Of a stretch of DNA of 64,000 bases, positions 1 to 64,000 are shown piece after piece. How positions within the stretch are numbered: the first letter of the stretch is position 1; each line of letters begins with the position of its first letter. The translations under genes were made by a program, and so were the position numbers. The notes under the pieces were generated by a model that was given only the letters and a program-made list of their open reading frames with translations, searched no databases and was not told where the DNA came from. This stretch comes from Bacteroidales bacterium (GTDB lineage Bacteria > Bacteroidota > Bacteroidia > Bacteroidales > Marinifilaceae): NCBI GenBank assembly GCA_015061245.1, contig SUWY01000007.1, positions 30,718 to 94,717 on the forward strand, written 5' to 3'.

Positions 1-1
1 T

Positions 2-1459
2 GAGGATGGTACAATTACCTACTACAAGAATGGTACATTTACCGATTTGTGTCGCGGACCACACTTGCCTGATACATCATATATCAAGGCTATTAAGTTG
101 ACAAGTCTTGCTGGTGCATACTGGCGTGGAGATGAGCACAATAAGATGCTTACTCGTATTTATGGAATCTCTTTCCCTAAGCAGCAGATGCTTACAGATT
201 GGATTGCTATAATGGAGGAGGCTAAGAAGCGTGACCACCGTAAGATTGGTAAAGAGATGGAGCTTTTTGCTTTCTCAACCAATGTAGGTCAGGGCTTGCC
301 ATTGTGGTTGCCAAAGGGAACCATGTTGCGTGACCGTCTTGAGACCTTCTTGCGTAAAGTACAGAAGCAGTATGGTTATCAGCAGGTAATCACTCCACAT
401 ATTGGAAATGTGAATCTTTATAAAACTTCAGGTCACTACCAAAAGTATGGAAAGGATAGCTTCCAGGTAATCACCACTCCACAAGAGGGCGAGGAGTTTA
501 TGCTAAAACCAATGAACTGTCCTCACCACTGTGAGATATTTAAGACAAAACCTCGCTCATATAAGGATCTTCCAATCCGTTTTGCAGAGTTTGGAACCGT
601 ATATCGTTATGAGCAGAGTGGAGAGTTGCATGGATTGACTCGCGTGCGTGGATTTACCCAGGATGATGCGCACTTGTTCTGTATGCCGGAGCAGATCAAG
701 GATGAGTTCAAGAAGGTAATTGATATTATCTTTATCATCTTTAAGGCTTTGAATTTCTCAGAGTTTACCGCTCAGGTATCTTTGCGTGATCCAAATAATA
801 CAGAGAAGTATATTGGAAGCGATGAGAACTGGGAGAAGGCTGAGCGTGCAATTATCGAGGCTGCCGAGGAGAAGGGATTGAAGACTGTTGTTGAGTATGG
901 CGAGGCTGCGTTCTATGGTCCTAAGTTGGACTTCATGATCAAGGATGCAATTGGTCGTAAGTGGCAGTTGGGAACAATTCAGGTTGACTACAACTTGCCT
1001 GAGCGTTTCGGATTGGAGTATACCGGTGCAGATAACTTGAAGCACAGACCGGTAATGATTCACCGTGCCCCATTCGGTAGTATGGAGCGTTTTGTTGCAG
1101 TGCTTATTGAGCATACAGGAGGTAAGTTCCCATTGTGGTTAACACCTGAGCAGGCAATTATTTTGCCAATCAGTGAGAAGTACAATGAGTATGCTCACCA
1201 AATTGCAAATGCAATGAATATGGCAGATGTGAGAGTCTCTGTTGATGATCGTAACGAGAAGATAGGAAGAAAGATTCGTGATAACGAGTTGAAGAAGATT
1301 CCATATATGCTCATCGTTGGAGAGAACGAGGCTGCTGCCAATAGTGTCTCTGTTCGCCGTCAGGGTGAGGGAGATAAGGGAGTTATGAGCATTGATGAGT
1401 TTATTAAGTTGATAAACGATGAGGTTGATGCTCAAACAAAGAGTTTGTATAGTTTTTAA
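2..1459 (+). CDS. thrS: Threonine--tRNA ligase, 5'-truncated by window edge
   Basis: This is the C-terminal 485 residues of threonyl-tRNA synthetase, which charges tRNA-Thr in the cytoplasm. The reading frame is open from base 2, upstream of the ATG given in the ORF track (47), and the upstream residues ([12 protein letters not shown]) continue the family sequence, so the track start is false. About 160 N-terminal residues (TGS and editing regions) lie outside the window. Visible are the class II core with MNCPHH, the motif 2 stretch [14 protein letters not shown], the [13 protein letters not shown] segment, and the anticodon-binding domain ending with [13 protein letters not shown] and [10 protein letters not shown]. 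It is followed by infC-rpmI-rplT, the usual bacterial order. Identification is secure. Confidence 0.97.
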
Positions 1460-1470
1460 TAAAAATAGTA

Positions 1471-1476
1471 AGGAGG
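1471..1476 (+). promoter_or_regulatory. Perfect AGGAGG far upstream of infC start
   Basis: A perfect AGGAGG lies 18 nt before the only usable infC start (ATG at 1495). The in-frame TAG at 1483 excludes an earlier start, and the ATT at 1481 is in another frame. The spacing is much longer than a normal Shine-Dalgarno site. Most genes here lack a strong Shine-Dalgarno, as is normal in Bacteroidota. A regulatory role for this spaced site is only a guess. Confidence 0.4.
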
Positions 1477-1494
1477 TTTAATTAGCAAAAAAGA

Positions 1495-2040
1495 ATGGTG
1501 GAGTTTAACAAAGGCCGCAACAATCAAGTGGGAAAAGAGCCACAACACAGAATTAATGAAATGATTCATGCTACACAAGTACGTGTAGTTGGTGATGAGA
1601 TTGAGTCTGCAGTCTATCCTTTGCGTCAGGCGTTAGCCATGGCCGATGAGATGGGATTGGATTTGGTTGAGATATCACCCAATGCAAATCCCCCAGTATG
1701 TCGAATTATCGACTATAGTAAGTTTCTTTATCAGTTGAAGAAGAAACAGAAAGAGATTAAGGCTAAGAGTGTAAAGGTGGTTGTAAAGGAGATTCGTTTC
1801 GGACCTCAGACTGATGATCACGATTTCAATTTCAAAGTGAAGCATGCTCAAGAGTTCCTGCAAGAGGGTGCAAAGGTGCGAGCTTATGTATTCTTCAAAG
1901 GACGTTCTATTTTGTTTAAAGATCAGGGAACAGATTTGCTTACCCGATTCATAGCAGCATTGGAGGACTATGGAAAGTTGGAGTCTGAGCCAAGACTTGA
2001 GGGTAAGAAGATGTTCGTTATGATTGCTCCAAAGAAATAG
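1495..2040 (+). CDS. infC: Translation initiation factor IF-3
   Basis: IF-3 binds the 30S subunit, checks start-codon and initiator-tRNA pairing and prevents early 50S joining. The 181-residue protein has the N-terminal domain ([17 protein letters not shown], then [16 protein letters not shown]), a lysine-rich linker, and the C-terminal domain ([25 protein letters not shown]). Length fits the family. Many bacteria start infC with a rare AUU for autoregulation; here the start is a plain ATG, since a TAG four codons upstream blocks extension and no in-frame AUU lies between. It sits 35 bp after thrS and heads the infC-rpmI-rplT group. Confidence 0.97.
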
Positions 2041-2101
2041 AGAAGGTCTGAGCGATAATGTCGCCTGTAAGTATATATTAACTATCTAAATTGAAGAGAA
2101 G

Positions 2102-2296
2102 ATGCCAAAAATGAAGACCGTAAGTAGCGCTAAAAAGCGTTTCGCTATTACCGCTACTGGTAAATTTAAAAGAAAACACGCTTTCAAAAGTCACATTTTG
2201 ACTAAGAAAACTACAAAACAAAAGAGAAATCTTACCAACTCAGCAACCGTTCACGGAGATAACGTAGCTTCTGTAAGAGCAATGTTGTGCATGTAA
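2102..2296 (+). CDS. rpmI: 50S ribosomal protein L35 (bL35)
   Basis: Small basic ribosomal protein of 64 residues, the usual length for bL35. The start [14 protein letters not shown] and the internal [20 protein letters not shown] are characteristic of the family. It lies between infC and rplT, the conserved gene order, and is probably cotranscribed with both. Nothing unusual is seen. Confidence 0.97.
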
Positions 2297-2383
2297 TTGG
2301 TTCAAACTAACTTAATTTATTAACCCGGATGAGAGTATTAAGTTCGTTGAGAAACGACGCTTTCATTCAAAAAACGAAAAATT

Positions 2384-2737
2384 ATGCCAAGAGCAAAAAA
2401 CGCGGTGGCTTCAAGAGCCCGTAGAAAAAAGGTTTTAAAAGAGACCAGAGGATACTTTGGTTCAAGATCAAATGTCTGGACCGTTGCGAAAAATACCTAT
2501 GAGAAGGGATTAACATACGCATTCCGTGACAGACGTAAAAAGAAATCCGAGTTCCGTGCATTGTGGATTCAAAGAATCAACGCTGCAGTGAGAATGGAGG
2601 GAATGTCTTACTCTCAATTTATGGGATTGGTTCACAAGATGGATATCGGTATGAATCGTAAGGTTCTTGCTGATTTGGCTATGAACCAGCCTGAGGCTTT
2701 CGCAGCTATTATCGCAAAGGTAAAAGCACAAGCTTAA
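2384..2737 (+). CDS. rplT: 50S ribosomal protein L20 (bL20)
   Basis: L20 binds 23S rRNA early in 50S assembly. The 117-residue protein has the family start [19 protein letters not shown], then [30 protein letters not shown] and [20 protein letters not shown]. It closes the infC-rpmI-rplT group and is followed by a strong intrinsic terminator. In other bacteria L20 represses this operon by binding a leader RNA; no clear L20-binding structure could be recognised by eye in the 87-bp gap before this gene. Confidence 0.97.
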
Positions 2738-2772
2738 GAGAATTTGAAAAACTTACAGTGACCTTTATAATT

Positions 2773-2800
2773 AAGACCGGCTTAGTGCCGGTCTTTTTTT
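2773..2800 (+). terminator. Intrinsic terminator after rplT
   Basis: A perfect 9-bp stem AAGACCGGC / GCCGGTCTT with loop TTAGT is followed by five more T residues. It ends the infC-rpmI-rplT transcription unit, 35 bp after the rplT stop. Confidence 0.93.
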
Positions 2801-2833
2801 GCCTAAAAATAGGTGCTATTGGTGAAATATTTC

Positions 2834-2841
2834 TAAATTTG
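2834..2841 (+). promoter_or_regulatory. Bacteroidota -7 element (TAAATTTG) before dapB
   Basis: TAAATTTG matches the TAnnTTTG -7 element of Bacteroidota sigma-A promoters and lies 31 bp before the dapB ATG, just after the rplT terminator. No good TTTG -33 element occurs at the normal spacing, so this is a partial match supported mainly by position. Confidence 0.5.
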
Positions 2842-2872
2842 TACTTTTAGAAAATATAAGTTTGGATAGAGT

Positions 2873-3595
2873 ATGAAAGTAGCACTATTGGGATATGGAA
2901 AGATGGGGCAAATGATTGCCGGAATCTTGGAGGAACAAGGACATGAAGTTGTTTTAAAGGTTGATATAGACAATAGAGATATAGTAACAAATGAGGAGTT
3001 GAAGATGGCAGACGTGGCAATTGAGTTTTCAATGCCGAAGGTTGCTGTCGAGAACTATAAGTGGTGTTTTGATTGCGGAGTGCCGGTAGTTTCAGGAACA
3101 ACGGGCTGGTTGGAGCGTTGGGATGAGGTTATCAACTACTGCAATGAAAAGCAGGGCGGATTTTTCTATGCATCGAATTACAGCATTGGAGTTAATATCT
3201 TCTTCCATCTTAACAAAGTATTGGCAAAGGTTATGTCCAATTTTAAGGAGTATGGAATTACGCTTGATGAGACTCACCATGTTCATAAGTTGGATGCACC
3301 AAGCGGTACTGCAATAACGATTGCCGAGGGAATTTTGGAGAATCATGATGGGTATGCTAAATGGGCATTGAATGATGGAAAAGAGATTTTGGAAAGCGAA
3401 CTTCCGATAACTGCTCATCGTATAGGAGAGGTGCCCGGCATTCATAAGGTGACATATAAGTCAGGAGTGGATGAAATATCTATTGAGCACTCTGCATACT
3501 CTCGTGAAGGTTTTGCTAAAGGGGCTGTAGCTGCCGCTCAGTTTATGGTAGGAAAGAGCGGAGTGTTCTCGATGGATGATTTGTTGAAATTTTAA
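2873..3595 (+). CDS. dapB: 4-hydroxy-tetrahydrodipicolinate reductase
   Basis: DapB reduces 4-hydroxy-tetrahydrodipicolinate with NAD(P)H in the lysine and meso-diaminopimelate pathway, feeding peptidoglycan. The 240-residue protein starts with the Rossmann motif VALLGYGKMGQMI, has SGTTGWLERW, the catalytic HHVHKLDAPSGTA region (lysine and histidine of the active site) and the C-terminal GFAKGAVAAAQFMV. It is short but complete for the family. Its TAA shares one base with the ATG of lepB, suggesting translational coupling; dapB-lepB adjacency is common in Bacteroidales. Confidence 0.96.
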   Translation: MKVALLGYGKMGQMIAGILEEQGHEVVLKVDIDNRDIVTNEELKMADVAIEFSMPKVAVENYKWCFDCGVPVVSGTTGWLERWDEVINYCNEKQGGFFYASNYSIGVNIFFHLNKVLAKVMSNFKEYGITLDETHHVHKLDAPSGTAITIAEGILENHDGYAKWALNDGKEILESELPITAHRIGEVPGIHKVTYKSGVDEISIEHSAYSREGFAKGAVAAAQFMVGKSGVFSMDDLLKF

Positions 3596-4965
3596 TGGTT
3601 TACAGTATGCTTAAACATGTAAAACCTGTAGCTTGGGTTAAATTTTCGATAGTAACGCTTTTGTATCTGCTATGGGCATTGTGGGCTCAGAGTTGGTTGA
3701 TGTTGATATTGCTTCCTGTTATATTCGATTGGTATATAACCAAAAAGGTGAATTGGACCTTTTGGAAAAAGCGAGGAGTTAAGAGACAGACAAAGACAGT
3801 GGAGTGGGTTGATGCCATTATCTTTGCAGTTGTTGTTACCACTATAATCAGGATATTTTTATTTGAGGCATATACAATCCCAACATCTTCGATGGAGAAA
3901 TCGATGATGGTTGGAGACTACCTGTTTGTGAGTAAAGTGGCTTATGGTCCTAAGATTCCAAATACCCCAATCGCTATGCCATTTGTTCACAATACAATGC
4001 CTTTTACCAAATCAACAAAGTCATACTCTGAGTTGATAAAGTGGCCATACAAGCGAATTGCCGGTTTTGGTGATGTGGAGAGAAATGATATTGTTGTGTT
4101 TAACTTTCCTACAGGGGACACTGTTATTATAGGGGCGGAGAATCCCGATTATTATGCCCAGATGCGAGGTTTGGCGGACTACTACAATATATCTCATAGT
4201 GAGGCTCGTAAATTGATACATGAACGTGCTGAGGTTATTGCACGTCCGGTAGATAAGCGTGAACACTATATCAAGCGTTGCGTGGGTTTGCCGGGAGATA
4301 CATTAACCTATGTAGATGGTCAGTTGTATGTGGATGGACAAAAGGCAGAGAATCCTGAAAATATGCAGTACAACTATATTGTAAAGACCAATGGAACCCC
4401 GCTAAATAAGATGCGTTTAAAAGAGATGGGAGTCTCTTACGATGATATGAGCGGAAATACCGGTTCAGTATACAATTTGCCATTAACAGGAGAGATGGTT
4501 GACAAGTTAAAGAGATTTACAAATGTGAATAGTGTAGAGCGAGTTGTTTTGAGTGAGCCCTCGCCCGATGTCTTCCCGTTTGATACCCTAAACTTTAAGT
4601 GGGCAACCGATAATTTCGGGCCATTGTATATTCCGGAAAAGGGTGCTACTGTAAAGTTGACTCCGCAGAATATTGCTCTTTATGAGAGAATTATAGGAGT
4701 GTATGAGGAGAATGATTTGAAGATAAAAGATGGAGTTATCTATATTAATGGAGAGCCTGCTGATTCATATACATTTAAGATGAATTACTATTGGATGATG
4801 GGAGATAATCGTCATGGCTCTGCTGACTCTAGATTCTGGGGGTTTGTTCCTGAGGATCATGTTGTAGGAAAGGCGTGGATTGTTTGGTTCTCGCTTGATA
4901 AAGATAACTCATTCTTAAAGGCAGTTCGATGGAATCGCCTTTTTAAGGGTGCAGATAAGTTGTAA
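3595..4965 (+). CDS. lepB: Signal peptidase I
   Basis: LepB removes signal peptides from exported proteins at the periplasmic face of the inner membrane. The 456-residue protein has two hydrophobic segments near residues 10-45, a third at about 70-90, and then the catalytic region IPTSSMEKSM with Ser99. Lys227 in YIKRCVGLPGD is the general base, and MMGDNRHGSADSRFWGFVP is the conserved end box. A long insertion separates the lysine box from the end box, making it larger than E. coli LepB, as is usual in Bacteroidetes. An alternative start is Met at 3607. It overlaps dapB by one base. Confidence 0.95.
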   Translation: MVYSMLKHVKPVAWVKFSIVTLLYLLWALWAQSWLMLILLPVIFDWYITKKVNWTFWKKRGVKRQTKTVEWVDAIIFAVVVTTIIRIFLFEAYTIPTSSMEKSMMVGDYLFVSKVAYGPKIPNTPIAMPFVHNTMPFTKSTKSYSELIKWPYKRIAGFGDVERNDIVVFNFPTGDTVIIGAENPDYYAQMRGLADYYNISHSEARKLIHERAEVIARPVDKREHYIKRCVGLPGDTLTYVDGQLYVDGQKAENPENMQYNYIVKTNGTPLNKMRLKEMGVSYDDMSGNTGSVYNLPLTGEMVDKLKRFTNVNSVERVVLSEPSPDVFPFDTLNFKWATDNFGPLYIPEKGATVKLTPQNIALYERIIGVYEENDLKIKDGVIYINGEPADSYTFKMNYYWMMGDNRHGSADSRFWGFVPEDHVVGKAWIVWFSLDKDNSFLKAVRWNRLFKGADKL

Positions 4966-4982
4966 TTAAATACCCATTGATT

Positions 4983-5531
4983 ATGAGTAGAACATATATC
5001 TTTATGGCCGATGGTTTCGAAGATTTGGAGGCCCTTTCGGTTGTTGATGTGTTCCGTAGAGCGGAGCAGGAGATTGTAATGGTATCAATAAATGATACAT
5101 TGAGTGTAACAAGTTCGCATGGTGTGACCATCCAGGCAGATGCATTATTGAGTGATATTGATGCAAGTGATGCGCTTTTGTTGGTTTTCCCGGGAGGAAT
5201 GCCCGGAGCCAAGAATTTGGCAGAGTGTGAGCCATTAATGCAAATTATGCAGCGCCACTTTGATGAGGGTAAGCGTATAGGTGCAATATGTGCAGCTCCT
5301 GCATTGGTGTTGAGTAAATTGCAGTGCGATGAGAAGATGCAGATGACTTGTTATCCTGGATTTGAGCCGATGGCAACAAATGGAGATATGGTTGATGAGG
5401 GTGTTGTTATTGATGGTCGTGTAACAACTGCACAGGGCCCTGGTTTTGCAGTCGATTTTGCTTTGACTTTGTTGGCGCAGATAGCATCGCCTGATCATGC
5501 AGAGCAAGTTGCAGAGGGAATGTTAATATGA
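4983..5531 (+). CDS. DJ-1/PfpI family protein
   Basis: A 182-residue protein of the DJ-1/ThiJ/PfpI superfamily (class I glutamine amidotransferase-like fold). It has the N-terminal FMADGFEDLEAL, with the conserved acidic residue, and the nucleophile elbow IGAICAAPALVL with the reactive cysteine. DJ-1-like family members act as stress-related deglycase/chaperone proteins or hydrolases; the substrate here is unknown. The ORF track begins at a TTG (4977), but the ATG at 4983 is the better start. Its TGA overlaps the ATG of birA (ATGA), so the two are probably coupled, and it follows lepB by 17 bp. Confidence 0.9.
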   Translation: MSRTYIFMADGFEDLEALSVVDVFRRAEQEIVMVSINDTLSVTSSHGVTIQADALLSDIDASDALLLVFPGGMPGAKNLAECEPLMQIMQRHFDEGKRIGAICAAPALVLSKLQCDEKMQMTCYPGFEPMATNGDMVDEGVVIDGRVTTAQGPGFAVDFALTLLAQIASPDHAEQVAEGMLI

Positions 5532-6265
5532 TATTTAATTATATAGAGTTGCCCGAGGCTGCATCGACAAATAGCGTTGCAGCTTCGGGCAATTTTGCTT
5601 CCAATAGTGTGATTTTTACCATGTGTCAAACTGCAGGTAGGGGTTGTGGTAAAAATAGTTGGGAGTGTGAGCCCGGTAAAAATATTGCCATGACTATGGT
5701 TATAGGAGATGTTGGAGTTGCTGTTCAAAGCCAATTTGCAATATCAATGGCAGTAGCTTTGGGGTGTTATGACTACGTTTCACAATATGTGGATGGGTGC
5801 TCGGTAAAGTGGCCTAATGATATTTATGTTGGTGATAGAAAAATTGCAGGTATTCTTATTGAGCACTCTGTTGCGGGGGCGACCTTATCGCGCTCTTTGT
5901 GTGGTGTAGGTCTGAATATTAATCAGGAGGTTTTCTGTTCCGATGCCCCGAATCCTGTTTCGTTAAAGCAGTTGACAGGCATTGATTATGATGTAAGGAG
6001 CGAGTTGCATAAGTTGGTTGAGGCTATAGCTCTTCGGTTGTTATGCGCTTCAGATTATAATGCTTTACGGAACGATTTTATGGCTCATCTATATCGCAAT
6101 GGCGGTCTTTATGGATGGCGTGATTCTGATGGCGAATTTGTGGCTGCTATTCATGGGGTTGATGATTATGGCCGTTTACAACTTCTTCTTTCTGATGGTA
6201 ATATCCGCACATACGGATTTAAAGAGATACGTTATATAGGTGCTCCGAATAGTTTTGATAAATAG
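5528..6265 (+). CDS. birA: Biotin--[acetyl-CoA-carboxylase] ligase
   Basis: Biotin protein ligase that makes biotinyl-AMP and attaches biotin to carboxyl carrier proteins. The 245-residue protein has the catalytic core motifs [25 protein letters not shown] (a variant of the usual GRGRxxRxW biotin loop) and [20 protein letters not shown], followed by a small C-terminal domain. It has no N-terminal helix-turn-helix, so it is a group I, non-repressor ligase. The start overlaps the DJ-1 stop (ATGA). Confidence 0.93.
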
Positions 6266-6315
6266 ATACATTTTCAAGGAATTTTTATTACCTTTACCCC
6301 AATAATGGTGTTTCT

Positions 6316-8181
6316 ATGGAGCAAAATAATTATACAGAAGATTCGATACGAACTTTGGAGTGGGCGGAGCATATACGCATCCGTCCCGGTATGTATATTG
6401 GTAAATTGGGCGATGGCTCAGCCCCCGATGACGGTATCTATATTTTAGTAAAAGAGGTTGTCGATAACTCTATCGACGAGTTTGCTATGGGAGCCGGTAA
6501 GGAGATTCGAGTTGCAGTGGAGGAGCGTACAGTGACTGTTCGAGATTTTGGACGAGGTATCCCATTAGGTAAGGTGGTCGATGTCTCATCAAAGATGAAT
6601 ACAGGAGGAAAGTATGACTCATCGGTATTCCAAAAGTCGGTAGGTTTGAACGGTGTGGGTATTAAGGCTGTAAATGCTTTGAGCGAGAGTTTTGAGATTC
6701 AATCATTTCGTGATGGTGAGACCAAGTATGCCCGTTTTTGCCGTGGTGTATTGGTAGAGGAGCGTGATATAGAACCAACAACTGAGCCAAATGGAACTAA
6801 AGTTACATTTATTGCCGATAAAGAGATCTTCTTGAAGTATAGATATATGGTTGAGTATCTGGAGACAATGATGCGCAACTATGCATATCTGAATTCAGGA
6901 TTGACCATGAATTTTAATGGTCAGAAGTTCGTTTCGCGTCATGGATTGTATGATTTGCTCTCAGAGACAATGGATGAGGAGGGATTGTATCCGATTATCT
7001 ATTTAAAAGGACATGATATTGAGTTGGCTCTGACTCATGGTAAACACTATGGTGAAACTTACTACTCATTTGTTAATGGACAGCATACAACGTTAGGTGG
7101 AACCCATCAGGCTGCCTTTCGTGAGGCAATTGCAAAGACAATTAAGGAGTTCTATAAGAAGGATTTTGATATGTCCGATATTAGAACTTCAGTTATTGGA
7201 GCAATAAGTATTCGTGTTCAAGAGCCTGTGTTTGAGTCGCAGACCAAGACAAAGCTCGGTTCTAAGTATATGGCGCCCGTAAAACCGGAGGATCAAGATA
7301 CAACAACTACACCTACAGTCCGTAACTTTATTATGGATTTTGTAGCGCGTGAGTTGGATAACTATCTGCATAGAAATCCCGATGTTGCCGAGGTACTGCT
7401 TAAAAAGATTCAAGATACTGAGCGTGAGCGTAAGGCAATGAGCGGAGTGCAGAAACTTGCACGTGAAAGAGCGAAACAGGTAAGTTTTGTAAATAAGAAG
7501 TTGCGTGATTGTCGTGTCCACTACAATACAAAGAATGAGTTGGCGAATGAGTCATCGATATTTATTACCGAGGGAAACTCTGCAAGTGGTTCTATTACAA
7601 AATCGCGCGATGTAAATACTCAGGCGGTATTCAGTTTGCGAGGTAAACCATATAACTCTTACGGTCAAACCAAGAAGGTGGTTTACGAAAATGAGGAGTT
7701 TAATATGCTTCAGGCTGCATTGAATATTGAGGACGGTCTGGATGGATTGCGTTACAACAAGGTTATTATTGCTACCGATGCCGATGTTGATGGAATGCAC
7801 ATCAGACTATTGCTTTTGACCTTCTTCTTGCAGTTCTTCCCCGATTTGATAAGAACCGGCCATGTATATATTTTGCAAACACCTCTATTCCGTGTTCGTA
7901 ACAAGAAGGTTACAAAGTATTGTTACTCAGATAGTGAACGTGAAGAGGCGATTAAAGCATTGGGACCTCGCCCGGAAATCACACGATTCAAAGGATTAGG
8001 AGAGATTAACCCCGATGAGTTCCGTGGTTTTATTGGCAAGGATATTCGTTTAGAGCCGGTACGCCTGAGCAAAGGTGAGGCGTACGATGATATTCTTGAG
8101 TATTATATGGGAAAGAATACTCCTGAGCGTCAGGATTTTATTATAAATAACCTCTATATTGAGGAGGATGAACTTCGTTAG
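6316..8181 (+). CDS. parE: DNA topoisomerase IV subunit B
   Basis: ATPase subunit of a type IIA topoisomerase that decatenates or relaxes chromosomes together with the ParC encoded next to it. The 621-residue protein has the GHKL ATPase motifs [18 protein letters not shown] and [11 protein letters not shown], and the TOPRIM motifs TEGNSASGS and [10 protein letters not shown] near residues 415-495. The compact length (about 620) and the adjacent ParC-type A subunit favour topoisomerase IV over gyrase, although by-eye separation from GyrB is not absolute. The stop is 8 bp before parC. Confidence 0.93.
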
Positions 8182-8189
8182 TTAATGTT

Positions 8190-10808
8190 ATGGCTGAAGA
8201 TATAGTGATAGAAGAGACAAAAGATGAAGAGGGCGGTAAGATGCGCTCTATTAAACGTATTTCAGGCATGTTCGAGAAGTGGTTTCTTGACTATGCCTCG
8301 TACGTGATTCTTGAACGTGCAGTGCCATACATCAACGATGGATTGAAACCTGTACAGCGTAGAATTCTTCATGTAATGAAGACGCTCGATGATGGTCGTT
8401 TCAATAAAGTGGCGAATATTATTGGATCTACAATGCAATTTCACCCTCATGGTGATGCCTCTATTGGTGATGCACTTGTGCAGTTGGGACAGAAGGATTT
8501 GCTAGTCGAGTGTCAGGGTAACTGGGGAAATATCTTGACAGGTGATGAGGCTGCTGCTCCTCGATATATTGAGGCCAGACTATCGAAGTTTGCCCTTGAT
8601 GTGGTATTCAATAACAAAACAACACAGTGGAAAGCATCGTACGATGGACGTAAGCAGGAGCCTATAACTCTGCCTGTAAAGTTCCCATTGTTGTTGGCTC
8701 AAGGTGTTGAGGGAATTGCGGTGGGATTGGCATCGAAAATTTTGCCTCACAACTTTAATGAGTTGATAGATGGTTGTATTGCCTATTTGAGAGGTGAGGA
8801 GTTTGAGTTATATCCCGATTTCCCGACAGGAGGTGCCATTGATGTGAGTCGATATAACGATGGATTGCGTGGAGGAGTTGTTCGTGTGCGTGCCAAGATA
8901 GAGAAAGTTGATACCAAGACATTGAAGATTGTCGAGGTTCCTTTTGGTAGAACCACACAAGCCTTGATTGATAGCATTCAAAAGGCTAATGATAAGGGAA
9001 AGATAAAGATTAAACATATAGATGATAATACTGCCGCCGAGGCTGAGATTGTATTGCAGTTGGCTCCCGGAGTATCATCGGACAAGACAATCGATGCGCT
9101 ATACGCCTTTACCGATTGCGAAATGTCAATCTCACCAAACTCTTGTGTGATTGATAATGAGAAACCTGTATTCTTGGGCGTTTCGGATATATTACGTCGC
9201 TCAACCGACGAGACTGTTCGTTTGTTGAAACTGGAACTTGAGATTCAGCTTGGTGAGTTGCAGGAGGAGTGGCACTATGCAAACTTGGAGAGAATCTTTA
9301 TCGAACAGCGAATCTATAAGGATAAAGAGTATGAGGAGGGAACATCGGTTGAGAGTGTTATTCCTCATGTTCGCAAGCGTTTGGAGCCATTTGTAGTTGA
9401 CTTCATACGTGAAGTTACCGACGATGATATTCGAAAACTCTTCGAGATAAAGATGAAGCGAATCTTCCGTTTCAGTTCAGATGAGGCTGACCGTTACATT
9501 AAGGGTATGGAGGATGAGATGAAGCAGTTGAAATACAATATCTCTCATATTATTCCGTACTCAATAAAGTACTACGAGCGAATCAAGAGAATGTATGGTG
9601 CAGGGCGTGAGCGCAAGACAGAGATTCGTAACTTTGAGAATATCGAGGCTTCAAAGGTTGTCCTCGCCAACGAAAAACTCTATATAAATCGTCAAGATGG
9701 TTTCGTAGGAACTGCATTGAAGCGTGATGAGTATATTTGTGACTGTTCTGATATCGATGAGATAATCATCTTCCGTAAAGATGGAACATATTGGATTACG
9801 AAGGTTGCCGATAAGATCTCTGTTGGTCCGGATGTGATACATGTTGCTGTCTTTAAGAAGAATGATAAGCGTACAATCTACAATGTGATATATAGAGATG
9901 GTCGTGGAGGAACAACCTATGCAAAGCGTTTCTTTGTTACAGGAGTAACTCGTGATAAAGAGTACAACTTGACTAAGGGAACCAAGGGTTCTAAGATTCT
10001 CTACTTTACGGCAAATCCGAATGGAGAGGCTGAGCAGGTTAAGGTATTCTATAAGGCGACAACCAACCTGAAGAAGCTTTTCCAGATGTACGACTTTGCA
10101 AAATTGACAATTAAGGGAAGAGCATCGTTAGGAAATCAGGTAACCAAATTGGATGTACATAAAATCAATATAGCCCAAAAGGGAGTCTCTACTCTTGGAG
10201 GTAGAAAGATATGGATTGATACCGATATTTTGCGTTTGAATAGTGATGAGCGAGGTCTCTATATTGGAGAGTTCCAGGGTGAAGATATGATTCTTGCTGT
10301 CAATAAGAACGGAACATTCTATACCACAAACTTTGACCTTACCAACCACTACGAGGAGGGGTATTTGCTATTCGAGAAGTTCGATGCAGATAAGATTTGG
10401 ACTGCAGTTCTATATGATGAGGCACAGCAGTTCTACTACATCAAGCGTTTCCGTTTTGAGCCTACTGCCAAAGTACTCTCATTTATAGGCGAGGATGCAA
10501 AGTTGATATATTTGTCGAGCGATAAGCGCCCAAGATATGAAATTGTATTTGGAGGCAAAAATGAGGGCCGAGCTCCGGAAGTGATAGAGGCAGAGGAGTT
10601 CATCGGAGATAAATCATTCAGAGCTAAGGGTAAGCGATTGACAAGCTATGTTGTTGATAAGATAAACGTACTTGAGTCTGTAGTATTACCAGAGGATGAG
10701 GAATCATTACAAGAGGAGGATGCTGAGATTATAGACGAAGAGGCTGATGCTCAGAATGAGTCGCAAATGTCGCTTTTTGATATTGATGAATTAAAAAACG
10801 AGGAGTGA
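8190..10808 (+). CDS. parC: DNA topoisomerase IV subunit A
   Basis: DNA-cleavage subunit of topoisomerase IV, 872 residues. It shows the winged-helix core with the QRDR stretch FHPHGDASIGDALV, the catalytic tyrosine in AAAPRYIEARLS, the tower/coiled-coil part, and a divergent C-terminal DNA-wrapping domain from about residue 520. The C-terminal tail is strongly acidic (EDEESLQEEDAEIIDEE). The QRDR carries Ala then Ser where E. coli GyrA has Ser83-Ala84; this looks like a lineage feature and not proof of resistance. It is cotranscribed with parE and overlaps the start of aroK. Confidence 0.93.
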   Translation: MAEDIVIEETKDEEGGKMRSIKRISGMFEKWFLDYASYVILERAVPYINDGLKPVQRRILHVMKTLDDGRFNKVANIIGSTMQFHPHGDASIGDALVQLGQKDLLVECQGNWGNILTGDEAAAPRYIEARLSKFALDVVFNNKTTQWKASYDGRKQEPITLPVKFPLLLAQGVEGIAVGLASKILPHNFNELIDGCIAYLRGEEFELYPDFPTGGAIDVSRYNDGLRGGVVRVRAKIEKVDTKTLKIVEVPFGRTTQALIDSIQKANDKGKIKIKHIDDNTAAEAEIVLQLAPGVSSDKTIDALYAFTDCEMSISPNSCVIDNEKPVFLGVSDILRRSTDETVRLLKLELEIQLGELQEEWHYANLERIFIEQRIYKDKEYEEGTSVESVIPHVRKRLEPFVVDFIREVTDDDIRKLFEIKMKRIFRFSSDEADRYIKGMEDEMKQLKYNISHIIPYSIKYYERIKRMYGAGRERKTEIRNFENIEASKVVLANEKLYINRQDGFVGTALKRDEYICDCSDIDEIIIFRKDGTYWITKVADKISVGPDVIHVAVFKKNDKRTIYNVIYRDGRGGTTYAKRFFVTGVTRDKEYNLTKGTKGSKILYFTANPNGEAEQVKVFYKATTNLKKLFQMYDFAKLTIKGRASLGNQVTKLDVHKINIAQKGVSTLGGRKIWIDTDILRLNSDERGLYIGEFQGEDMILAVNKNGTFYTTNFDLTNHYEEGYLLFEKFDADKIWTAVLYDEAQQFYYIKRFRFEPTAKVLSFIGEDAKLIYLSSDKRPRYEIVFGGKNEGRAPEVIEAEEFIGDKSFRAKGKRLTSYVVDKINVLESVVLPEDEESLQEEDAEIIDEEADAQNESQMSLFDIDELKNEE

Positions 10809-11281
10809 TGAAGAGGTTCCTGGTTGGTTATATGGCAAGTGGTAAGAGCCGTTATGGTAGAACATTGGCGGCTGCCGAAGGTGTTAGATTCTTCGATCTG
10901 GATAGATATATTGAGGAGCGTGAACATAGAACCATAAATGAGATATTTCGCGATAGTGGCGAGGCTCACTTCAGAAAATTAGAGAGCAGATATCTGCATG
11001 AGTTGTGTGAATTGTATGAAGATTTTATATTGAGTTGTGGAGGAGGTGCTCCATGCTTCAATGATAATATGGAGTACATGAATAGTCAAGGTGTTACCAT
11101 ATTTTTGAATCCATCAATTGATACAATTGTGGCCAGATTAATTCGCGGAAAGTGGAAACGTCCTTTGGTGGCCAAACTGAGTGATCAGGAGTTGCGTGAA
11201 TATGTCGAGAAACATTTGGCAGAGCGTTTGCCGTATTATAACATGGCAAAGGAGCAAGTTAAAAATGAAGATGAGAATTAA
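10808..11281 (+). CDS. aroK: Shikimate kinase
   Basis: Phosphorylates shikimate at the 3-OH with ATP in chorismate synthesis. The 157-residue protein has the Walker A motif GYMASGKS, the DLDRYIEE shikimate-binding aspartate region, RKLESRYL with the substrate arginine, the SCGGGAP loop, and an arginine-containing lid (RGKWKRPL). The ORF track starts at GTG 10805; the ATG at 10808 overlaps the parC stop (TGATG) and gives the normal N-terminus MKRFLVGYM. The loop has GGGAP where the family usually has GGG. Family assignment is firm. Confidence 0.93.
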   Translation: MKRFLVGYMASGKSRYGRTLAAAEGVRFFDLDRYIEEREHRTINEIFRDSGEAHFRKLESRYLHELCELYEDFILSCGGGAPCFNDNMEYMNSQGVTIFLNPSIDTIVARLIRGKWKRPLVAKLSDQELREYVEKHLAERLPYYNMAKEQVKNEDEN

Positions 11282-11283
11282 TT

Positions 11284-11784
11284 ATGGATACACTGGATTG
11301 TATATTAAGCAGAAAAAGTGTTCGTAAATATACCGATCAGGTAGTAAGCGAGCAGGATGTATTGACTTTGTTAAAGGCGGCAATGGCAGCGCCAACAGGT
11401 AAAAATGTGCGTCCCTGGGAGTTTATTGTTGTTCGTGACAGAGCTATACTTGATGCGATGGCTGAGGAGTTGCCATACGCTAAAATGCTATCAATAGCAA
11501 GTGTGGCAATCGTTGTTTGTGGCGATGCAAGCAAATCTGACTATTGGTATGTAGATTGTTCTGCTGCAACACAGAATTTGCTTCTTGCTGCTGAAAATAT
11601 GGGATTGGGAGCAGTCTGGACAGCTACATATCCGTACGAAGATAGAATGGATGTATGTAAGCGCTATTTAAACTTACCGTCAAATATTTTGTCTTTATGT
11701 GTAATACCTGTTGGTTATCCTACAAAACCATTTGTGGCAATGGATAAATTTGATACAGCAAAGATTCACAACGAAAAATATTGA
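11284..11784 (+). CDS. Nitroreductase family flavoprotein
   Basis: A 166-residue FMN-dependent nitroreductase-family protein. It starts with the typical ILSRKSVRKYTDQVVSEQDV (FMN phosphate-binding arginines), then AAPTGKNVRPWEFIVV and LAAENMGLGAVWTATYP. Family members reduce nitro compounds, quinones or flavins with NAD(P)H; the true substrate cannot be read from sequence. It lies 2 bp after aroK and its stop is next to the start of pepD, so it is in the same operon. Confidence 0.9.
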   Translation: MDTLDCILSRKSVRKYTDQVVSEQDVLTLLKAAMAAPTGKNVRPWEFIVVRDRAILDAMAEELPYAKMLSIASVAIVVCGDASKSDYWYVDCSAATQNLLLAAENMGLGAVWTATYPYEDRMDVCKRYLNLPSNILSLCVIPVGYPTKPFVAMDKFDTAKIHNEKY

Positions 11785-11786
11785 TT

Positions 11787-13244
11787 ATGAGTGAAATGCG
11801 TGTCTCTGTAGATAAGGTTTTTCGACTTTTCAAGGAGTTGAACAGGGTGCCACGTCCATCGCGAAACGAGGTTAAGGCAACCAATTTCCTTGTGAAGTTT
11901 GCAAAAACCAGGGGAATGGAATACGAGACCGACAGTGAGGGTTGTGTTCTAATCAGGAAACCTGCAACAAAGGGTTGTGAATCTATCGAACCGATAGTTT
12001 TGCAGTCGAATATTGATATGGTGTGTCTTGCGGCAAAAGGTAAAAAATTCAATCCTTGTGAGGATCGTATAGAGACCTATATTGATGGAGAGTGGTTACG
12101 TTCCAATGGAACCTCTATGGGGGCAGATAGCGGAATAGGTGTCTGTATGATGCTGGCTATTCTTGATAGCGATGATATTTCTCATCCGGCTTTGGAGTGT
12201 CTTTTTACAACCAACAAAGAGGAGGGTATGACAGGGGTTGCTAAACTCTCGCCCGATTTTATAAAAGGACGCAGAATAATCAACCTTGATTCTGAGGATT
12301 TTGATAAGATTACAGTGGCATCGGCTGCTGCATATCTTCAAAAAATAGTACTTCCATATACAAAGGAGGCTGCTCCACATAACTATCGTTTTTATGATTT
12401 CAGATTTTTTGGAGGAATAAGTGGACACTCTGGAGTGGATATAGTTCGTGGACGTTCCAATGCCTTAAAGGTTGTAGGTGAATTTTTGCATGCGTGTAAT
12501 ATCAGAATAGGAGATATTTGTCTCTGTTCTATTTCCGGAGGCGAGGCCTCGAATACAATCCCTGCAAATGTTGAGGCTGTATTTGGAATGGAGATGGGGA
12601 GTTGTGCTCTGTTTGAGAAGATGTTTGGGGAGTATAGAGATGCAATAAAGGCAAGATTCTCTGAGACAGATCCCGATGTGGATATGCAATTGGTAGAGAT
12701 TTCCGCTCCCGAATATGTGATATCTAAAAAAGGTTCAGATTCGCTATATAATTTGTTGAATACTCTACCTTTTGGAGTTACTGCAAAGGATAAAGAGTTG
12801 TCAAGTGGAGTAGTATCATCGAACAATATCGGAGTCTTAAGAACTGAGGAGGAACAATTCATATTGCTCGATTATGCACGAACTGCCCATACCGACGATG
12901 TAGAAAAATGGGCGGCTCAGATAGCAGAGATTGCAAAAGAGGCAGGAGCAAGTGTTGAGGTTCTGATGGATGCTCCGGCGTGGAGTGCAAAGCCTGACTC
13001 GGAGTTAGTTGCATTATGTTCAGAGGCATTTAAGGAGGAACTTAATATTGAACCTGAGTTATTGACAATGCACTTTGCGTTAGAGTGTGGCTACTTTGTT
13101 AAGAAATATGAGGAGTGCGATATTATATCTATAGGTCCAAGAATTTTGGATATCAACTCGATTAACGAAGCTGTTGATATTAAATCGGTTGAAGATACTT
13201 GGATAGTTTTGCTCTCTTTGTTAAATAAACTAAGTAAGTGCTAA
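11787..13244 (+). CDS. pepD: Aminoacyl-histidine dipeptidase (M20, PepD-like)
   Basis: A 485-residue cytoplasmic metallo-dipeptidase of the M20 family, which cleaves Xaa-His and other dipeptides. Motifs include VLQSNIDMVC (first metal-binding region, normally H-x-D; here Asn-x-Asp), GTSMGADSGIGVCMMLA (bridging Asp region), TNKEEGMTGV with the catalytic and metal glutamates, and FFGGISGHSGVDI in the dimerisation (lid) domain. The track start at 11781 is a TTG; ATG 11787 is preferred. The Asn in the first metal motif in place of His is notable and could lower activity or change metal binding. Confidence 0.88.
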   Translation: MSEMRVSVDKVFRLFKELNRVPRPSRNEVKATNFLVKFAKTRGMEYETDSEGCVLIRKPATKGCESIEPIVLQSNIDMVCLAAKGKKFNPCEDRIETYIDGEWLRSNGTSMGADSGIGVCMMLAILDSDDISHPALECLFTTNKEEGMTGVAKLSPDFIKGRRIINLDSEDFDKITVASAAAYLQKIVLPYTKEAAPHNYRFYDFRFFGGISGHSGVDIVRGRSNALKVVGEFLHACNIRIGDICLCSISGGEASNTIPANVEAVFGMEMGSCALFEKMFGEYRDAIKARFSETDPDVDMQLVEISAPEYVISKKGSDSLYNLLNTLPFGVTAKDKELSSGVVSSNNIGVLRTEEEQFILLDYARTAHTDDVEKWAAQIAEIAKEAGASVEVLMDAPAWSAKPDSELVALCSEAFKEELNIEPELLTMHFALECGYFVKKYEECDIISIGPRILDINSINEAVDIKSVEDTWIVLLSLLNKLSKC

Positions 13245-13248
13245 TATA

Positions 13249-13272
13249 GAGCCAGTTTATTTGTTGGCTTTC
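13249..13272 (+). terminator. Weak hairpin after pepD
   Basis: AGCCA and TGGCT flank a 10-nt loop just after the pepD stop and are followed by TTCTC. The stem is short and the T-run poor, so this may be only an attenuating structure before purU. Confidence 0.3.
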
Positions 13273-13316
13273 TCAAAAAGTTGTAACTTGCGCACTTAAT
13301 TTATAAAAGCAATATT

Positions 13317-14171
13317 ATGAGTACTGCGAAGTTGTTATTACACTGCCCTGATAAACAGGGAATTATTACCGATATTACAAACTTTATTACTGTAAATAAG
13401 GGTAATATTGTATATTTGGATCAGCATGTAGATTATACTGAACATATCTTTTATATGCGTGTTGAGTGGGAGTTGGATGAGTTTTTAATCCCACGTGAAA
13501 AGTTGGAGGATTATTTCTGTACGCTCTATGCACAAAAGTATGATATGCGATTTAAGATATACTTCTCTGACTATAAGCCCAAAATGGCAATTTTTGTCTC
13601 TAAAATGTCTCATTGTCTATATGATATGTTGGCACGTTACGTGGCAGGCGAGTGGAGTGTTGAGATTCCATTGATAATAAGTAACCATCCTGATATGCAG
13701 TCTGTTGCGGAGATGTTTGGCATACCGTATTTTGTATTCCCAATAACCAAGGAGAACAAAGCTGAGCAAGAGGCAAAGGAGATGGCTTTATTGGATGAGT
13801 ATGGAGTTGACTTTATTGTTTTGGCCAGATATATGCAGGTTATATCGCCTGATATGATTGCAAAATATCCAAACAAGATTATCAATATTCACCACTCATT
13901 CCTTCCTGCATTTGTAGGAGCGCGTCCATATCAGGCAGCATACGATCGTGGAGTGAAGATTATTGGAGCAACATGTCACTATGTAACAAATGAGCTTGAT
14001 GCAGGTCCTATTATTGAGCAAGATGTATGTAGAATTTCTCACAAGGATACAGTTACCGATTTGGTGAATAAGGGTAAGGATTTGGAGAAGATTGTGCTGT
14101 CAAGAGGAGTGCAGAAGCATATTGAGAGAAAGGTGCTTGTATATAAGAATAAGACAGTGATTTTCGGATAG
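13317..14171 (+). CDS. purU: Formyltetrahydrofolate deformylase
   Basis: PurU hydrolyses 10-formyl-THF to THF and formate, balancing one-carbon pools and supplying formate for purine synthesis. The 284-residue protein has an N-terminal ACT domain (LLLHCPDKQGIITDITNFI) and a C-terminal formyltransferase-type domain with IINIHHSFLPAFVGARPY and GATCHYVTNELDAGPII, containing the catalytic His and Asp. Length fits the family. The gene begins 72 bp after pepD and ends before a strong terminator. Confidence 0.95.
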   Translation: MSTAKLLLHCPDKQGIITDITNFITVNKGNIVYLDQHVDYTEHIFYMRVEWELDEFLIPREKLEDYFCTLYAQKYDMRFKIYFSDYKPKMAIFVSKMSHCLYDMLARYVAGEWSVEIPLIISNHPDMQSVAEMFGIPYFVFPITKENKAEQEAKEMALLDEYGVDFIVLARYMQVISPDMIAKYPNKIINIHHSFLPAFVGARPYQAAYDRGVKIIGATCHYVTNELDAGPIIEQDVCRISHKDTVTDLVNKGKDLEKIVLSRGVQKHIERKVLVYKNKTVIFG

Positions 14172-14191
14172 TATAGATTAGAGAATAGATT

Positions 14192-14234
14192 AGCGGGTTT
14201 CAAGGCTTAAAGTAGCTTTGAGACCCGCTTTTTC
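14192..14234 (+). terminator. Intrinsic terminator after purU
   Basis: The left arm starts AGCGGGTTTCAA and the right arm ends TTTGAGACCCGCT, giving a long near-perfect stem (one G-T pair), followed by TTTTT. It closes the parE-to-purU stretch. Confidence 0.9.
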
Positions 14235-14329
14235 GTTAAAAATGTTTAATAAGGGGATAAAAAGGGATATTTTTTTGTGAAAACGTTTGCAATAGTGGAG
14301 AGAAAATATTTTTTTTGTAGAGTGAATGA

Positions 14330-14455
14330 GGTGAGAGGTGAAAAGTGAGAGGGGAAAGGTGAAAGGTGAATAAGGGGAGAGGGGAGAGGTGAATAAGGGA
14401 AAAGGTGAGAGGTGAAAGGTGAATAAGGGGAGAGGGAAGAGGTGAGAGGTGAAAT
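14330..14455 (+). repeat. GA-rich degenerate tandem repeat
   Basis: About 125 bp made almost wholly of A and G with some T, built from variants of GTGAGAGGTGAAAGGTGAATAAGGGGAG. It fills most of the 306-bp gap between purU and the MG2 protein. A possible promoter (TTTG at 14285, TATTTTTT at 14307) lies before it, so the repeat may be part of the 5' untranslated region. It resembles the repeats at 33907-33930 and 28551-28706. Confidence 0.85.
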
Positions 14456-14477
14456 TTTTTTTAGAAAGGAGGGAGAT

Positions 14478-17225
14478 ATGAAGAGTTTTAGGTTAGTGGT
14501 GATGCAGTGTGTGTTGGCGGTTTGTAGTGTGTTTTCGGTAGTTGCGCAGAGTTTTGAGCAAGAGGTGTCAAGTAAGTTTTTCGATTATGTAGAGTCGAGC
14601 CGAAATGAGAAGGTTTTTGTGCAAACTGATCGAGACAGTTATCAACCCGGCGATACAATGTTTCTTCGAGGTTTTCTTTTTAATGCAGTTTCCAATAAGC
14701 AGGTAGATTACAGCCGTTATATCTATGTAGAGGTTGTTGATAGAACGGGAGTTTTGTATTGGCGTGAGAAGATAGCGTATAATACTCAGGACTCTTCGTT
14801 TAATGGTTATTTTGCTTTGGCCGATAATCTGTCGCAAGGAGAGTATTTTTTACGAGCCTATACCTATTGGATGCAGGATCAGGGTAATGATAAGTTCTTC
14901 TCGAAACGTTTTTATATCATAAATCCTTTCGATCATGGTATTAGTTGCAATATGGATATTCTGAATGACCGTAAAGGTAGCAGAATATTAAAAATCAATT
15001 TTGTAAATGACCAGGGGGAGCGCTATCAAAACATAAAGTTCAACTACTTTATTCCCGGCGAAACTCCGGATAGTGTTGTAATGACTGCTAATACGGGTTA
15101 TAGTGGTCAGACAGAGATTCGTATTAATGATCCCAATTCCGACCACATCTGGGTTGCTTTTTCACACGATGTACCTTGGAGTTTTGAGCGTTATTTTAAA
15201 CTTCCATCTGCCAAGAGCGATTTTGATGTCCAATTTTTCCCGGAGGGAGGAGCGTTGATACAGGGCGCTAAGCAACGAGTTGCGATAAAGAGTATTGGTC
15301 GCGATGGATTGGCTGTCAAGGTTGATGGTTATATCGAGAACAGAGCAGGGAAAAAGGAGTGTAATGTAGCTCTTAATGAGCTTGGAATGGGAAGTTTCGT
15401 AATTGAAACCTCGCCCAATGAAAAATATACAGCGGTATTGACTACCGATGATGGAAATACAAAGAGGTTCTTGTTACCAAGTGCCGAGAATTCAAATGTT
15501 TATGCCATTCAACTTGTTGCCAATGGAGATAACATTGTATATAATGTATTGACAAGTCTGGATGCCGATTTATCTGATAAGTATATCTTCATTAATAGTC
15601 GCGGAATGCCGTTGGGTGTTTATCCGGTTACACAGACCATGGGCAAATCTTTGAATTTTAGTACAGCTCCCGAGGGCATTTTGAATTTTACTTTGATTGA
15701 TAAGAGTGGAGTGGTGTATAGTAACAGAATGTGGTATCACCATAGTGGTAAGAGAGAGAGTTTTGCTCTTGAATCAGGTGAGTTTGTGAACCCAAGAACG
15801 GAGAGAACAGTTCAACTATCATTAAATGATGTTCAGCAAGCAGATATTGCAATTAGTGTAATTTCGGATGCTCACACAAAGCATTTGTCAACCACAACCG
15901 ATGTGGAGACATACGTTGAGTTATCATCGGATTTGAGTGGTTATGTAGAGAGACCTGAGTACTATTTTACTAATGTAAACAGAGCGAAGGTGGTGGCATT
16001 GGACAACCTGCTTTTAACTCAAGGTTGGAGTAGATTTGATGTGACAGATATAATTACAGATAACTTAAATACCAATTCTCCTTTCTATATTGAGCGAGGT
16101 CAATCAATAAGTGGAGTGGTGAAACCATACATTGTTAATAAGGCAAAGTTTATTGCGAATGCAAAGATAGAGATAGTTGGAAGTGATGGTAGCTCGTATA
16201 TGACTTATACAGATTCTGTAGGCAGATTTGTATATAATGATTTGGCTTACGAAATAGGGACCCGTTTTGTTGTTGAGGCAATGTCGAATAAGGATAAGTC
16301 GAATGTAGAGTTGACACTTGACGAACCTATATTTTTAAATCCGACGGTGAATACTCCGATAGGATTGTGTAAGAGCGATGTTAGTTTTTATGACAAATAT
16401 GGAGTTGACTATATCTTCTCGACCGATGGCTCAAGAGTTCAGACCTTGGGTGAGGTTCGTGTAGGAGCAATGAGTCTTGAAGCTATGAAGAAAGAGTTCT
16501 GGGCAGATTTTGAGGAGCATGATTCTCGTATGAATTTTATGCTTGGATATACCGATGTTGAAAGTTATGGATATGGCCCCGATGGTAATCCACGATATTA
16601 TCAACAGTTAGCGTGGGCCGTGGAGCGAGGTTTACGTTATTATACCCCAACGGGACGGGCGGTGCCAAAACCGGGAGAGTCAAATAAGGAGTTCTTTTAT
16701 AACGGAACAATTGAATCGATATGGGGAATGGATGCAGAGTGGATTAAACGTTGGAAGAATATTGAGTTGAGCGGAAGAGCAATGAATGGTGAGGCTGCAA
16801 AAATGGTTATAGGAACACTTAACGATGATGCTTTGGAGTATGTCCAAACCCGTTTGAATAATCAGATGAAGGGGTTGACCTCAATGCAGAATATGTTGGA
16901 TATTGTGGGGATTGATGTCAATAATATGTCTATACCTATAGAGTATAATTACAATATTCAAACAGTTGTTCCATTTGCTCCTCAGAAGCAGGGCGAGGTT
17001 CACTTCTATAAGCCAAAGTATAGTGTTCCTTTGGATAAGATGATTAATGATCCTATCGATGCCAAAGCAACTCGTTACTGGAATCATAAGGCGATTGTAA
17101 AGAGTGGCGAGCCGTTCAAATTCACCTTCCCGACAGCTGCAGATTCTCATACCTATACAGTTGTGGTGAATGGAGTTGATGGCGAGGGTAATCCTATAAG
17201 CGGAGTGTGGACGGTGGAGAATTAA
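14478..17225 (+). CDS. Large secreted MG2-domain protein
   Basis: A 915-residue exported protein. The start chosen is ATG 14478, just after GGAGGGAGAT, which gives the signal peptide MKSFRLVVMQCVLAVCSVFSVVAQ; the track start at 14442 lies in the repeat. Near residues 30-130 is an alpha-2-macroglobulin MG2-like domain (KVFVQTDRDSYQPGDTMFLRG, a common Bacteroidota signature). Near residues 555-620 is a carboxypeptidase-regulatory-like beta fold (ISGVVKPYIV...ANAKIEIVG), and near 665 a weak TonB-plug-like start (QTLGEVRVGA). Related proteins are thought to sit in the periplasm or at the outer membrane, with unknown function. No thioester motif was seen. It stands alone between a terminator and the convergent mgtC-like gene. 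Confidence 0.75.
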   Translation: MKSFRLVVMQCVLAVCSVFSVVAQSFEQEVSSKFFDYVESSRNEKVFVQTDRDSYQPGDTMFLRGFLFNAVSNKQVDYSRYIYVEVVDRTGVLYWREKIAYNTQDSSFNGYFALADNLSQGEYFLRAYTYWMQDQGNDKFFSKRFYIINPFDHGISCNMDILNDRKGSRILKINFVNDQGERYQNIKFNYFIPGETPDSVVMTANTGYSGQTEIRINDPNSDHIWVAFSHDVPWSFERYFKLPSAKSDFDVQFFPEGGALIQGAKQRVAIKSIGRDGLAVKVDGYIENRAGKKECNVALNELGMGSFVIETSPNEKYTAVLTTDDGNTKRFLLPSAENSNVYAIQLVANGDNIVYNVLTSLDADLSDKYIFINSRGMPLGVYPVTQTMGKSLNFSTAPEGILNFTLIDKSGVVYSNRMWYHHSGKRESFALESGEFVNPRTERTVQLSLNDVQQADIAISVISDAHTKHLSTTTDVETYVELSSDLSGYVERPEYYFTNVNRAKVVALDNLLLTQGWSRFDVTDIITDNLNTNSPFYIERGQSISGVVKPYIVNKAKFIANAKIEIVGSDGSSYMTYTDSVGRFVYNDLAYEIGTRFVVEAMSNKDKSNVELTLDEPIFLNPTVNTPIGLCKSDVSFYDKYGVDYIFSTDGSRVQTLGEVRVGAMSLEAMKKEFWADFEEHDSRMNFMLGYTDVESYGYGPDGNPRYYQQLAWAVERGLRYYTPTGRAVPKPGESNKEFFYNGTIESIWGMDAEWIKRWKNIELSGRAMNGEAAKMVIGTLNDDALEYVQTRLNNQMKGLTSMQNMLDIVGIDVNNMSIPIEYNYNIQTVVPFAPQKQGEVHFYKPKYSVPLDKMINDPIDAKATRYWNHKAIVKSGEPFKFTFPTAADSHTYTVVVNGVDGEGNPISGVWTVEN

Positions 17226-17234
17226 AACTCCCCT

Positions 17235-17918
17235 CTAATTCTCAATCGATTCGATAGTTATTTCGGGGTGCGATTGCAAGATAAGCAACAGTGAGTTGTC
17301 GCCTTGCAGTTTGCGCCCCTTGATTGTCATGGTAACTTTATATATATCGACACTCTCATATCGGTGGTGCTCCATGCTGTAGTTTACCACCATGTAGTGT
17401 TGGGCTGTCAATTCATCGGTAAGCTTTTTGCCGCTCTCAAGCTGTTTGGTAGAAAAGGTGATGATAGAGCTGTGAAGACCATATTTTTTGAATAACAGAC
17501 TTAAGAGTTCTAAGGTTGCCAATGTAAGTGCAGCAGCAATGATCGCAATTTGATACATTCCGGCACCGCACGCAAGTCCGATGGCTCCTGTTGCCCATAT
17601 TCCGGCAGCAGTTGTTAAACCTCGTACAATATGCTTTTGGAACATTATTGTTCCGGCGCCAATAAATCCAATTCCCGAAACAACGCTTGCTGCAATACGG
17701 CTTGCATCCCACGATATATGTCCCGGACCACTGCCGGGAAGAGAGCTATTCAGGCCATATTGCGAAACAACCATAAACAGAGCACTTCCTAAAGCTACCA
17801 GGGCATGCGTTCTATATCCGGCCTCTTTTGCTCGGAATTCGCGTTCCAGTCCGATTAAAGCACCAATGATTGCCGCAATAATCAGTCGTAATGTAAGTTC
17901 TAATACTCTTTCGTCCAT
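17235..17918 (-). CDS. MgtC/SapB family membrane protein
   Basis: A 227-residue inner-membrane protein. The N-terminal part has several hydrophobic segments with the family signature LIGLEREFRAKEAGYRTHALVALGSALFM and GIGFIGAGTIM, then a cytoplasmic C-terminal ACT-like part (from about residue 145). MgtC proteins are linked to magnesium limitation and ATP synthase control, but the exact role here is unknown. The chosen start (17918) gives MDERVLELTLRL; the track start adds 18 unlikely residues. The start lies inside the 3' end of the TolC gene (19-bp overlap), so it is likely translated from the same efflux mRNA. Confidence 0.87.
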   Translation of the reverse strand: MDERVLELTLRLIIAAIIGALIGLEREFRAKEAGYRTHALVALGSALFMVVSQYGLNSSLPGSGPGHISWDASRIAASVVSGIGFIGAGTIMFQKHIVRGLTTAAGIWATGAIGLACGAGMYQIAIIAAALTLATLELLSLLFKKYGLHSSIITFSTKQLESGKKLTDELTAQHYMVVNYSMEHHRYESVDIYKVTMTIKGRKLQGDNSLLLILQSHPEITIESIEN

Positions 17919-19258
17919 AATTGTCCTGTTACCTTTAAATAGTTCAAATGAGCCAATTGCTCCTCTATGCAACTACAAATATAGTCATTATATGCCTTTT
18001 GCCAAACCGTTTGGGCTTCAAGCAGGTCGCTTAAAGGCTCCATGCCGGCTTTGTAGTGATTGGTGCTAACACGAAGGTTCTCATCAGCTTGAGTGATGGC
18101 GCTTTTGCACATGGTTTTAAGTTGTGAGGCCTCGTCTATTCTATTTAACGCAACTTGAATGTTTAGGTTTATCATGTCGTTTGCATGTGCCAACTCCAAT
18201 TCGGCAATCTTTATCTGCTCCTTTGCCTGTTTTACTTTGTTTCGCCCCTCGCCCCAATGGAATATAGGAATTTTAAGGGTGGCAATTGCGCTCATTGAGC
18301 CACCATTTAGCAACCTTTCACTTTCGGGTATCAGTGTTTTTGTAAAGAGAGTTGTTCCTTTGAGGGTTAATGCATTTGTGTAGCCATATCCAACCGTTGC
18401 AGCTGCCGATGGTAGATAGTCGCTCCTTGTGAATTTCAGACTCTCTTTCTGTAACTCAATACGTTTGTTGAGTATTGCTATCTCGGGAATCTCGGCAAAA
18501 GTGTAACTGTTATTAATCTCGGGAGTGTCATAATTCTCTATTCCCTCGGTAAGGGTGATATTGCTGTTAATGTCAACTCCAATTATTCTGCATAGATTCA
18601 TCTTTGCTACCTTAATGCCATTATAGGCGCGGTGTTCATTTAAGGAGGCTTGGTTAAGTTGTACCTGAACCTTTAGAAGATCGTTTTTCGATTTCATACC
18701 TACCTTTTCTGCTTTTGTAACGTCGTTGAGCAGTTTTGTAAGGGTCTCTTTATACTTGCTTGCAACTTTGGCAAGCTCTGTGGCCATTATACAGTTCCAA
18801 TAGGCTTGATCACACTCTACGATTATCTCATCTTTTCTCCTTGCTTCGTTAATTGAGTAAATCTCACTTCCAATCTCAGCCATCTTTGTACCACTGATAA
18901 TCTTTCCTCCCATATAGAGAGGTTGAGTTACCGATACACTTGCATTAAATGAGTTCTGTAATCCAATGCCGATACCCATTGATGGAATTGTAAGGCCTTG
19001 GGCTATTGGAAGATCGGGAGTTGCTGCCTCTAACTCTTCGGAGTTATGCAGATAGAGTGCGTTTGCACTAATGTTGGGTAAAAAGTTACTCTTTGCCTCT
19101 TTTACAGCCAGCTCGGCTTCTCGCGTTTGGGCCTCTGCAATGGCAATCTGTTTGTTCTGTTTTAATGCCATATTACGGCAAGTTGCAATATCGAGCTCTT
19201 GTGCCTTAAGCGATATTGTAAATAATATGGTAACAATGAGTATTGATAGTTGTTTCAT
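17900..19258 (-). CDS. TolC family outer-membrane efflux protein
   Basis: A 452-residue TolC-type channel component with a signal peptide (MKQLSILIVTILFTISLKAQ) and the two-fold TolC repeat rich in coiled-coil segments (ALKQNKQIAIAEAQTREAELAV, then IAELELAHANDMINLNIQVALNRI). It forms the outer-membrane tunnel for the RND pump encoded just upstream. Its ATG overlaps the pump stop (ATGA), and its 3' end overlaps the mgtC-like gene. Confidence 0.92.
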   Translation of the reverse strand: MKQLSILIVTILFTISLKAQELDIATCRNMALKQNKQIAIAEAQTREAELAVKEAKSNFLPNISANALYLHNSEELEAATPDLPIAQGLTIPSMGIGIGLQNSFNASVSVTQPLYMGGKIISGTKMAEIGSEIYSINEARRKDEIIVECDQAYWNCIMATELAKVASKYKETLTKLLNDVTKAEKVGMKSKNDLLKVQVQLNQASLNEHRAYNGIKVAKMNLCRIIGVDINSNITLTEGIENYDTPEINNSYTFAEIPEIAILNKRIELQKESLKFTRSDYLPSAAATVGYGYTNALTLKGTTLFTKTLIPESERLLNGGSMSAIATLKIPIFHWGEGRNKVKQAKEQIKIAELELAHANDMINLNIQVALNRIDEASQLKTMCKSAITQADENLRVSTNHYKAGMEPLSDLLEAQTVWQKAYNDYICSCIEEQLAHLNYLKVTGQLWTKEY

Positions 19259-22200
19259 TGCTTTTTGCTGTTATCAATTTTGAAAAATAGTGAGTACAAA
19301 ACAGGAATAAAGAGTAGGGTGATAATTGTGCCTACAAATAGTCCTGCCATAATAGTTACGGCGAGTGAACCGAATAGTTCATCACCAATAAGGGGTATCA
19401 TACCTAAGATAGTTGTAAGCGAGGCCATCATTACCGGACGGAATCGGCTTGATGAGCTGTCAAGCAGGGCTTGAATAGGCTCTTTTCCGCTATTCAATTC
19501 CAGAATGATTTCGTCCATAAGGACAACGCCGTTCTTAATCATCATACCAATCAATCCCAATACGCCTACAATTGCCACAAAACCAAAACTCTTGCCTGAT
19601 AGCAGTACTCCAAAAACAACTCCCACAAGTAGCAGCGGTACGCAGCATAGAATAATTGCAGGTTTCTTGAAGTCTTTAAATAACATTATCAGAATTGCAA
19701 CCATGGCAACAATTGCCAAAGGGAAGTTTCCGAATAGGTATTGTGTCGATTGCTTACTTGCTTGATACTCACCTTCCCAGCTATACGAATATCCTGTTGG
19801 AAGTTCAATCGCTTCGATTGCCGGGGCAATGGCTTTACGCGCACTTTCGGCAGTATAGCCTGAGGCCGGCTCACATTGAGCTCTCATAGCTCTTACACCA
19901 TTGTACCGAATAACTATTGGTTCCTCCCATTTGATGTTTATTCCCTTTACCGCTTGGTTTAATGGGATGGTTCCTAAAGTGCCGGCAAGAATATCCTGTT
20001 CGCTGACGCTACCGGTGAATAGTCCGGTCAGAGTCTCTTTGTTAAGATTCTGCAATGGAGGCATAGTGCTGAAGATGGGAGTATTATCAAGCTCATTAAT
20101 CGGCTTTCCCTTGCTATCCACGCTCTTTAGGTAGATCGAGTACCTCTCTTTGCCAATATAGAATGTTCCGGTAGGGATTCCTCCATTGGCAGTAAGAAGC
20201 GATAGACCTACATCTTTTCTGCTAAGTCCGGCTCTGCGAGCTGTAGGCTGATTATAATCAATCTCAATGACGGGTTGCATATTTGACCAATCATTACATA
20301 CCAATCTGGTGAATGGAGACTCATTCATAATCTGTTCTGCCTGCCGGGTAAGTTGTTTTAAAACAGCTGGATCGGGACCTGAAAACTTAACCTCAATGGG
20401 GAATTTTTTATACATCAGATTGTATCGTTTAACCCTTGAATAGGCATCGGGATAGTGAGTTGTTATGTAGTTTTGAATGGTATCAATATGTTTGACTAAC
20501 TCCTTAGGCGATGTAAAATCAACAATTAGCTCTCCATACGACAATGAGGGGGTAGCAATACTACGAACTAAATTGTATCGGCTTGGTGTCCCTCCAAGCG
20601 ATATTGTCACATTTGTGATATATGGTTGCTCCAATAACCATGCAGATACCTCTTTTAGCTCTCTCTCAACCTTTTGTGGCGATGCGCCCTCGTCCAATTT
20701 GTACTCAATATAGCACTGCTCGTAGTTCATATCGGGGAAGAACTCCTGTGGAATGAATCTGTAGCAGTATATGCTTAAAGCTACCAGAGCAACTGCACAA
20801 AAAACGGTACTCTTTTTGTGTAAAACGGTGAATTTCAATATTGAGCGAAGCAGTTGGTAGGGCTTGCTATTGTATAACTCAATATCCGATTTAACTTTAA
20901 CCTGTTTCAACCATCGGTCGGCCATAATAGGAACATGTGTTAAGGCCAAAACCCAGCTCAATAGCAGGGAAACTGCAAGTACTATAAACAGGTCACGAAC
21001 ATAGACTCCTGCAGTATCGGGTGATAGAAATATAGGAAGGAATGCCAAAATTGCAATCAAGGTTGCTCCGAGCAGAGGCATGGCAGTTTTGTTGCCAATT
21101 GAGGTTAGTGCTGCTTGGCGAGGCTTCCCTTTTGCCAAATCAACTAAAATACCATCGATAATCACAATTGCATTATCAACCAGCATACCCATGGCGACAA
21201 TCAACGAGCCTAATGATACCCTTTGCAGAGTTCCATCGAGAGTTCCGAGAATCATGATAGAGCCAAAGATAATTACAATCAAACTGATTCCTATTATAAC
21301 ACCACTTCTGATTCCCATGGAAACCATAAGGATTATAATAACAATGGCTACCGATTCTAACAGATTTGTCAGAAAAGTGGTAAGGGCATTAGTAACTCTT
21401 TCAGGTTGAAAGAATATCTTATGAAACTCAACCCCTGCAGGAATTCTTTCACCCTTTAGCTCTTCAATCTTCGACTCAATGGCACCGCCCAGTTTCGTGA
21501 TATCGGTATTGCGCTGTGCTGCAATTGAGATTCCTAAAGCCCTCTCTTCATTGTGGAACATCTGGTTACGGGCAGGCTCCTCATATCCCGATGTAATATC
21601 GGCAATATCGCGTAATCGCAGTTGATCATCTTCGTGGCCTTGAATCAGAAGATTACCAATATCATTTACATTTTTATATCGGTCATTAACCTTTATCTTG
21701 ATACGTTTGTCGTCAGTCTCATAGTAACCTGCATATACTGTGCTGTTTTGACCGTTCAGCGTGTTAAGCACCTCGGCAGGGTGGACTCCAAGGTTGGCCA
21801 TTCTATCTTGGAGAATGGCTATGTTTATTACAGGAGTTCGCTCGCCATAAATATCTACCTTTGATATGCCGGGAATGTTCTGAAACTCCTGTTTTGCCAA
21901 CTCGGCATAATTTCCCAGTTCGGTATCGGAAAATCCCTCGCCCGTAATAGCATAGAACATTCCATAAACATCACCAAAAGCATCTAAGACAACCGATTCT
22001 CCAACTCCGGCGGGGAGTGATGCTTGTATGTCGTTGACCTTTCTACGCAATATGTCATAGAACTGCTCCACCTCGTTTGCCGGGGTTGTAGTGACAAGCT
22101 CTACGTTTATTATAGACAAATCATTCATCGAGCGACTCTCAATGCTGTTTATATTGTACATTGAACGAATGCTCTTTTCTATAGGGTCGGTAACCTCAAG

Positions 22201-22383
22201 CTCAACCTCGTGTGCAGATGCTCCGGGGTAGGTGGTAATCACCATTGCCTGTTTTACCTTGATTTCGGGATCCTCAAGTTTGCTCATGTTGTAAAAGGCA
22301 ATAGAGCCACCTACAACCATGACCAAAACTATAAAACGAATTAGCAGGTTGTTATTCAACGCCCATTTTCCAAGATCTATCAT
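19255..22383 (-). CDS. RND efflux pump permease (AcrB-like, HAE family)
   Basis: A 1042-residue inner-membrane proton-driven exporter. It has an N-terminal transmembrane helix, two large periplasmic loops, and helix clusters in each half (LESVAIVIIILMVSMGIRSG; FPLAIVAMVAILIMLF). Conserved stretches include GMLVDNAIVIIDGI in TM4 and GLIGMMIKNGVVLMDEI in TM10/11. TM4 carries Asp-Asn where AcrB has the Asp407-Asp408 pair, a variant also expected in some RND subfamilies. Substrates (drugs, bile acids or others) cannot be told. Both ends overlap neighbouring genes by ATGA, giving a tightly coupled operon. Confidence 0.94.
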   Translation of the reverse strand: MIDLGKWALNNNLLIRFIVLVMVVGGSIAFYNMSKLEDPEIKVKQAMVITTYPGASAHEVELEVTDPIEKSIRSMYNINSIESRSMNDLSIINVELVTTTPANEVEQFYDILRRKVNDIQASLPAGVGESVVLDAFGDVYGMFYAITGEGFSDTELGNYAELAKQEFQNIPGISKVDIYGERTPVINIAILQDRMANLGVHPAEVLNTLNGQNSTVYAGYYETDDKRIKIKVNDRYKNVNDIGNLLIQGHEDDQLRLRDIADITSGYEEPARNQMFHNEERALGISIAAQRNTDITKLGGAIESKIEELKGERIPAGVEFHKIFFQPERVTNALTTFLTNLLESVAIVIIILMVSMGIRSGVIIGISLIVIIFGSIMILGTLDGTLQRVSLGSLIVAMGMLVDNAIVIIDGILVDLAKGKPRQAALTSIGNKTAMPLLGATLIAILAFLPIFLSPDTAGVYVRDLFIVLAVSLLLSWVLALTHVPIMADRWLKQVKVKSDIELYNSKPYQLLRSILKFTVLHKKSTVFCAVALVALSIYCYRFIPQEFFPDMNYEQCYIEYKLDEGASPQKVERELKEVSAWLLEQPYITNVTISLGGTPSRYNLVRSIATPSLSYGELIVDFTSPKELVKHIDTIQNYITTHYPDAYSRVKRYNLMYKKFPIEVKFSGPDPAVLKQLTRQAEQIMNESPFTRLVCNDWSNMQPVIEIDYNQPTARRAGLSRKDVGLSLLTANGGIPTGTFYIGKERYSIYLKSVDSKGKPINELDNTPIFSTMPPLQNLNKETLTGLFTGSVSEQDILAGTLGTIPLNQAVKGINIKWEEPIVIRYNGVRAMRAQCEPASGYTAESARKAIAPAIEAIELPTGYSYSWEGEYQASKQSTQYLFGNFPLAIVAMVAILIMLFKDFKKPAIILCCVPLLLVGVVFGVLLSGKSFGFVAIVGVLGLIGMMIKNGVVLMDEIILELNSGKEPIQALLDSSSSRFRPVMMASLTTILGMIPLIGDELFGSLAVTIMAGLFVGTIITLLFIPVLYSLFFKIDNSKKQ

Positions 22384-23441
22384 AACAAACCTCCAATATT
22401 TGTTGAACTACTCTCTTTTAACGGAGTGACCTTCTCGCCATCTTTCAGGCTATTAACTCCGGCCGATACGACAATATCGCCCTCGTTCAAACCGTTTGTA
22501 ATAAGGACCATAGAGTTTCGGTCGATAGAGTCAATGTTTACTTTTCGGGTTTCAACGGTCGATGATGTAGGATTGTATATCATTACGTATGTTGCCCCCT
22601 CTTTGTTGAATATTGCAGAGAGTGGAATTTGTAAACGTTCTTCAGATTCGTGTCGTTGTGTAATCGTTACATTTGTACTCATTCCGGGGGTAATGTTTTT
22701 GTCACTCTCTTTGAATTGAAGCTTTACATTGTATAGCTGATTCATATTTGCTTTAGGCGATACTCCGATTAACTCCAGTGGGAATACTCTGTTTGGCATA
22801 ATGTCGAAAGTGCAGCTATATGAATCAAAATTATCTCTTTGAGTGTAACTCTTTATTGGAATGTTTATGGTTACCTGGTTAGGTGAGTTGCCGATCATGG
22901 AGATTACTGCCATGCCTGCCCCGACAGTCTCATTCTTATCGAAGATGATCTTTTGGATATATCCATCGAATGGTGCTCGGAGTTTTGTGTCGTTAAGAGC
23001 ATCTTGGTGTGCTTTAAGTTTTGCAGTGATTTGCTGCAATCCGTACATAGCTTTCTCATAATCATTCTCTGCAACGCTGCTATCCTGATATAGCGAAATT
23101 ACTCTTTCTGCTTGCCCCTTTATCGCATTATACTCGGCAGTTGTAGCTTTTAATTGAGTTTGATAGTCGCGAGGGTCCATTATGGCAATAATATCGCCTT
23201 TTTTGACAAAATCGCCCTGGTTGACGGGAATCTCTTCTATGGTTCCGGCTACTTTGAATGCGATATTTATATCTTTCCCTGCCTCAACTTTACCGGGGAA
23301 AGTTAGCTCCTCTGCTCTGTTATAGAGTTGTGCCGTGTCGATTTTTACACTCTTAATGAGGGGCACTTGTGCATGCTTTTGGTTGCATCCTGTGCTGATA
23401 CATAGAAGGATTGCAATTACAGGTGTGTATGTCTTTCTCAT
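22380..23441 (-). CDS. RND efflux membrane fusion lipoprotein (AcrA-like)
   Basis: A 353-residue periplasmic adaptor that joins the pump to TolC. The start at 23441 gives a lipoprotein signal (MRKTYTPVIAILLCISTGC), so it is probably lipid-anchored in the inner membrane. It has the biotinyl-lipoyl-like halves (KVAGTIEEIPVNQGDFVKKGDIIAIMD and LRAPFDGYIQKIIFDKNETV) around a helical hairpin, and a C-terminal beta-barrel and proximal domain. It is first in the operon. No regulator gene is adjacent. Confidence 0.93.
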   Translation of the reverse strand: MRKTYTPVIAILLCISTGCNQKHAQVPLIKSVKIDTAQLYNRAEELTFPGKVEAGKDINIAFKVAGTIEEIPVNQGDFVKKGDIIAIMDPRDYQTQLKATTAEYNAIKGQAERVISLYQDSSVAENDYEKAMYGLQQITAKLKAHQDALNDTKLRAPFDGYIQKIIFDKNETVGAGMAVISMIGNSPNQVTINIPIKSYTQRDNFDSYSCTFDIMPNRVFPLELIGVSPKANMNQLYNVKLQFKESDKNITPGMSTNVTITQRHESEERLQIPLSAIFNKEGATYVMIYNPTSSTVETRKVNIDSIDRNSMVLITNGLNEGDIVVSAGVNSLKDGEKVTPLKESSSTNIGGLL

Positions 23442-23598
23442 GTGGTTAATGTTTTTATGTTCTATTGTACACACAAAGTTCATAAATTATATAGGCAAAA
23501 CCTTGGGCAGATTTGGGCTATTCTTGGTTTAAAATACCTTTTCTTTAGATGTTTTAAAAAGTAGTATTTATACCACTATGTTTATATGCACTTTGTGA

Positions 23599-23606
23599 TA
23601 CTTTTG
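23599..23606 (+). promoter_or_regulatory. Bacteroidota -7 element before the Hdr-like operon
   Basis: TACTTTTG fits TAnnTTTG and lies 20 bp before the ATG of the first Hdr-like gene. The -33 region is not a clear TTTG. The element lies between two copies of the 10-mer CACTATGTTT (23574-23583 and 23610-23619), which could be an operator. Confidence 0.55.
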
Positions 23607-23626
23607 TTGCACTATGTTTGATTGGA

Positions 23627-24319
23627 ATGGGGAAAATAATTGAGATATTAAATAGGGATATACACTTTAGCGAGGGGTTGAATAGCTGTATGAATTGTGG
23701 TGTTTGTACCGCTGTTTGTCCAGCGGCAGAGTTTTATAATTACGATCCGCGAATGGTTGTGGATACTGTTCAAAGAGGCGATGAGGCTGAAATAGAGGAG
23801 CTTCTTAAGAGCAATACAATTTGGTACTGTGGAGAGTGTATGTCTTGTAAAACCCGTTGCCCCCGTGGTAATACCCCGGGAGAGATTATTATGGCACTGA
23901 GAGCTGCTTCGATAGAGACCGGTCTTTTTGTTGAGTCGGAAAAGGGGCGTCAACAATTTGCTTTGAAACGTAATATAGCCGATTCTGTGCTTAAAGTGGG
24001 TTATTGTGTATCTCCCGATATAGCTGTACCCGAGAAGCATCCGGAACAGGGACCTATATGGGAGTGGATTTGTGCAAATAAGGAGCGGGTGTATGAGAGG
24101 GTTCATGCAAATTATGATGGTAATGGAGCCGGAGCGTTGAGACATGTGGATGAGGCCTCGCTCGATGAACTCAATAATATTTTTCAAGTTACTGGGGGCG
24201 CCTCTTTTATGGATGCAATTGAGAATTTTTCCGTAAAAAAGGCTGAGCAACTTGGGATGAGTGTTGATGAGTATTTGGATGAAATATCTACACAGAATAG
24301 TGGAAATCACGGTAGGTAA
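23627..24319 (+). CDS. HdrC-like iron-sulfur protein, first gene of Hdr-like operon
   Basis: A 230-residue protein with two [4Fe-4S] motifs, Cys21-24-27-31 (CMNCGVCTAVCP) and Cys68-71-74-78 (CGECMSCKTRCPRG), as in HdrC of heterodisulfide reductases and similar subunits. The N-terminal 100 residues match the HdrC type; the following 130 residues are an extension with no recognised domain. It should pass electrons between the flavin subunit (HdrA-like) and the HdrB-like subunit encoded next. The start is ATG 23627; the track start is TTG 23618. The next gene follows after 2 bp. Confidence 0.88.
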   Translation: MGKIIEILNRDIHFSEGLNSCMNCGVCTAVCPAAEFYNYDPRMVVDTVQRGDEAEIEELLKSNTIWYCGECMSCKTRCPRGNTPGEIIMALRAASIETGLFVESEKGRQQFALKRNIADSVLKVGYCVSPDIAVPEKHPEQGPIWEWICANKERVYERVHANYDGNGAGALRHVDEASLDELNNIFQVTGGASFMDAIENFSVKKAEQLGMSVDEYLDEISTQNSGNHGR

Positions 24320-24321
24320 TT

Positions 24322-25392
24322 ATGATAAATGAAGGAAAGAAAAAGGTTTGGGATCTGTATCAAAAGGAGATTGCCGACAATAAATATTATTATGCTCGCA
24401 GTTGCATAAGGCAGACTTTTTTTCCTGCTTCTGAGTGGGCTTTTATTGATATATTGAGAAATAGGTTGGGTAAAGATATATTTGATGATCCTAAACATAC
24501 AACGTGTTCCGGTATAGGATATCACTCTGATGTGGTGCCTTTCCAGACAACCATGACTGTCATTGCCCGCCATTTTGCTTTGATGACCGAGGCCGGTTAT
24601 GAGAATATAACACCTTCGTGTATAACATCGTTCGGCATATATACCGAGGTGTTGCATGCGTGGGAGGAGCATCCAGAAATTTTGGAGCGTGTACGAGAGG
24701 ATTTGTATAAAGCTACAAAACGCGAGTTTAATGTTCCAAAGAATTTGGCCCACACCTCTGATGTGATATATAAATTTAGAAATCAGATAGCTGCTCAAAT
24801 GACAAATCCCTTGGTAGATGTCCATACAGGTAAACCTTTGCGCGTAGTTGACCACATAGGGTGTCACTATGCTAAGATGTTTCCATCAAAGGGAGTTGGA
24901 GGTGCTGAGTTTCCGGCAGTATTGAGTGGCATGGTAGATGCCTGGGGTGGTGAGTGTATCGACTATCCTGAGCGCAGACACTGTTGTGGCTTTGGATTTA
25001 GAAACTATTTGGTACAGGCAAATCGTGGTTACTCTGTTGCAAATTCCATGAAAAAATTGGAGTCAATGGAGCCGTACGAGCCAGACTTTATTGTTACGAA
25101 TTGTCCGGGATGTGGTATGTTTCTTGATAAGTGGCAGTACACAATTGGAGAGATGAGTGGTAAGAGTTATGGTAAGAATGGTTATGGAATTCCGGTTTTG
25201 ACCTACGAAGAGATGGCAGGCTTGGTGTTGGGATATGATCCTTGGGATTTAGGATTACAGATGCATCAGGTTGCTGTAGAGCCATTGCTTGATAAGATGG
25301 GAATAAGTTATGATCCCGATAAAAAGTATTGCGATGCTGAAGGAAAATTAATATCACTTCCAAAGCGTCCAACAGGAATAAGGAGTATATGA
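24322..25392 (+). CDS. HdrB-like CCG-domain protein with degenerate N-terminal motif
   Basis: A 356-residue protein of the HdrB type. The C-terminal CCG motif is complete (IGCHYAKMF, RHCCGFGFRN and TNCPGCGMF), able to bind a noncubane [4Fe-4S] cluster. The N-terminal counterpart is degenerate: Cys28, then Cys62-Ser63 in place of Cys-Cys, and Cys100-x-x-Ser103 in place of Cys-x-x-Cys. Heterodisulfide reductases use two such clusters to split a disulfide, so loss of ligands suggests one cluster or another substrate. No membrane segment is seen. It overlaps the HdrA-like gene (ATGATG). Confidence 0.87.
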   Translation: MINEGKKKVWDLYQKEIADNKYYYARSCIRQTFFPASEWAFIDILRNRLGKDIFDDPKHTTCSGIGYHSDVVPFQTTMTVIARHFALMTEAGYENITPSCITSFGIYTEVLHAWEEHPEILERVREDLYKATKREFNVPKNLAHTSDVIYKFRNQIAAQMTNPLVDVHTGKPLRVVDHIGCHYAKMFPSKGVGGAEFPAVLSGMVDAWGGECIDYPERRHCCGFGFRNYLVQANRGYSVANSMKKLESMEPYEPDFIVTNCPGCGMFLDKWQYTIGEMSGKSYGKNGYGIPVLTYEEMAGLVLGYDPWDLGLQMHQVAVEPLLDKMGISYDPDKKYCDAEGKLISLPKRPTGIRSI

Positions 25393-26396
25393 TGAAAAGC
25401 GTTGTGATAATAGGCGGTGGAGTTGCCGGATGTAAAGCGGCCGTCGAGCTTGCAAGTATAGGATATAGAGTAACTGTTGTTGAGAAGGAGTGCAGTTTAG
25501 GTGGAAATCTCAATAATTGGGATAGACTTTTTCCCGACGGGAAAAGAGCATCTTGCTTGGTAGATGCGCTAGTTTCCGATGTCGAGAAACGTGGGGTTAC
25601 TGTATTGACCAATGTTGAACCTGAAAAGGTGGAACTAATTGATGATTGTTATAATATTTTGTTGAGTGATAAGGGGTTGCTGAAAGCTGACGCAGTGCTT
25701 ATTACTACCGGTTTTACCACTTTCAATGCTCAGCGTAAGGAGGAGTATGGATATGGTATCTATAGGAATGTTATAACCTCGGTCGATTTGGAGAATATCT
25801 TTGCCGCCAATTTGTTAAGTAGAGAGATTGGATGCGTTGGAATGGTGCATTGTGTTGGTAGCCGAGATGAGAAGTGTGGTAATATGTATTGTTCCAAAGT
25901 ATGCTGTATAACTGCCGTAAAGCAGGCAATAGAGTTGAAACAGATGCTTCCAAATGCCGAGATATTCTGCTTCTATATGGATATGAGAATGTTTGGGCCT
26001 GGGTACGAAGAGTTGTATCGTGAGGCTCAAGAGCAATATGGAATTAAATTTGTCAGAGGAAGAGTCTCGGAGGCGAGCGAGGATTCTGAGGGCAGAGTGG
26101 CAATCAAGGTAGAGGATACTCTGGTTGGCAGACCAATGAGAATGAAACTTGACAGATTGGTGTTAATGGTTGGAATGGAGCCCTCGCCCGGAACTAATAG
26201 ATTGGCAAAATTGTTTGGTGTGGAGATGAGAGAGAGTGGCTTTATCAGAGGTGTAGATCCTCATATGGGGGCCAATATAACCAATGTAGATGGAGTGTTT
26301 GTGGCTGGGGCGGCAACATCGCCGATGAATACAACCGACACTATAAATGATGCGTGTGCAGCGGTTTTGCAGATTGATAAATATCTGAGAAAATAG
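25389..26396 (+). CDS. Short HdrA/QmoA-like FAD protein
   Basis: A 335-residue flavoprotein. The N-terminus has the FAD-binding GGGVAGCKAAVELASIGY and VVEKECSLGGNL; the centre has the HdrA signature CVGSRDEKCGNMYCSKVCC (residues about 155-175), and the C-terminus ends with VFVAGAATSPMNTTDTINDA. It lacks the added ferredoxin and thioredoxin-reductase-like domains of full HdrA, so it is the size of a reduced QmoA-like subunit. Electron bifurcation as in methanogen HdrABC is therefore not supported. Either ATG (25389 or 25392) could start it; both overlap the previous stop. Confidence 0.88.
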   Translation: MMKSVVIIGGGVAGCKAAVELASIGYRVTVVEKECSLGGNLNNWDRLFPDGKRASCLVDALVSDVEKRGVTVLTNVEPEKVELIDDCYNILLSDKGLLKADAVLITTGFTTFNAQRKEEYGYGIYRNVITSVDLENIFAANLLSREIGCVGMVHCVGSRDEKCGNMYCSKVCCITAVKQAIELKQMLPNAEIFCFYMDMRMFGPGYEELYREAQEQYGIKFVRGRVSEASEDSEGRVAIKVEDTLVGRPMRMKLDRLVLMVGMEPSPGTNRLAKLFGVEMRESGFIRGVDPHMGANITNVDGVFVAGAATSPMNTTDTINDACAAVLQIDKYLRK

Positions 26397-26403
26397 TATT
26401 TGT

Positions 26404-26733
26404 ATGGTATCTTTTGGATTTTCAATTTTACCGACTCGAGCAATTGAGTATGATAAGAACGATAAGGGTTGTGCTGATTATGTTGCATTGCATGTGCCCA
26501 GCTCTTCTGCCTGTATAGGGTGTGGAGGTTGCAGTGCAACATGTTCGGCAGGGAATTTTACCGAATTTAATATAAGAAAAATTCAAATGCTCATGAAACG
26601 CGGTGAGAATCAATTGTATATGGAGCAACTGCATAAATGTATGCTTTGCGGCAAGTGTCTTGCTGTGTGTCCGAGAGGCGTGGATACCCGTGGAATGATA
26701 TTGGCAATGATTGAGTATATGCGCAAAAAGTAA
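26404..26733 (+). CDS. Second HdrC-like ferredoxin protein
   Basis: A 109-residue iron-sulfur protein with two [4Fe-4S] motifs: Cys37-40-43-47 (CIGCGGCSATC) and CMLCGKCLAVCPRG near residue 80. It is a minimal HdrC-like electron carrier. It lies 7 bp after the HdrA-like gene and 6 bp before the membrane subunit, so it may connect the cytoplasmic flavin module to the membrane module. The first gene of the operon is a second, longer HdrC, so the operon holds two. Confidence 0.85.
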   Translation: MVSFGFSILPTRAIEYDKNDKGCADYVALHVPSSSACIGCGGCSATCSAGNFTEFNIRKIQMLMKRGENQLYMEQLHKCMLCGKCLAVCPRGVDTRGMILAMIEYMRKK

Positions 26734-26739
26734 TTTCTC

Positions 26740-28548
26740 ATGTTTACATTTACATCACCTAATTATGAACCGTTTGTGTGGCCATTCTCTATAGGAATGT
26801 CAGCTTTGCTTGTCTATATAACCATTAAATATATAAAGTGGATATATGAGTTTGATAAAGCCAATAGAGTAAAGATTCTGAAAGGACTCTTCTCGTTGGG
26901 AACACTTCGTTCCGTTAAAGAGATATTTTTAGAGAGTTTGGTTCACAGAAAGATATATAGAGAAAATCCCATGCTGGGATATATGCACATGTGTTTCGGA
27001 TTGGGGTGGGCTCTGCTCATCATTGTGGGCCATTTGGAGTCGTCGATATATCAGGCAAGTTGGGCAAATACTCCCTATTACTCAATATTTTTCTACTATT
27101 TTTTGCCTGCCGGGGCCGATTATTGGGGACACGAGGTGTTTGGATTCCTAATGGATTTAATTCTGCTTATGATATTGAGCGGATTGTTTATCGCATGGGG
27201 TAAGCGCTGGTATAGCAGAATAGTAGGAATGAAAAAAACAACCAAGCAGCGCCCCTATGACAGATTGGTAAAAGGGGTATTATGGTCTATATTCCCGCTT
27301 CGATTTTTGGCTGAGAGTATGCAATCGGCTATTACAGGTCATGGTAGTTTTTTGACTCACTCGACAGGCGAGTTTTTTGCATCATTTCTACCGGTTGAAA
27401 CATTATCATATCCTTTATGGTGGGCCTATTCGTTATCGTTAGGAATATTCTTTTTATTGATACCAGGTTCCAGATATATGCATATACCAACAGAAATGGT
27501 ATATATTTTCTTAAAGAACTGGGGAGTGAAGCTTGATGTAAAGTTGGGCCCGAATGGAGAGTTAAAAGGACTTTCAAAATTTGAAATCTATTCATGCTCA
27601 CGCTGTGGAATATGTCTGAATCAGTGTCAGTTGCTCTCTTCGCTTAATAATCAATCAACCCAACCGGTATATTTTTTGCGTAAGGTGCGAGAGGATGTTG
27701 AACGTGGTAATGATATCAATAATTGTCTGATGTGTGGACGTTGCGAGGAGATGTGTCCGGTTGATATCGATTTGAATGCACTACGCATGATGCAGCGACA
27801 GGACCATTCTGTGGTTACAGATGAGACATACTCTTATATTACAACTAATAAAGAGTATTCAGGATGTGCTAAGGTTGCATATTTTGCGGGGTGTATGGGG
27901 CATTTGACCCCAGGAGTTATTGCATCGATGCGTAAAATTTTCAATAAGGCGGGAGTTGAGTACCATTTTGTTGATGAGGGAGGTGGCGTGTGTTGCGGAA
28001 GGCCGTTGCGATTATCAGGAAACAGAGCAGCAGCCGACGTTCTTATGCAAAAGAATAGTGATCGGATAGTGGCCACAGGAGCAGAGATACTTGTTACAAG
28101 TTGTCCAATATGTTATAAGAGTTTCAAAGAGGAGTATGCGTTGCCAATCAAGGTTATGCACCATACAGAGTATATTAATATGTTGATGGATTGTGGTGCT
28201 TTGAATATTCGCAAAGGTAAAGAGCGTTTGGTATTTCACAATCCATGTGAGTTGGGGCGAGGGTGCAATGTTGTGGAGGCGCCGCTGAGAGTATTGGATG
28301 GTGCCGGCGAGATTGTGGCTACCGAGTTTGATGGCAGAGCATCGCTTTGTTGTGGAGGCTCATTGGCAAATACGGTTATCTCGCCAATTGAGCGAGGTAG
28401 AATAGCTGCCGATGCACTGAGTCGATACACATGTAGTGATCCGGATTGTGTTGTCACAGCTTGCCCATTGTGTAAAAAGAACTTTGCTAAGGTGAATCAA
28501 CCTGTTCCGATTCGCGATATTGCTGAGGTTGTTGCTGAGAGGTGTTGA
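26740..28548 (+). CDS. Membrane cytochrome b / HdrD-like fusion (DsrMK- or HdrED-like)
   Basis: A 602-residue membrane protein. About 250 N-terminal residues form five likely transmembrane helices with histidines suited to haem b (GYMHMCFGLGW, IIVGHLE, YWGHEVFG, RYMHIPTEM), like HdrE, DsrM or NarI. The C-terminal part has two [4Fe-4S] motifs (CSRCGICLNQC, CLMCGRCEEMCP) and two complete CCG motifs (AGCMG/VCCGRP/SCPIC and NPCELG/LCCGGS/ACPLC), as in HdrD or DsrK. The fusion would join quinone oxidation or reduction in the membrane to an iron-sulfur active site in the cytoplasm. It is last in the operon and is followed at once by simple repeats. The physiological substrate is unknown. Confidence 0.88.
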   Translation: MFTFTSPNYEPFVWPFSIGMSALLVYITIKYIKWIYEFDKANRVKILKGLFSLGTLRSVKEIFLESLVHRKIYRENPMLGYMHMCFGLGWALLIIVGHLESSIYQASWANTPYYSIFFYYFLPAGADYWGHEVFGFLMDLILLMILSGLFIAWGKRWYSRIVGMKKTTKQRPYDRLVKGVLWSIFPLRFLAESMQSAITGHGSFLTHSTGEFFASFLPVETLSYPLWWAYSLSLGIFFLLIPGSRYMHIPTEMVYIFLKNWGVKLDVKLGPNGELKGLSKFEIYSCSRCGICLNQCQLLSSLNNQSTQPVYFLRKVREDVERGNDINNCLMCGRCEEMCPVDIDLNALRMMQRQDHSVVTDETYSYITTNKEYSGCAKVAYFAGCMGHLTPGVIASMRKIFNKAGVEYHFVDEGGGVCCGRPLRLSGNRAAADVLMQKNSDRIVATGAEILVTSCPICYKSFKEEYALPIKVMHHTEYINMLMDCGALNIRKGKERLVFHNPCELGRGCNVVEAPLRVLDGAGEIVATEFDGRASLCCGGSLANTVISPIERGRIAADALSRYTCSDPDCVVTACPLCKKNFAKVNQPVPIRDIAEVVAERC

Positions 28549-28551
28549 AGG

Positions 28552-28643
28552 GTGAACAGTGAGGAGTGAACAGTGAGGAGTGAACAGTGAGGAGTGAACA
28601 GTGAGGAGTGAACAGTGAGGAGTGAACAGTGAACAGTGAGGAG
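28552..28643 (+). repeat. Tandem 14-mer GTGAACAGTGAGGA
   Basis: Five perfect copies of GTGAACAGTGAGGA (28552-28621) and a partial sixth start 3 bp after the stop of the membrane subunit gene. The array continues directly into the 7-mer array. Confidence 0.95.
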
Positions 28644-28706
28644 TTAGGAATTAGGAATTAGGAATTAGGAATTAGGAATTAGGAATTAGGAATTAGGAAT
28701 TAGGAA
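28644..28706 (+). repeat. Tandem 7-mer TTAGGAA, nine copies
   Basis: Nine perfect copies of TTAGGAA in a row. Short copies of the same unit occur at 31296-31345, 36491-36508 and 59093-59139 and at the end of the neighbouring lipoprotein gene. There are no spacers, so it is not a CRISPR array. Confidence 0.95.
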
Positions 28707-28778
28707 ATGTCTTGTCCTAAAATAGGTTTACACATAATATGTAAAATTTGTAAATGTTATTTAGGATGATTCAGGAAG

Positions 28779-29837
28779 TTAATTAGGAATTGTATATTTA
28801 AGTATGAAATACTCTTCTCCGGTTTCGGCTGTAGCGTAAATTGCATTTTCTGATTCTACAACTTGAAAGCCGGTGATCTGTTCTTTATAAAGCAGCTCTT
28901 TTACAGGAGTGCCACTATAGTCATAAACATATATCTTTTGATACTCGTTTGTATCTCTTTGCCATGCTTTCTTGCTTAGTATATCTGCGTGAGTTGCTCC
29001 TTTGAATGCAGCGTATATATATTTTGATGTGGTATGGATTTGATTGAATCCCAATTTTGAGAATGACAAAAAGGCTCCGTTAATAGGTTTCCCAATTTCG
29101 GGTGGACCTAATGGGCCAATCGATGTTATTGTTTCCTCTTTATCCTCGCTATAAATATCAAGCTGCTCTCCAAATTCTGTTGCCAAAATAAGGACATTTT
29201 TATTGTGGCTGAATGATAATAGAGATTGCCATACTCCTCCTGACATATCGTTATACATGGTATCTGTTATTTCAGGTAGCGGCATAGTTTCTTTAGTAAT
29301 ATTTCCCTTGGAATCTAATTGTTGTAAGCGATATTTGGAATTGCGAATGGGGAGAATCCATATATTCTCATAATTATCGACAGTGAAAGTAGAGTAATAA
29401 GTTCCTGTAGGTAGTGGAACTATTTTGCATGGTATGGTATCGCCAATATTGTACACATGTATCTTCTTCAGTGCTTCTGTAAAGTCATCAATGTATATTT
29501 TACCGTTGTTAATATGTAGATTCATTGGGTATAAAATTTCATTCTCTCCTCGCCCTTTTCTTGCAAATGAGTACCAATATTCTAACTCCGGAAATTTATA
29601 TACATCGTAAAAACATCCTCCTGTAGTAGGTATGTCTTTAATAATCATTGTTGTGTCGAAGATATAGATTTTTGGAAATCTGTATATGTGAGCAGAATCA
29701 ATGTGTAGAGGCTCTCCCTTGATTATATGTTGAATAGGAAATTCAGAGTATGTTTGTTCTGAACTATCTGTGCGTCCACACCCCTCTATTAGAAGAGTTG
29801 AGAAGATTGCGAATATAATTCCGAGTATAAAATTCAT
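28779..29837 (-). CDS. BF3164-type 6-bladed beta-propeller lipoprotein
   Basis: A 352-residue lipoprotein with signal MNFILGIIFAIFSTLLIEGC and a body resembling the TolB-like/BF3164 propeller family of Bacteroidales (YSFARKGRGENEILYPMNL, IGPLGPPEIGKPINGAFLSF). Function is unknown; such proteins are thought to sit on the cell surface or in the periplasm. The start at 29837 is chosen because it gives the lipobox; the track start adds three residues. The last codons (IPN-stop) are formed by an AATTAGGAATT repeat unit. The gene is convergent with the Hdr-like operon. Confidence 0.78.
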   Translation of the reverse strand: MNFILGIIFAIFSTLLIEGCGRTDSSEQTYSEFPIQHIIKGEPLHIDSAHIYRFPKIYIFDTTMIIKDIPTTGGCFYDVYKFPELEYWYSFARKGRGENEILYPMNLHINNGKIYIDDFTEALKKIHVYNIGDTIPCKIVPLPTGTYYSTFTVDNYENIWILPIRNSKYRLQQLDSKGNITKETMPLPEITDTMYNDMSGGVWQSLLSFSHNKNVLILATEFGEQLDIYSEDKEETITSIGPLGPPEIGKPINGAFLSFSKLGFNQIHTTSKYIYAAFKGATHADILSKKAWQRDTNEYQKIYVYDYSGTPVKELLYKEQITGFQVVESENAIYATAETGEEYFILKYTIPN

Positions 29838-29860
29838 GATAATCATTTTGTTATTTTCTG

Positions 29861-29868
29861 CAAAGATA
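29861..29868 (-). promoter_or_regulatory. -7 element (TATCTTTG) of the propeller lipoprotein gene
   Basis: On the - strand TATCTTTG matches TAnnTTTG, 24 bp before the start codon. A clear -33 TTTG at normal spacing is absent. Confidence 0.5.
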
Positions 29869-29954
29869 GTGAGAAAATGTTAAAGATGGGGAGTAGGTGT
29901 AGTTTTTTCGATGTTTCTTTGGAAGTATTGGGAATTTAGTGTAATTTCGCAGTG

Positions 29955-30070
29955 ATTCTTCGGGGCAGGGTGTAACTCCCTACCGGCGGTGATAGTCCGC
30001 GACTCCTGCAATAGCAGGACTGAATCGGTGAAACTCCGATACCGACGGTATAGTCCGGATGATAGAAGAG
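29955..30070 (+). promoter_or_regulatory. FMN riboswitch (RFN element) upstream of ribD
   Basis: Highly conserved RFN sequence: GGGGCAGGGTG, CCCTACCGGCGGTGATAGTCC, GGTGAAACTCCGATACCGAC and GGTATAGTCCGGATGATAGAAGA appear in order. P1 is formed by TCTTC (29957-29961) with GAAGA (30065-30069). It senses FMN and controls the downstream riboflavin genes. The first strand of the switch (TTCGGGGCA, 29959-29967) is perfectly complementary to TGCCCCGAA (30119-30127) in the terminator, giving a clear antiterminator. Confidence 0.96.
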
Positions 30071-30121
30071 TTAGAAGGCATTGGGAGTAATGTATCCCGG
30101 TGAAAAATGTGTGTTAGTTGC

Positions 30122-30147
30122 CCCGAACGTAGAGTTCGGGATTTTTT
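30122..30147 (+). terminator. FMN-controlled intrinsic terminator
   Basis: Stem CCCGAAC / GTTCGGG with loop GTAGA, then ATTTTTT. It lies between the riboswitch and ribD and should form when FMN binds, stopping transcription. The left arm can instead pair with the 5' end of the riboswitch. Confidence 0.93.
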
Positions 30148-30196
30148 GTTTTAATACACAACCTATTCGGCTCCCCTGCAGAAGCAGAGTAGAGAT

Positions 30197-31297
30197 ATGG
30201 CAACAGAGAACGATATAAAGTATATGCAAATGGCAATGGAGCTTGCCGGAAACGGACATGGATTTGTTCACCCGAATCCATACGTAGGGGCTGTTATTGT
30301 CAAGAATGGCAAGATTATAGGTAGCGGATGGCACACCTGTTATGGTAAACTTCATGCCGAACGCGAGGCCTTTGCAAATCTTACCGAGAGTGCCGAGGGA
30401 GCAACAATGTATGTAACCCTTGAACCATGTTGCCACTACGGAAAAACCCCTCCATGTACCGAAGCAATCATTGAGAACAGAGTTTCTAAAGTAGTAGTAG
30501 GTCTGCTTGACCCCAATCCCAAAGTTGGTGGAAAGGGAATAGAGATTTTAAGAGCTGCAGGAATAGAGGTGGAGTATGGCTTGTTGCAGGATGAATTAAA
30601 GGAGCAGAACCGAATATTCCTTAAATATATCACAACCGGCATGCCCTGGGTGGCAATGAAGAGTGCCATGACTCTCGATGGCAAGATTGCTACACACACA
30701 GGTGATTCAAAGTGGGTTTCCGGAGAAGAGTCGCGTAACTATTCGCAATGTATGCGTAATGAGTTTGCTGCAATCCTGGTAGGAATAGGAACGGTACAGG
30801 CTGATAATCCAATGCTGAATTGCCGTTTATGCGGTGCAACTCACCAGCCAATCAGAATTATTGCCGATAGTGGAGCACATATAGCTCTTGACAGTGCCAT
30901 TGTTCAGAGTGCAAAGGAGTATAGAACAATCGTGGCTCATACATTTAAGGGCGAGGTCTCAAAGTTAAACCAATTGCGCGATATGGGGGTAGAGACTCTT
31001 CTTTGCGAGGAGTGTAACGGTCATATAGATGTAACAGATATGCTTCGTAAGCTTGGAGCAATGAAGATTGACTCTGTTATCCTTGAGGGAGGTGGTACGT
31101 TGAACAACTCATTTGTGGCGGCAAAGGCTATTGATGAGGTGTATGCATTTGTAGCTCCGAAGATTGTTGGTGGCAGCGATGCAAAGACTCCGGTTGAGGG
31201 CGATGGTGTTGATATGATGGCTGATGCGCTTGAACTTCACTGTATTCGCGTTGAGCGTTGCGGTGATGATGTATTGATACGGGGAAGGGTGAGATAG
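30197..31297 (+). CDS. ribD: Bifunctional riboflavin deaminase/reductase RibD
   Basis: Carries out the deaminase and reductase steps that turn the first GTP-cyclohydrolase product into 5-amino-6-ribitylamino-uracil phosphate. The 366-residue protein has an N-terminal cytidine-deaminase-like zinc domain (HAERE, then PCCHYGKTPPCTEA) and a C-terminal reductase domain from about residue 150 (AMKSAMTLDGKIATHTGDSKW, ILEGGGTLNNSF). It is the first gene after the FMN riboswitch. A 230-bp gap with repeats separates it from ribE. Confidence 0.96.
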   Translation: MATENDIKYMQMAMELAGNGHGFVHPNPYVGAVIVKNGKIIGSGWHTCYGKLHAEREAFANLTESAEGATMYVTLEPCCHYGKTPPCTEAIIENRVSKVVVGLLDPNPKVGGKGIEILRAAGIEVEYGLLQDELKEQNRIFLKYITTGMPWVAMKSAMTLDGKIATHTGDSKWVSGEESRNYSQCMRNEFAAILVGIGTVQADNPMLNCRLCGATHQPIRIIADSGAHIALDSAIVQSAKEYRTIVAHTFKGEVSKLNQLRDMGVETLLCEECNGHIDVTDMLRKLGAMKIDSVILEGGGTLNNSFVAAKAIDEVYAFVAPKIVGGSDAKTPVEGDGVDMMADALELHCIRVERCGDDVLIRGRVR

Positions 31298-31345
31298 TTA
31301 GGAGTGAACAGTTAGGAGTTAATTAGGAATGAGGAATGAGGAATA
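31296..31345 (+). repeat. Short TTAGGA / GTGAACAG simple repeat
   Basis: A mixed patch (GTTAGGAGTGAACAGTTAGG, then AATTAGGAATGAGGAATGAGG) of the two simple units also found at 28552-28706. It begins at the ribD stop codon. Confidence 0.75.
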
Positions 31346-31363
31346 AAATAAATACCGCTTTAT

Positions 31364-31415
31364 AAGTCCCCCTTATTAGTGCAGGCGAACTTGTGAGCCA
31401 AACGAAGGGGGATTT
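31364..31415 (+). repeat. Imperfect inverted repeat in ribD-ribE gap
   Basis: AAGTCCCCCTT and AAGGGGGATTT (one mismatch, G-T pair in RNA) are separated by 30 nt and followed by AGGGGGTTGG. It could be a hairpin or a copy of a small interspersed element. There is no U-run, so a terminator is unlikely. Confidence 0.5.
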
Positions 31416-31527
31416 AGGGGGTTGGTAGATGAAATTAATATATAAATCTACTAAGAAAGATTTGATAGATTGACAAATAATGTAGACTAAACCGACGAGT
31501 TTAGCATATCACATATTTAGGATTTAT

Positions 31528-32160
31528 ATGTTTACAGGAATTGTTGAGGAGATAGGAGAGGTTAAGTCGATTAAGAGGGGAGCAAGGAGCTTTACTCTAT
31601 GTATAGCTGCGGAGAAGGTGTTGCAGGGTACTCGCATTGGTGATAGTATTGCTGCGAATGGAGTGTGTTTGACAGTAACCAATATTGGTGATGGATGCTA
31701 CTATGCCGATGTTATGCCCGAGACAATGCGTTGTACAAATTTTGCATCGTTGAGTGTTGGCTCGCCATTGAATCTGGAGCGCGCTTTGGCGGTGGGTGAT
31801 CGTCTTGGCGGACACATTGTATCGGGTCATATTGATGGTACAGGAAGAGTGGCAAACCTTGAGCGCGATGATAATGCAATATGGGTTACAATTGCGGCCT
31901 CGCCCGAAATAATGAAATATATTGTGATGAAGGGCTCAATAGCTATTGATGGTGTGAGCCTTACTGTTGCGTATGTGGATAGTGGAACTTTTAAGGTGTC
32001 GATAATTCCGCATACTCAGGAGGAGACCACTTTGACTAGAAAAAAGGTGGGCGATATTGTCAATCTTGAAAACGATGTTTTGGCACGATATGTAGAGAAG
32101 TTGATGCAGAGACAGAGTGGAGGATTGAGTTTGGAGTTTTTAAAAGAGAATGGATTTTAA
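31528..32160 (+). CDS. ribE: Riboflavin synthase, alpha subunit
   Basis: Converts two molecules of 6,7-dimethyl-8-ribityllumazine to riboflavin. The 210-residue protein has two lumazine-binding repeats: the first starts MFTGIVEEIGEV with NGVCLTV, the second (from about residue 100) GHIVSGHIDGTGRV with IAIDGVSLTV. Length is normal. It follows a repeat-containing gap after ribD, and a small hairpin (CTAAAC/GTTTAG, 31487-31504) lies just before it. ribBA follows after 21 bp. Confidence 0.96.
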   Translation: MFTGIVEEIGEVKSIKRGARSFTLCIAAEKVLQGTRIGDSIAANGVCLTVTNIGDGCYYADVMPETMRCTNFASLSVGSPLNLERALAVGDRLGGHIVSGHIDGTGRVANLERDDNAIWVTIAASPEIMKYIVMKGSIAIDGVSLTVAYVDSGTFKVSIIPHTQEETTLTRKKVGDIVNLENDVLARYVEKLMQRQSGGLSLEFLKENGF

Positions 32161-32181
32161 AATATTCATAAAGATATAACT

Positions 32182-33429
32182 ATGGATAAAGAGTTGAAAT
32201 TTAATACAATCGATGAGGCTTTACAGGATTTGAAGCAGGGAAAGATTGTTGTGGTAGTTGATGATCCTGATCGTGAGAACGAGGGCGACTTAATCTGTGC
32301 AGCGCAGTTTGCAACTCCTGAAAATATTAATTTCATGGCAACTTATGCAAAGGGATTGATTTGTATGCCAATGAGTTATGAATATACAGTGAAGTTGGGA
32401 TTGGAGCAAATGGTGGCGCACAATACCGACAACCACTGCACTGCATTTACAGTCTCAATTGACCATATCAATACAACTACAGGAATTTCGGCATACGAGC
32501 GTTCAATTACTGCAATGAAGTGTGTTGAGGATGGAGCAAAGGCAATTGATTTCCGCCGTCCGGGCCACATGTTCCCGTTGGAGGCACGTCGAGGAGGCGT
32601 GTTGGAGCGTATGGGACACACCGAGGCAACCGTGGATTTGATGAGAATTGCAGGGTTGAAGGAGTGTGGTTTGTGTTGCGAGATTATGCGCGAGGATGGA
32701 ACTATGATGCGCACTGAAGAGCTATGCGAATTTGCAAAGGAGCATGACTTGAAGATAGTTACTGTGACCGATTTGATTAATTATCGTCGTCATACCGAGC
32801 GGTTGATGGATAGAGTGAGCGTAGCTGATTTGCCAACAAAGTATGGCACTTTCAAGGCTTATGGTTATGTAAATCGCATTACTAAGGAGCATCACGTTGT
32901 TCTTGTTAAGGGCGATGTCTCAACTCCCGAGCCTGTGCTTTGTCGCGTACACTCGGAGTGTTTGACAGGCGATGCCTTCGGTTCTTTGCGTTGTGACTGT
33001 GGAGAGCAGCTTGCCGAGGCGTTGCGCCGTATCGAGAAAGAGGGTAGAGGTGTTCTGCTCTATTTGCGCCAGGAGGGTCGTGGAATTGGTTTGATAAACA
33101 AGTTGCGTGCATACGAGTTGCAGGACGAGGGTATGGATACTGTTGAGGCGAACATTGCTCTGGGATTCAAGGCCGATTTGCGAGAGTATGGTACAGGTGC
33201 GGAGATATTGTCAGATCTTGGAGTTCGCAAGATGCGTTTAATGACCAATAACCCGTTGAAAATTAAGGGACTTGATGGTTATGGATTGGAGATTGTATCT
33301 CGTGAACCAATTGAAATGACCTGTAACGAAAAGAATGAGTTCTACATGTACACCAAGTATGCAAAGATGGGACACATGCTTCATGTTAAGGATTTAAAAG
33401 ATGTTAAACCAAGAAAGTGTAACAAATAA
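32182..33429 (+). CDS. ribBA: Bifunctional DHBP synthase / GTP cyclohydrolase II
   Basis: Starts both branches of riboflavin synthesis. The 415-residue fusion has the N-terminal 3,4-dihydroxy-2-butanone 4-phosphate synthase domain ([27 protein letters not shown]) to about residue 205, and a C-terminal GTP cyclohydrolase II domain with the zinc motif [20 protein letters not shown] and RQEGRGIGL. Both active sites look intact. ribH follows after 14 bp. Confidence 0.97.
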
Positions 33430-33443
33430 TAAATAACAATATT

Positions 33444-33905
33444 ATGAAAGTAATGGAAGGTAACTTGACCAGTGCAGGTCAAAAGATTGGAATTGTGGCA
33501 TCGCGTTTCAATGAGTTTATCACAGGAAAATTGTTGGGCGGTGCAATTGATGCTTTTGTTCGTCACGGAGGTAACGAAGAGGATATTACAGTAGCATGGG
33601 TTCCCGGAGCATTCGAGATTCCGTTAATTGCCAAGAAGATGGTTGAGAGTGGAAAGTATGATTCAGTTGTGTGTCTTGGAGCTGTTATTCGTGGTGCAAC
33701 CCCTCACTTTGATATGGTTGCTAACGAGGCTACGAAAGGAATTGCAACTGTAGGTTTGCAGTGTGGTGTGCCTGTAATCTTCGGAATTCTTACAACTGAT
33801 TCAATTGAGCAGGCTGTTGAGCGTGCAGGTACAAAGGCAGGAAATAAGGGCTTTGAGGCTGTTACCAGTGCAATTGAGATGGTAAATTTAATTCGCAAGG
33901 TTTAA
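33444..33905 (+). CDS. ribH: 6,7-dimethyl-8-ribityllumazine synthase
   Basis: Condenses the products of the two RibBA/RibD branches to the lumazine that RibE uses. The 153-residue protein shows [49 protein letters not shown] (active-site histidine) and [20 protein letters not shown]. It is the last rib gene and is followed by a terminator. The four rib genes cover all committed steps except the phosphatase and RibF. Confidence 0.97.
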
Positions 33906-33906
33906 G

Positions 33907-33930
33907 AGAGGTGAAAGGTGAGAGGTGAAA
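33907..33930 (+). repeat. Short GTGAAAGGTGAGAG repeat
   Basis: GAGGTGAAAGGTGAGAGGTGAA lies between the ribH stop and its terminator. It is a short relative of the GA-rich array at 14330-14455. Confidence 0.7.
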
Positions 33931-33931
33931 A

Positions 33932-33966
33932 AAACTCTTGAGCGTTGAACTCAAGAGTTTTTTGTA
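33932..33966. terminator. Bidirectional terminator between ribH and PCMD gene
   Basis: Stem AAACTCTTGAG / CTCAAGAGTTT with a 7-nt loop, an A-run before it and a T-run after it, so it can act on both strands. Nearly the same stem occurs after the GH127 operon at 59055-59088. Confidence 0.92.
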
Positions 33967-33983
33967 TACCTATACGATTAATG

Positions 33984-34979
33984 TTAGTATGCCAGTTTAA
34001 CGTTATCAATCCAGAATATGGCATCGGGAGCACCAATATAGGCTCCTCCGTTTCCAGAGGTGAATATTAGAATAAGATGTGTAGGCTCTTTTGTTCCATC
34101 CCACTCAATCTCATGGATAGGAACGTTCTCGCCGGCACTGTTTATTGCATAGAAGCACTCTTCAGTTTCGTACTTGTCATTTAAATCAGCTGCTTTATCA
34201 AAATCGGCCTCTTTGGAAATGTCTCCGTATTTAATAGGTATCTCGTAGTTGTTTTGCCACTCCTCAACATCCTTTTCTAACGCTTTAAAACCGGTTCCTA
34301 CACGAGCAGCATAAATTTCTCCATTCTCTTCCCAACGGTGTTGAAGTATTGCATACACCTCTGCGCGGTTTTGGGTCCCCATGTTCTTTGGCTTTCCAAA
34401 TCCGGTAGCACCGGTTCTGTATTGCTCGCCACCAACCTTAACTTTGTAGTCGAAAATCAACCCTGTTGGGCGCTCAGTAAATGGAATACCTCTGGCAATC
34501 TTACTTTGTGGATTATCTGCGCTCCTTACAGGCTCTAATGTTTCACCTGTGTATATGGTTCCTGTTGCAAGTACATTAAGATTCATAAATCCAAGAACCT
34601 TAACATTCTCTATTCGAGTCTCCATTCGTGCGCAATATCCTCCATCGCGCTCCTCAGGAAAGATAGTGGTACTGGCCTTATATATTCCTTTGACATGAGC
34701 CATTACCGATGAGTTGGCCCATGGAGTTGCTCCATTTGGTTTAAAGGGTTTATTATCTTTTAACGTATCTAAGTCGATTACTTCGTAGGTGTATTTGGTC
34801 TTTCCTCCAATAATTCCCGACTCTTCTACCTGATGTACCATCCACTTGTCAAAGTTGCCGTATGGCAATGGTTTTATTACTCTATTGCGCTGAATGTCAG
34901 TTGTATCTTGTCCAAATGCACTACTACTATAAATTAATGTAGCTGCTAATATCCCCCACCTAAATACTGTACTTCTCAT
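33984..34979 (-). CDS. PCMD-domain secreted protein
   Basis: A 331-residue exported protein with signal peptide MRSTVFRWGILAATLIYSSSAFGQ. The C-terminal two thirds match the PCMD (putative carbohydrate metabolism) family common in Bacteroidales (TGLIFDYKVK, NRAEVYAILQHRW, LTLIFTSGN-like LILIFTSGNGGAYIGA, ending in FWIDNVKLAY). Many relatives are near polysaccharide-use loci, but function is unproven, and no susC/susD genes are near. It is divergent from the TlpA-type gene. Confidence 0.75.
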   Translation of the reverse strand: MRSTVFRWGILAATLIYSSSAFGQDTTDIQRNRVIKPLPYGNFDKWMVHQVEESGIIGGKTKYTYEVIDLDTLKDNKPFKPNGATPWANSSVMAHVKGIYKASTTIFPEERDGGYCARMETRIENVKVLGFMNLNVLATGTIYTGETLEPVRSADNPQSKIARGIPFTERPTGLIFDYKVKVGGEQYRTGATGFGKPKNMGTQNRAEVYAILQHRWEENGEIYAARVGTGFKALEKDVEEWQNNYEIPIKYGDISKEADFDKAADLNDKYETEECFYAINSAGENVPIHEIEWDGTKEPTHLILIFTSGNGGAYIGAPDAIFWIDNVKLAY

Positions 34980-35028
34980 TGGCTGTTATTTTGAATTATC
35001 TCTTTACAAATTTACAAAAAATTAAAAC

Positions 35029-35036
35029 TACCTTTG
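35029..35036 (+). promoter_or_regulatory. -7 element (TACCTTTG) before TlpA-type gene
   Basis: TACCTTTG fits TAnnTTTG. A TTTA lies 22 bp upstream as a weak -33 element. The resulting leader would be about 155 nt and would include a CCATTTTT/AAAAATGG hairpin (35076-35095). Confidence 0.5.
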
Positions 35037-35196
35037 TTGGCATATAGCGAGCCTGCACATAAAAGGAGTTTTATACCATTTTTAGGAAAAAATGGAGAAT
35101 TACGCCCAATTACTTAGGCAACAAAGCCCAAGCAAAAAGTGTGCCGAAGTCGTTATTTATAAAAGAAAAACTAACAAAAATTAAAATTATAGAAGA

Positions 35197-36483
35197 ATGA
35201 AAAGATTTATCTATTCACTAATGGCATTGGCCATTGTTGCTTGTTCAAAACCGATTCCTAATGAGCAGGTGACCGCATTTTATGAAGAGTTACAACAGGT
35301 GGTTGGCGATTTTAGAATCATGCAGCCTGATATGGAGCAAAGAGTGACTCAAATGCTTGATTCCAATGAATTCAAATTCAGTGATCTAAGCTTTGAGCAG
35401 CTGCAAATGAGTAGAGATTATAGGGCGTTTGTTCGTTCTGCCGTAGTTAAAGAGGCAATTAATCAAGCGTTGCAGAAGTATATTGCTCAGAATGACACAA
35501 TCGGAGCAAGAGCTGCAGTGTTAGCGTGTTCATATATAGATAAGGGGCATGCCGAGACTAAAGCATTGCAGGCTGTTGCTCACCCCGCATTTGCGCAGCT
35601 ATTGCAGAATCCTAATGATGCTGAAGATGCTCTTATTGCCGGAATTGCCTATATGGGCGAGGTTGAGCAGAGCCAGGTTATGGGAAAGTTGGTTGAGGTG
35701 TTGACACCAAATGTACCTAAACTGGATGATAACGGTTTGAACAAGGCCATGAGAGTTTTCCAGACTGCAATTAACGATACAAATGTTACTCCGGAGCAAT
35801 TAGAGGCTTTGAGAGTGGCGTTGGTTGATCGTAATACAAAATTTAAGGCTGATGGCGAAGCTGCTAAAGATGGCTCAATCATTTCGTATGGAAAAGATTA
35901 CGATGCTCTTTTGAATTCGGCCATTGCAAAGGGAGAGTTGATGAATTGTGTTGCACCCGAGATTAACTTCTTGTGGAGCACCAAAAAGGATTTGAAGAAA
36001 CTTTCTGATCTTAAAGGTAAGGTTGTTGTTGTCGATTTCTGGGCTACATGGTGTGGACCATGTTTCCGCTCATTCCCTAATATCAGAGCTTTGCAGGAGC
36101 GTTATGAGGGGTATGACGTGGAGATTGTAGGAGTAACAAGCTTGCAGGGCAGACATGTGCGTAGATTTGAGGATGGTCGTACCGAGAGTGTTGATACTCG
36201 TAACAATCCTGATGAGGAGTATAAACTGATGAAGGAGTTTATGAAGAATCACGACATGACCTGGACTGTTGTATTTAGCGAGGGCTCATGTTTCGATAAA
36301 AATTACGGAGTATTTGGAATTCCCCATGTTGCAATCATTGATGCAGAGGGTGTGGTTCGCTATAATGCACTTCGTCCATACGAGGCTCCGTTCCACGAGG
36401 CAGAGAAGATTGATGCCCTTTTGAAGGAGGCTGGTAAAAAGGCACCAAAAGATCCGATGAGCACCGAGAACTTTGCAAAATAG
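35197..36483 (+). CDS. TlpA-family thioredoxin-like lipoprotein
   Basis: A 428-residue lipoprotein (MKRFIYSLMALAIVAC, lipobox VAC). Residues about 25-250 form a helical region without a recognised domain. From about 265 there is a TlpA/ResA-like thioredoxin domain with KVVVVDFWATWCGPC (Trp285, Cys286-Gly-Pro-Cys289) and the cis-proline region YGVFGIPHVAIID. It probably acts as a periplasmic disulfide reductase or in oxidative protein folding. Many Bacteroidales have numerous such proteins with unknown partners. It is followed by a propeller lipoprotein after a short repeat. Confidence 0.85.
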   Translation: MKRFIYSLMALAIVACSKPIPNEQVTAFYEELQQVVGDFRIMQPDMEQRVTQMLDSNEFKFSDLSFEQLQMSRDYRAFVRSAVVKEAINQALQKYIAQNDTIGARAAVLACSYIDKGHAETKALQAVAHPAFAQLLQNPNDAEDALIAGIAYMGEVEQSQVMGKLVEVLTPNVPKLDDNGLNKAMRVFQTAINDTNVTPEQLEALRVALVDRNTKFKADGEAAKDGSIISYGKDYDALLNSAIAKGELMNCVAPEINFLWSTKKDLKKLSDLKGKVVVVDFWATWCGPCFRSFPNIRALQERYEGYDVEIVGVTSLQGRHVRRFEDGRTESVDTRNNPDEEYKLMKEFMKNHDMTWTVVFSEGSCFDKNYGVFGIPHVAIIDAEGVVRYNALRPYEAPFHEAEKIDALLKEAGKKAPKDPMSTENFAK

Positions 36484-36490
36484 GTGTTCA

Positions 36491-36508
36491 ATTAGGAATT
36501 AGGAATTG
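36491..36508 (+). repeat. Short TTAGGAA repeat
   Basis: ATTAGGAATTAGGAATTG, two copies of the same heptamer as at 28644-28706, between the TlpA-type gene and the next gene. Confidence 0.75.
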
Positions 36509-36515
36509 ACAGAAA

Positions 36516-37688
36516 ATGAGAGGAGTTTGGGTAGTTTTATTGGTTGTTTTGTTAGTGGGGTGCAAAAGTGTGCCCTCGTCGCATAACGGTGGGTATGTTG
36601 ATCTCAATCTGAAAGATATGCCCAATGTAGATATTCTTGCGACTAACGGAGAACCTGATAGTTGTGAATTTATTCCTCTCGAAACTAATGAAAAGTGTTT
36701 GATAGAGTGGATAGATGAGATTGTGGTGACCGATTCAATTATAGTGCTTCATGGTCCGTTTGCGATGCAATTGCACATATTTGATAGACGAGGCGCGTAC
36801 ATTAATACAATCCATGCCGGACGAGGTCCCGAAGAGCCATCGACTTTGAGAGTTTGGTATGTAGATACAGTGAAGGAGAGAATCTCGAATCTTGATCTAT
36901 ATACCGGAAGTTGGATGCACTATACCTATAGAGGTGAACATATAGAGACGATACCAATGTCCGATTCTCTCTATAAGGAACTTAAACCGGAGTGCATAGC
37001 AGATATCAAACCAATCGATAGTGACCATTTTTTGGCAGTATATTCTGATTATCCCGATATTGAGTATAAGTACTATTTGTTGTCGCGAAAGGATATGAGT
37101 GTTGTAGATTCTTTTGTGAAGACAAGACATTTTGAGGGGTTGGAATTTCAAGCCAGTACATTATCTGTTGTAGGAGTTGATGAGGTGTTGACCTTTGCCA
37201 ACAAGTCAGACACCATTTATGGTTTAAATGATAAAAATGAGATTCTACCTAAATATGTGGTACATGGGGATAGAAAACCAATAACCCCTGAGGTGTATGA
37301 TAAATTCCTTGGTATGGCTGCAAGTGATAGAGTTTTTGGACTTTTCGAACAAGGTTACTCTATGGGTATAGGTATAATGATGGCTACCAGGAATCATCTA
37401 TGCTTCTATATTAATGGTTTGGGGCAAGATGGCTATAGGGTTATTGGGAATACCTCTACAAACAGTTTTACGAAGGTTCTATATAACAATGAACGCGAAG
37501 TAAGATCATACTATACAGGCGCATTCCGTGGAGCTACCGATGATGGCTTCATAGGATTTATATCGCCAATGGAGCTTTTAGAAGATAAAGATAAGCCTTT
37601 TGTGCAAAATCATCCCCAATTGCGTGAGATATGTAAAACTCTGAATGAGGATGATAATCCGATAATCGGAATATATTATGTAAAATAA
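36516..37688 (+). CDS. 6-bladed beta-propeller lipoprotein
   Basis: A 390-residue lipoprotein (MRGVWVVLLVVLLVGC) with a predicted propeller body of the type annotated as 6-bladed beta-propeller/BF3164-like in Bacteroidales (FIPLETNEKCLIEWIDEIVV, IHAGRGPEEP). It is a distant relative of the gene at 28779-29837. Function is unknown. It lies 32 bp after the TlpA-type gene and may share its transcript. Its stop lies at the base of a terminator shared with lpxB. Confidence 0.77.
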   Translation: MRGVWVVLLVVLLVGCKSVPSSHNGGYVDLNLKDMPNVDILATNGEPDSCEFIPLETNEKCLIEWIDEIVVTDSIIVLHGPFAMQLHIFDRRGAYINTIHAGRGPEEPSTLRVWYVDTVKERISNLDLYTGSWMHYTYRGEHIETIPMSDSLYKELKPECIADIKPIDSDHFLAVYSDYPDIEYKYYLLSRKDMSVVDSFVKTRHFEGLEFQASTLSVVGVDEVLTFANKSDTIYGLNDKNEILPKYVVHGDRKPITPEVYDKFLGMAASDRVFGLFEQGYSMGIGIMMATRNHLCFYINGLGQDGYRVIGNTSTNSFTKVLYNNEREVRSYYTGAFRGATDDGFIGFISPMELLEDKDKPFVQNHPQLREICKTLNEDDNPIIGIYYVK

Positions 37689-37712
37689 AGGAGTTACTTG
37701 CGTAACTCCTTT
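37687..37712. terminator. Bidirectional terminator overlapping the ends of two genes
   Basis: Perfect 11-bp stem AAAGGAGTTAC / GTAACTCCTTT with loop TTGC. It includes part of the stop codon of the + strand lipoprotein gene and the stop and last codons of lpxB on the - strand. Flanking A and T runs are short, so strength is uncertain. Confidence 0.75.
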
Positions 37713-38824
37713 AGCATAAGGGCGGCAAAGCGCGAAGAGGCGTTTGGGTCGCCCATTTTTTCTGTCAACTCTTTATACTCTTTCAGCTGATTTGTGCGGA
37801 ACTCTCCGTCATTGAGAATTTTACAACTCTCCCTATATAGATTCTTTTTGTTGAGTTTATGCATTAGTAACTCCACTACGGTTAATCTATCCATTATCAA
37901 ATTGACCAGTGAGATATATTTAACCTTAACGAAGATTTTAAATAGTGCATAGTAAAGAGCTCCTCCCTCGCCGCTATAACATACAACTTGCGGAGTGTGT
38001 AGAAGTGCGGTTTCAAGGGTAGCAGTGCCCGATGTAACAAGGGCTCCACGACTTAATGAAACTATCTGGTAGGTTTGACCAAAGATAATTGGTAGCTCAA
38101 AGTCTTTGAAGTAGGGTTTGTAATCTTCCGGAGTCATACTTGGTGCTCCGGCAATAATAAATTGGTACTCAGGGAATAGAGGAACCATCTCTAACATTTT
38201 GGGAAGCATATTCTTCAACTCCTGTTTTCTGCTTCCGGCAACCAGGGCAACCATCGGTTTGTTGGGCAGATTGTGGCGAGCAATAAACTGCTCAAAGGTT
38301 AGCTCCGGTTCAGGACGGTTGGCAATTGCATCGGTCAGTGGGTTTCCTGCATAGAAGACATTGTTGTAGCCTCGCTCCTTATAAAAATCAACCTCGAATG
38401 GGAAGATAGCAAACATAGCATCGACATACTTCTTAATCTTCTCGACACGCTTGGTATTCCATGCCCATATTTTTGGTGAAATATAGTAGAATGTTTTGAT
38501 TCCTACGCCTTTGCAGAACTTTGCAATACGCATGTTAAACCCTCCGTAATCGACAAGTACAACAACGTCGGGGTTCCATGCTTGCAAATCATTACAACAC
38601 TCTTTTATATTGCGCTGAATGGTGTTTAGATGCGTAAGTACGGTAATGAAACCCATAATTGCGGTCTCTTTATAGTGGCGTACAATGGTACAACCGGCCT
38701 CAGACATAAGGTCGCCTCCCCAACCACGAAATTCGGCAGTTTTATCCTGTTCTGCCAATGCCTTAATCAAATTGGATGCGTGTAGGTCTCCCGAGGCCTC
38801 GCCCGCAATTACATAGTACTTCAT
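37694..38824 (-). CDS. lpxB: Lipid-A-disaccharide synthase
   Basis: LpxB joins UDP-2,3-diacylglucosamine and lipid X to form the lipid A disaccharide at the inner membrane. The 376-residue protein has YYVIAGEASGDLHASNLI, GWGGDLMSEAG, IWAWNTKRVEKIKKYVD and GTATLETALLHTPQVV, all typical (GT19 family). The start at 38824 gives MKYYVIAGEASGD; the track start adds nine residues. The C-terminal codons form part of a terminator hairpin. It is divergent from mtaB. Confidence 0.95.
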   Translation of the reverse strand: MKYYVIAGEASGDLHASNLIKALAEQDKTAEFRGWGGDLMSEAGCTIVRHYKETAIMGFITVLTHLNTIQRNIKECCNDLQAWNPDVVVLVDYGGFNMRIAKFCKGVGIKTFYYISPKIWAWNTKRVEKIKKYVDAMFAIFPFEVDFYKERGYNNVFYAGNPLTDAIANRPEPELTFEQFIARHNLPNKPMVALVAGSRKQELKNMLPKMLEMVPLFPEYQFIIAGAPSMTPEDYKPYFKDFELPIIFGQTYQIVSLSRGALVTSGTATLETALLHTPQVVCYSGEGGALYYALFKIFVKVKYISLVNLIMDRLTVVELLMHKLNKKNLYRESCKILNDGEFRTNQLKEYKELTEKMGDPNASSRFAALMLKELRK

Positions 38825-38827
38825 AGT

Positions 38828-38859
38828 TTTGCAAAGATAGTCAAAAGTCATTAATTTTG
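38828..38859 (+). promoter_or_regulatory. Consensus Bacteroidota promoter of mtaB
   Basis: TTTG (38828-38831), 20-nt spacer, TAATTTTG (38852-38859): a full match to TTTG-N19-21-TAnnTTTG. Transcription should start near 38866, giving a leader of about 20 nt. On the - strand a TATCTTTG (38839-38832) lies in the same interval for lpxB. Confidence 0.8.
38832..38839 (-). promoter_or_regulatory. -7 element (TATCTTTG) for lpxB
   Basis: On the - strand TATCTTTG ends 7 bp before the lpxB ATG. If it is used, the lpxB mRNA would begin at or next to its start codon (leaderless or nearly so). No clear -33 element. Confidence 0.4.
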
Positions 38860-38886
38860 CTCGTTAGTACAAAAAATAGCTGATTT

Positions 38887-40182
38887 ATGAAATTAGAGGG
38901 GTGCAGAGTTGCATTTGAGACACTTGGTTGTAAATTAAATTTCTCTGAAACATCGTCAATACGAAGAGATTTGGAGGGGCAGGGGGCTGTTACTGTGAAT
39001 CGAAACGAGCAACCGGATTTGATTGTTGTCAATACTTGCAGTGTTACCGACATGGCGGAGAAAAAGGCGCGTCAAATGATTCGTAATATCCACAGAAAGA
39101 GTCCGATGGCTAATATTGCCGTTGTAGGTTGTTATGCTCAGTTGCGAGCAGATGAGCTTATGGCGATGGATGGTGTTGTGTGTGTTGTTGGTGCCAAGGA
39201 GAAGATGCACCTATGTGAGAAGCTGCAGGAACTTCAACTCCCTGAGCGTGAAAGTCACGGATGTGAAATATTTTCGGTTAAGGAATTTGATGGAGCCTAC
39301 TCGTATGGCGACAGAACCCGCTCGTTCCTTAAGATTCAGGATGGATGTAACTACTTCTGCAGCTACTGTACAATTCCATACGCCCGTGGAATAAGCCGAA
39401 GTGCAACAATAGAGCAGGTTGTTGCCGATGTTGACGAGTTGGCTTCAAAAGGGGTAAAAGAGATTATTTTAACAGGAGTAAATACCGGAGAATTCGGTGT
39501 TGCCAACGGCGAGTCTCTATTGGAGTTGATGCAGGTGTTGGATGCCCGAAACGATATTGAAAGATATAGAATTTCGTCAATAGAACCGAATCTATTAACC
39601 GATGAGATTATTAAGTTTATAGCAGAGTCAAAGCACTTTATGCCACATTTCCATATTCCTTTGCAGGCAGGAAGTGACGAGGTCTTAAAGTTGATGCGTC
39701 GCCGTTATGATACGGCACTCTTTGCAGAGAAGGTTGCCACAATCAGAAAATATCTGCCTTTGGCATTTATCGGTGTTGATATTATTGCAGGAATGCGTGG
39801 AGAGACCGATGAACTTTTTGAGAAGAGTGTAGAGTTTGTTAAAAGTCTTGATATTTCCAAGCTTCATGTGTTCCCATATTCCGAACGTAGCGGAACAAAG
39901 GCATTAGAGATTCCTTATATCGTTCCTCAACATGAAAAACATAAGAGAGTAGAGCGATTGCTGGAGGTTTCGAATGTTAAAATGTGTGAATTTGTCTCTA
40001 AAAATATAGGTCAAGTACATCCGGTTTTATTTGAAAGCAAGCAACAGAACGGAATGATATATGGATTTACCGATAACTATCTGAAAGTGGTGACGTTATG
40101 GGATAAATCATTGGTTAATATGGTTGTTACCATGGAGTTAACGCAAGAAAATTTATTGGTGGACGATGACAATCCTCTATAA
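38887..40182 (+). CDS. mtaB: tRNA t6A37 methylthiotransferase MtaB
   Basis: A radical SAM enzyme that converts t6A to ms2t6A at tRNA position 37. The 431-residue protein has the N-terminal MTTase domain (CRVAFETLGCKLNFSET, NTCSVTDMAEKKARQMIR, VVGCYAQL with its three cluster cysteines), the radical SAM motif CNYFCSYCTIPYARG, and a C-terminal TRAM-like domain. The GCKLNFSE box points to MtaB more than to MiaB or RimO. It has a strong promoter at 38828. Confidence 0.93.
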   Translation: MKLEGCRVAFETLGCKLNFSETSSIRRDLEGQGAVTVNRNEQPDLIVVNTCSVTDMAEKKARQMIRNIHRKSPMANIAVVGCYAQLRADELMAMDGVVCVVGAKEKMHLCEKLQELQLPERESHGCEIFSVKEFDGAYSYGDRTRSFLKIQDGCNYFCSYCTIPYARGISRSATIEQVVADVDELASKGVKEIILTGVNTGEFGVANGESLLELMQVLDARNDIERYRISSIEPNLLTDEIIKFIAESKHFMPHFHIPLQAGSDEVLKLMRRRYDTALFAEKVATIRKYLPLAFIGVDIIAGMRGETDELFEKSVEFVKSLDISKLHVFPYSERSGTKALEIPYIVPQHEKHKRVERLLEVSNVKMCEFVSKNIGQVHPVLFESKQQNGMIYGFTDNYLKVVTLWDKSLVNMVVTMELTQENLLVDDDNPL

Positions 40183-40209
40183 ATTGACTAAATTTGCAGA
40201 TAGTTATTG

Positions 40210-40237
40210 CACCCGTATAAGGCGGGTGTTTAATTTT
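40210..40237 (+). terminator. Hairpin just before nhaA start
   Basis: CACCCG / CGGGTG with a 7-nt loop, then TTTAATTTTT, ending one base before the nhaA ATG. It may end mtaB transcripts or hide the nhaA initiation region. Confidence 0.45.
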
Positions 40238-40238
40238 T

Positions 40239-41618
40239 ATGGCAATGAATAGATTTGAAAAATTTTTAGACAAGATTTCTTACAAATGGGATTCCCTTGC
40301 AACTGAGTGGGAGTACAAGCAAGAGCGTGTAAATGGAGGAGTTATATTATTGGTGGTAGCATTTATTACTTTGATAATAGCTAATTCTCCTCTAAAGGGG
40401 TGGTATGATGAATTACTCTCAAAGCCTTTGATGTTGGTGATTGGAGATTATAATCTTCTTGCTTCTCATCATGGTTCGATGACCTTTTTGGATTTTATTA
40501 ACGATGGTTTGATGACAATCTTCTTTTTCTCTGTAGGTTTGGAGATTAAGCGAGAGATTCTGGTAGGAGAGTTACATTCGTTGAAGAAGGCAATGTTGCC
40601 AATTATTGCTGCTATAGGAGGAATGTTGATTCCTGTAGCGATCTTTTTCGCTTTAGCTCCTACAGAACCCGACTTTATTTCCAGAGGATCGGCTATACCT
40701 ATGGCAACCGATATTGCTTTCTCTTTGGGAGTGTTGTCGTTGCTGGGAACCAGAGTGCCAAAAAGTTTGAAGATTTTCCTGGCTACATTGGCTGTTGCTG
40801 ATGATATTGGTGGAATATTAGTGATTGCAATTTGTTATAGTTCAGGTTTGGAGTGGAGTTACTTCTGGTTATCGTTAATTCCATTGTTAATTTTGTATGT
40901 AGGAGGTAGAATGAGGGTATACAGTTGGTTGTTCTATATCTTCTTTGGTTTTTTGACTTGGTACTCTTTTGTTCATTGGGGAGTTCATGCGACAATTTCC
41001 GGAGTTGTAGTTGCCTTTATGATACCTGCTCACCATAGAGAGGATGTGGAGATGGTAGTTGATAAGGTGAAGAATATTTTGAAGAATTTCCCTGCCAAAA
41101 AGCATGACCACATTCCGGTTGATATGCTTACACGTTCTGAAATAAAACTACTGGTGGAACTCGAGAAGACTGCAGACCATGTAATTAGTCCTTTGCAACG
41201 AATAGACAAGGCTTTGCAACCTATAATCAATATTGTAGTAATGCCTATTTTTGCTTTTGCAAATGCCGGAGTTGCTATAGGAGGCCTATCTTTAGGTGCA
41301 ATTGTTGGAGTCCCATTGGTTGTAGCCGTTGCTTTGTGTCTGGGTAAAACTATAGGTATCTTTTCATTTACAATGCTTTCTGTTAAGAGTGGATGGTTAC
41401 ATTTGCCCCACGAGATGAATAAAAAGAATTTGTTAGGAGTTTCAATGCTTGGAGGTATTGGATTTACCGTATCTCTATTTATTGCAAACTTGTCATATGG
41501 AGATTATAGTGCTGATATTTTGAACCAAGCTAAATTTGGTATAATTTGCGGTTCAATTGTATCCGGAATATTGGGATACTACGTACTAAATAAAGTATTA
41601 CCTAAGAGTAAAAGTTAA
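40239..41618 (+). CDS. nhaA: Na+/H+ antiporter NhaA
   Basis: A 459-residue inner-membrane antiporter that exports Na+ in exchange for protons. It has about 12 hydrophobic segments and the signatures FFFSVGLEIKREILVGEL, PMATDIAFSLGVLSLLG and LAVADDIGGILVIAI, with the paired aspartates needed for ion binding (DD), and FANAGVAIGG. A soluble, charged stretch lies near residues 260-310. The M3 peptidase gene starts 2 bp after the stop, so they are cotranscribed. Confidence 0.95.
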   Translation: MAMNRFEKFLDKISYKWDSLATEWEYKQERVNGGVILLVVAFITLIIANSPLKGWYDELLSKPLMLVIGDYNLLASHHGSMTFLDFINDGLMTIFFFSVGLEIKREILVGELHSLKKAMLPIIAAIGGMLIPVAIFFALAPTEPDFISRGSAIPMATDIAFSLGVLSLLGTRVPKSLKIFLATLAVADDIGGILVIAICYSSGLEWSYFWLSLIPLLILYVGGRMRVYSWLFYIFFGFLTWYSFVHWGVHATISGVVVAFMIPAHHREDVEMVVDKVKNILKNFPAKKHDHIPVDMLTRSEIKLLVELEKTADHVISPLQRIDKALQPIINIVVMPIFAFANAGVAIGGLSLGAIVGVPLVVAVALCLGKTIGIFSFTMLSVKSGWLHLPHEMNKKNLLGVSMLGGIGFTVSLFIANLSYGDYSADILNQAKFGIICGSIVSGILGYYVLNKVLPKSKS

Positions 41619-41619
41619 T

Positions 41620-43656
41620 ATGCAAAATAGAGTAAATCCCCTTTTGGCACCTTTTGTTACAGATCGTAAGGTGCCATGTTTTGATAAAATAGTGAGTTCT
41701 GATTTTAGCGAGGCCTTTAAGGTTGCCCTTGATAGAGCATATGCCGAGGTTAATGCCATAATTGAGTGCAGTGAGGAACCCTCGTTCGAAAATACAATAG
41801 AGCCACTGGAGTATGCAGGGGAGTTACTCGATACTGTCTCAACAATATTCTTTAATCTAAACTCGGCATGCACATCGCCGGAGATGCAGGAGATTGCGCA
41901 ACAGGTATCGCCCGATTTAACACGTTTCTCAATGTATGTCTCAATGAATGAGAGACTTTTTGAGCGAGTTAAGAGAGTTAAGGAGCGTAATGAGGAGTTA
42001 GATTTAGAGCAGGCTAAGTTGTTGGATAACACCTGGACAATGTTTGTCCGTGGAGGCTCTAATCTTGAGGGTGAGGCTCGTAAAAGATTTCAGGAGATTA
42101 ATGAGCGACTATCACTTCTCTCATTAAAGTTTTCCGAGAATAGTTTGGCAGATACCAATGCTTTTACTCTGAATATTACCGATGAAGCTGATTTGTCGGG
42201 GCTTCCCGATGGAGTTAAACAAGCAGCTAAAGCCGAGGCTGAGGAGCGAGGAGTTGAGGGTTGGGTATTTACTCTTCATGCGCCGAGCTTTATGCCCTTT
42301 ATGAAGTATGCGGATAATCGCGAGTTGCGTGAAAAGCTATTTAAAGCAAGAAACTCAATAGCTTATCATGGAGATGAGTATGATAACTCGGAGCTTATTA
42401 AGGAGATTGTAAATTTGCGTTTGGAACGTGCAAATTTGCTTGGATATGAGAGTCATGCAAAATTTGCCCTTGAGCGTAGAATGGCTGAAAATCCAGAAAA
42501 GGTAAATGAGTTCCTGAATAATTTGCTAAATGCAAGCCATCCTGCTGCAGAACGAGATAAAAGCGAGGTTGCTGAGTTTGCCAAGAGTCTTGGCTTTGCC
42601 GATGAGTTGCAAAAGTGGGATTGGGCATACTACTCAAATAAGTTGAAGGTGGCAAAATACTCATTAGACGATGAGATGTTGCGCCCATATTTCGAGCTAC
42701 ATAAGGTTATTGATGGCGTATTTGGTTTGGCTACAAAACTTTATGGATTGACCTTTGCCGAGAGAAACGATTTACCTTTGTATCACGAGGATGTAAAGAC
42801 ATTCGATGTTTTTGATGCTGATGGCTCTTTCCTTGCAGTTCTATATACCGATTTCTTCCCCCGTTCAAATAAGGATGGTGGAGCTTGGATGACTGAGTAT
42901 AAAGGACAACAGATTAAGAACGGAAAAGATATTCGCCCGGTAGTCTCGTTGGTTATGAACTTTACAAAGCCGACAGTTGATAAACCATCATTGTTGACTT
43001 TCAATGAGGTAACAACATTCCTTCACGAGTTTGGACACGCCCTTCACGGTATGTTGTCGAAGTGCAAATATGGCTCTTTGGCAGGAACAAATGTGATGCG
43101 CGATTTTGTTGAGTTGCCGTCGCAACTTATGGAGAATTGGGCTTTTGAAAAGGAGTGGCTTGATAGTTGGGCTGTTCACTACCAGACCGGAGAAAAGCTC
43201 CCTATAGAGTTGATTGAGAAGATTAAGCGTTCTGCTCATTTCCAGAGTGGCTATCTGTGTGACAGACAGTTAAGTTTTGGAATGGTTGATATGGCATGGC
43301 ACACTTTAACAACTCCTTTTGTGGGCGAGGTTTCAGATTTTGAACAAGATGCAATGAGTAGAACCAATCTTATGCCTAATGTTCATGGAACTTGTTTCTG
43401 TACCGATTTCAGTCACATCTTTGCCGGAGGTTATGCTGCCGGTTACTATAGCTATAAGTGGGCTGAGGTTTTGGATGCCGATGCTTTTGCATATTTCAAG
43501 GAGCGTGGCATTTTCAATAGAGAGGTGGCAGAATCATTCCGTAAAAATGTCTTGGAGCGAGGAGGAACGGAGCATGCAATGGTGTTGTATAAGCGCTTCC
43601 GCGGTTCCGAGCCTACAGTTGATGCATTGTTGAAGAGAGAGGGGTTACTTAGGTAA
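41620..43656 (+). CDS. M3 family oligopeptidase (Dcp/OpdA-like)
   Basis: A 678-residue zinc metallopeptidase of family M3, degrading short peptides, probably in the cytoplasm as no signal peptide is seen. The zinc motif is FLHEFGHALHGM (His469, Glu470, His473), and the downstream FVELPSQLMENWAFE supplies the third zinc ligand (Glu). The length and pattern fit peptidyl-dipeptidase Dcp or oligopeptidase A. It follows nhaA after 1 bp and ends in an intrinsic terminator. Confidence 0.93.
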   Translation: MQNRVNPLLAPFVTDRKVPCFDKIVSSDFSEAFKVALDRAYAEVNAIIECSEEPSFENTIEPLEYAGELLDTVSTIFFNLNSACTSPEMQEIAQQVSPDLTRFSMYVSMNERLFERVKRVKERNEELDLEQAKLLDNTWTMFVRGGSNLEGEARKRFQEINERLSLLSLKFSENSLADTNAFTLNITDEADLSGLPDGVKQAAKAEAEERGVEGWVFTLHAPSFMPFMKYADNRELREKLFKARNSIAYHGDEYDNSELIKEIVNLRLERANLLGYESHAKFALERRMAENPEKVNEFLNNLLNASHPAAERDKSEVAEFAKSLGFADELQKWDWAYYSNKLKVAKYSLDDEMLRPYFELHKVIDGVFGLATKLYGLTFAERNDLPLYHEDVKTFDVFDADGSFLAVLYTDFFPRSNKDGGAWMTEYKGQQIKNGKDIRPVVSLVMNFTKPTVDKPSLLTFNEVTTFLHEFGHALHGMLSKCKYGSLAGTNVMRDFVELPSQLMENWAFEKEWLDSWAVHYQTGEKLPIELIEKIKRSAHFQSGYLCDRQLSFGMVDMAWHTLTTPFVGEVSDFEQDAMSRTNLMPNVHGTCFCTDFSHIFAGGYAAGYYSYKWAEVLDADAFAYFKERGIFNREVAESFRKNVLERGGTEHAMVLYKRFRGSEPTVDALLKREGLLR

Positions 43657-43667
43657 AAAGTGAAAGG

Positions 43668-43720
43668 TGATATATAACAAAAAATGAGCTGCGGGAGCTG
43701 CTCATTTTTGTTATATCACT
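43668..43720. terminator. Bidirectional terminator between M3 peptidase and tsaD
   Basis: Inverted repeat with core AAAAATGAGC / GCTCATTTTT and further pairing of TATAAC with GTTATA outside. The T-run on each side allows action on both strands. The tsaD stop codon lies in the right arm. Confidence 0.85.
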
Positions 43721-44727
43721 GTGCGGACAAATGGTGCGGCATCGAGACCGATATATTCACCGGCGAGGTATTTATAGTAACCTGCAACTGCAACCATTCC
43801 GGCATTGTCAATAGAGAAACCAATTCGTGGAATAAATACATCCCATCCGCGTTTTTGAGCCTCTTTACGTACAGCTGCTTGCAACGCACTATTTGCAGAG
43901 ACTCCTCCTCCAATGGCAATCTGTTTTATGCCTGTCTGTTTAGCTGCCTTTTTAAGCTTGTTCATCAGGATATCAACGACAGTCTCTTGTAGTGAAGCGC
44001 ACAAGTCGCATTTGTTCTCTTCAATGAAGTTTGGGTTTTCTGCAAGTTGATCGCGCAAGAAGTATAAGAAGCTGGTTTTAAGTCCGCTAAAGCTGTAGTC
44101 CAATCCAGGGATTGTTGGTTTGTTGAATTGGAATCGAGCTGTTCCCTCTTTTGCCAACTTATCAATTACAGGGCCACCGGGATAGGGAAGTCCCATAACC
44201 TTTGCACACTTATCGAAGGCCTCGCCCGCTGCATCGTCAATGGTTTGACCGATCATCTCCATTTTCAGGTAGTCATGCACCACTACAAGTTGTGAGTTTC
44301 CTCCGGATACAAGTAGTGTAAGGAATGGAAATGACGGGTGTTTGCTCTCGACATTTGGCTCCTTGATAAAGTTTGCCAGAATGTGTGCTTGAAGGTGGTT
44401 AACCTCGACCATAGGAATCTTGTGAGCCATAGCAAAACCTTTGGCGAATGATACTCCTACAAGCAGAGAGCCCATAAGGCCCGGGCCTCGGGTAAAGGCA
44501 ACTGCATTAATATCTTTTGCTTCAATTCCGGCTTGCTTAATTGCTTGATCTACAACAGGAACTATATTTTGTTGGTGGGCACGGCTTGCCAACTCCGGAA
44601 CCACTCCGCCATACGCTTCGTGAACCTTTTGACTGGCAATAACGTTACTCATAACAACACCATCTACAAGTATTGATGCAGAGGTGTCGTCGCATGATGA
44701 CTCTATACCTAAAATGATTATGCTCAT
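43711..44727 (-). CDS. tsaD: tRNA N6-threonylcarbamoyladenosine transferase TsaD
   Basis: Catalytic subunit that transfers threonylcarbamoyl to A37 of ANN-decoding tRNAs. The 338-residue protein has IILGIESSCDDTSASIL, the metal-binding VNHLQAHI, TLLVSGGNSQLV, LPYPGGPVIDKLA, and GGVSANSALQ. It works upstream of MtaB (encoded at 38887), which thiolates the t6A it makes. It is divergent from tamB. Confidence 0.97.
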   Translation of the reverse strand: MSIIILGIESSCDDTSASILVDGVVMSNVIASQKVHEAYGGVVPELASRAHQQNIVPVVDQAIKQAGIEAKDINAVAFTRGPGLMGSLLVGVSFAKGFAMAHKIPMVEVNHLQAHILANFIKEPNVESKHPSFPFLTLLVSGGNSQLVVVHDYLKMEMIGQTIDDAAGEAFDKCAKVMGLPYPGGPVIDKLAKEGTARFQFNKPTIPGLDYSFSGLKTSFLYFLRDQLAENPNFIEENKCDLCASLQETVVDILMNKLKKAAKQTGIKQIAIGGGVSANSALQAAVRKEAQKRGWDVFIPRIGFSIDNAGMVAVAGYYKYLAGEYIGLDAAPFVRTVI

Positions 44728-44744
44728 ATTCTGTAATTTGGCTA

Positions 44745-44752
44745 CAAAATTA
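44745..44752 (-). promoter_or_regulatory. -7 element (TAATTTTG) for tsaD
   Basis: On the - strand TAATTTTG fits TAnnTTTG, 17 bp before the tsaD ATG. The -33 region is T-rich but not a clear TTTG. Confidence 0.45.
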
Positions 44753-44784
44753 TAAAAAAATCGAGTGAAAACACTACCTTTGTG

Positions 44785-47700
44785 ATGAAAAGGGGAAAGG
44801 TTTTGAAACGCTTTATAAATATATTTTGGGGTCTTTTTGTGGGACTCATTCTAACTGTGGTAATTACTTATGGATTACTACATCTCCCCATTGTGCAAAC
44901 CGGAATTGTAAAGGCCTTTACCTCAATACTATACTTTGGCAAGGGGGTTGATATTACTATTGGTAAAGTTGATTTTGTTCCAATACGTTCGTTAAAGATT
45001 CAGGATCTTTTGGTTCGCGATTTCAAGGGCGATACTCTGTTAGCATCGAATGAGTTGGAGTTACAGATTGGTAGTGTCAATTTTGTCAAGAGGGATATGC
45101 AGATATCCGAAGTTATCTTTACCGGAGCTGAGTTTGTTGTTTGGCGTGATGCAGACACAACGGCAACCAGTAGGACAAATATTTCACGTTTGATTGATAG
45201 TTTGCGAGGAGGACCTAAAGTGGTTGATACCGCTAAAGTAGAAAAACTACAAAATGCAAAACGTTGGTTTGTAAATTTGAACAGAGTAGAGATTCGAGAC
45301 TCAAGATTCCGTTACGTTAATAGCTTGTATGTACCTCGCGATTATGGAGTTAACTGGACTGATATAGATTGTCTTCATTGGAATGCAGAGTTGAGTAATA
45401 TCCATTTGGGCGATACCTCAACTTTCTCCGTAAGAGATATGAATTTCATTGAGAAGAGTGGCTTGCAATGTAAGAATATTCAGGGCGATCTGCACTTTAT
45501 GAAGGAGCATGTTATGGTAACCGATGCCCGGATAGCTTTGAAGGAGAGTGATGTGAGTTTGAGTAGAATTTCATTCCAATGGGATTCTCGTAATAGAAAG
45601 TCGTGGGGAGACTACTGTAAAAAGATATTCCAGACTTACTTGATAAATGATGGTTCGTATGTCAATTTCCGTGATATCGCCTACTTTAACGGTAAGTTGA
45701 GAGGTATTGAAAATACTGTCTATGTAAGTGGTGTAGTGGATAATACTATTGACAGGTTACAAGGAAGAAACCTTAAATTGGGAATAGATAGAGATACCCG
45801 TTTCAGAGGTTCATTTAAAACTTATGGATTACCATACGTAGATACAACGGTTTTTGATATAAATATTGTCGACGGTTTCTTCTCGCCACATGAGTTGGCA
45901 ACGGTATATTTGCCGTGGTTCACGAGATATATTCCTGTGCCCTCGCCCATAAAGAATTTTAAAATTATTCGTGGCGACTTCTTGAACTTCGATGGAACAT
46001 TCACCGAGTTTGATGTAAAGGCACGTACCAGTACCAATGGCTTCAAGGGTGATATATCGGTCTCAATGGGACGCAGTGAGACTCGAGGAATTGAGATTAG
46101 CGATTTTTGGGGTGATTTTAGTATGAGTCAGATAGATATGGGAATCTTGACCGGCATTGAGGATTTGGGCGAGGCCTCGCTCTATGGAGAGTTCTCGGGT
46201 GCAAGAGATAGCCTGAATATCTATACCGGAGTACAGACTGAATGGCCATATATTGAGTTGGGCAAGGATAAAATACAGAACTTGTCTGCCTATATCATGT
46301 TGGACAACAATGTAAATCATATCCTGGCGCAGACCGATGATAACGGAGTATTTGCCGATGTGGTAATGACAATAGAGAGTGATTACAGTAAATCAAGTGC
46401 GGCATTTGATTTTATCTCAGCTACGGCATCGCTCTATGTCGATGATTTGGAACGATTTGGCTACTCTATTGCTGATAGTGTTGAGAGTATCGGAGTAAAT
46501 GCAAAGTATCTTTCGGCAGGAACTGATAAAAACAGATATGATCGTCTCTACTTATCGGATTTAGGGTATATGAATAGTCGTGGAACTATCCTTGTTGATA
46601 CTCTTTTGGCTGAGGTTCAAACAGATGGAACCAAGCAGGAGATAATTTTGAATTCAGAACCATTGTCATTGTATGCAGCGGGAAAACTGTTTGATATATA
46701 TAACAAGAAGTTGTGGAATAAACTTTATGCCCAGTATCTTCCGGCATTAAATCCTACTGCTTTGACAGAGCGTCACAGAGTTCAGGGTAAAATTTTTGAT
46801 GAACTTGATTTACGGGCGTACCTATTAGGAATGGATATTGATACCATTGTACAAATTCTAAATCCCGATTGTTACATTGAGAACAATTCGATGATAAGGG
46901 TTGATTTTACAAATCGTGATTCGCTTGTTCTTGCAATATCTTCCGATTCATTGAAGTGGGATATGGTTCAAGCCAAGGCGTTGGATTTTAATCTTAAAGG
47001 CTCTGCAGATAGTCTGTATGCAAGACTTGATGCCGAGAGTATTAAGATAGATACAATGGTTTCAATGTTTAACGTTATGAACGAGACCTCGGCTATTAAT
47101 AACTTTGTTCGTAACAGGCTCTTTTGGGGTAATTGGGGAGAAAAGAGTTATTCGGGAGATTTGAGGTTCGATCTTGACTTCAGTAGAGATATTCACGATG
47201 GAGAACTGCTTTCACAAATGCAACTCTACGATGGAGTTATGGTCTTTGGCGATAGCGTGTGGAATGTGGCTGCATCGCAGGTGGCTATGCATGGAGAGGA
47301 GTTGACAGTGAACCACTTCAAGATAAATAAGGGCGATGCTTTTGTGCATCTCAATGGAGTGCTTGGCAAGGAGGATGGTAAACGAATGTCTGCCGATGTC
47401 AATAACATATCTCTGCGTAGATTGTCTATGTTTGTTCCCGGAATGCAGAGGGCAAACCTCTTTGGAATGTTGTCGGGAAATTGCGTAATCTCGGATTATC
47501 AACCAGGTCAGGATAACTATTTTGAGATAGGCCTTCAATTGGACAATTGGGGTATAGGTAAAGATACACTAGGAGTTTTAACGCTAAACTCAATATGGGA
47601 TATAGAGTCGCAAAATTTGATATTGCGCGGTGAGAATCGGTATGATAGAAATATTCCATTCTCGCTCTATGCTACATATAGTCCTGAAAGTGATTCTCTT

Positions 47701-49323
47701 GATATGGAGGTGCAGCTCCAAACAGTCAGAATCAATAAGTTGAATGAATATTTTGGCGAGTACATTACAGGTAGTTCCGGAGGAGTTTCGGGTGAGGTTA
47801 TGTGTGTTGGAACATTGGATAATCCACAAATATTTGGCTCTATCTATTTGGATTCGGTGCAGATGATGATAAATGCACTTGGAACCTCGTTTATGATTAA
47901 TGATAATTTGTCAATACAGGGTAATCGCGTTGATTTCGATAACTTTATAATGCATGATGTAAATGGAGAGTTGGCCACGATAAATGGTTATTATGAGTTG
48001 TTAGATAATCGATATGATATTGCATTACAGACAGATAGATTCACCGTAATGAATACTAATTCATCATATAACGATAGCTTCTACGGTAGATTATGTATAG
48101 GTGGATATGCTCATGTTGACAACTTAAATGGTGAAACGAATGTGGCAGTTGATTGGGTAACTGCAGGAAGTTCGGTTCTATATCTACCATTGGAATCAAG
48201 TGTAAATGATGATGCAGGAATATTGACCTTTATAAAACCGGAGGAGGAGATTGTCGTTGCAAATCAGGCAGCAACATTTAGTGGCTTAAATCTGGATGCC
48301 AATATAGAGGTGAGTGATAATCTTGAAGTGCAACTTATTTTTGATCCGGCCATTGGTGATATCCTGACCTGTTCCGGCGAGGGAAATTTAAAGTTCACTA
48401 TTGACCAAAATGATAATCTTGGAATGTCGGGAGAGTACAGGGTAGTAGATGGAGATTATCTATTTACACTTGGCGGAATTTGGAATAAGCACTTTATCCT
48501 GGAGCAGGGTGGAACGATTATATGGAATGGAACTCCTTACGATGCAACACTGAATTTGAGTGCAGAGTACAATTTAAGGACCTCGCTATATGAGTTGTAT
48601 GCTTCGGCAGGAAATTATGATCAAAATGATAATTCAGATATTCGTAGAAAGGTGCCTGTGCAGTGTAAATTGACTTTAACTGACAGATTGACTAACCCTG
48701 TAATTGGAATGGATATTGACTTCCCGACCCTTGATAATCATACCAAGAGCTATATCAAGAATATGTTCTCAACTCAGGATGAGATAAATAAGCAGGTCTT
48801 TTCGTTGATGGTTATGAATAAATTTACTGCACCGGATTATTTGGCAAGCAGTTCCATTGCCAATCAGGCTGGAGCCGCAGGAATCACAACGTTGACAGAG
48901 CTGGTAAGTACAAAGTTATCGAAATGGATATCTAAATTCTCAAACAACTTTGATTTGGGAGTAACCTATAGAATGGGCGATGAGATAACCAGCGATGAGT
49001 TAGAGTTGGCTTTGAGTACCAGTCTCTTTAATGATAGAATGACCATATCGGCAAATGGAAATGTCAATATGAATAACAATAGTGCGGCAATGGTTAAGAA
49101 TGAGAACTCTCAATTAGCCGGAGACTTTGATGTCGACGTAAAATTAAATAAGCAAGGATCGCTCCATTTGAAGGCCTATTCGCATACCGATGAGAAGATA
49201 TTGTACTATAGTACCGAAACCATTCAAGGTATAGGTTTGTCATATCAGTCTGAGTTTGATACCTTTAGAGAGTTGATTAGGCGTTATGCCTCATTCTTCA
49301 AAAAAAGAGAGAAGAAAAAATAG
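44785..49323 (+). CDS. tamB: TamB-type translocation/assembly module protein
   Basis: A 1512-residue AsmA/TamB-like protein with an N-terminal membrane anchor (FINIFWGLFVGLILTVVITYGLL), a very long repeated beta-strand body, and a C-terminal DUF490/TamB domain (about residues 1150-1480; GEYRVVDGDYLFTLGGIW, then DLGVTYRMGDEITSDELELALSTSLFNDRM). It likely spans the periplasm as a lipid-transfer bridge or helps outer-membrane protein insertion. Length fits Bacteroidota relatives, which exceed E. coli TamB. The track start is GTG 44782; ATG 44785 is preferred. It is divergent from tsaD, a usual Bacteroidales arrangement. Confidence 0.9.
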   Translation: MKRGKVLKRFINIFWGLFVGLILTVVITYGLLHLPIVQTGIVKAFTSILYFGKGVDITIGKVDFVPIRSLKIQDLLVRDFKGDTLLASNELELQIGSVNFVKRDMQISEVIFTGAEFVVWRDADTTATSRTNISRLIDSLRGGPKVVDTAKVEKLQNAKRWFVNLNRVEIRDSRFRYVNSLYVPRDYGVNWTDIDCLHWNAELSNIHLGDTSTFSVRDMNFIEKSGLQCKNIQGDLHFMKEHVMVTDARIALKESDVSLSRISFQWDSRNRKSWGDYCKKIFQTYLINDGSYVNFRDIAYFNGKLRGIENTVYVSGVVDNTIDRLQGRNLKLGIDRDTRFRGSFKTYGLPYVDTTVFDINIVDGFFSPHELATVYLPWFTRYIPVPSPIKNFKIIRGDFLNFDGTFTEFDVKARTSTNGFKGDISVSMGRSETRGIEISDFWGDFSMSQIDMGILTGIEDLGEASLYGEFSGARDSLNIYTGVQTEWPYIELGKDKIQNLSAYIMLDNNVNHILAQTDDNGVFADVVMTIESDYSKSSAAFDFISATASLYVDDLERFGYSIADSVESIGVNAKYLSAGTDKNRYDRLYLSDLGYMNSRGTILVDTLLAEVQTDGTKQEIILNSEPLSLYAAGKLFDIYNKKLWNKLYAQYLPALNPTALTERHRVQGKIFDELDLRAYLLGMDIDTIVQILNPDCYIENNSMIRVDFTNRDSLVLAISSDSLKWDMVQAKALDFNLKGSADSLYARLDAESIKIDTMVSMFNVMNETSAINNFVRNRLFWGNWGEKSYSGDLRFDLDFSRDIHDGELLSQMQLYDGVMVFGDSVWNVAASQVAMHGEELTVNHFKINKGDAFVHLNGVLGKEDGKRMSADVNNISLRRLSMFVPGMQRANLFGMLSGNCVISDYQPGQDNYFEIGLQLDNWGIGKDTLGVLTLNSIWDIESQNLILRGENRYDRNIPFSLYATYSPESDSLDMEVQLQTVRINKLNEYFGEYITGSSGGVSGEVMCVGTLDNPQIFGSIYLDSVQMMINALGTSFMINDNLSIQGNRVDFDNFIMHDVNGELATINGYYELLDNRYDIALQTDRFTVMNTNSSYNDSFYGRLCIGGYAHVDNLNGETNVAVDWVTAGSSVLYLPLESSVNDDAGILTFIKPEEEIVVANQAATFSGLNLDANIEVSDNLEVQLIFDPAIGDILTCSGEGNLKFTIDQNDNLGMSGEYRVVDGDYLFTLGGIWNKHFILEQGGTIIWNGTPYDATLNLSAEYNLRTSLYELYASAGNYDQNDNSDIRRKVPVQCKLTLTDRLTNPVIGMDIDFPTLDNHTKSYIKNMFSTQDEINKQVFSLMVMNKFTAPDYLASSSIANQAGAAGITTLTELVSTKLSKWISKFSNNFDLGVTYRMGDEITSDELELALSTSLFNDRMTISANGNVNMNNNSAAMVKNENSQLAGDFDVDVKLNKQGSLHLKAYSHTDEKILYYSTETIQGIGLSYQSEFDTFRELIRRYASFFKKREKKK

Positions 49324-49344
49324 CTTTATTTAATAAATATTATG

Positions 49345-49352
49345 TATATTTG
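49345..49352 (+). promoter_or_regulatory. -7 element (TATATTTG) before HhH gene
   Basis: TATATTTG matches TAnnTTTG and lies 20 bp before the ATG at 49373. The -33 region (GCTTTA) is only a weak match. Confidence 0.5.
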
Positions 49353-49372
49353 TAGCATAAATAAAATATGCT

Positions 49373-50002
49373 ATGCTATTTACTCGTGAACAGATAACCG
49401 GACTCTATTATCTATCGGTAGGAGTTTTTTTGCTCTTTATATTTCCAATGATTTTGGGGAGTGCCAAAGAGGAGGTGATATTGAAGGATGATAACTTTTA
49501 TAGGGTAGATTCACTCTTGCCCGATTCGCTATTTGTTGCACCTACTCAGGCTGAGATAAGGAGAGCTAAAAATCCCCCAATTAAAATTAGAAAAGTAAGG
49601 GAACAGGGTGTTGTTGAACTAAACAGGGCAGATAGTGCGGAGTTGGTCTCCTTAAAGGGAATAGGTGGATACTATGCCTCTAAAATATTGGATTATCGTA
49701 GTAAGTTAGGTGGCTATTTTGATATCAGACAGTTGCGTGAATTGAATTTAACCTACTTTAATCTCGACTCTATGAGTAGATATCTACGAGCCGATACCTC
49801 GCTTATTGTAAAACGATATATTGGGGATTATACATTTAAGAATCTGCTTCGCCACCCATATTTGGATTATGAGACTTTAGTGTTGATTTTTGATTACAAA
49901 AGGGAGTTGACAGAGGGAGATACTCTCACTATAAAAAAGTTGAGTGCTGCAGGAGTTATCCGCAGCACCCAAGCTAAAAAGTTATCTTACTATTTTTATT
50001 GA
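49373..50002 (+). CDS. ComEA-like helix-hairpin-helix membrane protein
   Basis: A 209-residue protein with one N-terminal transmembrane segment (LYYLSVGVFLLFIFPMIL) and helix-hairpin-helix DNA-binding motifs of ComEA type (VELNRADSAELVSLKGIGGYYASKILDYRSKLGGY), with a second weaker copy near the C-terminus (RHPYLDYETLVLIFDYK). Such proteins bind DNA outside the membrane in competent bacteria, but in Bacteroidota the role is unproven. Its stop overlaps the 3' end of the convergent M24 gene by 7 bp. Confidence 0.8.
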   Translation: MLFTREQITGLYYLSVGVFLLFIFPMILGSAKEEVILKDDNFYRVDSLLPDSLFVAPTQAEIRRAKNPPIKIRKVREQGVVELNRADSAELVSLKGIGGYYASKILDYRSKLGGYFDIRQLRELNLTYFNLDSMSRYLRADTSLIVKRYIGDYTFKNLLRHPYLDYETLVLIFDYKRELTEGDTLTIKKLSAAGVIRSTQAKKLSYYFY

Positions 50003-51384
50003 GCTTTTAGGGCCTCAATCTCGTCCGGAGTCATTGGAACATACTTACCAAGACGGCGACAGCCCTCCTCGGTAATCAAGTAGTCCTCCTCGTTTCTTAA
50101 GCCGCTAAAGCTCTTGAATTTCTCAATCTCCTCGAAGTTCAAGTACTCGGCGAATCTCTTCTCGCTCTTCCACAAGTCAATCAACTCAGGAATGAAATAT
50201 ACTCCAGGCTCAACAGTGAATACGAAGCCAGGCTCCATTTCACGACCCAAACGTAGAGATTTATATCCGAATACAGTGCTCTTTGGCTTACCGCCGTAAC
50301 CAACGTAAACCTCGCCCAAGTTCTCCATATCGTGAACATCAAGTCCCATCATGTGGCCCAATCCGCAAGGCATGAATAGAGCATGTGCACCCTCGGCAAC
50401 TGCAGTATCGATATCGCCCTTCATCAAGCCTAATGCCTTCATGTCGTTAGCGATAGATGTACATGCAGCAACGTGAGCATCTCTAAAGTTTACTCCTGGT
50501 TTTAAGATAGAGACTGCAGCTCTGTGAGCGCGAACCTGAATATCCATAATCATGCGTTGCTGATCTGTAAAGCGCTCAGAAACCGGACATGTAGATGACA
50601 AATCTCCGCAATAGTGTGATGAAGTAACCTCAGCTCCTGCATCGATCAAAAGCAACTGACCTGCCTGCATTGTATTTCCATGGTAGTGGTTGTGAAGAGT
50701 CTGTCCGTTAATGGTAGCAATGATAGGGAAAGATAAATCTCCACCCTGTGATTGAGCAACCTCGATAATCTTTGCTGCAACCTCGTACTCCTTCAATCCC
50801 GGGCGAGCCATCTTCATTGCTGCAATATGCATATCTGCTGAGATATCAACAGCCTTCTCAAGCTCAATAATCTCCTCTGCGGTTTTGTGGTTACGCATAT
50901 CGGCAACAGCCACAATAAACTCAACAGAAACTCCATCTTTCTGAGCTTCAGGAGCAATTCCCAAAAGGTGAAGAAGTTTTACATAGTGCTCTCCTCGATA
51001 TGGAGGAAGATAGTGGATCTTCTGTCCCTTTGCAGCGGCTTTATCCAAATACTTCTTTAACTCTGCAACAGGAAGAGTCTCGTTGATACCAACCAATGCA
51101 GCCTTCTCTTTTGCTGTAGGCTGAGTTCCCATCCATACAATATCGTCGATGGTCAAGTCGTTCTCGAAAATAATCTCCTTGTCATTGTCGATATCGATGA
51201 TTGCTGCCAATCCTGCATAATCTGAACCGAAATAGTACAAGAATGTTGAATCCTGTCGGAATGTGTATCCGTTGTCGGCATAGTTCATTCCCACCTCATC
51301 GTTACCCAAGAAGAGCAAAATACCACTCTGAACTCGTTTTTTCAACTCAGCTCTGCGCTGAATGTAGGTCTCTTTTCTAAACAT
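49996..51384 (-). CDS. pepP: Xaa-Pro aminopeptidase (M24B)
   Basis: A 462-residue cytoplasmic metallopeptidase that removes an N-terminal residue before proline. The N-terminal domain is the creatinase-like fold, and the catalytic domain has the five metal ligands of the M24 family: LLIDAGAE, HYCGDLSST, LGHMMGLDVHD, FTVEPGVYF, and LRNEEDYLIT. No signal peptide is seen. It is divergent from the DPP-IV gene, and a second M24 peptidase lies at the other side of the GH127 operon. Confidence 0.94.
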   Translation of the reverse strand: MFRKETYIQRRAELKKRVQSGILLFLGNDEVGMNYADNGYTFRQDSTFLYYFGSDYAGLAAIIDIDNDKEIIFENDLTIDDIVWMGTQPTAKEKAALVGINETLPVAELKKYLDKAAAKGQKIHYLPPYRGEHYVKLLHLLGIAPEAQKDGVSVEFIVAVADMRNHKTAEEIIELEKAVDISADMHIAAMKMARPGLKEYEVAAKIIEVAQSQGGDLSFPIIATINGQTLHNHYHGNTMQAGQLLLIDAGAEVTSSHYCGDLSSTCPVSERFTDQQRMIMDIQVRAHRAAVSILKPGVNFRDAHVAACTSIANDMKALGLMKGDIDTAVAEGAHALFMPCGLGHMMGLDVHDMENLGEVYVGYGGKPKSTVFGYKSLRLGREMEPGFVFTVEPGVYFIPELIDLWKSEKRFAEYLNFEEIEKFKSFSGLRNEEDYLITEEGCRRLGKYVPMTPDEIEALKAQ

Positions 51385-51529
51385 AGTTTTGTCTGTTTTT
51401 TTTATTGTTTGTTGTTACTTTCAATCTTTGTCTATGTGATATATCAAAGTGTAAAGATAATCATTTTTTGTTTGTATTTAATGGTTGAAAGATTTTAATG
51501 TGAAAATTGTACATTAACTTCTAAATATT

Positions 51530-51561
51530 TTTGGTCTGTTAAATAATTTTTATTACTTTAG
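51530..51561 (+). promoter_or_regulatory. Promoter of the DPP-IV/GH127 operon
   Basis: TTTG (51530-51533), 20-nt spacer, TACTTTAG (51554-51561): one mismatch to the Bacteroidota consensus. Transcription would start near 51568, with a leader of about 34 nt. Confidence 0.65.
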
Positions 51562-51601
51562 TTCCTTGAATAGAAGTGCAAATTAACAACAACAAACTAT
51601 A

Positions 51602-53860
51602 ATGAAAAAACAAAAACCTATGAAGAAATTATTGGGAGTTTTGATGGCATTGTTGGTGGTGCTATCATCTCAAGCACAGGACTATAAGGCTAAATATAAG
51701 GCCGTTGACGAGTTCGCAAGAAAGTATGGTGCAGGCTATTTTTATGGTAACATAAATTCGCGTGCAATTGCCAATTCAAACTCGTTTATTTACTCCGTAA
51801 ACACTCCGACAGGAACAGAGTTTTATGTTGTGAATGGTGAAACAGGAGAGAAAAAGAGCGCATTTGACAAAAATGCAATGGCAAAAGAGTTGTCTGCAAA
51901 GACAGGAAAAGAGGTAAAAGTTGGTTCTTGGCCTTTTAGAGATGTTACAGCTGAGAATGAAACAACTCTATCTTTTGTCGTTGGTGACAAACAATACACT
52001 TGGGATACCAAGAGTAATAAGATAACAGGTGAAAAGGCATTTGAGGGACGTCGTGGACCTGGTAATGCAGGTGGATATTGGGGTTCAGTTCGTCGTGGAA
52101 ACGAAAGAGCAGAGGGTATTCCTTCTCCTGATGGCAAGTATGTTGCTTTTGTTCGTGATAACAATGTTTGGGTTCGCGAGGTTGAGACTAAGAAGGAGAC
52201 TCAGATGAGTTTTGATGGAAATCCTGGCGAGTATTATCAGCCATGGGTACAGTGGTCTCCAGACTCGAAGAAGTTTGTTGCTAACCGTTTCTTCCCTGCT
52301 TGGACACGTCAGTTGACAATGGTTCAATCATCTCCAAGTGATCAGTTACAACCAAAGATTGAGACTTACGACTATAGAAAGCCGGGCGATGCTTTGGATA
52401 TCAGATATGTGGCTCTATTCACAATTGATGGTATGAAGAAGATTGAGGTTAAGTTTGATGAGCCTCAAATGCAGTACAGCATTGGCGGTGCTCGTTGGAG
52501 CAAGGATGGAAGTTACTTTACATTCAACTACAATAAGCGAGGACACCAACGCTATGTTGTATATAAAGTTGATGGAACAACCGGAGAGTGCAAGCCATTG
52601 GTAGATGAGAAGAGCAATACCTTTATATATTATAACATGGTGTATAGCCACTTCTTGAATGACAATGAGATGCTTTGGATCTCTGAGCGTGATGGATGGA
52701 AACACTTGTATCTATACGATGTTGAGAAGTGCGCTGTTAAGCGTCAGTTGACAAAGGGTGAGTTCGTTGTAAAAGATGTAATCTCGGTTGATAATGAGGC
52801 TCGTGTGGCATACTTGACTATAGTAGGAAAAGATGCTGGCGAGGATCCATATTTGGAGAAGGTATATAAGTTGAACATCGATAAGCGTGAGTTGATATGT
52901 TTGACTCCTGATAATGGAAATCACAAGGTTGTATTCAATCACGATAAGAGCTATTTGACAGACTTCTATTCAAGACCTGACTGTCCACCTGTATTTGCAA
53001 TTCGTTGCGGAAAGACAGGTAAGCTTATTGCAGAGTTGGAGAAAGCCGATGTATCTAAGGCATTGGAGATGGGATGGCAGATGCCTGAGAACTTCTGTGC
53101 TAAGGGTCGTGACGGAGTAACCGATATTTGGGGAACAATTGTTCGTCCTGCAAACTTCGATCCAAACAAGAAATACCCAATCATTGAGTATATTTATGCA
53201 GGACCACACGATAATCACGTTCCAAAGGACTTCTCAATTGCTCCATTCAACTACTCAAACTTGGTAGAGCTTGGATTTATTGTGGTTGCAATCGACGGAA
53301 TGGGAACATATAACCGTTCAAAGGCATTCCATGATGTATGTTGGAAGAATATTAAGGATGCAGGTTTCCCTGATAGAATTGCATGGATGAAGGCTGCTGC
53401 AGAGAAGTATCCATACATGGATATTGAGAGAGTTGGTATCTTCGGATGTTCAGCAGGAGGTCAGAATGCAATGGGTGCATTGTTGTTCCACCCTGAGTTC
53501 TATAAGGTAGGAGTTGCTGCTTGCGGATGCCACGATAACCGTATGGATAAGATGTGGTGGAATGAGCAGTGGATGGGTTATCCTATTGGACCTGAGTATG
53601 CTGAGAATTCAAATATGGAGAATGCTCATCTATTGCAGGGTAAGTTGATGTTGATTTTGGGAGAGTTGGATAACAACGTTGACCCGGCTACAACACTTCA
53701 GGTTGTAAATGAGTTGATTAAGGCAAAGAAGGAGTTTGAGTTCCTAATGTTGCCAAATGAGCGTCACACAATGGGAGGTACATACGGAGAGCGTAAGCGT
53801 CGCGACTTCTTTGTACGTCACCTATTGGGTCATGAGACTCCTGACTGGAATAATGATTAA
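51602..53860 (+). CDS. Dipeptidyl-peptidase IV-like serine peptidase (S9)
   Basis: A 752-residue exported serine peptidase, expected to release Xaa-Pro (and perhaps Xaa-Ala) dipeptides from N-termini. A signal peptide follows either ATG (51602, or 51620 giving MKKLLGVLMALLVVLSSQAQ). The N-terminal part is a beta-propeller (about residues 90-480; SPDGKYVAFVRDNNVWVRE, WSPDSKKF), the C-terminal part an alpha/beta hydrolase with the triad Ser617 (FGCSAGGQ), Asp690 (ELDNNVDPATT) and His722 (ERHTMGG). It lies 29 bp before the first GH127 gene and shares its operon, which suggests a role in proline-rich glycoprotein breakdown. Confidence 0.92.
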   Translation: MKKQKPMKKLLGVLMALLVVLSSQAQDYKAKYKAVDEFARKYGAGYFYGNINSRAIANSNSFIYSVNTPTGTEFYVVNGETGEKKSAFDKNAMAKELSAKTGKEVKVGSWPFRDVTAENETTLSFVVGDKQYTWDTKSNKITGEKAFEGRRGPGNAGGYWGSVRRGNERAEGIPSPDGKYVAFVRDNNVWVREVETKKETQMSFDGNPGEYYQPWVQWSPDSKKFVANRFFPAWTRQLTMVQSSPSDQLQPKIETYDYRKPGDALDIRYVALFTIDGMKKIEVKFDEPQMQYSIGGARWSKDGSYFTFNYNKRGHQRYVVYKVDGTTGECKPLVDEKSNTFIYYNMVYSHFLNDNEMLWISERDGWKHLYLYDVEKCAVKRQLTKGEFVVKDVISVDNEARVAYLTIVGKDAGEDPYLEKVYKLNIDKRELICLTPDNGNHKVVFNHDKSYLTDFYSRPDCPPVFAIRCGKTGKLIAELEKADVSKALEMGWQMPENFCAKGRDGVTDIWGTIVRPANFDPNKKYPIIEYIYAGPHDNHVPKDFSIAPFNYSNLVELGFIVVAIDGMGTYNRSKAFHDVCWKNIKDAGFPDRIAWMKAAAEKYPYMDIERVGIFGCSAGGQNAMGALLFHPEFYKVGVAACGCHDNRMDKMWWNEQWMGYPIGPEYAENSNMENAHLLQGKLMLILGELDNNVDPATTLQVVNELIKAKKEFEFLMLPNERHTMGGTYGERKRRDFFVRHLLGHETPDWNND

Positions 53861-53889
53861 ACAAGTAAAAACAACATAAACAGAACACT

Positions 53890-56562
53890 ATGAGAAAATT
53901 TTTAATGGCAGCCCTATCGCTCTTCTTTGCAGTGAGCGTTAGCGCACAGAGCGGATATCCATATTCGCCCGTACCATTCACTTCAGTAAAGGTTCATGAC
54001 AATTTCTGGACACAGAGATTGGAGGCGAGCCGTAACGTAACAATTCCTTTGGCTTTCAGCAAGTGCGAAGAGACAGGACGTTACAAAAACTTCGACAATG
54101 CTGCAAGATATTTGCAGACTGGCGATACAGCTACAGTTGGAGGATTGTCATTCGACGATACCGACGTTTATAAGACAATCGAGGGTGCAAGTTATTTGTT
54201 GCAAACCTACGATGATCCAAAATTGAAAAAGTACATTGATAGTGTATTGGTAATTGTTGCATCTGCGCAGGAGCCTGATGGTTACTTGAACACTGCAAGA
54301 ACTCAGAATCCTCAACATCCTCACTACTGGATGGGTGAGAAACGTTGGATTTTTGACGAGGATTTGAGCCATGAGTTGTATAACTTGGGTCACATGGTAG
54401 AGGGAGCTGTTGCTCACTATACAGCTACCGGAAAGCGTAACTTCTTGGATATTGCTATTCGCTATGCAGATTGTGTATGCCGCGAGATTGGTGATGGCGA
54501 GGGTAAGGTTACTGTAGTTCCAGGACACCAGATTGCAGAGATGGCATTGTCAAAATTGTACGTTTGCACAGGAGACAAGAAGTATTTGGATATGGCTAAA
54601 TTCTTCGTTGACCACCGTGGAGAGAAGAGACTTGACAATGAGTACAGCAGATATTCAACTTTGAAACTTCAGCAGAAGTGGGAGAACGATTTCGGTTTGA
54701 TGTCAATGCCTGACAATGTTTGGGAGTATATCAACGAGGATGGTTCTTGGAATATGGCTAAGGTTGAGCCACAGAAGAAAGAGGCTGAGGAGAGAATGGC
54801 TGAGATGATGAAGAACATGCCGGAGAATGGCAACCGTCCTCGCCGTATGAATTTCAACCGTAAGCGTTACTCAGATGAGCAGATCAGCTCTTCATTGGAG
54901 TATTGCCAATCTCATGAGATGATCGTAGATCAGAAAGAGGCTGTAGGTCACGCTGTTCGTGCAGGATATATGTACACTGGTATTGCTGACGTTGCTGCTT
55001 TGACAGGTGATAAGAAGTATATCGATGCTATTGATACTATCTGGGAGAATGTAGTTGGTAAGAAGATGTATATCACCGGAGGTATTGGATCTACCAATAG
55101 TGGTGAGGCATTCGGAAAGAACTATCAGTTGCCAAATATGACTGCATATTGCGAGACTTGTGCAGCTATCTCTAACGTATATTGGAACTTCCGTCTATTC
55201 TTGTTGCACGGAGAGTCTAAGTATATTGATGTATTGGAGCGTACACTTTACAATGGATTGCTTTCTGGAATTTCATTGGATGGTGGCGGATTCTTCTATC
55301 CAAACCCATTGGAGTCTATGGGACAGCACGAGCGTAGAGCTTGGTTCGGTTGCGCATGTTGCCCATCAAACGTATGTCGTTTCATCCCATCATTGCCAGG
55401 TTATATCTATGCATCACACGGAAACGATGTGTATGTTAACTTGTTCGTAGGTGGCGATGCTACTATTAAATTGGCTAACCGCACAGTTAAGTTGACTCAG
55501 ACAACTAACTATCCATGGAATGGCGATATTGATATTGCTGTTAATACATCTGGTAAGTATGGAATTAAGGTTCGTATCCCAGGTTGGGTTCAAAACGAGG
55601 TTGTTCCAAGTGACCTTTATAAGTATTCAGACAAGAAGCGTCCATCTTACTCTGTAGCAGTTAATGGTCAGGTTCTTGATGCTGAGTTGGAGAATGGTTA
55701 CATGTCAATTCAGAGAAGCTGGAAGAAGGGTGATAAGATTACAGTTCACTTCGATATGACTCCAAGACTTGTTCGTGCTCACGAGAGTGTTGAGGCTGAT
55801 AAGGGTAGAGTTGCAATTGAGAATGGTCCTGTTGTATATTGTGCTGAGTGGCCGGACAACCCAGGATTCTCTGTAAGAAACGTTCTTTTGAACCAGAAGC
55901 CAAAATTCCAGGTAGAGTATAGCGATGCTCATATTCAGGCAGGTGGAAATGATTATGGTATGAATATCATTAAGACTACCGGTCAGACAATCGCTTATGA
56001 TAAGGATGGTAATTTGCAGACTGAGGTTAAGGAGTTGACTTTGATTCCTTACTATGCATGGGCACACCGCGGACGTGGAGAGATGTTGGTATGGTTCCCA
56101 CAAGATTTGAGTGCTGTAACAGCTACTCCAGCTCCAACCATTGCATCTACATCTAAGATTACCGGTTCTGTAAAGAATGCTCTTTCTGCTGTAAATGACG
56201 GACGTGTTCCACGCGGACAGCGAGACGGAGGTACCTCATATTGCCGCTGGAGTGACGGTGAGGGCGGTGGAACCGAGTGGATTGCTTACGAGTTTGAGCA
56301 GCCTGAGGAGGTTTCTAGCTGTACTTTGTACTGGCACGATGACCAGCCATGGGGACAGTGCGCTACACCTAAGGCTTGGAGAGTTTACTACAAGAATGAT
56401 AAGGGTGAGTGGGTAGCAGTTCAGAACCCATCAGAGTATCCTGTAGAGATGCGTGTAGCATGTACAGTTTACTTCAAATCTGTTAAAACTTCTGCATTGA
56501 AGTTGGAAATTGACCAGCAAGATGGTAAATTTGCAGGAATTTATGAGTGGACAGTTGAGTAA
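53890..56562 (+). CDS. GH127 beta-L-arabinofuranosidase, copy 1 (with insert)
   Basis: An 890-residue exported enzyme (MRKFLMAALSLFFAVSVSAQ) of glycoside hydrolase family 127, which removes beta-L-arabinofuranose, for example from arabinosylated hydroxyproline. The zinc/catalytic residues known from HypBA1 (Glu338, Cys340, Cys417, Cys418) correspond to Glu422, Cys424 (YCETCA) and Cys490, Cys491 (GCACCPSN). After the catalytic part comes a C-terminal beta domain like F5/8 type C (EFEQPEEVSSCTLYW). Compared with copy 2 it has an extra charged stretch of about 75 residues (54622-54895). Second gene of the DPP-IV operon. Confidence 0.93.
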   Translation: MRKFLMAALSLFFAVSVSAQSGYPYSPVPFTSVKVHDNFWTQRLEASRNVTIPLAFSKCEETGRYKNFDNAARYLQTGDTATVGGLSFDDTDVYKTIEGASYLLQTYDDPKLKKYIDSVLVIVASAQEPDGYLNTARTQNPQHPHYWMGEKRWIFDEDLSHELYNLGHMVEGAVAHYTATGKRNFLDIAIRYADCVCREIGDGEGKVTVVPGHQIAEMALSKLYVCTGDKKYLDMAKFFVDHRGEKRLDNEYSRYSTLKLQQKWENDFGLMSMPDNVWEYINEDGSWNMAKVEPQKKEAEERMAEMMKNMPENGNRPRRMNFNRKRYSDEQISSSLEYCQSHEMIVDQKEAVGHAVRAGYMYTGIADVAALTGDKKYIDAIDTIWENVVGKKMYITGGIGSTNSGEAFGKNYQLPNMTAYCETCAAISNVYWNFRLFLLHGESKYIDVLERTLYNGLLSGISLDGGGFFYPNPLESMGQHERRAWFGCACCPSNVCRFIPSLPGYIYASHGNDVYVNLFVGGDATIKLANRTVKLTQTTNYPWNGDIDIAVNTSGKYGIKVRIPGWVQNEVVPSDLYKYSDKKRPSYSVAVNGQVLDAELENGYMSIQRSWKKGDKITVHFDMTPRLVRAHESVEADKGRVAIENGPVVYCAEWPDNPGFSVRNVLLNQKPKFQVEYSDAHIQAGGNDYGMNIIKTTGQTIAYDKDGNLQTEVKELTLIPYYAWAHRGRGEMLVWFPQDLSAVTATPAPTIASTSKITGSVKNALSAVNDGRVPRGQRDGGTSYCRWSDGEGGGTEWIAYEFEQPEEVSSCTLYWHDDQPWGQCATPKAWRVYYKNDKGEWVAVQNPSEYPVEMRVACTVYFKSVKTSALKLEIDQQDGKFAGIYEWTVE

Positions 56563-56603
56563 TAATTAAATAACAACTATAAACAAATTAACAGAACAAG
56601 AGT

Positions 56604-59030
56604 ATGAAGAAAATTTTGATGAGTGCAGCCATTTTGGCTATGACTGCAGTTGCTGCAGTTGCTCAGACCGGTTATCCTTACTCTCCAGTTCCTTTTACAT
56701 CGGTTAAGGTAACCGATACATTCTGGGGACAGAGATTGCAGGCTAGCCGCGATGTGACAATTCCATTGGCTTTCAGCAAGTGCGAGGAGACAGATCGTTA
56801 CAAAAACTTTGACGATGCTGCTAAGCAATTGCGTACAGGTGTAGTGACTCCAATTAAGGAGGGAACTTTGTCATTCGATGACACCGACGTTTATAAGACA
56901 ATCGAGGGTGCAAGTTATTTGTTGCAGACCTACGATGATCCAAAATTGAAAGCATATATCGATAGCGTATTGGTTATCGTTGCTGCTGCTCAGGAGCCTG
57001 ATGGTTATTTGAACACATTCAGAACAATGAACCCTGAGCATCCTCACAACTGGATGGGACCAAAGCGTTGGTCAAAGGTTGAGGATTTGAGCCATGAGTT
57101 GTATAACTTGGGTCACATGGTAGAGGGAGCTGTTGCTCACTATACAGCTACAGGAAAGCGCAACTTCTTGGATATCGCTATCCGTTACGCAGACTGCGTA
57201 TGCCGTGAGATTGGTGACGGTGAGGGTCAAGAGGCTCACGTCCCAGGACACCAGATTGCAGAGATGGCTTTGGCTAAGTTGTATGTATTGACCAAAGATC
57301 AGAAGTATCTTGACATGGCTAAATACTTCTTGGATAAGAGAGGTTATGTTGGTCCACGTCGTAACAGAAGCGAGTATAGCCAGTCTCACAAGCCAATCTT
57401 GGAGCAGGACGAGGCTGTAGGACACGCAGTACGTGCTACATATATGTACACTGGTATTGCTGATGTTGCTGCTTTGACAGGTGACAAGGAGTACTTCGAG
57501 GCTATCGATGGTATATGGGATAACGTAGTTGGTAAGAAGATGTATGTAACCGGTGGTGTAGGTTCTACAGGTAGCGGTGAGGCATTCGGTAAGAACTATG
57601 AGTTGCCAAATATGTCTGCTTATTGTGAGACTTGTGCTGCTATCGCTATGGTTTACTGGAACCAGCGTATGTTCTTGTTGCACGGAGAGTCTAAGTATAT
57701 CGATGTATTGGAGCGTTCATTGTACAATGGAGTTCTTTCAGGAATCTCTTTGGACGGAGGTGGATTCTTCTATCCAAACCCATTGGAGTCAATTGGACAG
57801 CACCAGCGTCAGGCTTGGTTCGGTTGTGCATGTTGCCCATCTAACGCATGTCGTTTCATCCCATCAGTACCTGGTTATGCATACGCTGTAAAGGATAACA
57901 ACTTGTATGTAAACTTGTACATGGCTAACGATGCTAAGATTAAGGTTGGCAAGAAGACAATCAGCCTTTCTCAGAAGACAAACTATCCATGGAGCGGTGA
58001 TATTGATGTAACTGTTAACACAGCTGCTACATTCAACATGAAGCTTCGTATCCCAGGTTGGGCTCAGAATCAGGTTGTTCCTAGCGACTTGTACTTCTTT
58101 GCTGATGGAAAGAAGACCGGTTATAAGGTATATGTAAACGGCCAGGAGGTTGAGGCAGAGCTTGATCATGGTTATGTAAACGTTAACCGTAAGTGGAAGA
58201 AGGGCGATAAGGTAACCGTAAGCCTTGAGATGACTCCACGTGTAATCCGTGCTAACAGCAAGGTAATCGAGGATAACGGTAAGGTTGCTATCAGCAATGG
58301 TCCTATCGTATATTGCGCAGAGTGGCCGGATAACAACTTTGCATTCAGAAATACTATCTTCAACCAGAAGCCAGAGTTCAATGTAGAGTATAAGGATGCT
58401 CACATTAAGGCTGGTGGTAATGAGTATGGAATGAACCTTATCACAACAGATATCCAGACAGTTGGATTCGACGATAAGGGTCAGTTGAAGACTGAGACTC
58501 ATAAGTTGACATTGCAACCATACTATGCATGGGCACACCGCGGAAATGGTGAGATGTGCGTATGGTTCGCTCAGGATTTGACAGCTACAACTGCAGTTCC
58601 TCCTGTATCAAAGACAACCGGTGCTAAGATTGGTGGAACAATCCGTTCAGGAAGAAGTGCTTTGAACGATAGATTGAAACCAAAGGGTGATGAGGATAGA
58701 ACTCCTCCATATTGCCACTGGTGGCCAAAACAGGGCGGTACTGAGTGGATGTCTTATACATTCGCAGAGCCTGTAACTGTATCTTCATGTACTTTGTACT
58801 GGTTTGAGGATCAGCCTTGGGGTGGTTGCGGTTTGCCAGAGTCTTGGAAGATTTACTACAAGAACGACGCCGGAGAGTGGGTTCCTGTAAAGAATACTTC
58901 TGATTACAAGGTAACAGCACGTATCGGAGACCGTGTAGAGTTCGAGACTGTTACAACCAAAGAGTTGAAGCTTGAGGTTAACCAGCCTGGAAGACTTTCT
59001 TGCGGAATCTACGAGTGGGAGGTTGAGTAA
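56604..59030 (+). CDS. GH127 beta-L-arabinofuranosidase, copy 2
   Basis: An 808-residue exported enzyme (MKKILMSAAILAMTAVAAVAQ) of GH127. Glu342 and Cys344 (YCETCA) and Cys410, Cys411 (GCACCPSN) match the zinc and nucleophile set of the family with the same spacing as copy 1. It ends in the same F5/8-like domain (TFAEPVTVSSCTLYW). It is a tandem paralogue, 41 bp after copy 1, with long runs of near-identical DNA. A strong terminator follows 24 bp after its stop. The two enzymes may split different linkages or chain lengths. Confidence 0.93.
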   Translation: MKKILMSAAILAMTAVAAVAQTGYPYSPVPFTSVKVTDTFWGQRLQASRDVTIPLAFSKCEETDRYKNFDDAAKQLRTGVVTPIKEGTLSFDDTDVYKTIEGASYLLQTYDDPKLKAYIDSVLVIVAAAQEPDGYLNTFRTMNPEHPHNWMGPKRWSKVEDLSHELYNLGHMVEGAVAHYTATGKRNFLDIAIRYADCVCREIGDGEGQEAHVPGHQIAEMALAKLYVLTKDQKYLDMAKYFLDKRGYVGPRRNRSEYSQSHKPILEQDEAVGHAVRATYMYTGIADVAALTGDKEYFEAIDGIWDNVVGKKMYVTGGVGSTGSGEAFGKNYELPNMSAYCETCAAIAMVYWNQRMFLLHGESKYIDVLERSLYNGVLSGISLDGGGFFYPNPLESIGQHQRQAWFGCACCPSNACRFIPSVPGYAYAVKDNNLYVNLYMANDAKIKVGKKTISLSQKTNYPWSGDIDVTVNTAATFNMKLRIPGWAQNQVVPSDLYFFADGKKTGYKVYVNGQEVEAELDHGYVNVNRKWKKGDKVTVSLEMTPRVIRANSKVIEDNGKVAISNGPIVYCAEWPDNNFAFRNTIFNQKPEFNVEYKDAHIKAGGNEYGMNLITTDIQTVGFDDKGQLKTETHKLTLQPYYAWAHRGNGEMCVWFAQDLTATTAVPPVSKTTGAKIGGTIRSGRSALNDRLKPKGDEDRTPPYCHWWPKQGGTEWMSYTFAEPVTVSSCTLYWFEDQPWGGCGLPESWKIYYKNDAGEWVPVKNTSDYKVTARIGDRVEFETVTTKELKLEVNQPGRLSCGIYEWEVE

Positions 59031-59054
59031 TATATTTACTTTACTAAACATACT

Positions 59055-59088
59055 AAAAAACTCTTGAGCTACGGCTCAAGAGTTTTTT
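59055..59088. terminator. Bidirectional terminator after GH127 operon
   Basis: Perfect 15-bp stem AAAAAACTCTTGAGC / GCTCAAGAGTTTTTT with a TACG loop. It ends the DPP-IV/GH127/GH127 transcript and may also act on the convergent M24 gene. The stem is nearly the same as at 33932. Confidence 0.95.
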
Positions 59089-59092
59089 ATTT

Positions 59093-59139
59093 AATTCCTA
59101 ATTCCTAATTTCTAATTCCTAATTTCTAATTCCTAATTT
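59093..59139 (-). repeat. TTAGGAA/TTAGAAA repeat at end of M24 gene
   Basis: On the - strand about six units of TTAGGAA or TTAGAAA. The stop codon of the M24 peptidase gene (59126-59128) lies inside the array. Confidence 0.9.
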
Positions 59140-60934
59140 GAATAGGAGTGTACTCGATAGGTGAGGTTTTCTCTTTGTGCCACTCAGCCTCTTCCGGTGT
59201 AAGGTATGGGGTGATTTCGTCGTAGCATTTTTTGTGGTATGCGTTAAGCCAATCGATTTCATCGGCAGTAAGCATCTCAGGAATGATACAACTCTTCTCA
59301 ATATAACAAAGAGTAATTGGCTCCTGGCAATACCACTCACCAAACTCGTTTGTACCCAAATCCAAACATACATTTAAATTCTCGTGGCGAACTCCCCACT
59401 CTCCTTGACGGTAAATTCCAGGCTCATCGCTGGTAATCATACCAGGCATCATTGGGTGCTCGGCAGGATCTCCAAATAGACGAATATCTTGCGGACCCTC
59501 GTGTACAGTTAGGAACTGACCAACTCCGTGTCCTGTTCCGTGTCCGTAGTTACGCTGGTATTTCCACATGTGCATGCGTGCCAAAATATCAAGGTTCTTT
59601 CCGTTTGTTCCCTTTGTGAAGACAATTCTGCCAAGCTCAATCATGCCTTTTAGAACCAAGGTGAAATCCTCTTTCTGAAGTTGTGAAACAGGACCAAGTG
59701 GAACTGTACGGGTAATGTCGGTTGTTCCATGTAGGTATTGACCTCCTGTATCCATTAATAAAAGTCCCTCCGGTTTAAGCATGCTGTAGTTCTCCTCGGT
59801 AGCAAAGTAGTGAGGAAGTGCTGCATTTTCTCCGTAAGCACAAATGTAACGGAAACCATCGCCCATACTTTCCGGTTGTGCCTTTCTGAAATCGCCCAAA
59901 ACCTTCTCAATATCCAACTCCGATAGTTGGCTGACATCCTGCTTAGATAGCCAGTAGTAGAATTTTGTTAATGCAACTCCATCTTTACGGCAGGCATCCT
60001 TAAAGCCTTGTATCTCGGTTGGGTTTTTGATTCCTTTCCAAAGAATTAGTGGTGATTTGCACTCTACGGTTTTAAAACGACTGCTTACCTTTTCGTAAAT
60101 TCCATAGTTTAGAGTTCCGGCATCAATCATAAAGATGTTGCTTTCATCAATCTCGTCAAGGGCAATTGTAACCTGATGATAACCTTTAACGCTGATATTA
60201 TCTTTTGCCAACAATTCAGCAACTTCGGCAGGAACTTTTCCAGGTTTAACAAATATTGAGGCCTCGTCCATTCCAACAATTGCGTATGAAATGAAGACAG
60301 GAGTGAAGTTAATGTCACCGCCGCGTAGATTGAATAGCCATGCAATCTCGTCAAGACTGCTTAGTAGGGTGTAGGTTGCGCCTTTCTCTTGCATATAGCC
60401 ACGTAGGCGCTCAAGCTTCTCTGCAGCAGAGCTTCCTGTGTATTTTACATCGAGACTCATGATTGGAGCCGATGGCATTTCAGGGCGGTCAAGCCATAAT
60501 TCGCCAAGCAAGTCTACAGTATTTACAACCTTTACTCCCTTTGGCTCAAGCAGTGATTTTAGTTTTCTGATGATCGATGTTGGCATGCAGTAGCCGTCGA
60601 AGGCAAGTTTTTGTCCCTCTTGCATAGTCTCGGCAAGCCACTCAGGGTAATCCACTGCATCGGGTACGCGCAGTTTGTGAAGTTTGTACTCGGTGTTTCC
60701 AAGCTCGCGCTCGTACTGTACAAAGTAGCGGGTGTCGGTCCAGAATCCGGCGTGATCCTGGGTTATTACAATTGTTCCGAATGAACCGGTAAAGCCTGAT
60801 ATCCACTGTCTTTGCTTCCAGGTCTCCGGTAGATACTCGTCATCGTGAGGATCTGTTCCGGAAACAATGTAGGCATCGATTCCCTCGCGTGTCATAATCT
60901 TGCGAAGGGCCGCCAATCTCTCTTCAATAGTCAT
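59126..60934 (-). CDS. Aminopeptidase P family protein (M24B, long form)
   Basis: A 602-residue metallopeptidase of the long, three-domain aminopeptidase P type (as in eukaryotic cytosolic XPNPEP1), removing the residue before a penultimate proline. Two creatinase-N-like domains precede the catalytic domain with LLMDTGGQYLHGTTDITRT, YGHGTGHGVGQFLTVHEGP, ITSDEPGIYR and RHENLNVC. No signal peptide. The start at 60934 gives MTIEERLAALR; the track start adds 14 residues. The C-terminal residues IRN-stop come from the TTAGGAA repeat. It converges on the GH127 operon. Confidence 0.93.
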   Translation of the reverse strand: MTIEERLAALRKIMTREGIDAYIVSGTDPHDDEYLPETWKQRQWISGFTGSFGTIVITQDHAGFWTDTRYFVQYERELGNTEYKLHKLRVPDAVDYPEWLAETMQEGQKLAFDGYCMPTSIIRKLKSLLEPKGVKVVNTVDLLGELWLDRPEMPSAPIMSLDVKYTGSSAAEKLERLRGYMQEKGATYTLLSSLDEIAWLFNLRGGDINFTPVFISYAIVGMDEASIFVKPGKVPAEVAELLAKDNISVKGYHQVTIALDEIDESNIFMIDAGTLNYGIYEKVSSRFKTVECKSPLILWKGIKNPTEIQGFKDACRKDGVALTKFYYWLSKQDVSQLSELDIEKVLGDFRKAQPESMGDGFRYICAYGENAALPHYFATEENYSMLKPEGLLLMDTGGQYLHGTTDITRTVPLGPVSQLQKEDFTLVLKGMIELGRIVFTKGTNGKNLDILARMHMWKYQRNYGHGTGHGVGQFLTVHEGPQDIRLFGDPAEHPMMPGMITSDEPGIYRQGEWGVRHENLNVCLDLGTNEFGEWYCQEPITLCYIEKSCIIPEMLTADEIDWLNAYHKKCYDEITPYLTPEEAEWHKEKTSPIEYTPIQIRN

Positions 60935-61104
60935 AATTGTATTTTTTTGTTTGTTATTCTCAATTTGCATCTGCAAGTTATAATTTTTTCTGCTAATAGG
61001 AATCTTTTTTGTGGTGATTTTTCATTTAATATTTATGTATTTGTTTTATTACTTGTCTATTAAAAAAATAGAGTTTATTACATAAATCTTTGCATATATA
61101 TCGC

Positions 61105-61112
61105 TATATTTG
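61105..61112 (+). promoter_or_regulatory. -7 element (TATATTTG) in accessory region
   Basis: TATATTTG matches TAnnTTTG, 41 bp before the short lipoprotein-like ORF at 61154. No proper -33 element. Otherwise 60935-61153 is AT-rich without another recognisable feature. Confidence 0.4.
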
Positions 61113-61153
61113 TAGCGTTGTGCTTTAAATGTTGAATTTAAAATAATTAGGAT

Positions 61154-61237
61154 ATGCAAAAGATGATACTAAGAATTACTATGATACTGCTTATAGCCTT
61201 ATCATGTTCGGATAATACAGAAATTGCCCTATGCTGA
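61154..61237 (+). pseudogene. Lipoprotein signal-peptide fragment (27 codons)
   Basis: A short ORF (MQKMILRITMILLIALSCSDN..., 27 residues) with a signal peptide and lipobox-like LSC, then stop after nine further residues. It is preceded by a -7 element. It is either the remaining start of a deleted lipoprotein gene or a small lipopeptide. The surrounding accessory region (IS110 remnant, AT-rich) favours a remnant. Too short for the ORF track. Confidence 0.45.
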
Positions 61238-61308
61238 GATTGCCTTGTCACTAGTTTTCCATTTGCGGATTGTTAAAAATAGTTAAAATTAAAAAAACTC
61301 CACAAACG

Positions 61309-61340
61309 TTTGCATTAACACTTTTCTTGTTTTATATTTG
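61309..61340 (+). promoter_or_regulatory. Consensus Bacteroidota promoter of S74-domain gene
   Basis: TTTG (61309-61312), 20-nt spacer, TATATTTG (61333-61340): full consensus. Transcription would start near 61347, 16 nt before the ATG. Confidence 0.82.
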
Positions 61341-61362
61341 TAGAAACTAAAATCTTAGAGCC

Positions 61363-61986
61363 ATGAAAAAGTTATTTAATCTTATCGTTATGCTATTTAT
61401 AGCATTTGGTGCTAATGCACAGTTCAAATATTTGTCAAATGGTCAGCTAACTTTTGGAAATATTACACCTCCTTATGGTTATGTAACAGCATGGGAGGGT
61501 AAAGGACATTATTTTCATTATAGCGGTAGTACTTCAGGTAACGCGTGGTTAAAATTCTATTTAGGAACTAATGGCCCCCGTATATCTGCCAATACATCAT
61601 ATATAAGGTTTTATGATACTGATACTGAAGTATATCATGATTTATATGTATCGTCAGTATACGAAACCTCTGATTTAAGATTGAAAACAAATATCAGTAA
61701 TGTTCAATCTCCTTTAATTAAGACTTTGCAATTAAGGCCAGTTCAATATACGTTACTTAAATCTCATAGCGATAAAAGTACAAGTCAAGATATTGGATTT
61801 ATTGCTCAGGAATTAGAGAAAATTATTCCTGAGGCAGTTACAACAGACGATAGTGGAAATAAACTAATTAACTATAGAACTCTTATTGCAATTCTTACGG
61901 GTGCAATTCAAGAAATGTCTATTCAGATAAATGACCTTACAGAATTGGTAAAGGTTTTACAAGCGCAAATTAATAACGGTAAATAA
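61363..61986 (+). CDS. Secreted protein with S74 (tail-fiber chaperone) domain
   Basis: A 207-residue exported protein (MKKLFNLIVMLFIAFGANAQ). After about 80 residues of beta-rich sequence comes a C-terminal peptidase S74/endosialidase chaperone domain (TSDLRLKTNISN, QDIGFIAQELEKIIPEAV, INYRTLIAILTGAIQEM) and a short coiled coil. In phage tail spikes this domain trimerises the fibre and then cuts itself off at a Ser-Asp pair; Ser103-Asp104 could be that site. Here it is attached to a secretion signal and a very short passenger. A role as a surface fibre or adhesin is possible but unproven. Confidence 0.82.
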   Translation: MKKLFNLIVMLFIAFGANAQFKYLSNGQLTFGNITPPYGYVTAWEGKGHYFHYSGSTSGNAWLKFYLGTNGPRISANTSYIRFYDTDTEVYHDLYVSSVYETSDLRLKTNISNVQSPLIKTLQLRPVQYTLLKSHSDKSTSQDIGFIAQELEKIIPEAVTTDDSGNKLINYRTLIAILTGAIQEMSIQINDLTELVKVLQAQINNGK

Positions 61987-61997
61987 ATTGTTGTTGT

Positions 61998-62006
61998 CCC
62001 CCCCCC
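61998..62006 (+). repeat. Nine-base poly-C tract
   Basis: A run of nine C residues 11 bp after the stop of the S74 gene. It is unusual in this AT-rich stretch and could vary by slippage or be a sequencing-error site. Confidence 0.85.
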
Positions 62007-62039
62007 TATGACTTTATCAAGTCGTCCGGGGTAATGAAA

Positions 62040-62399
62040 ATAAGTGCTAACTTCGAGCGTAGTTTCCTAATTTAAGCACTATGTCAGAAGTTAGTTTCAC
62101 CCAAGTCGTTCAACGGGGCTGTGGAGTAGATGTCCACAGGGACGAAGCAGTAGCCACTATAGTTGGCGAAGGTCTGAATACTGAACCCCGCAGTTACAAG
62201 ACTTTCAGCAGTTCATTGACAGAATTTCCGAAAGAAATCAGGCCGTTTTTACTGGTATACTCATTTGGAGTAAGACCGAATATGAAACTGGTCTCAACGG
62301 CTAAGCGATCTAGAGTGTGAATTGATCCGTGTATCAAATTTTTATATTCTTAGCTATTGCCTTTTGGATCAATCGTCGCATTTGTAAGGTTATAAGTGC
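62040..62399 (+). mobile_element. Remnant of an IS110-type element (limits tentative)
   Basis: The interval holds the transposase fragment at 62081 and non-coding sequence after it. An ATAAGTGC occurs at 62040-62047 and again at 62392-62399, which might mark the edges, but 8 bp may be chance. An inverted pair ATTGATCC / GGATCAAT (62321-62328 and 62366-62373) lies near the right side. The element has lost most of its transposase. Confidence 0.45.
62081..62320 (+). pseudogene. IS110-type transposase N-terminal fragment
   Basis: A 79-residue ORF. Residues 1-49 match the N-terminus of IS110/IS116/IS902 transposases (QVVQRGCGVDVHRDEAVATI, then LTEF), including the first catalytic Asp of the DEDD (RuvC-like) domain in CGVDVH. 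From about residue 50 the similarity stops and the rest of the roughly 350-400-residue protein is absent. It is therefore a broken, inactive copy. Confidence 0.75.
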
Positions 62400-62489
62400 A
62401 TTCTTTTGATTTGCTATGATACTGCGTAATAGTTTGATTAAGTTAAACTTATGTGTCAGAAATGGCGCTTTGAACGAAAATATTTACGT

Positions 62490-64000
62490 ATGAAAAAATT
62501 ATTTAGCATTGTAATTATAATGTTGGGGATGGTTTCATGTCAACATGACACCATTATTGTTGATAATGGTGCCTTAAACCAAGTGGATATTGTAAAATTG
62601 GATTCTCAGTTCCTTTCAAAATCTTACTATTGGAGTGGAGGGGAAAAGATATGTTTGACCCCAAATTATAATAAATATTATGTTGTATTATCAGAAGTTA
62701 GTAAAACAAAGTATTTATCTTATAATCGAGATGTTGTAGGGCTGTTCGGTTCTGAAGAATATAAGAGTAGACATACAAATATGCAATATGTCGTATATAA
62801 TGTTTTAAATGATGATTTAAATGAATTTTCCAATATACGTTACAAAGCACCATATTATAGATTTGATGATGGAACAGAGTTTGCCATCACGGATATTTTT
62901 TCAGTTAAGTTGTTATTTCGAGAGGATATTGATTTTATGTATGAATTAGCTAATAAAATGCGTGTGTCTGTAATTGGTGTCAATAAATATGATCCTTTGT
63001 GGTTTTATATACAATGTGATAACAATTCTGCTCAAAATGCGCTAGAAATGGCAAATTATTTCTATGAAACAAAAAAGTTTAAGTTTGCAGTGCCTGAGAT
63101 GATGATACCAATAAGTCCGAAAACAACTCCTAATGATCCTTTATTTTCTACGCAGTGGGCGTTATACAACAATCAAAATAACAATTATGATATAAATTAT
63201 CTTGATATACAGGATTATGATATGTCTAATCTACCTAATATAACTATAGCAATAGTTGATTCCGGAGTAGATTTGGAGCATCCAGATTTAGATGTTAATA
63301 TAAAAGAATCTTATGATGCACATACAAAAAGTCAAGGGCAGCTTCTTAGAGGGCCACATGGAACAAAATGTTCAGGAGTAATGGTTGCAAATACTAATAA
63401 TAATATTGGAATTACAGGGATAGCAGATGGGGTTGGTTTTATGCCTATTTCGGTTCAATTTGCGCGTTATGCAAGTAACCCTGATGATTATTCAAGTACT
63501 GCTATTTTTGCTGAGGCCATACAATATGCACACTATAATGGTGCAGATGTAATTAATAATTCATGGTCCTCAAATTATTCAAATGACGACCGAAATGAGG
63601 CAATAAGCGCTGCTATTAAATATGGACGGAATGGTTTGGGTTGTGTAGTTGTATTTTGTTCTGGTAATGATTCTCTATCGACGTGTGCTTATCCGTCTAA
63701 AGATGTTTCTGAAATTTTAACTGTTGGTGCGATTAACAATAATGGTATGCGTAGCACTTTTAGTAATTATGGAGATTGTTTAGATATAGTTGCTCCTGGT
63801 AGAAGTATCAAGACAACTATAAATGGGCTAGAGTATGAATATGCAAGTGGTACATCATTGGCAGCTCCTCATGTTTCTGCTGTAGCTGCTCTAATTTTGT
63901 CTGTAAATCCTTATTTAACACAAAAAGAGGTAAGTGATATAATTGAAAAAACTGCGACAAAATTACCGGCATATCAATATTCGAATGTAACAGGCAGACC
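62490..64000 (+). CDS. S8 (subtilisin-like) serine peptidase lipoprotein, 3'-truncated by window
   Basis: Open to the end of the window (503 codons) and missing from the ORF track because no stop is present. It starts MKKLFSIVIIMLGMVSC, a lipoprotein signal, has an N-terminal pro-region of about 215 residues, and then the S8 catalytic domain with Asp257 (IAIVDSGVDLEHPDLD), His290 (GPHGTKCSGV) and Ser456 (SGTSLAAPHVSAVAAL). It is expected to be a surface or periplasmic protease. Codon and base use are more AT-rich than in the housekeeping part, in line with an accessory region. Product length and C-terminal domains cannot be seen. Confidence 0.92.
   Translation, partial: MKKLFSIVIIMLGMVSCQHDTIIVDNGALNQVDIVKLDSQFLSKSYYWSGGEKICLTPNYNKYYVVLSEVSKTKYLSYNRDVVGLFGSEEYKSRHTNMQYVVYNVLNDDLNEFSNIRYKAPYYRFDDGTEFAITDIFSVKLLFREDIDFMYELANKMRVSVIGVNKYDPLWFYIQCDNNSAQNALEMANYFYETKKFKFAVPEMMIPISPKTTPNDPLFSTQWALYNNQNNNYDINYLDIQDYDMSNLPNITIAIVDSGVDLEHPDLDVNIKESYDAHTKSQGQLLRGPHGTKCSGVMVANTNNNIGITGIADGVGFMPISVQFARYASNPDDYSSTAIFAEAIQYAHYNGADVINNSWSSNYSNDDRNEAISAAIKYGRNGLGCVVVFCSGNDSLSTCAYPSKDVSEILTVGAINNNGMRSTFSNYGDCLDIVAPGRSIKTTINGLEYEYASGTSLAAPHVSAVAALILSVNPYLTQKEVSDIIEKTATKLPAYQYSNVTGR

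Follow-up and report, generated by a model that had tools for sequence, protein, structure and literature searches.

A five-gene unit, C1-B-A-C2-BD, on the plus strand of the window (the whole 64-kb stretch of Bacteroidales DNA that was analyzed; positions 23627–28548) most likely encodes a so far undescribed membrane enzyme transferring electrons between cellular sulfur compounds and menaquinone. Its parts are related to the sHdr enzymes and to mycobacterial EtfD, but their combination matches neither, and no paper describing the operon was found in the literature searched, to which subscription journals mostly do not belong. More specifically, the five genes may well specify one membrane-attached complex that acts as a thiol/sulfane-sulfur:menaquinone oxidoreductase, a reading that we put forward tentatively.

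All five ORFs were found (Table 1), with gaps of +2, −4, +7, and +6 bp between consecutive genes and a 4-bp overlap of B with A, in agreement with the spacing of −4 to +7 bp given in a preliminary description of the window. C1 starts with the ATG at 23627; homologues do not favor the TTG that lies upstream at 23618. Promoter matches are at chance level only, and the few terminator-like matches lie within genes.

Table 1. Coordinates and products of the five genes in the window
Gene	Position	Strand	Product
C1	23627..24319	+	230 aa, HdrC-like (sHdrC1-type), two [4Fe-4S] sites
B	24322..25392	+	356 aa, HdrB-like (sHdrB1-type)
A	25389..26396	+	335 aa, short HdrA (sHdrA-type) flavoprotein, FAD site and HdrA cysteine signature
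C2	26404..26733	+	109 aa, second small HdrC-like dicluster protein
BD	26740..28548	+	602 aa, cytochrome b-dicluster-CCG-CCG fusion

The clustering of these genes is not due to chance, as seen from their order, which recurs in 92 of the 113 loci examined, and from the co-occurrence of B and BD. Among 295 sampled Bacteroidales genomes, 89 carry both genes, 3 carry B only, none carries BD only, and 203 carry neither, so that BD accompanies B in 89 of the 92 B-positive genomes (Fisher p ~1e-72, shared ancestry not being corrected for) and the operon is present in about a third of the sample. In intact operons, BD is always accompanied by C1, B, A, and C2, and where the operon is split or rearranged (genomes G001, G120, and G218; loci L076 and L115), both halves are still present in the genome. 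The shared order, the co-inheritance, and the retention of split halves together support one self-contained unit. The preliminary description had made its reading dependent on conserved clustering in related genomes, which is thus observed. Among 396 Bacteroidota genomes, a sample made up mostly of other orders and classes, BD was found in the source genome only.

Motif invariance, checked on 61–72 homologues per protein, upholds most of the cofactor sites that had been read from the window. C1 and C2 each contain two invariant CxxCxxC...C sites, i.e., the paired 4Fe-4S sites described before, with eight cysteines invariant in 70 homologues of C1 and in 61 of C2; both proteins match the Fer4_8 profile (44 and 37 bits, respectively), while the HdrC models stay below their cut-offs. 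The HdrA cysteine signature (C155/C168/C172/C173) is likewise invariant in A, which also has a GxGxxG flavin site. The CCG motifs require a correction: two are complete in BD and one is complete at the C-terminus of B (C181, C221, C222, C261, and C264, invariant in 72 homologues; CCG profile, 41.9 bits), but the N-terminal site of B is degenerate, with Thr61 at the first cysteine and Ser103 at the bridging catalytic cysteine in the alignment to chain B of 5ODC. Since only one CCG site is intact, B cannot be counted as a two-cluster heterodisulfide reductase of the methanogen type; it is BD that holds the two-cluster CCG site of the unit. The HdrB of an Acidithiobacillus plasmid, called sHdrB1-like by motif and not by curation, has the same degenerate first site.

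A is homologous over its full length to the sHdrA 6TJR and is thus of the short sHdrA type of the type I and II sHdr systems. In the tree, it falls into one clade (96/95) with the Picosynechococcus A and with 6TJR, the one curated sHdr reference in the comparison, which forms a long branch. Judged by alignments and trees, A belongs to the sHdrA/B1 lineage and B probably does so as well, and C1-B-A as a whole probably lies in the lineage of the sHdrC1/B1/A of sulfur oxidizers. A plasmid cluster of Picosynechococcus PCC 7003 (L090), C1-B1-A-C2-B2-SQR, has the same order, and its C1, B, and A counterparts are 48 (48.5 for C1), 42, and 44% identical to those of the unit; however, it has a soluble B2 and, at its end, a sulfide:quinone reductase where the unit has BD.

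BD combines five predicted TM helices, three invariant histidines (H69, H83, and H248) that bear out the haem-type histidines of the preliminary description, a dicluster site (C286–C296 and C329–C339), and two complete CCG sites (C385/C418/C419/C455/C458 and C503/C537/C538/C575/C578). Its predicted structure (pLDDT 85) has a sole full-length match, EtfD (9OJN; E 1.2e-19, TM 0.70), which shares the five helices and the dicluster and two CCG domains. The haem ligand His241 and the menaquinone-contact residue Phe230 of EtfD align with the invariant H248 and F237 of BD. While the CCG sites of EtfD, with Thr539 and His583, are non-catalytic (PMC13083937), the corresponding positions in BD are C419 and I457 in a profile alignment, and all ten CCG cysteines are kept in BD, as in catalytic Hdr but not in EtfD. 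BD is modeled as an EtfD-like fold with Hdr-type CCG sites. A link to menaquinone is supported by this fold and the aligned key residues, since EtfD itself passes electrons to menaquinone (PMC13083937).

The preliminary description had named HdrABC, QmoABC, and DsrMK as the known families and overlooked the two closest relatives, sHdr for C1-B-A and EtfD for BD. Its view that the genes form an Hdr-type unit, in which a soluble module is joined by a cytochrome b–HdrD-like fusion, is confirmed by domains and motifs, and the outcome that it named as a refutation, i.e., all five proteins falling within one characterized complex, did not occur. Homologues of HdrA, HdrB, and HdrC are common to the unit and methanogen HdrABC, but scores lie far below the HdrA/B/C cut-offs; methanogen HdrB has two intact CCG sites where B has one, and methanogen HdrA is long, with N-terminal and ferredoxin domains, whereas the 335 aa of A match two separate parts of it. 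In QmoABC, too, a quinone module with haem b is combined with an HdrA-like flavoprotein, but there are two HdrA-like subunits in addition to QmoC, while the unit has one HdrA only. QmoC consists of a dicluster followed by cytochrome b, without CCG; the qmoC model gave no match to BD and 53 of 300 bits to C1. DsrMK resembles BD in joining a cytochrome b with a CCG protein, yet the DsrK model reaches only 33 of 400 bits.

The complex, its menaquinone partner, its substrate, and the direction of electron flow are what we infer from these features. BD would reside in the membrane, where its b haem would serve menaquinone and electrons would reach a pair of noncubane clusters by way of two cubane [4Fe-4S] clusters; C1 and C2 would act as electron wires, and A (FAD and [4Fe-4S]) with B (one working noncubane cluster) would constitute a soluble head of the sHdr kind, acting on the sulfur substrate. 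The likely direction would be oxidation of a thiol, a persulfide, or sulfane sulfur bound to a carrier, with reduction of menaquinone, the menaquinol then being reoxidized, e.g., by fumarate reductase; the reverse, a menaquinol-driven disulfide or polysulfide reduction, may also be possible. The link to menaquinone proposed earlier is plausible.

The substrate cannot be read from the 64-kb window, as stated in the preliminary description, which had left it open; neighborhoods in other genomes narrow it toward sulfur or thiol compounds, and a sulfur role is supported by these together with the sHdr lineage of A and B. One such neighborhood is that of the Picosynechococcus cluster, with its terminal sulfide:quinone reductase. 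In one Bacteroidales locus (L135), a DsrE-DsrE-TusA-FlpD-Qmo-like cluster lies upstream of the five genes and a methionine gamma-lyase-like gene 12 bp downstream. In L132 and L059, a gap of 36 bp separates C1-B paralogues from methionine gamma-lyase-like genes, and in L050, such paralogues adjoin YeeE/TusA/DsrE/rhodanese. Rather than the window itself, most of these neighborhoods involve paralogues of C1-B or different genomes, a point against the sulfur:menaquinone reading. No conserved flanking partner gene was found around most main operons, and TusA showed no genome-level association with the operon (17/40 carriers vs. 14/40 non-carriers). Menaquinone biosynthesis is uninformative as a discriminator (31/40 carriers vs. 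32/39 non-carriers); the 9 of 40 carriers without detected MenD/MqnA-type genes may import quinones. Besides the neighborhoods' location, which weakens the sulfur:menaquinone reading, the lack of a conserved neighbor, the TusA result, and these nine carriers also count against it.

It is rather unlikely, although worth weighing, that sulfur plays no part and that low-potential electrons derived from ferredoxin, NADH, or hydrogenase are taken up by the flavin of A and passed on via BD to menaquinone, perhaps by confurcation. HdrA flavoproteins do bifurcate in methanogens, a general electron donor would be consistent with an operon that stands alone and has no substrate enzyme, and [FeFe]-hydrogenase is commoner in carriers (34/40 vs. 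23/40 non-carriers; p 0.013, ancestry not corrected for), a weak association. However, the N-terminal and ferredoxin domains that bifurcating HdrA has are missing from A, which aligns with sHdrA, no NADH module (Flox or NuoEF-like) is linked, 6 of 40 carriers are without [FeFe]-hydrogenase, and the sulfur neighborhoods are left unexplained.

We consider unlikely, too, and more so, an HdrDE-like menaquinol-dependent reductase of a low-molecular-weight or protein disulfide, such as an unknown heterodisulfide. BD resembles HdrDE in combining a cytochrome b with an HdrD-type CCG protein with two intact sites, here fused, and HdrDE has been modeled as overlaying on EtfD (PMC13083937), but menaquinone usually has a less negative potential than thiol/disulfide couples, so that the reaction would need to be driven in order not to run uphill. 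In addition, no gene for a thiol cofactor is linked, and the conserved A and B would have no explanation.

Membership in the sHdr-LbpA system proper, in which lipoate-bound sulfane sulfur is oxidized to sulfite, is very improbable. Lineage and the order C1-B-A-...-C2-... are common to the unit and to sHdr types I and II of Hyphomicrobium, Aquificae, and Sulfolobales, and the order resembles that of the type I core cluster, shdrC1B1AHC2B2, type II being shdrC1B1AHB3-etfAB (PMC11582611); yet the unit has neither an sHdrH gene nor etfAB in the cluster, and the membrane fusion BD replaces B2 or B3. Moreover, sHdr requires LbpA, a lipoate-binding protein of the GCV_H family (PMC6067878), and no GCV_H match was found in the source genome (83.5% complete) or in carriers G004, G018, and G123 (98–99% complete), G221 and G229 being likewise absent from the match table. 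An EtfD/EMO-type ETF:menaquinone oxidoreductase tied to acyl-CoA metabolism is the least probable, for although no structure other than EtfD matches BD over its full length and etfBA adjoins an acyl-CoA dehydrogenase-like ORF in the source genome, no ETF was detected in carriers G029, G178, and G221 (99–100% complete), nearly all genomes carry ETF (272/295) but only a third the operon, BD is without T539 and H583 of EtfD, and Hdr subunits always stand alongside it. As partners, both LbpA and ETF were ruled out by gene content, near-complete carriers being without any GcvH/LbpA-type protein and three carriers at least 99% complete being without ETF.

If the unit is a sulfur/thiol:menaquinone oxidoreductase, it would be an extra electron entry point in the energy metabolism of Bacteroidales and would show how a membrane module of the EtfD/HdrDE type can be joined to an sHdr-type head, which would connect three families usually treated apart. 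Going further, and with more doubt than confidence, we propose an LbpA-independent, menaquinone-linked sHdr branch through which fermentative gut and sediment Bacteroidales would anaerobically oxidize thiols, methanethiol, or sulfane sulfur and feed fumarate respiration; about a third of the order would then have an unrecognized sulfur-based electron input. Anaerobic Bacteroidales from gut, rumen, and sediment commonly carry the unit, and its occurrence in the cultured genus Butyricimonas makes it open to testing.

The five adjacent genes C1, B, A, C2 and BD occupy the positions that the preliminary description had assigned to them as an Hdr/Qmo-like operon, with all five reading frames confirmed on the + strand and gaps of +2, −4, +7 and +6 bp in order. 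Pfam and NCBIfam calls are, in the same order, HdrC-, HdrB-, HdrA- and HdrC-like and dicluster/CCG, with scores well under the curated equivalog cut-offs for all five proteins. The nearest relative found for the source genome (2.2 Mb, 83.5% complete) is a deer-rectum Marinifilaceae MAG (BD, 92%). Two short tandem arrays lie immediately 3′ of BD, and the riboflavin genes further downstream were not seen as conserved neighbors of other five-gene operons.

Coordinates and loci of the features discussed
Feature	Sequence or locus	Position	Detail
C1-B-A-C2-BD	window	23627-28548 (+)	five-gene unit
RND efflux permease and membrane-fusion genes	window	19255-23483 (-)	opposite strand, upstream of operon
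Tandem array	window	within 28552-28706	14-bp unit GTGAACAGTGAGGA, 5.8 copies
Tandem array	window	within 28552-28706	7-bp unit AGGAATT, 9.7 copies
ribD, ribE, ribBA, ribH (riboflavin)	window	30197-33905	downstream of operon
C1-B1-A-C2-B2-sulfide:quinone reductase	L090, Picosynechococcus sp. PCC 7003 plasmid NZ_CP016476.1	14230-19970	six genes
Stretch with a gene for an HdrB1-like protein	L091, Acidithiobacillus ferrooxidans plasmid pACF1	787-4490	protein of 446 aa
C1-B paralogue pairs without A, C2 and BD	L050, L052, L054, L056, L057, L059, L060, L063, L065, L085, L132		
Broken HdrB fragment	L134 region, G064:C15	107952-108188	two in-frame stops

The five-gene unit is real and strongly conserved. 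Among the 113 loci that hold one or more of the core genes, some of which share a genome, 92 display the exact order C1-B-A-C2-BD, two are arranged as C1-C2-BD-B-A, three contain B-A only and 11 a lone C1-B pair, the remainder being partial gene sets. B occurs in 92 of 295 Bacteroidales genomes and BD in 89 of those 92; BD without B was found in none of the 295, and the genomes with an isolated B-A (G001, G120 and G218) each encode BD elsewhere. The GTDB genome set yielded 33 BD relatives, titled Bacteroidota or Bacteroidales and including Butyricimonas and Sanguibacteroides, and in a sample of 396 Bacteroidota genomes, mostly of other orders, BD was present in the window's own genome only. 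Flanking genes are not conserved across the loci compared; thus, the unit is self-contained. Several Salinivirgaceae-type loci (L010-L017) contain a gap of ~0.1-1.5 kb without an assigned gene between A and C2.

No description of this unit was found in the literature searched. It looks like a hybrid of a head from sHdr, the Hdr-type system of sulfur oxidizers, and an EtfD/HdrDE membrane arm, and it fails a tested defining feature of each of sHdr, EtfD, HdrABC and Qmo. The flavoprotein A aligns end to end with Hyphomicrobium sHdrA (6TJR) as a short HdrA, whereas it matches two separate parts of the methanogen protein. In the tree, a clade with 96/95 support unites Bacteroidales A, cyanobacterial A and 6TJR to the exclusion of HdrA from methanogens and Ilyobacter and of Qmo-like HdrA; 6TJR is a long branch, making its exact placement less certain.

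Aligned to 5ODC HdrB, B carries Thr61 at the first-site Cys41 and Ser103 at Cys81, the bridging catalytic residue (PMC13083937), while its second CCG site is intact. The same pattern occurs in Picosynechococcus B1 and the Acidithiobacillus plasmid protein, and these group with Bacteroidales B against HdrB/B2 (support 100/99, long branches). The Acidithiobacillus gene lies near hemerythrins and an annotated glycine cleavage H protein, possibly LbpA (the lipoate-binding partner of sHdr), with no other hdr gene close by in the stretch shown.

BD possesses five helices of membrane-spanning length and the fold of EtfD, the mycobacterial electron-transfer protein, along its length. Its invariant H248 and F237 align with EtfD His241 and Phe230, where His78 and His241 are the haem ligands and Phe85 and Phe230 the menaquinone contacts (PMC13083937); this sequence alignment scores poorly in the membrane part, where the fold match provides the support. 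However, BD has Cys419 and Ile457 where EtfD has Thr539 and His583 at the Hdr reactive-site positions (PMC13083937), and both CCG sites of BD are therefore of the Hdr kind.

We infer assembly into one complex, together with its quinone partner, substrate and direction. From its cofactor chain, BD would pass electrons between menaquinone, a b haem, two cubanes and two noncubane clusters, and C2 and C1 would be suited to bridge BD and A/B. The potentials of thiol/disulfide couples usually lie below that of menaquinone; hence, oxidation of a sulfur compound with menaquinone as the acceptor would be the easier direction. Menaquinone biosynthesis markers were found in 31 of 40 carriers, i.e., Bacteroidales genomes with the operon.

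Regarding known partners, BD as a simple dehydrogenase of ETF, the EtfD donor, is rejected on gene content: ETF, present in 272 of 295 Bacteroidales genomes, was not detected in three carriers whose completeness is 99% or more. The sHdr-LbpA pathway is likewise rejected, given the absence of GCV_H-family proteins, which include LbpA, from several near-complete carriers and from the window's own genome (83.5% complete). [FeFe]-hydrogenase is mildly enriched in carriers, and TusA is not enriched at the genome level.

The nearest relative found outside Bacteroidota is the Picosynechococcus cluster, in which a gene scoring 333 bits against Aquifex/Acidithiobacillus sulfide:quinone reductase begins 5 bp after B2. 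Upstream of the five genes in G024 (L135), and separated from them by one opposite-strand ORF, lies the series DsrE-DsrE-TusA-FlpD-HdrA/Qmo-like-HdrA/Qmo-like-QmoC-like; ~12 bp 3′ is a PLP enzyme, whose top models, under cut-off, are methionine gamma-lyase. A cluster of a Crp-type regulator, DsrE, TusA, FlpD/MvhD-like and HdrA/Qmo-like genes recurs at L133, L134, L135 and L050, in the vicinity of C1/B genes in Bacteroidales, with a QmoC-like protein at L134 and L135, and apparently represents another, distinct sulfur system of Hdr/Qmo type. A TusA gene is found no more than 14 kb from four C1/B loci, against ~0.2 expected (Poisson p ~6e-5), a lead rather than a test, as the distance was set after the data were seen and the locus number is approximate.

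The C1-B paralogues constitute a single clade (support 95/96). Two are 36 bp from methionine gamma-lyase-like genes, one adjoins YeeE, two TusA, two DsrE and rhodaneses, and many pairs sit with tandem MinD-like ATPases bearing ferredoxin domains; further neighbors are NifX/FeMo-Co-like small proteins, DUF134, Mrp and a radical SAM protein. The paralogue/MinD-like/NifX cluster resembles the orange-protein genes of Desulfovibrio. The broken HdrB fragment lies beside the DsrE-TusA cluster of L134.

What the first reader, a model, noticed from the sequence alone, without database searches (positions are those of the whole stretch)
61363..61986. Secreted mini-protein with a phage tail-fiber chaperone domain
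The S74 domain normally ends large phage fibres. Here it follows a signal peptide and only about 80 residues, with a plausible Ser-Asp autocleavage site (Ser103-Asp104) and a perfect promoter. Autocleavage would leave a tiny exported trimer.
Basis: partly seen in the sequence, partly recalled or inferred. Interest (0 to 1): 0.5.

Follow-up and report, generated by a model that had tools for sequence, protein, structure and literature searches.

The report
Small exported S74 (fibre-chaperone) protein
A gut Bacteroidales bacterium carries a small exported protein ending in the self-cutting folding domain of phage tail fibres; it belongs to a widespread, uncharacterised bacterial family whose genes often head operons for secreted proteases, sugar-cutting enzymes or Rhs-like proteins.

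Summary
Window 61363-61986 encodes 207 residues: signal peptide, an 83-residue N-terminal part, and a C-terminal S74 domain (Pfam E=4.5e-14) with the Ser103/Lys108 dyad intact and a textbook Bacteroidota promoter. It is not the stump of a phage fibre. The same short architecture occurs as a paralogue in the same genome, in Bacteroides and Parabacteroides plasmids, and across Bacteroidales. A relic in a sister species shows past purifying selection (dN 0.20, dS about 2). 'Exported trimer left after autocleavage' is a good inference but untested. Two corrections: by analogy with MyRF the cut falls before Ser103, and this genome shows no T9SS cargo tails, so the product may stay periplasmic.

New here: exported short S74 genes usually lead tight co-directional operons with secreted neighbours (32/40 within 60 nt, against 6/28 for long S74 fibres and 59/144 for random genes). 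The neighbours are often C25, S8, C1 or C10 proteases, GH16 enzymes or SpvB/RHS proteins; the window's downstream neighbour is an S8 lipoprotein. Best reading: a co-secreted, self-cleaving trimeric knob for surface or secreted effectors. A new variant of a known kind, moderately interesting.

The parts
61309..61340 (+). Bacteroidota-type promoter TTTG-N20-TATATTTG
61363..61986 (+). short exported S74 gene (207 aa)
61363..61419 (+). signal peptide, residues 1-19 (cut before Gln20, by sequence reading)
   Evidence: Q20 invariant in alignment A1
61420..61668 (+). N-terminal mature part, residues 20-102, conserved R73, FY83-84, V96, V99-Y100; presumed short trimeric stalk/knob
   Evidence: paralogue 36% identical in this part
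61669..61983 (+). S74 intramolecular chaperone-protease, residues 103-207; Ser103 codon 61669-61671, Lys108 codon 61684-61686
   Evidence: pLDDT about 80-95 over most of 111-207
61873..61980 (+). C-terminal helix with coiled-coil-like heptads (residues 171-206)
62484..63998 (+). S8 subtilase with lipoprotein-type signal, downstream neighbour, cut by window/contig end
   Evidence: Pfam E=1.5e-50; pro-domain-like relics at the same place in two related loci
62081..62320 (+). 79-aa ORF between the two genes, possibly an insertion-sequence (IS110-like) remnant; identity unconfirmed
   Evidence: no Pfam family, no match in plasmids; single copy in genome

Best explanation
The gene encodes a resident bacterial, exported mini-fibre. 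After Sec export the chains trimerise through the S74 domain and its C-terminal helix. S74 templates the fold of the 83-residue N-terminal part, then cuts itself off at Ser103 with the Ser103/Lys108 dyad, leaving a short trimeric knob. The knob is co-produced with a secreted or surface effector encoded downstream (here an S8 subtilase lipoprotein; in relatives C25, C1, C10 or M43 proteases, GH16 enzymes or SpvB/RHS proteins) and probably serves as its surface-binding or docking accessory. In relatives with a T9SS tail the protein would reach the cell surface; in this genome, without detected T9SS cargo, it may stay periplasmic or leave by another route. Shown: architecture, conserved dyad, past purifying selection, operon association. 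Inferred from characterised S74 proteins: trimerisation and autocleavage. Inferred from gene neighbourhood alone: role as companion of the effector.
For: S74 match and solved relatives; S103/D104/K108 and the GFIAQ core conserved. Paralogue of 181 aa in the same genome and 204-aa plasmid homologue with the same layout. dN/dS about 0.1 against a sister-species relic. In 40 exported short S74 genes with a readable downstream gene, that gene is co-directional in 40, within 60 nt in 32, and within 60 nt with a crude signal peptide in 28; long S74 fibres 22, 6, 5 of 28; random genes 102, 59, 21 of 144 (Fisher p 2e-6 and 1e-5 for spacing). Neighbour Pfam tally: T9SS tail 14, GH16 6, C25 5, SpvB/FG-GAP 5, C10 2, S8 2, C1 2, M43 2 of 104 proteins, against T9SS tail 4 and none of the others among families shown for 112 random proteins. 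Bdellovibrio Bd3182 S74 autocleavage needs its serine (PMC10769870); MyRF needs S587 and K592 (PMC8326128).
Against: No experiment. The N-terminal part could not be modelled (pLDDT under 50) and no binding function is known for it. In the window the S74-S8 gap is about 500 nt with an unexplained ORF in between, so one transcript is not assured. No T9SS cargo tails in this genome. Partners differ widely between loci, so co-occurrence may reflect shared secretion or regulation, not physical interaction. The in-genome paralogue lacks about 9 residues of S74, and two other copies in this genus are decayed, so the gene is dispensable.
Confidence: 0.5

Rival explanations
1. Domesticated phage tail-fibre end: a recently captured 3' piece of a prophage fibre placed behind a signal peptide, with little present function.
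For: S74 is typical of phage fibres; phage proteins align over most of the query, but only at about 25-33% identity. Related copies in this genus are decaying.
Against: Best relatives are other exported Bacteroidales proteins sharing the N-terminal part and signal peptide; the S74 tree groups the window loosely with those, not with phages, apart from one long-branch phage row; dN/dS about 0.1.
Confidence: 0.08
2. Stand-alone surface adhesin or mini-MAT: a trimeric glycan- or surface-binding knob whose function is independent of the neighbouring hydrolase, the operon reflecting only shared export or regulation.
For: Bdellovibrio MAT fibres are exported, S74-cleaved and act as adhesive tips (PMC10769870). 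Partner types vary widely.
Against: Tight spacing to a downstream gene in 32/40 loci is more than long S74 fibres show.
Confidence: 0.3
3. The S74 domain no longer cleaves and acts as a plain trimerising exported domain, or as a chaperone in trans for the neighbouring secreted protein.
For: The paralogue lacks part of S74 yet is kept as an open frame. In most relatives a T9SS tail follows S74, so cleavage would cut the N-terminal part from the sorting tail.
Against: Ser and Lys of the dyad are kept in the aligned members.
Confidence: 0.12

Closest known systems
Phage tail-fibre/tailspike S74 intramolecular chaperones (endosialidase endoNF, T5 L-shaped fibre, 6f45 fibre)
   Same: S74 domain with SDxxxK dyad, C-terminal position, coiled-coil-like last helix
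   Different: Bacterial, with signal peptide, only about 83 residues before the cut, no virion genes around
MAT (mosaic adhesive trimeric) fibres of Bdellovibrio bacteriovorus (S74 subgroup, e.g. Bd3182)
   Same: Chromosomal, exported, end in S74 with SDxxxK; autocleavage shown there
   Different: MATs are about 1000 aa with a conserved ~130-aa domain after the signal peptide; here 207 aa and no room for such a domain
[quoted passage not shown]
   Same: Same domain outside phages; Ser587/Lys592 spacing equals Ser103/Lys108; short beta-stalk before it
   Different: Eukaryotic membrane transcription factor
Unnamed 'tail fiber domain-containing protein' genes of Bacteroidota, mostly with T9SS sorting domain
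   Same: Signal peptide, short N-terminal part, S74; closest sequence relatives (L009, L010, L105)
   Different: Window protein is in the compact subclass without T9SS tail; no function published in the library searched

Membership tests
Peptidase S74 (PF13884) | Sequence match above the curated cut-off | tested here: met
   52.9 bits against cut-off 22, full model
Peptidase S74 (PF13884) | Ser-Lys dyad in SDxxxK | tested here: met
   S103, D104, K108 invariant
Peptidase S74 (PF13884) | Autocleavage at the serine on trimerisation | not testable with these tools
   needs expression of wild type and S103A
Phage tail fibre | Encoded among virion structural genes | tested here: not met
   neighbours are an M24 peptidase, GH127-like genes (by reading) and an S8 peptidase
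Phage tail fibre | No signal peptide, long shaft | tested here: not met
   signal-peptide-like start, 83-residue N-terminal part
Bdellovibrio-type MAT fibre | About 130-aa conserved beta-rich domain after the signal peptide | tested here: inconclusive
   only 83 residues precede Ser103, too short for it; no profile of that domain was run
Bdellovibrio-type MAT fibre | Exported protein ending in S74 | tested here: met
Exported short S74 class of Bacteroidales | Signal peptide, about 60-180 residues, then S74 | tested here: met
Exported short S74 class of Bacteroidales | T9SS sorting domain after S74 (most members) | tested here: not met
   absent here and in the compact subclass (L010, L072, L136-L139)

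The most novel reading that the evidence does not exclude
Bacteroidales have an undescribed operon class in which a small exported, self-cleaving S74 trimer is the dedicated partner (docking, targeting or assembly knob) of whatever secreted effector follows it: proteases, GH16 enzymes or SpvB/RHS proteins.
Probability: 0.25. Interest if true: 0.65.

Novelty: new variant of a known kind. Interest (0 to 1): 0.42.

Why it matters
It shows the phage-fibre folding domain as a common exported bacterial module, in a form small enough (about 83 mature residues per chain) to be a convenient model of S74 templating. If the operon association is functional, it points to an unknown accessory step in how gut Bacteroidales place proteases, glycan-cutting enzymes and Rhs-like proteins at their surface.

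Tried and rejected
Broken phage fibre: rejected (independent short homologues, no upstream fibre, selection). AlphaFold monomer plus Foldseek: S74 part confident but the N-terminal part under pLDDT 50, and no significant PDB match, so no structural claim for the knob. S74-S8 pairing as a universal rule: rejected; the S8 pro-domain family also occurs in genomes of this family without an S74 hit (against 20) and the partner varies. RNA family in the flank: none. NCBIfam: nothing useful. IS110 remnant at 62081-62320: remembered resemblance only, no database support. SprA_N search of the own genome rang in no control either, so it says nothing about T9SS. Literature: no paper found linking S74 with T9SS or this operon.

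Full report
Observation. The ORF at 61363-61986 is real and intact. Its C-terminal half is a Peptidase_S74 domain (Pfam 52.9 bits, E=4.5e-14, residues 103-160) with tail-fibre PHROG matches and solved relatives in phage fibres and MyRF. Residues 1-19 read as a signal peptide and 20-102 as the mature N-terminal part. A promoter of the Bacteroidota type stands at 61309-61340, 22 nt upstream.

Catalytic residues. S103, D104 and K108, with most of the GFIAQE core, are conserved in an alignment of short exported homologues; S103, D104, K108 and GFIAQ are invariant against phage and other bacterial S74 domains. Ser-to-Lys spacing equals S587/K592 in MyRF and S911/K916 in endoNF (PMC8326128). In MyRF the scissile bond lies before the serine, so Thr102-Ser103 is the expected cut here.

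Not a broken fibre. The own genome (83.5% complete) holds a second, 181-aa gene of the same layout and a third, internally deleted one on contig C48. Plasmids of Bacteroides ovatus and B. faecis carry a 204-aa homologue, and a Parabacteroides distasonis record a 292-aa one. A genus mate holds a truncated relic with a stop; window against relic gives dN 0.20, dS 1.99, i.e. purifying selection over most of the divergence.

Class. Among 393 Bacteroidales genomes, 168 have an S74 hit. The fetched proteins fall in two kinds: long fibres (many starting with an 'FNYQAVVRN'-like region after the signal peptide) and short exported ones. Most short ones carry a T9SS sorting tail after S74; a compact subclass of about 200 aa does not: the window protein, its paralogue, the B. 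ovatus plasmid protein and four proteins next to SpvB/RHS genes. An S74 tree (97 columns, poorly resolved) clusters the short class and places the window loosely with L010, L009 and L105.

Operon context. Immediate downstream genes of 40 short S74 genes: all co-directional, 32 within 60 nt, 28 of these with a crude signal-peptide call; long fibres 22, 6, 5 of 28; random genes 102, 59, 21 of 144 (tests). Domains of the neighbours: C25, S8, C1, trypsin-like, GH16 and SpvB/RHS in single loci, and in the tally GH16 6, C25 5, SpvB 5, C10 2, S8 2, C1 2, M43 2 of 104, none of which is among the families shown for 112 random proteins, a list cut at two members. Caveats: six fibre-like loci were left out after their sequences were seen; about half of the short loci were fetched before the idea was formed; some genomes contribute several loci; the signal-peptide call is a simple rule; loci were chosen by similarity to a five-sequence model. 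The window fits with an S8 lipoprotein downstream; the paralogue is followed at about 30 nt by a 618-aa lipoprotein with an HELAH motif (by reading; no Pfam family for it).

Locus variation. C48:1-77 is identical to window 61336-61412, and the window's last bases (63913-63999) are identical to C48:1542-1628, while the sequence between differs strongly; codons 18-50 of the S74 gene differ at dS about 1.4. This looks like two alleles joined by an assembly bubble, one with intact S74 and S8 and one with both damaged, but a tandem copy is not excluded.

Localisation. No T9SS sorting domain was found in the own genome with two models. The protein has no lipoprotein cysteine. Periplasm is the default expectation; surface exposure is not shown.

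Verdict. A real, selected, exported S74 protein of a family that is annotated but, as far as the held library shows, uncharacterised. The mini-trimer after autocleavage is plausible and untested. The operon association is the most interesting result and needs a larger, balanced test.

Noticed in passing
L003 4959-4986 and 6692-6719: In the genus mate the S74 relic plus two lipoprotein genes is bounded by a 28-nt direct repeat (93%) at the 3' end of a nitroreductase-like gene, as if inserted as a block.
   Followed up: no
window 61336-61412 and 63913-63999; L070 1-77 and 1542-1628: Exact shared ends between the window contig and contig C48 flank strongly diverged S74-S8 sequence: probable allelic bubble at a variable locus.
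   Followed up: partly
window 61155-61241: Short truncated lipoprotein-like ORF (MQKMILRITMILLIALSCSDNTEIALC*) just upstream, with another promoter-like sequence in front of it.
   Followed up: no
L105 1849-5473: DUF3244-like small exported protein (by reading), C25 gingipain-like protease, S74 with T9SS tail, then a radical-SAM-like gene (by reading): a compact cluster resembling the TPR-DUF3244-S74 order in Parabacteroides L009.
   Followed up: partly
L136, L137, L138, L139: Four genomes: a ~200-aa S74 gene, a ~145-aa exported protein with an RHS-like 'YDxSGNR' motif (T9SS tail confirmed in L137), and a giant SpvB/FG-GAP protein (with RHS repeats or TcdB-midN in addition) side by side.
   Followed up: partly
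L014 / L075: An even shorter exported S74 protein: 229 aa with Ser at residue 39, i.e. under 20 mature residues before the expected cut, then a long coiled-coil-like tail.
   Followed up: no
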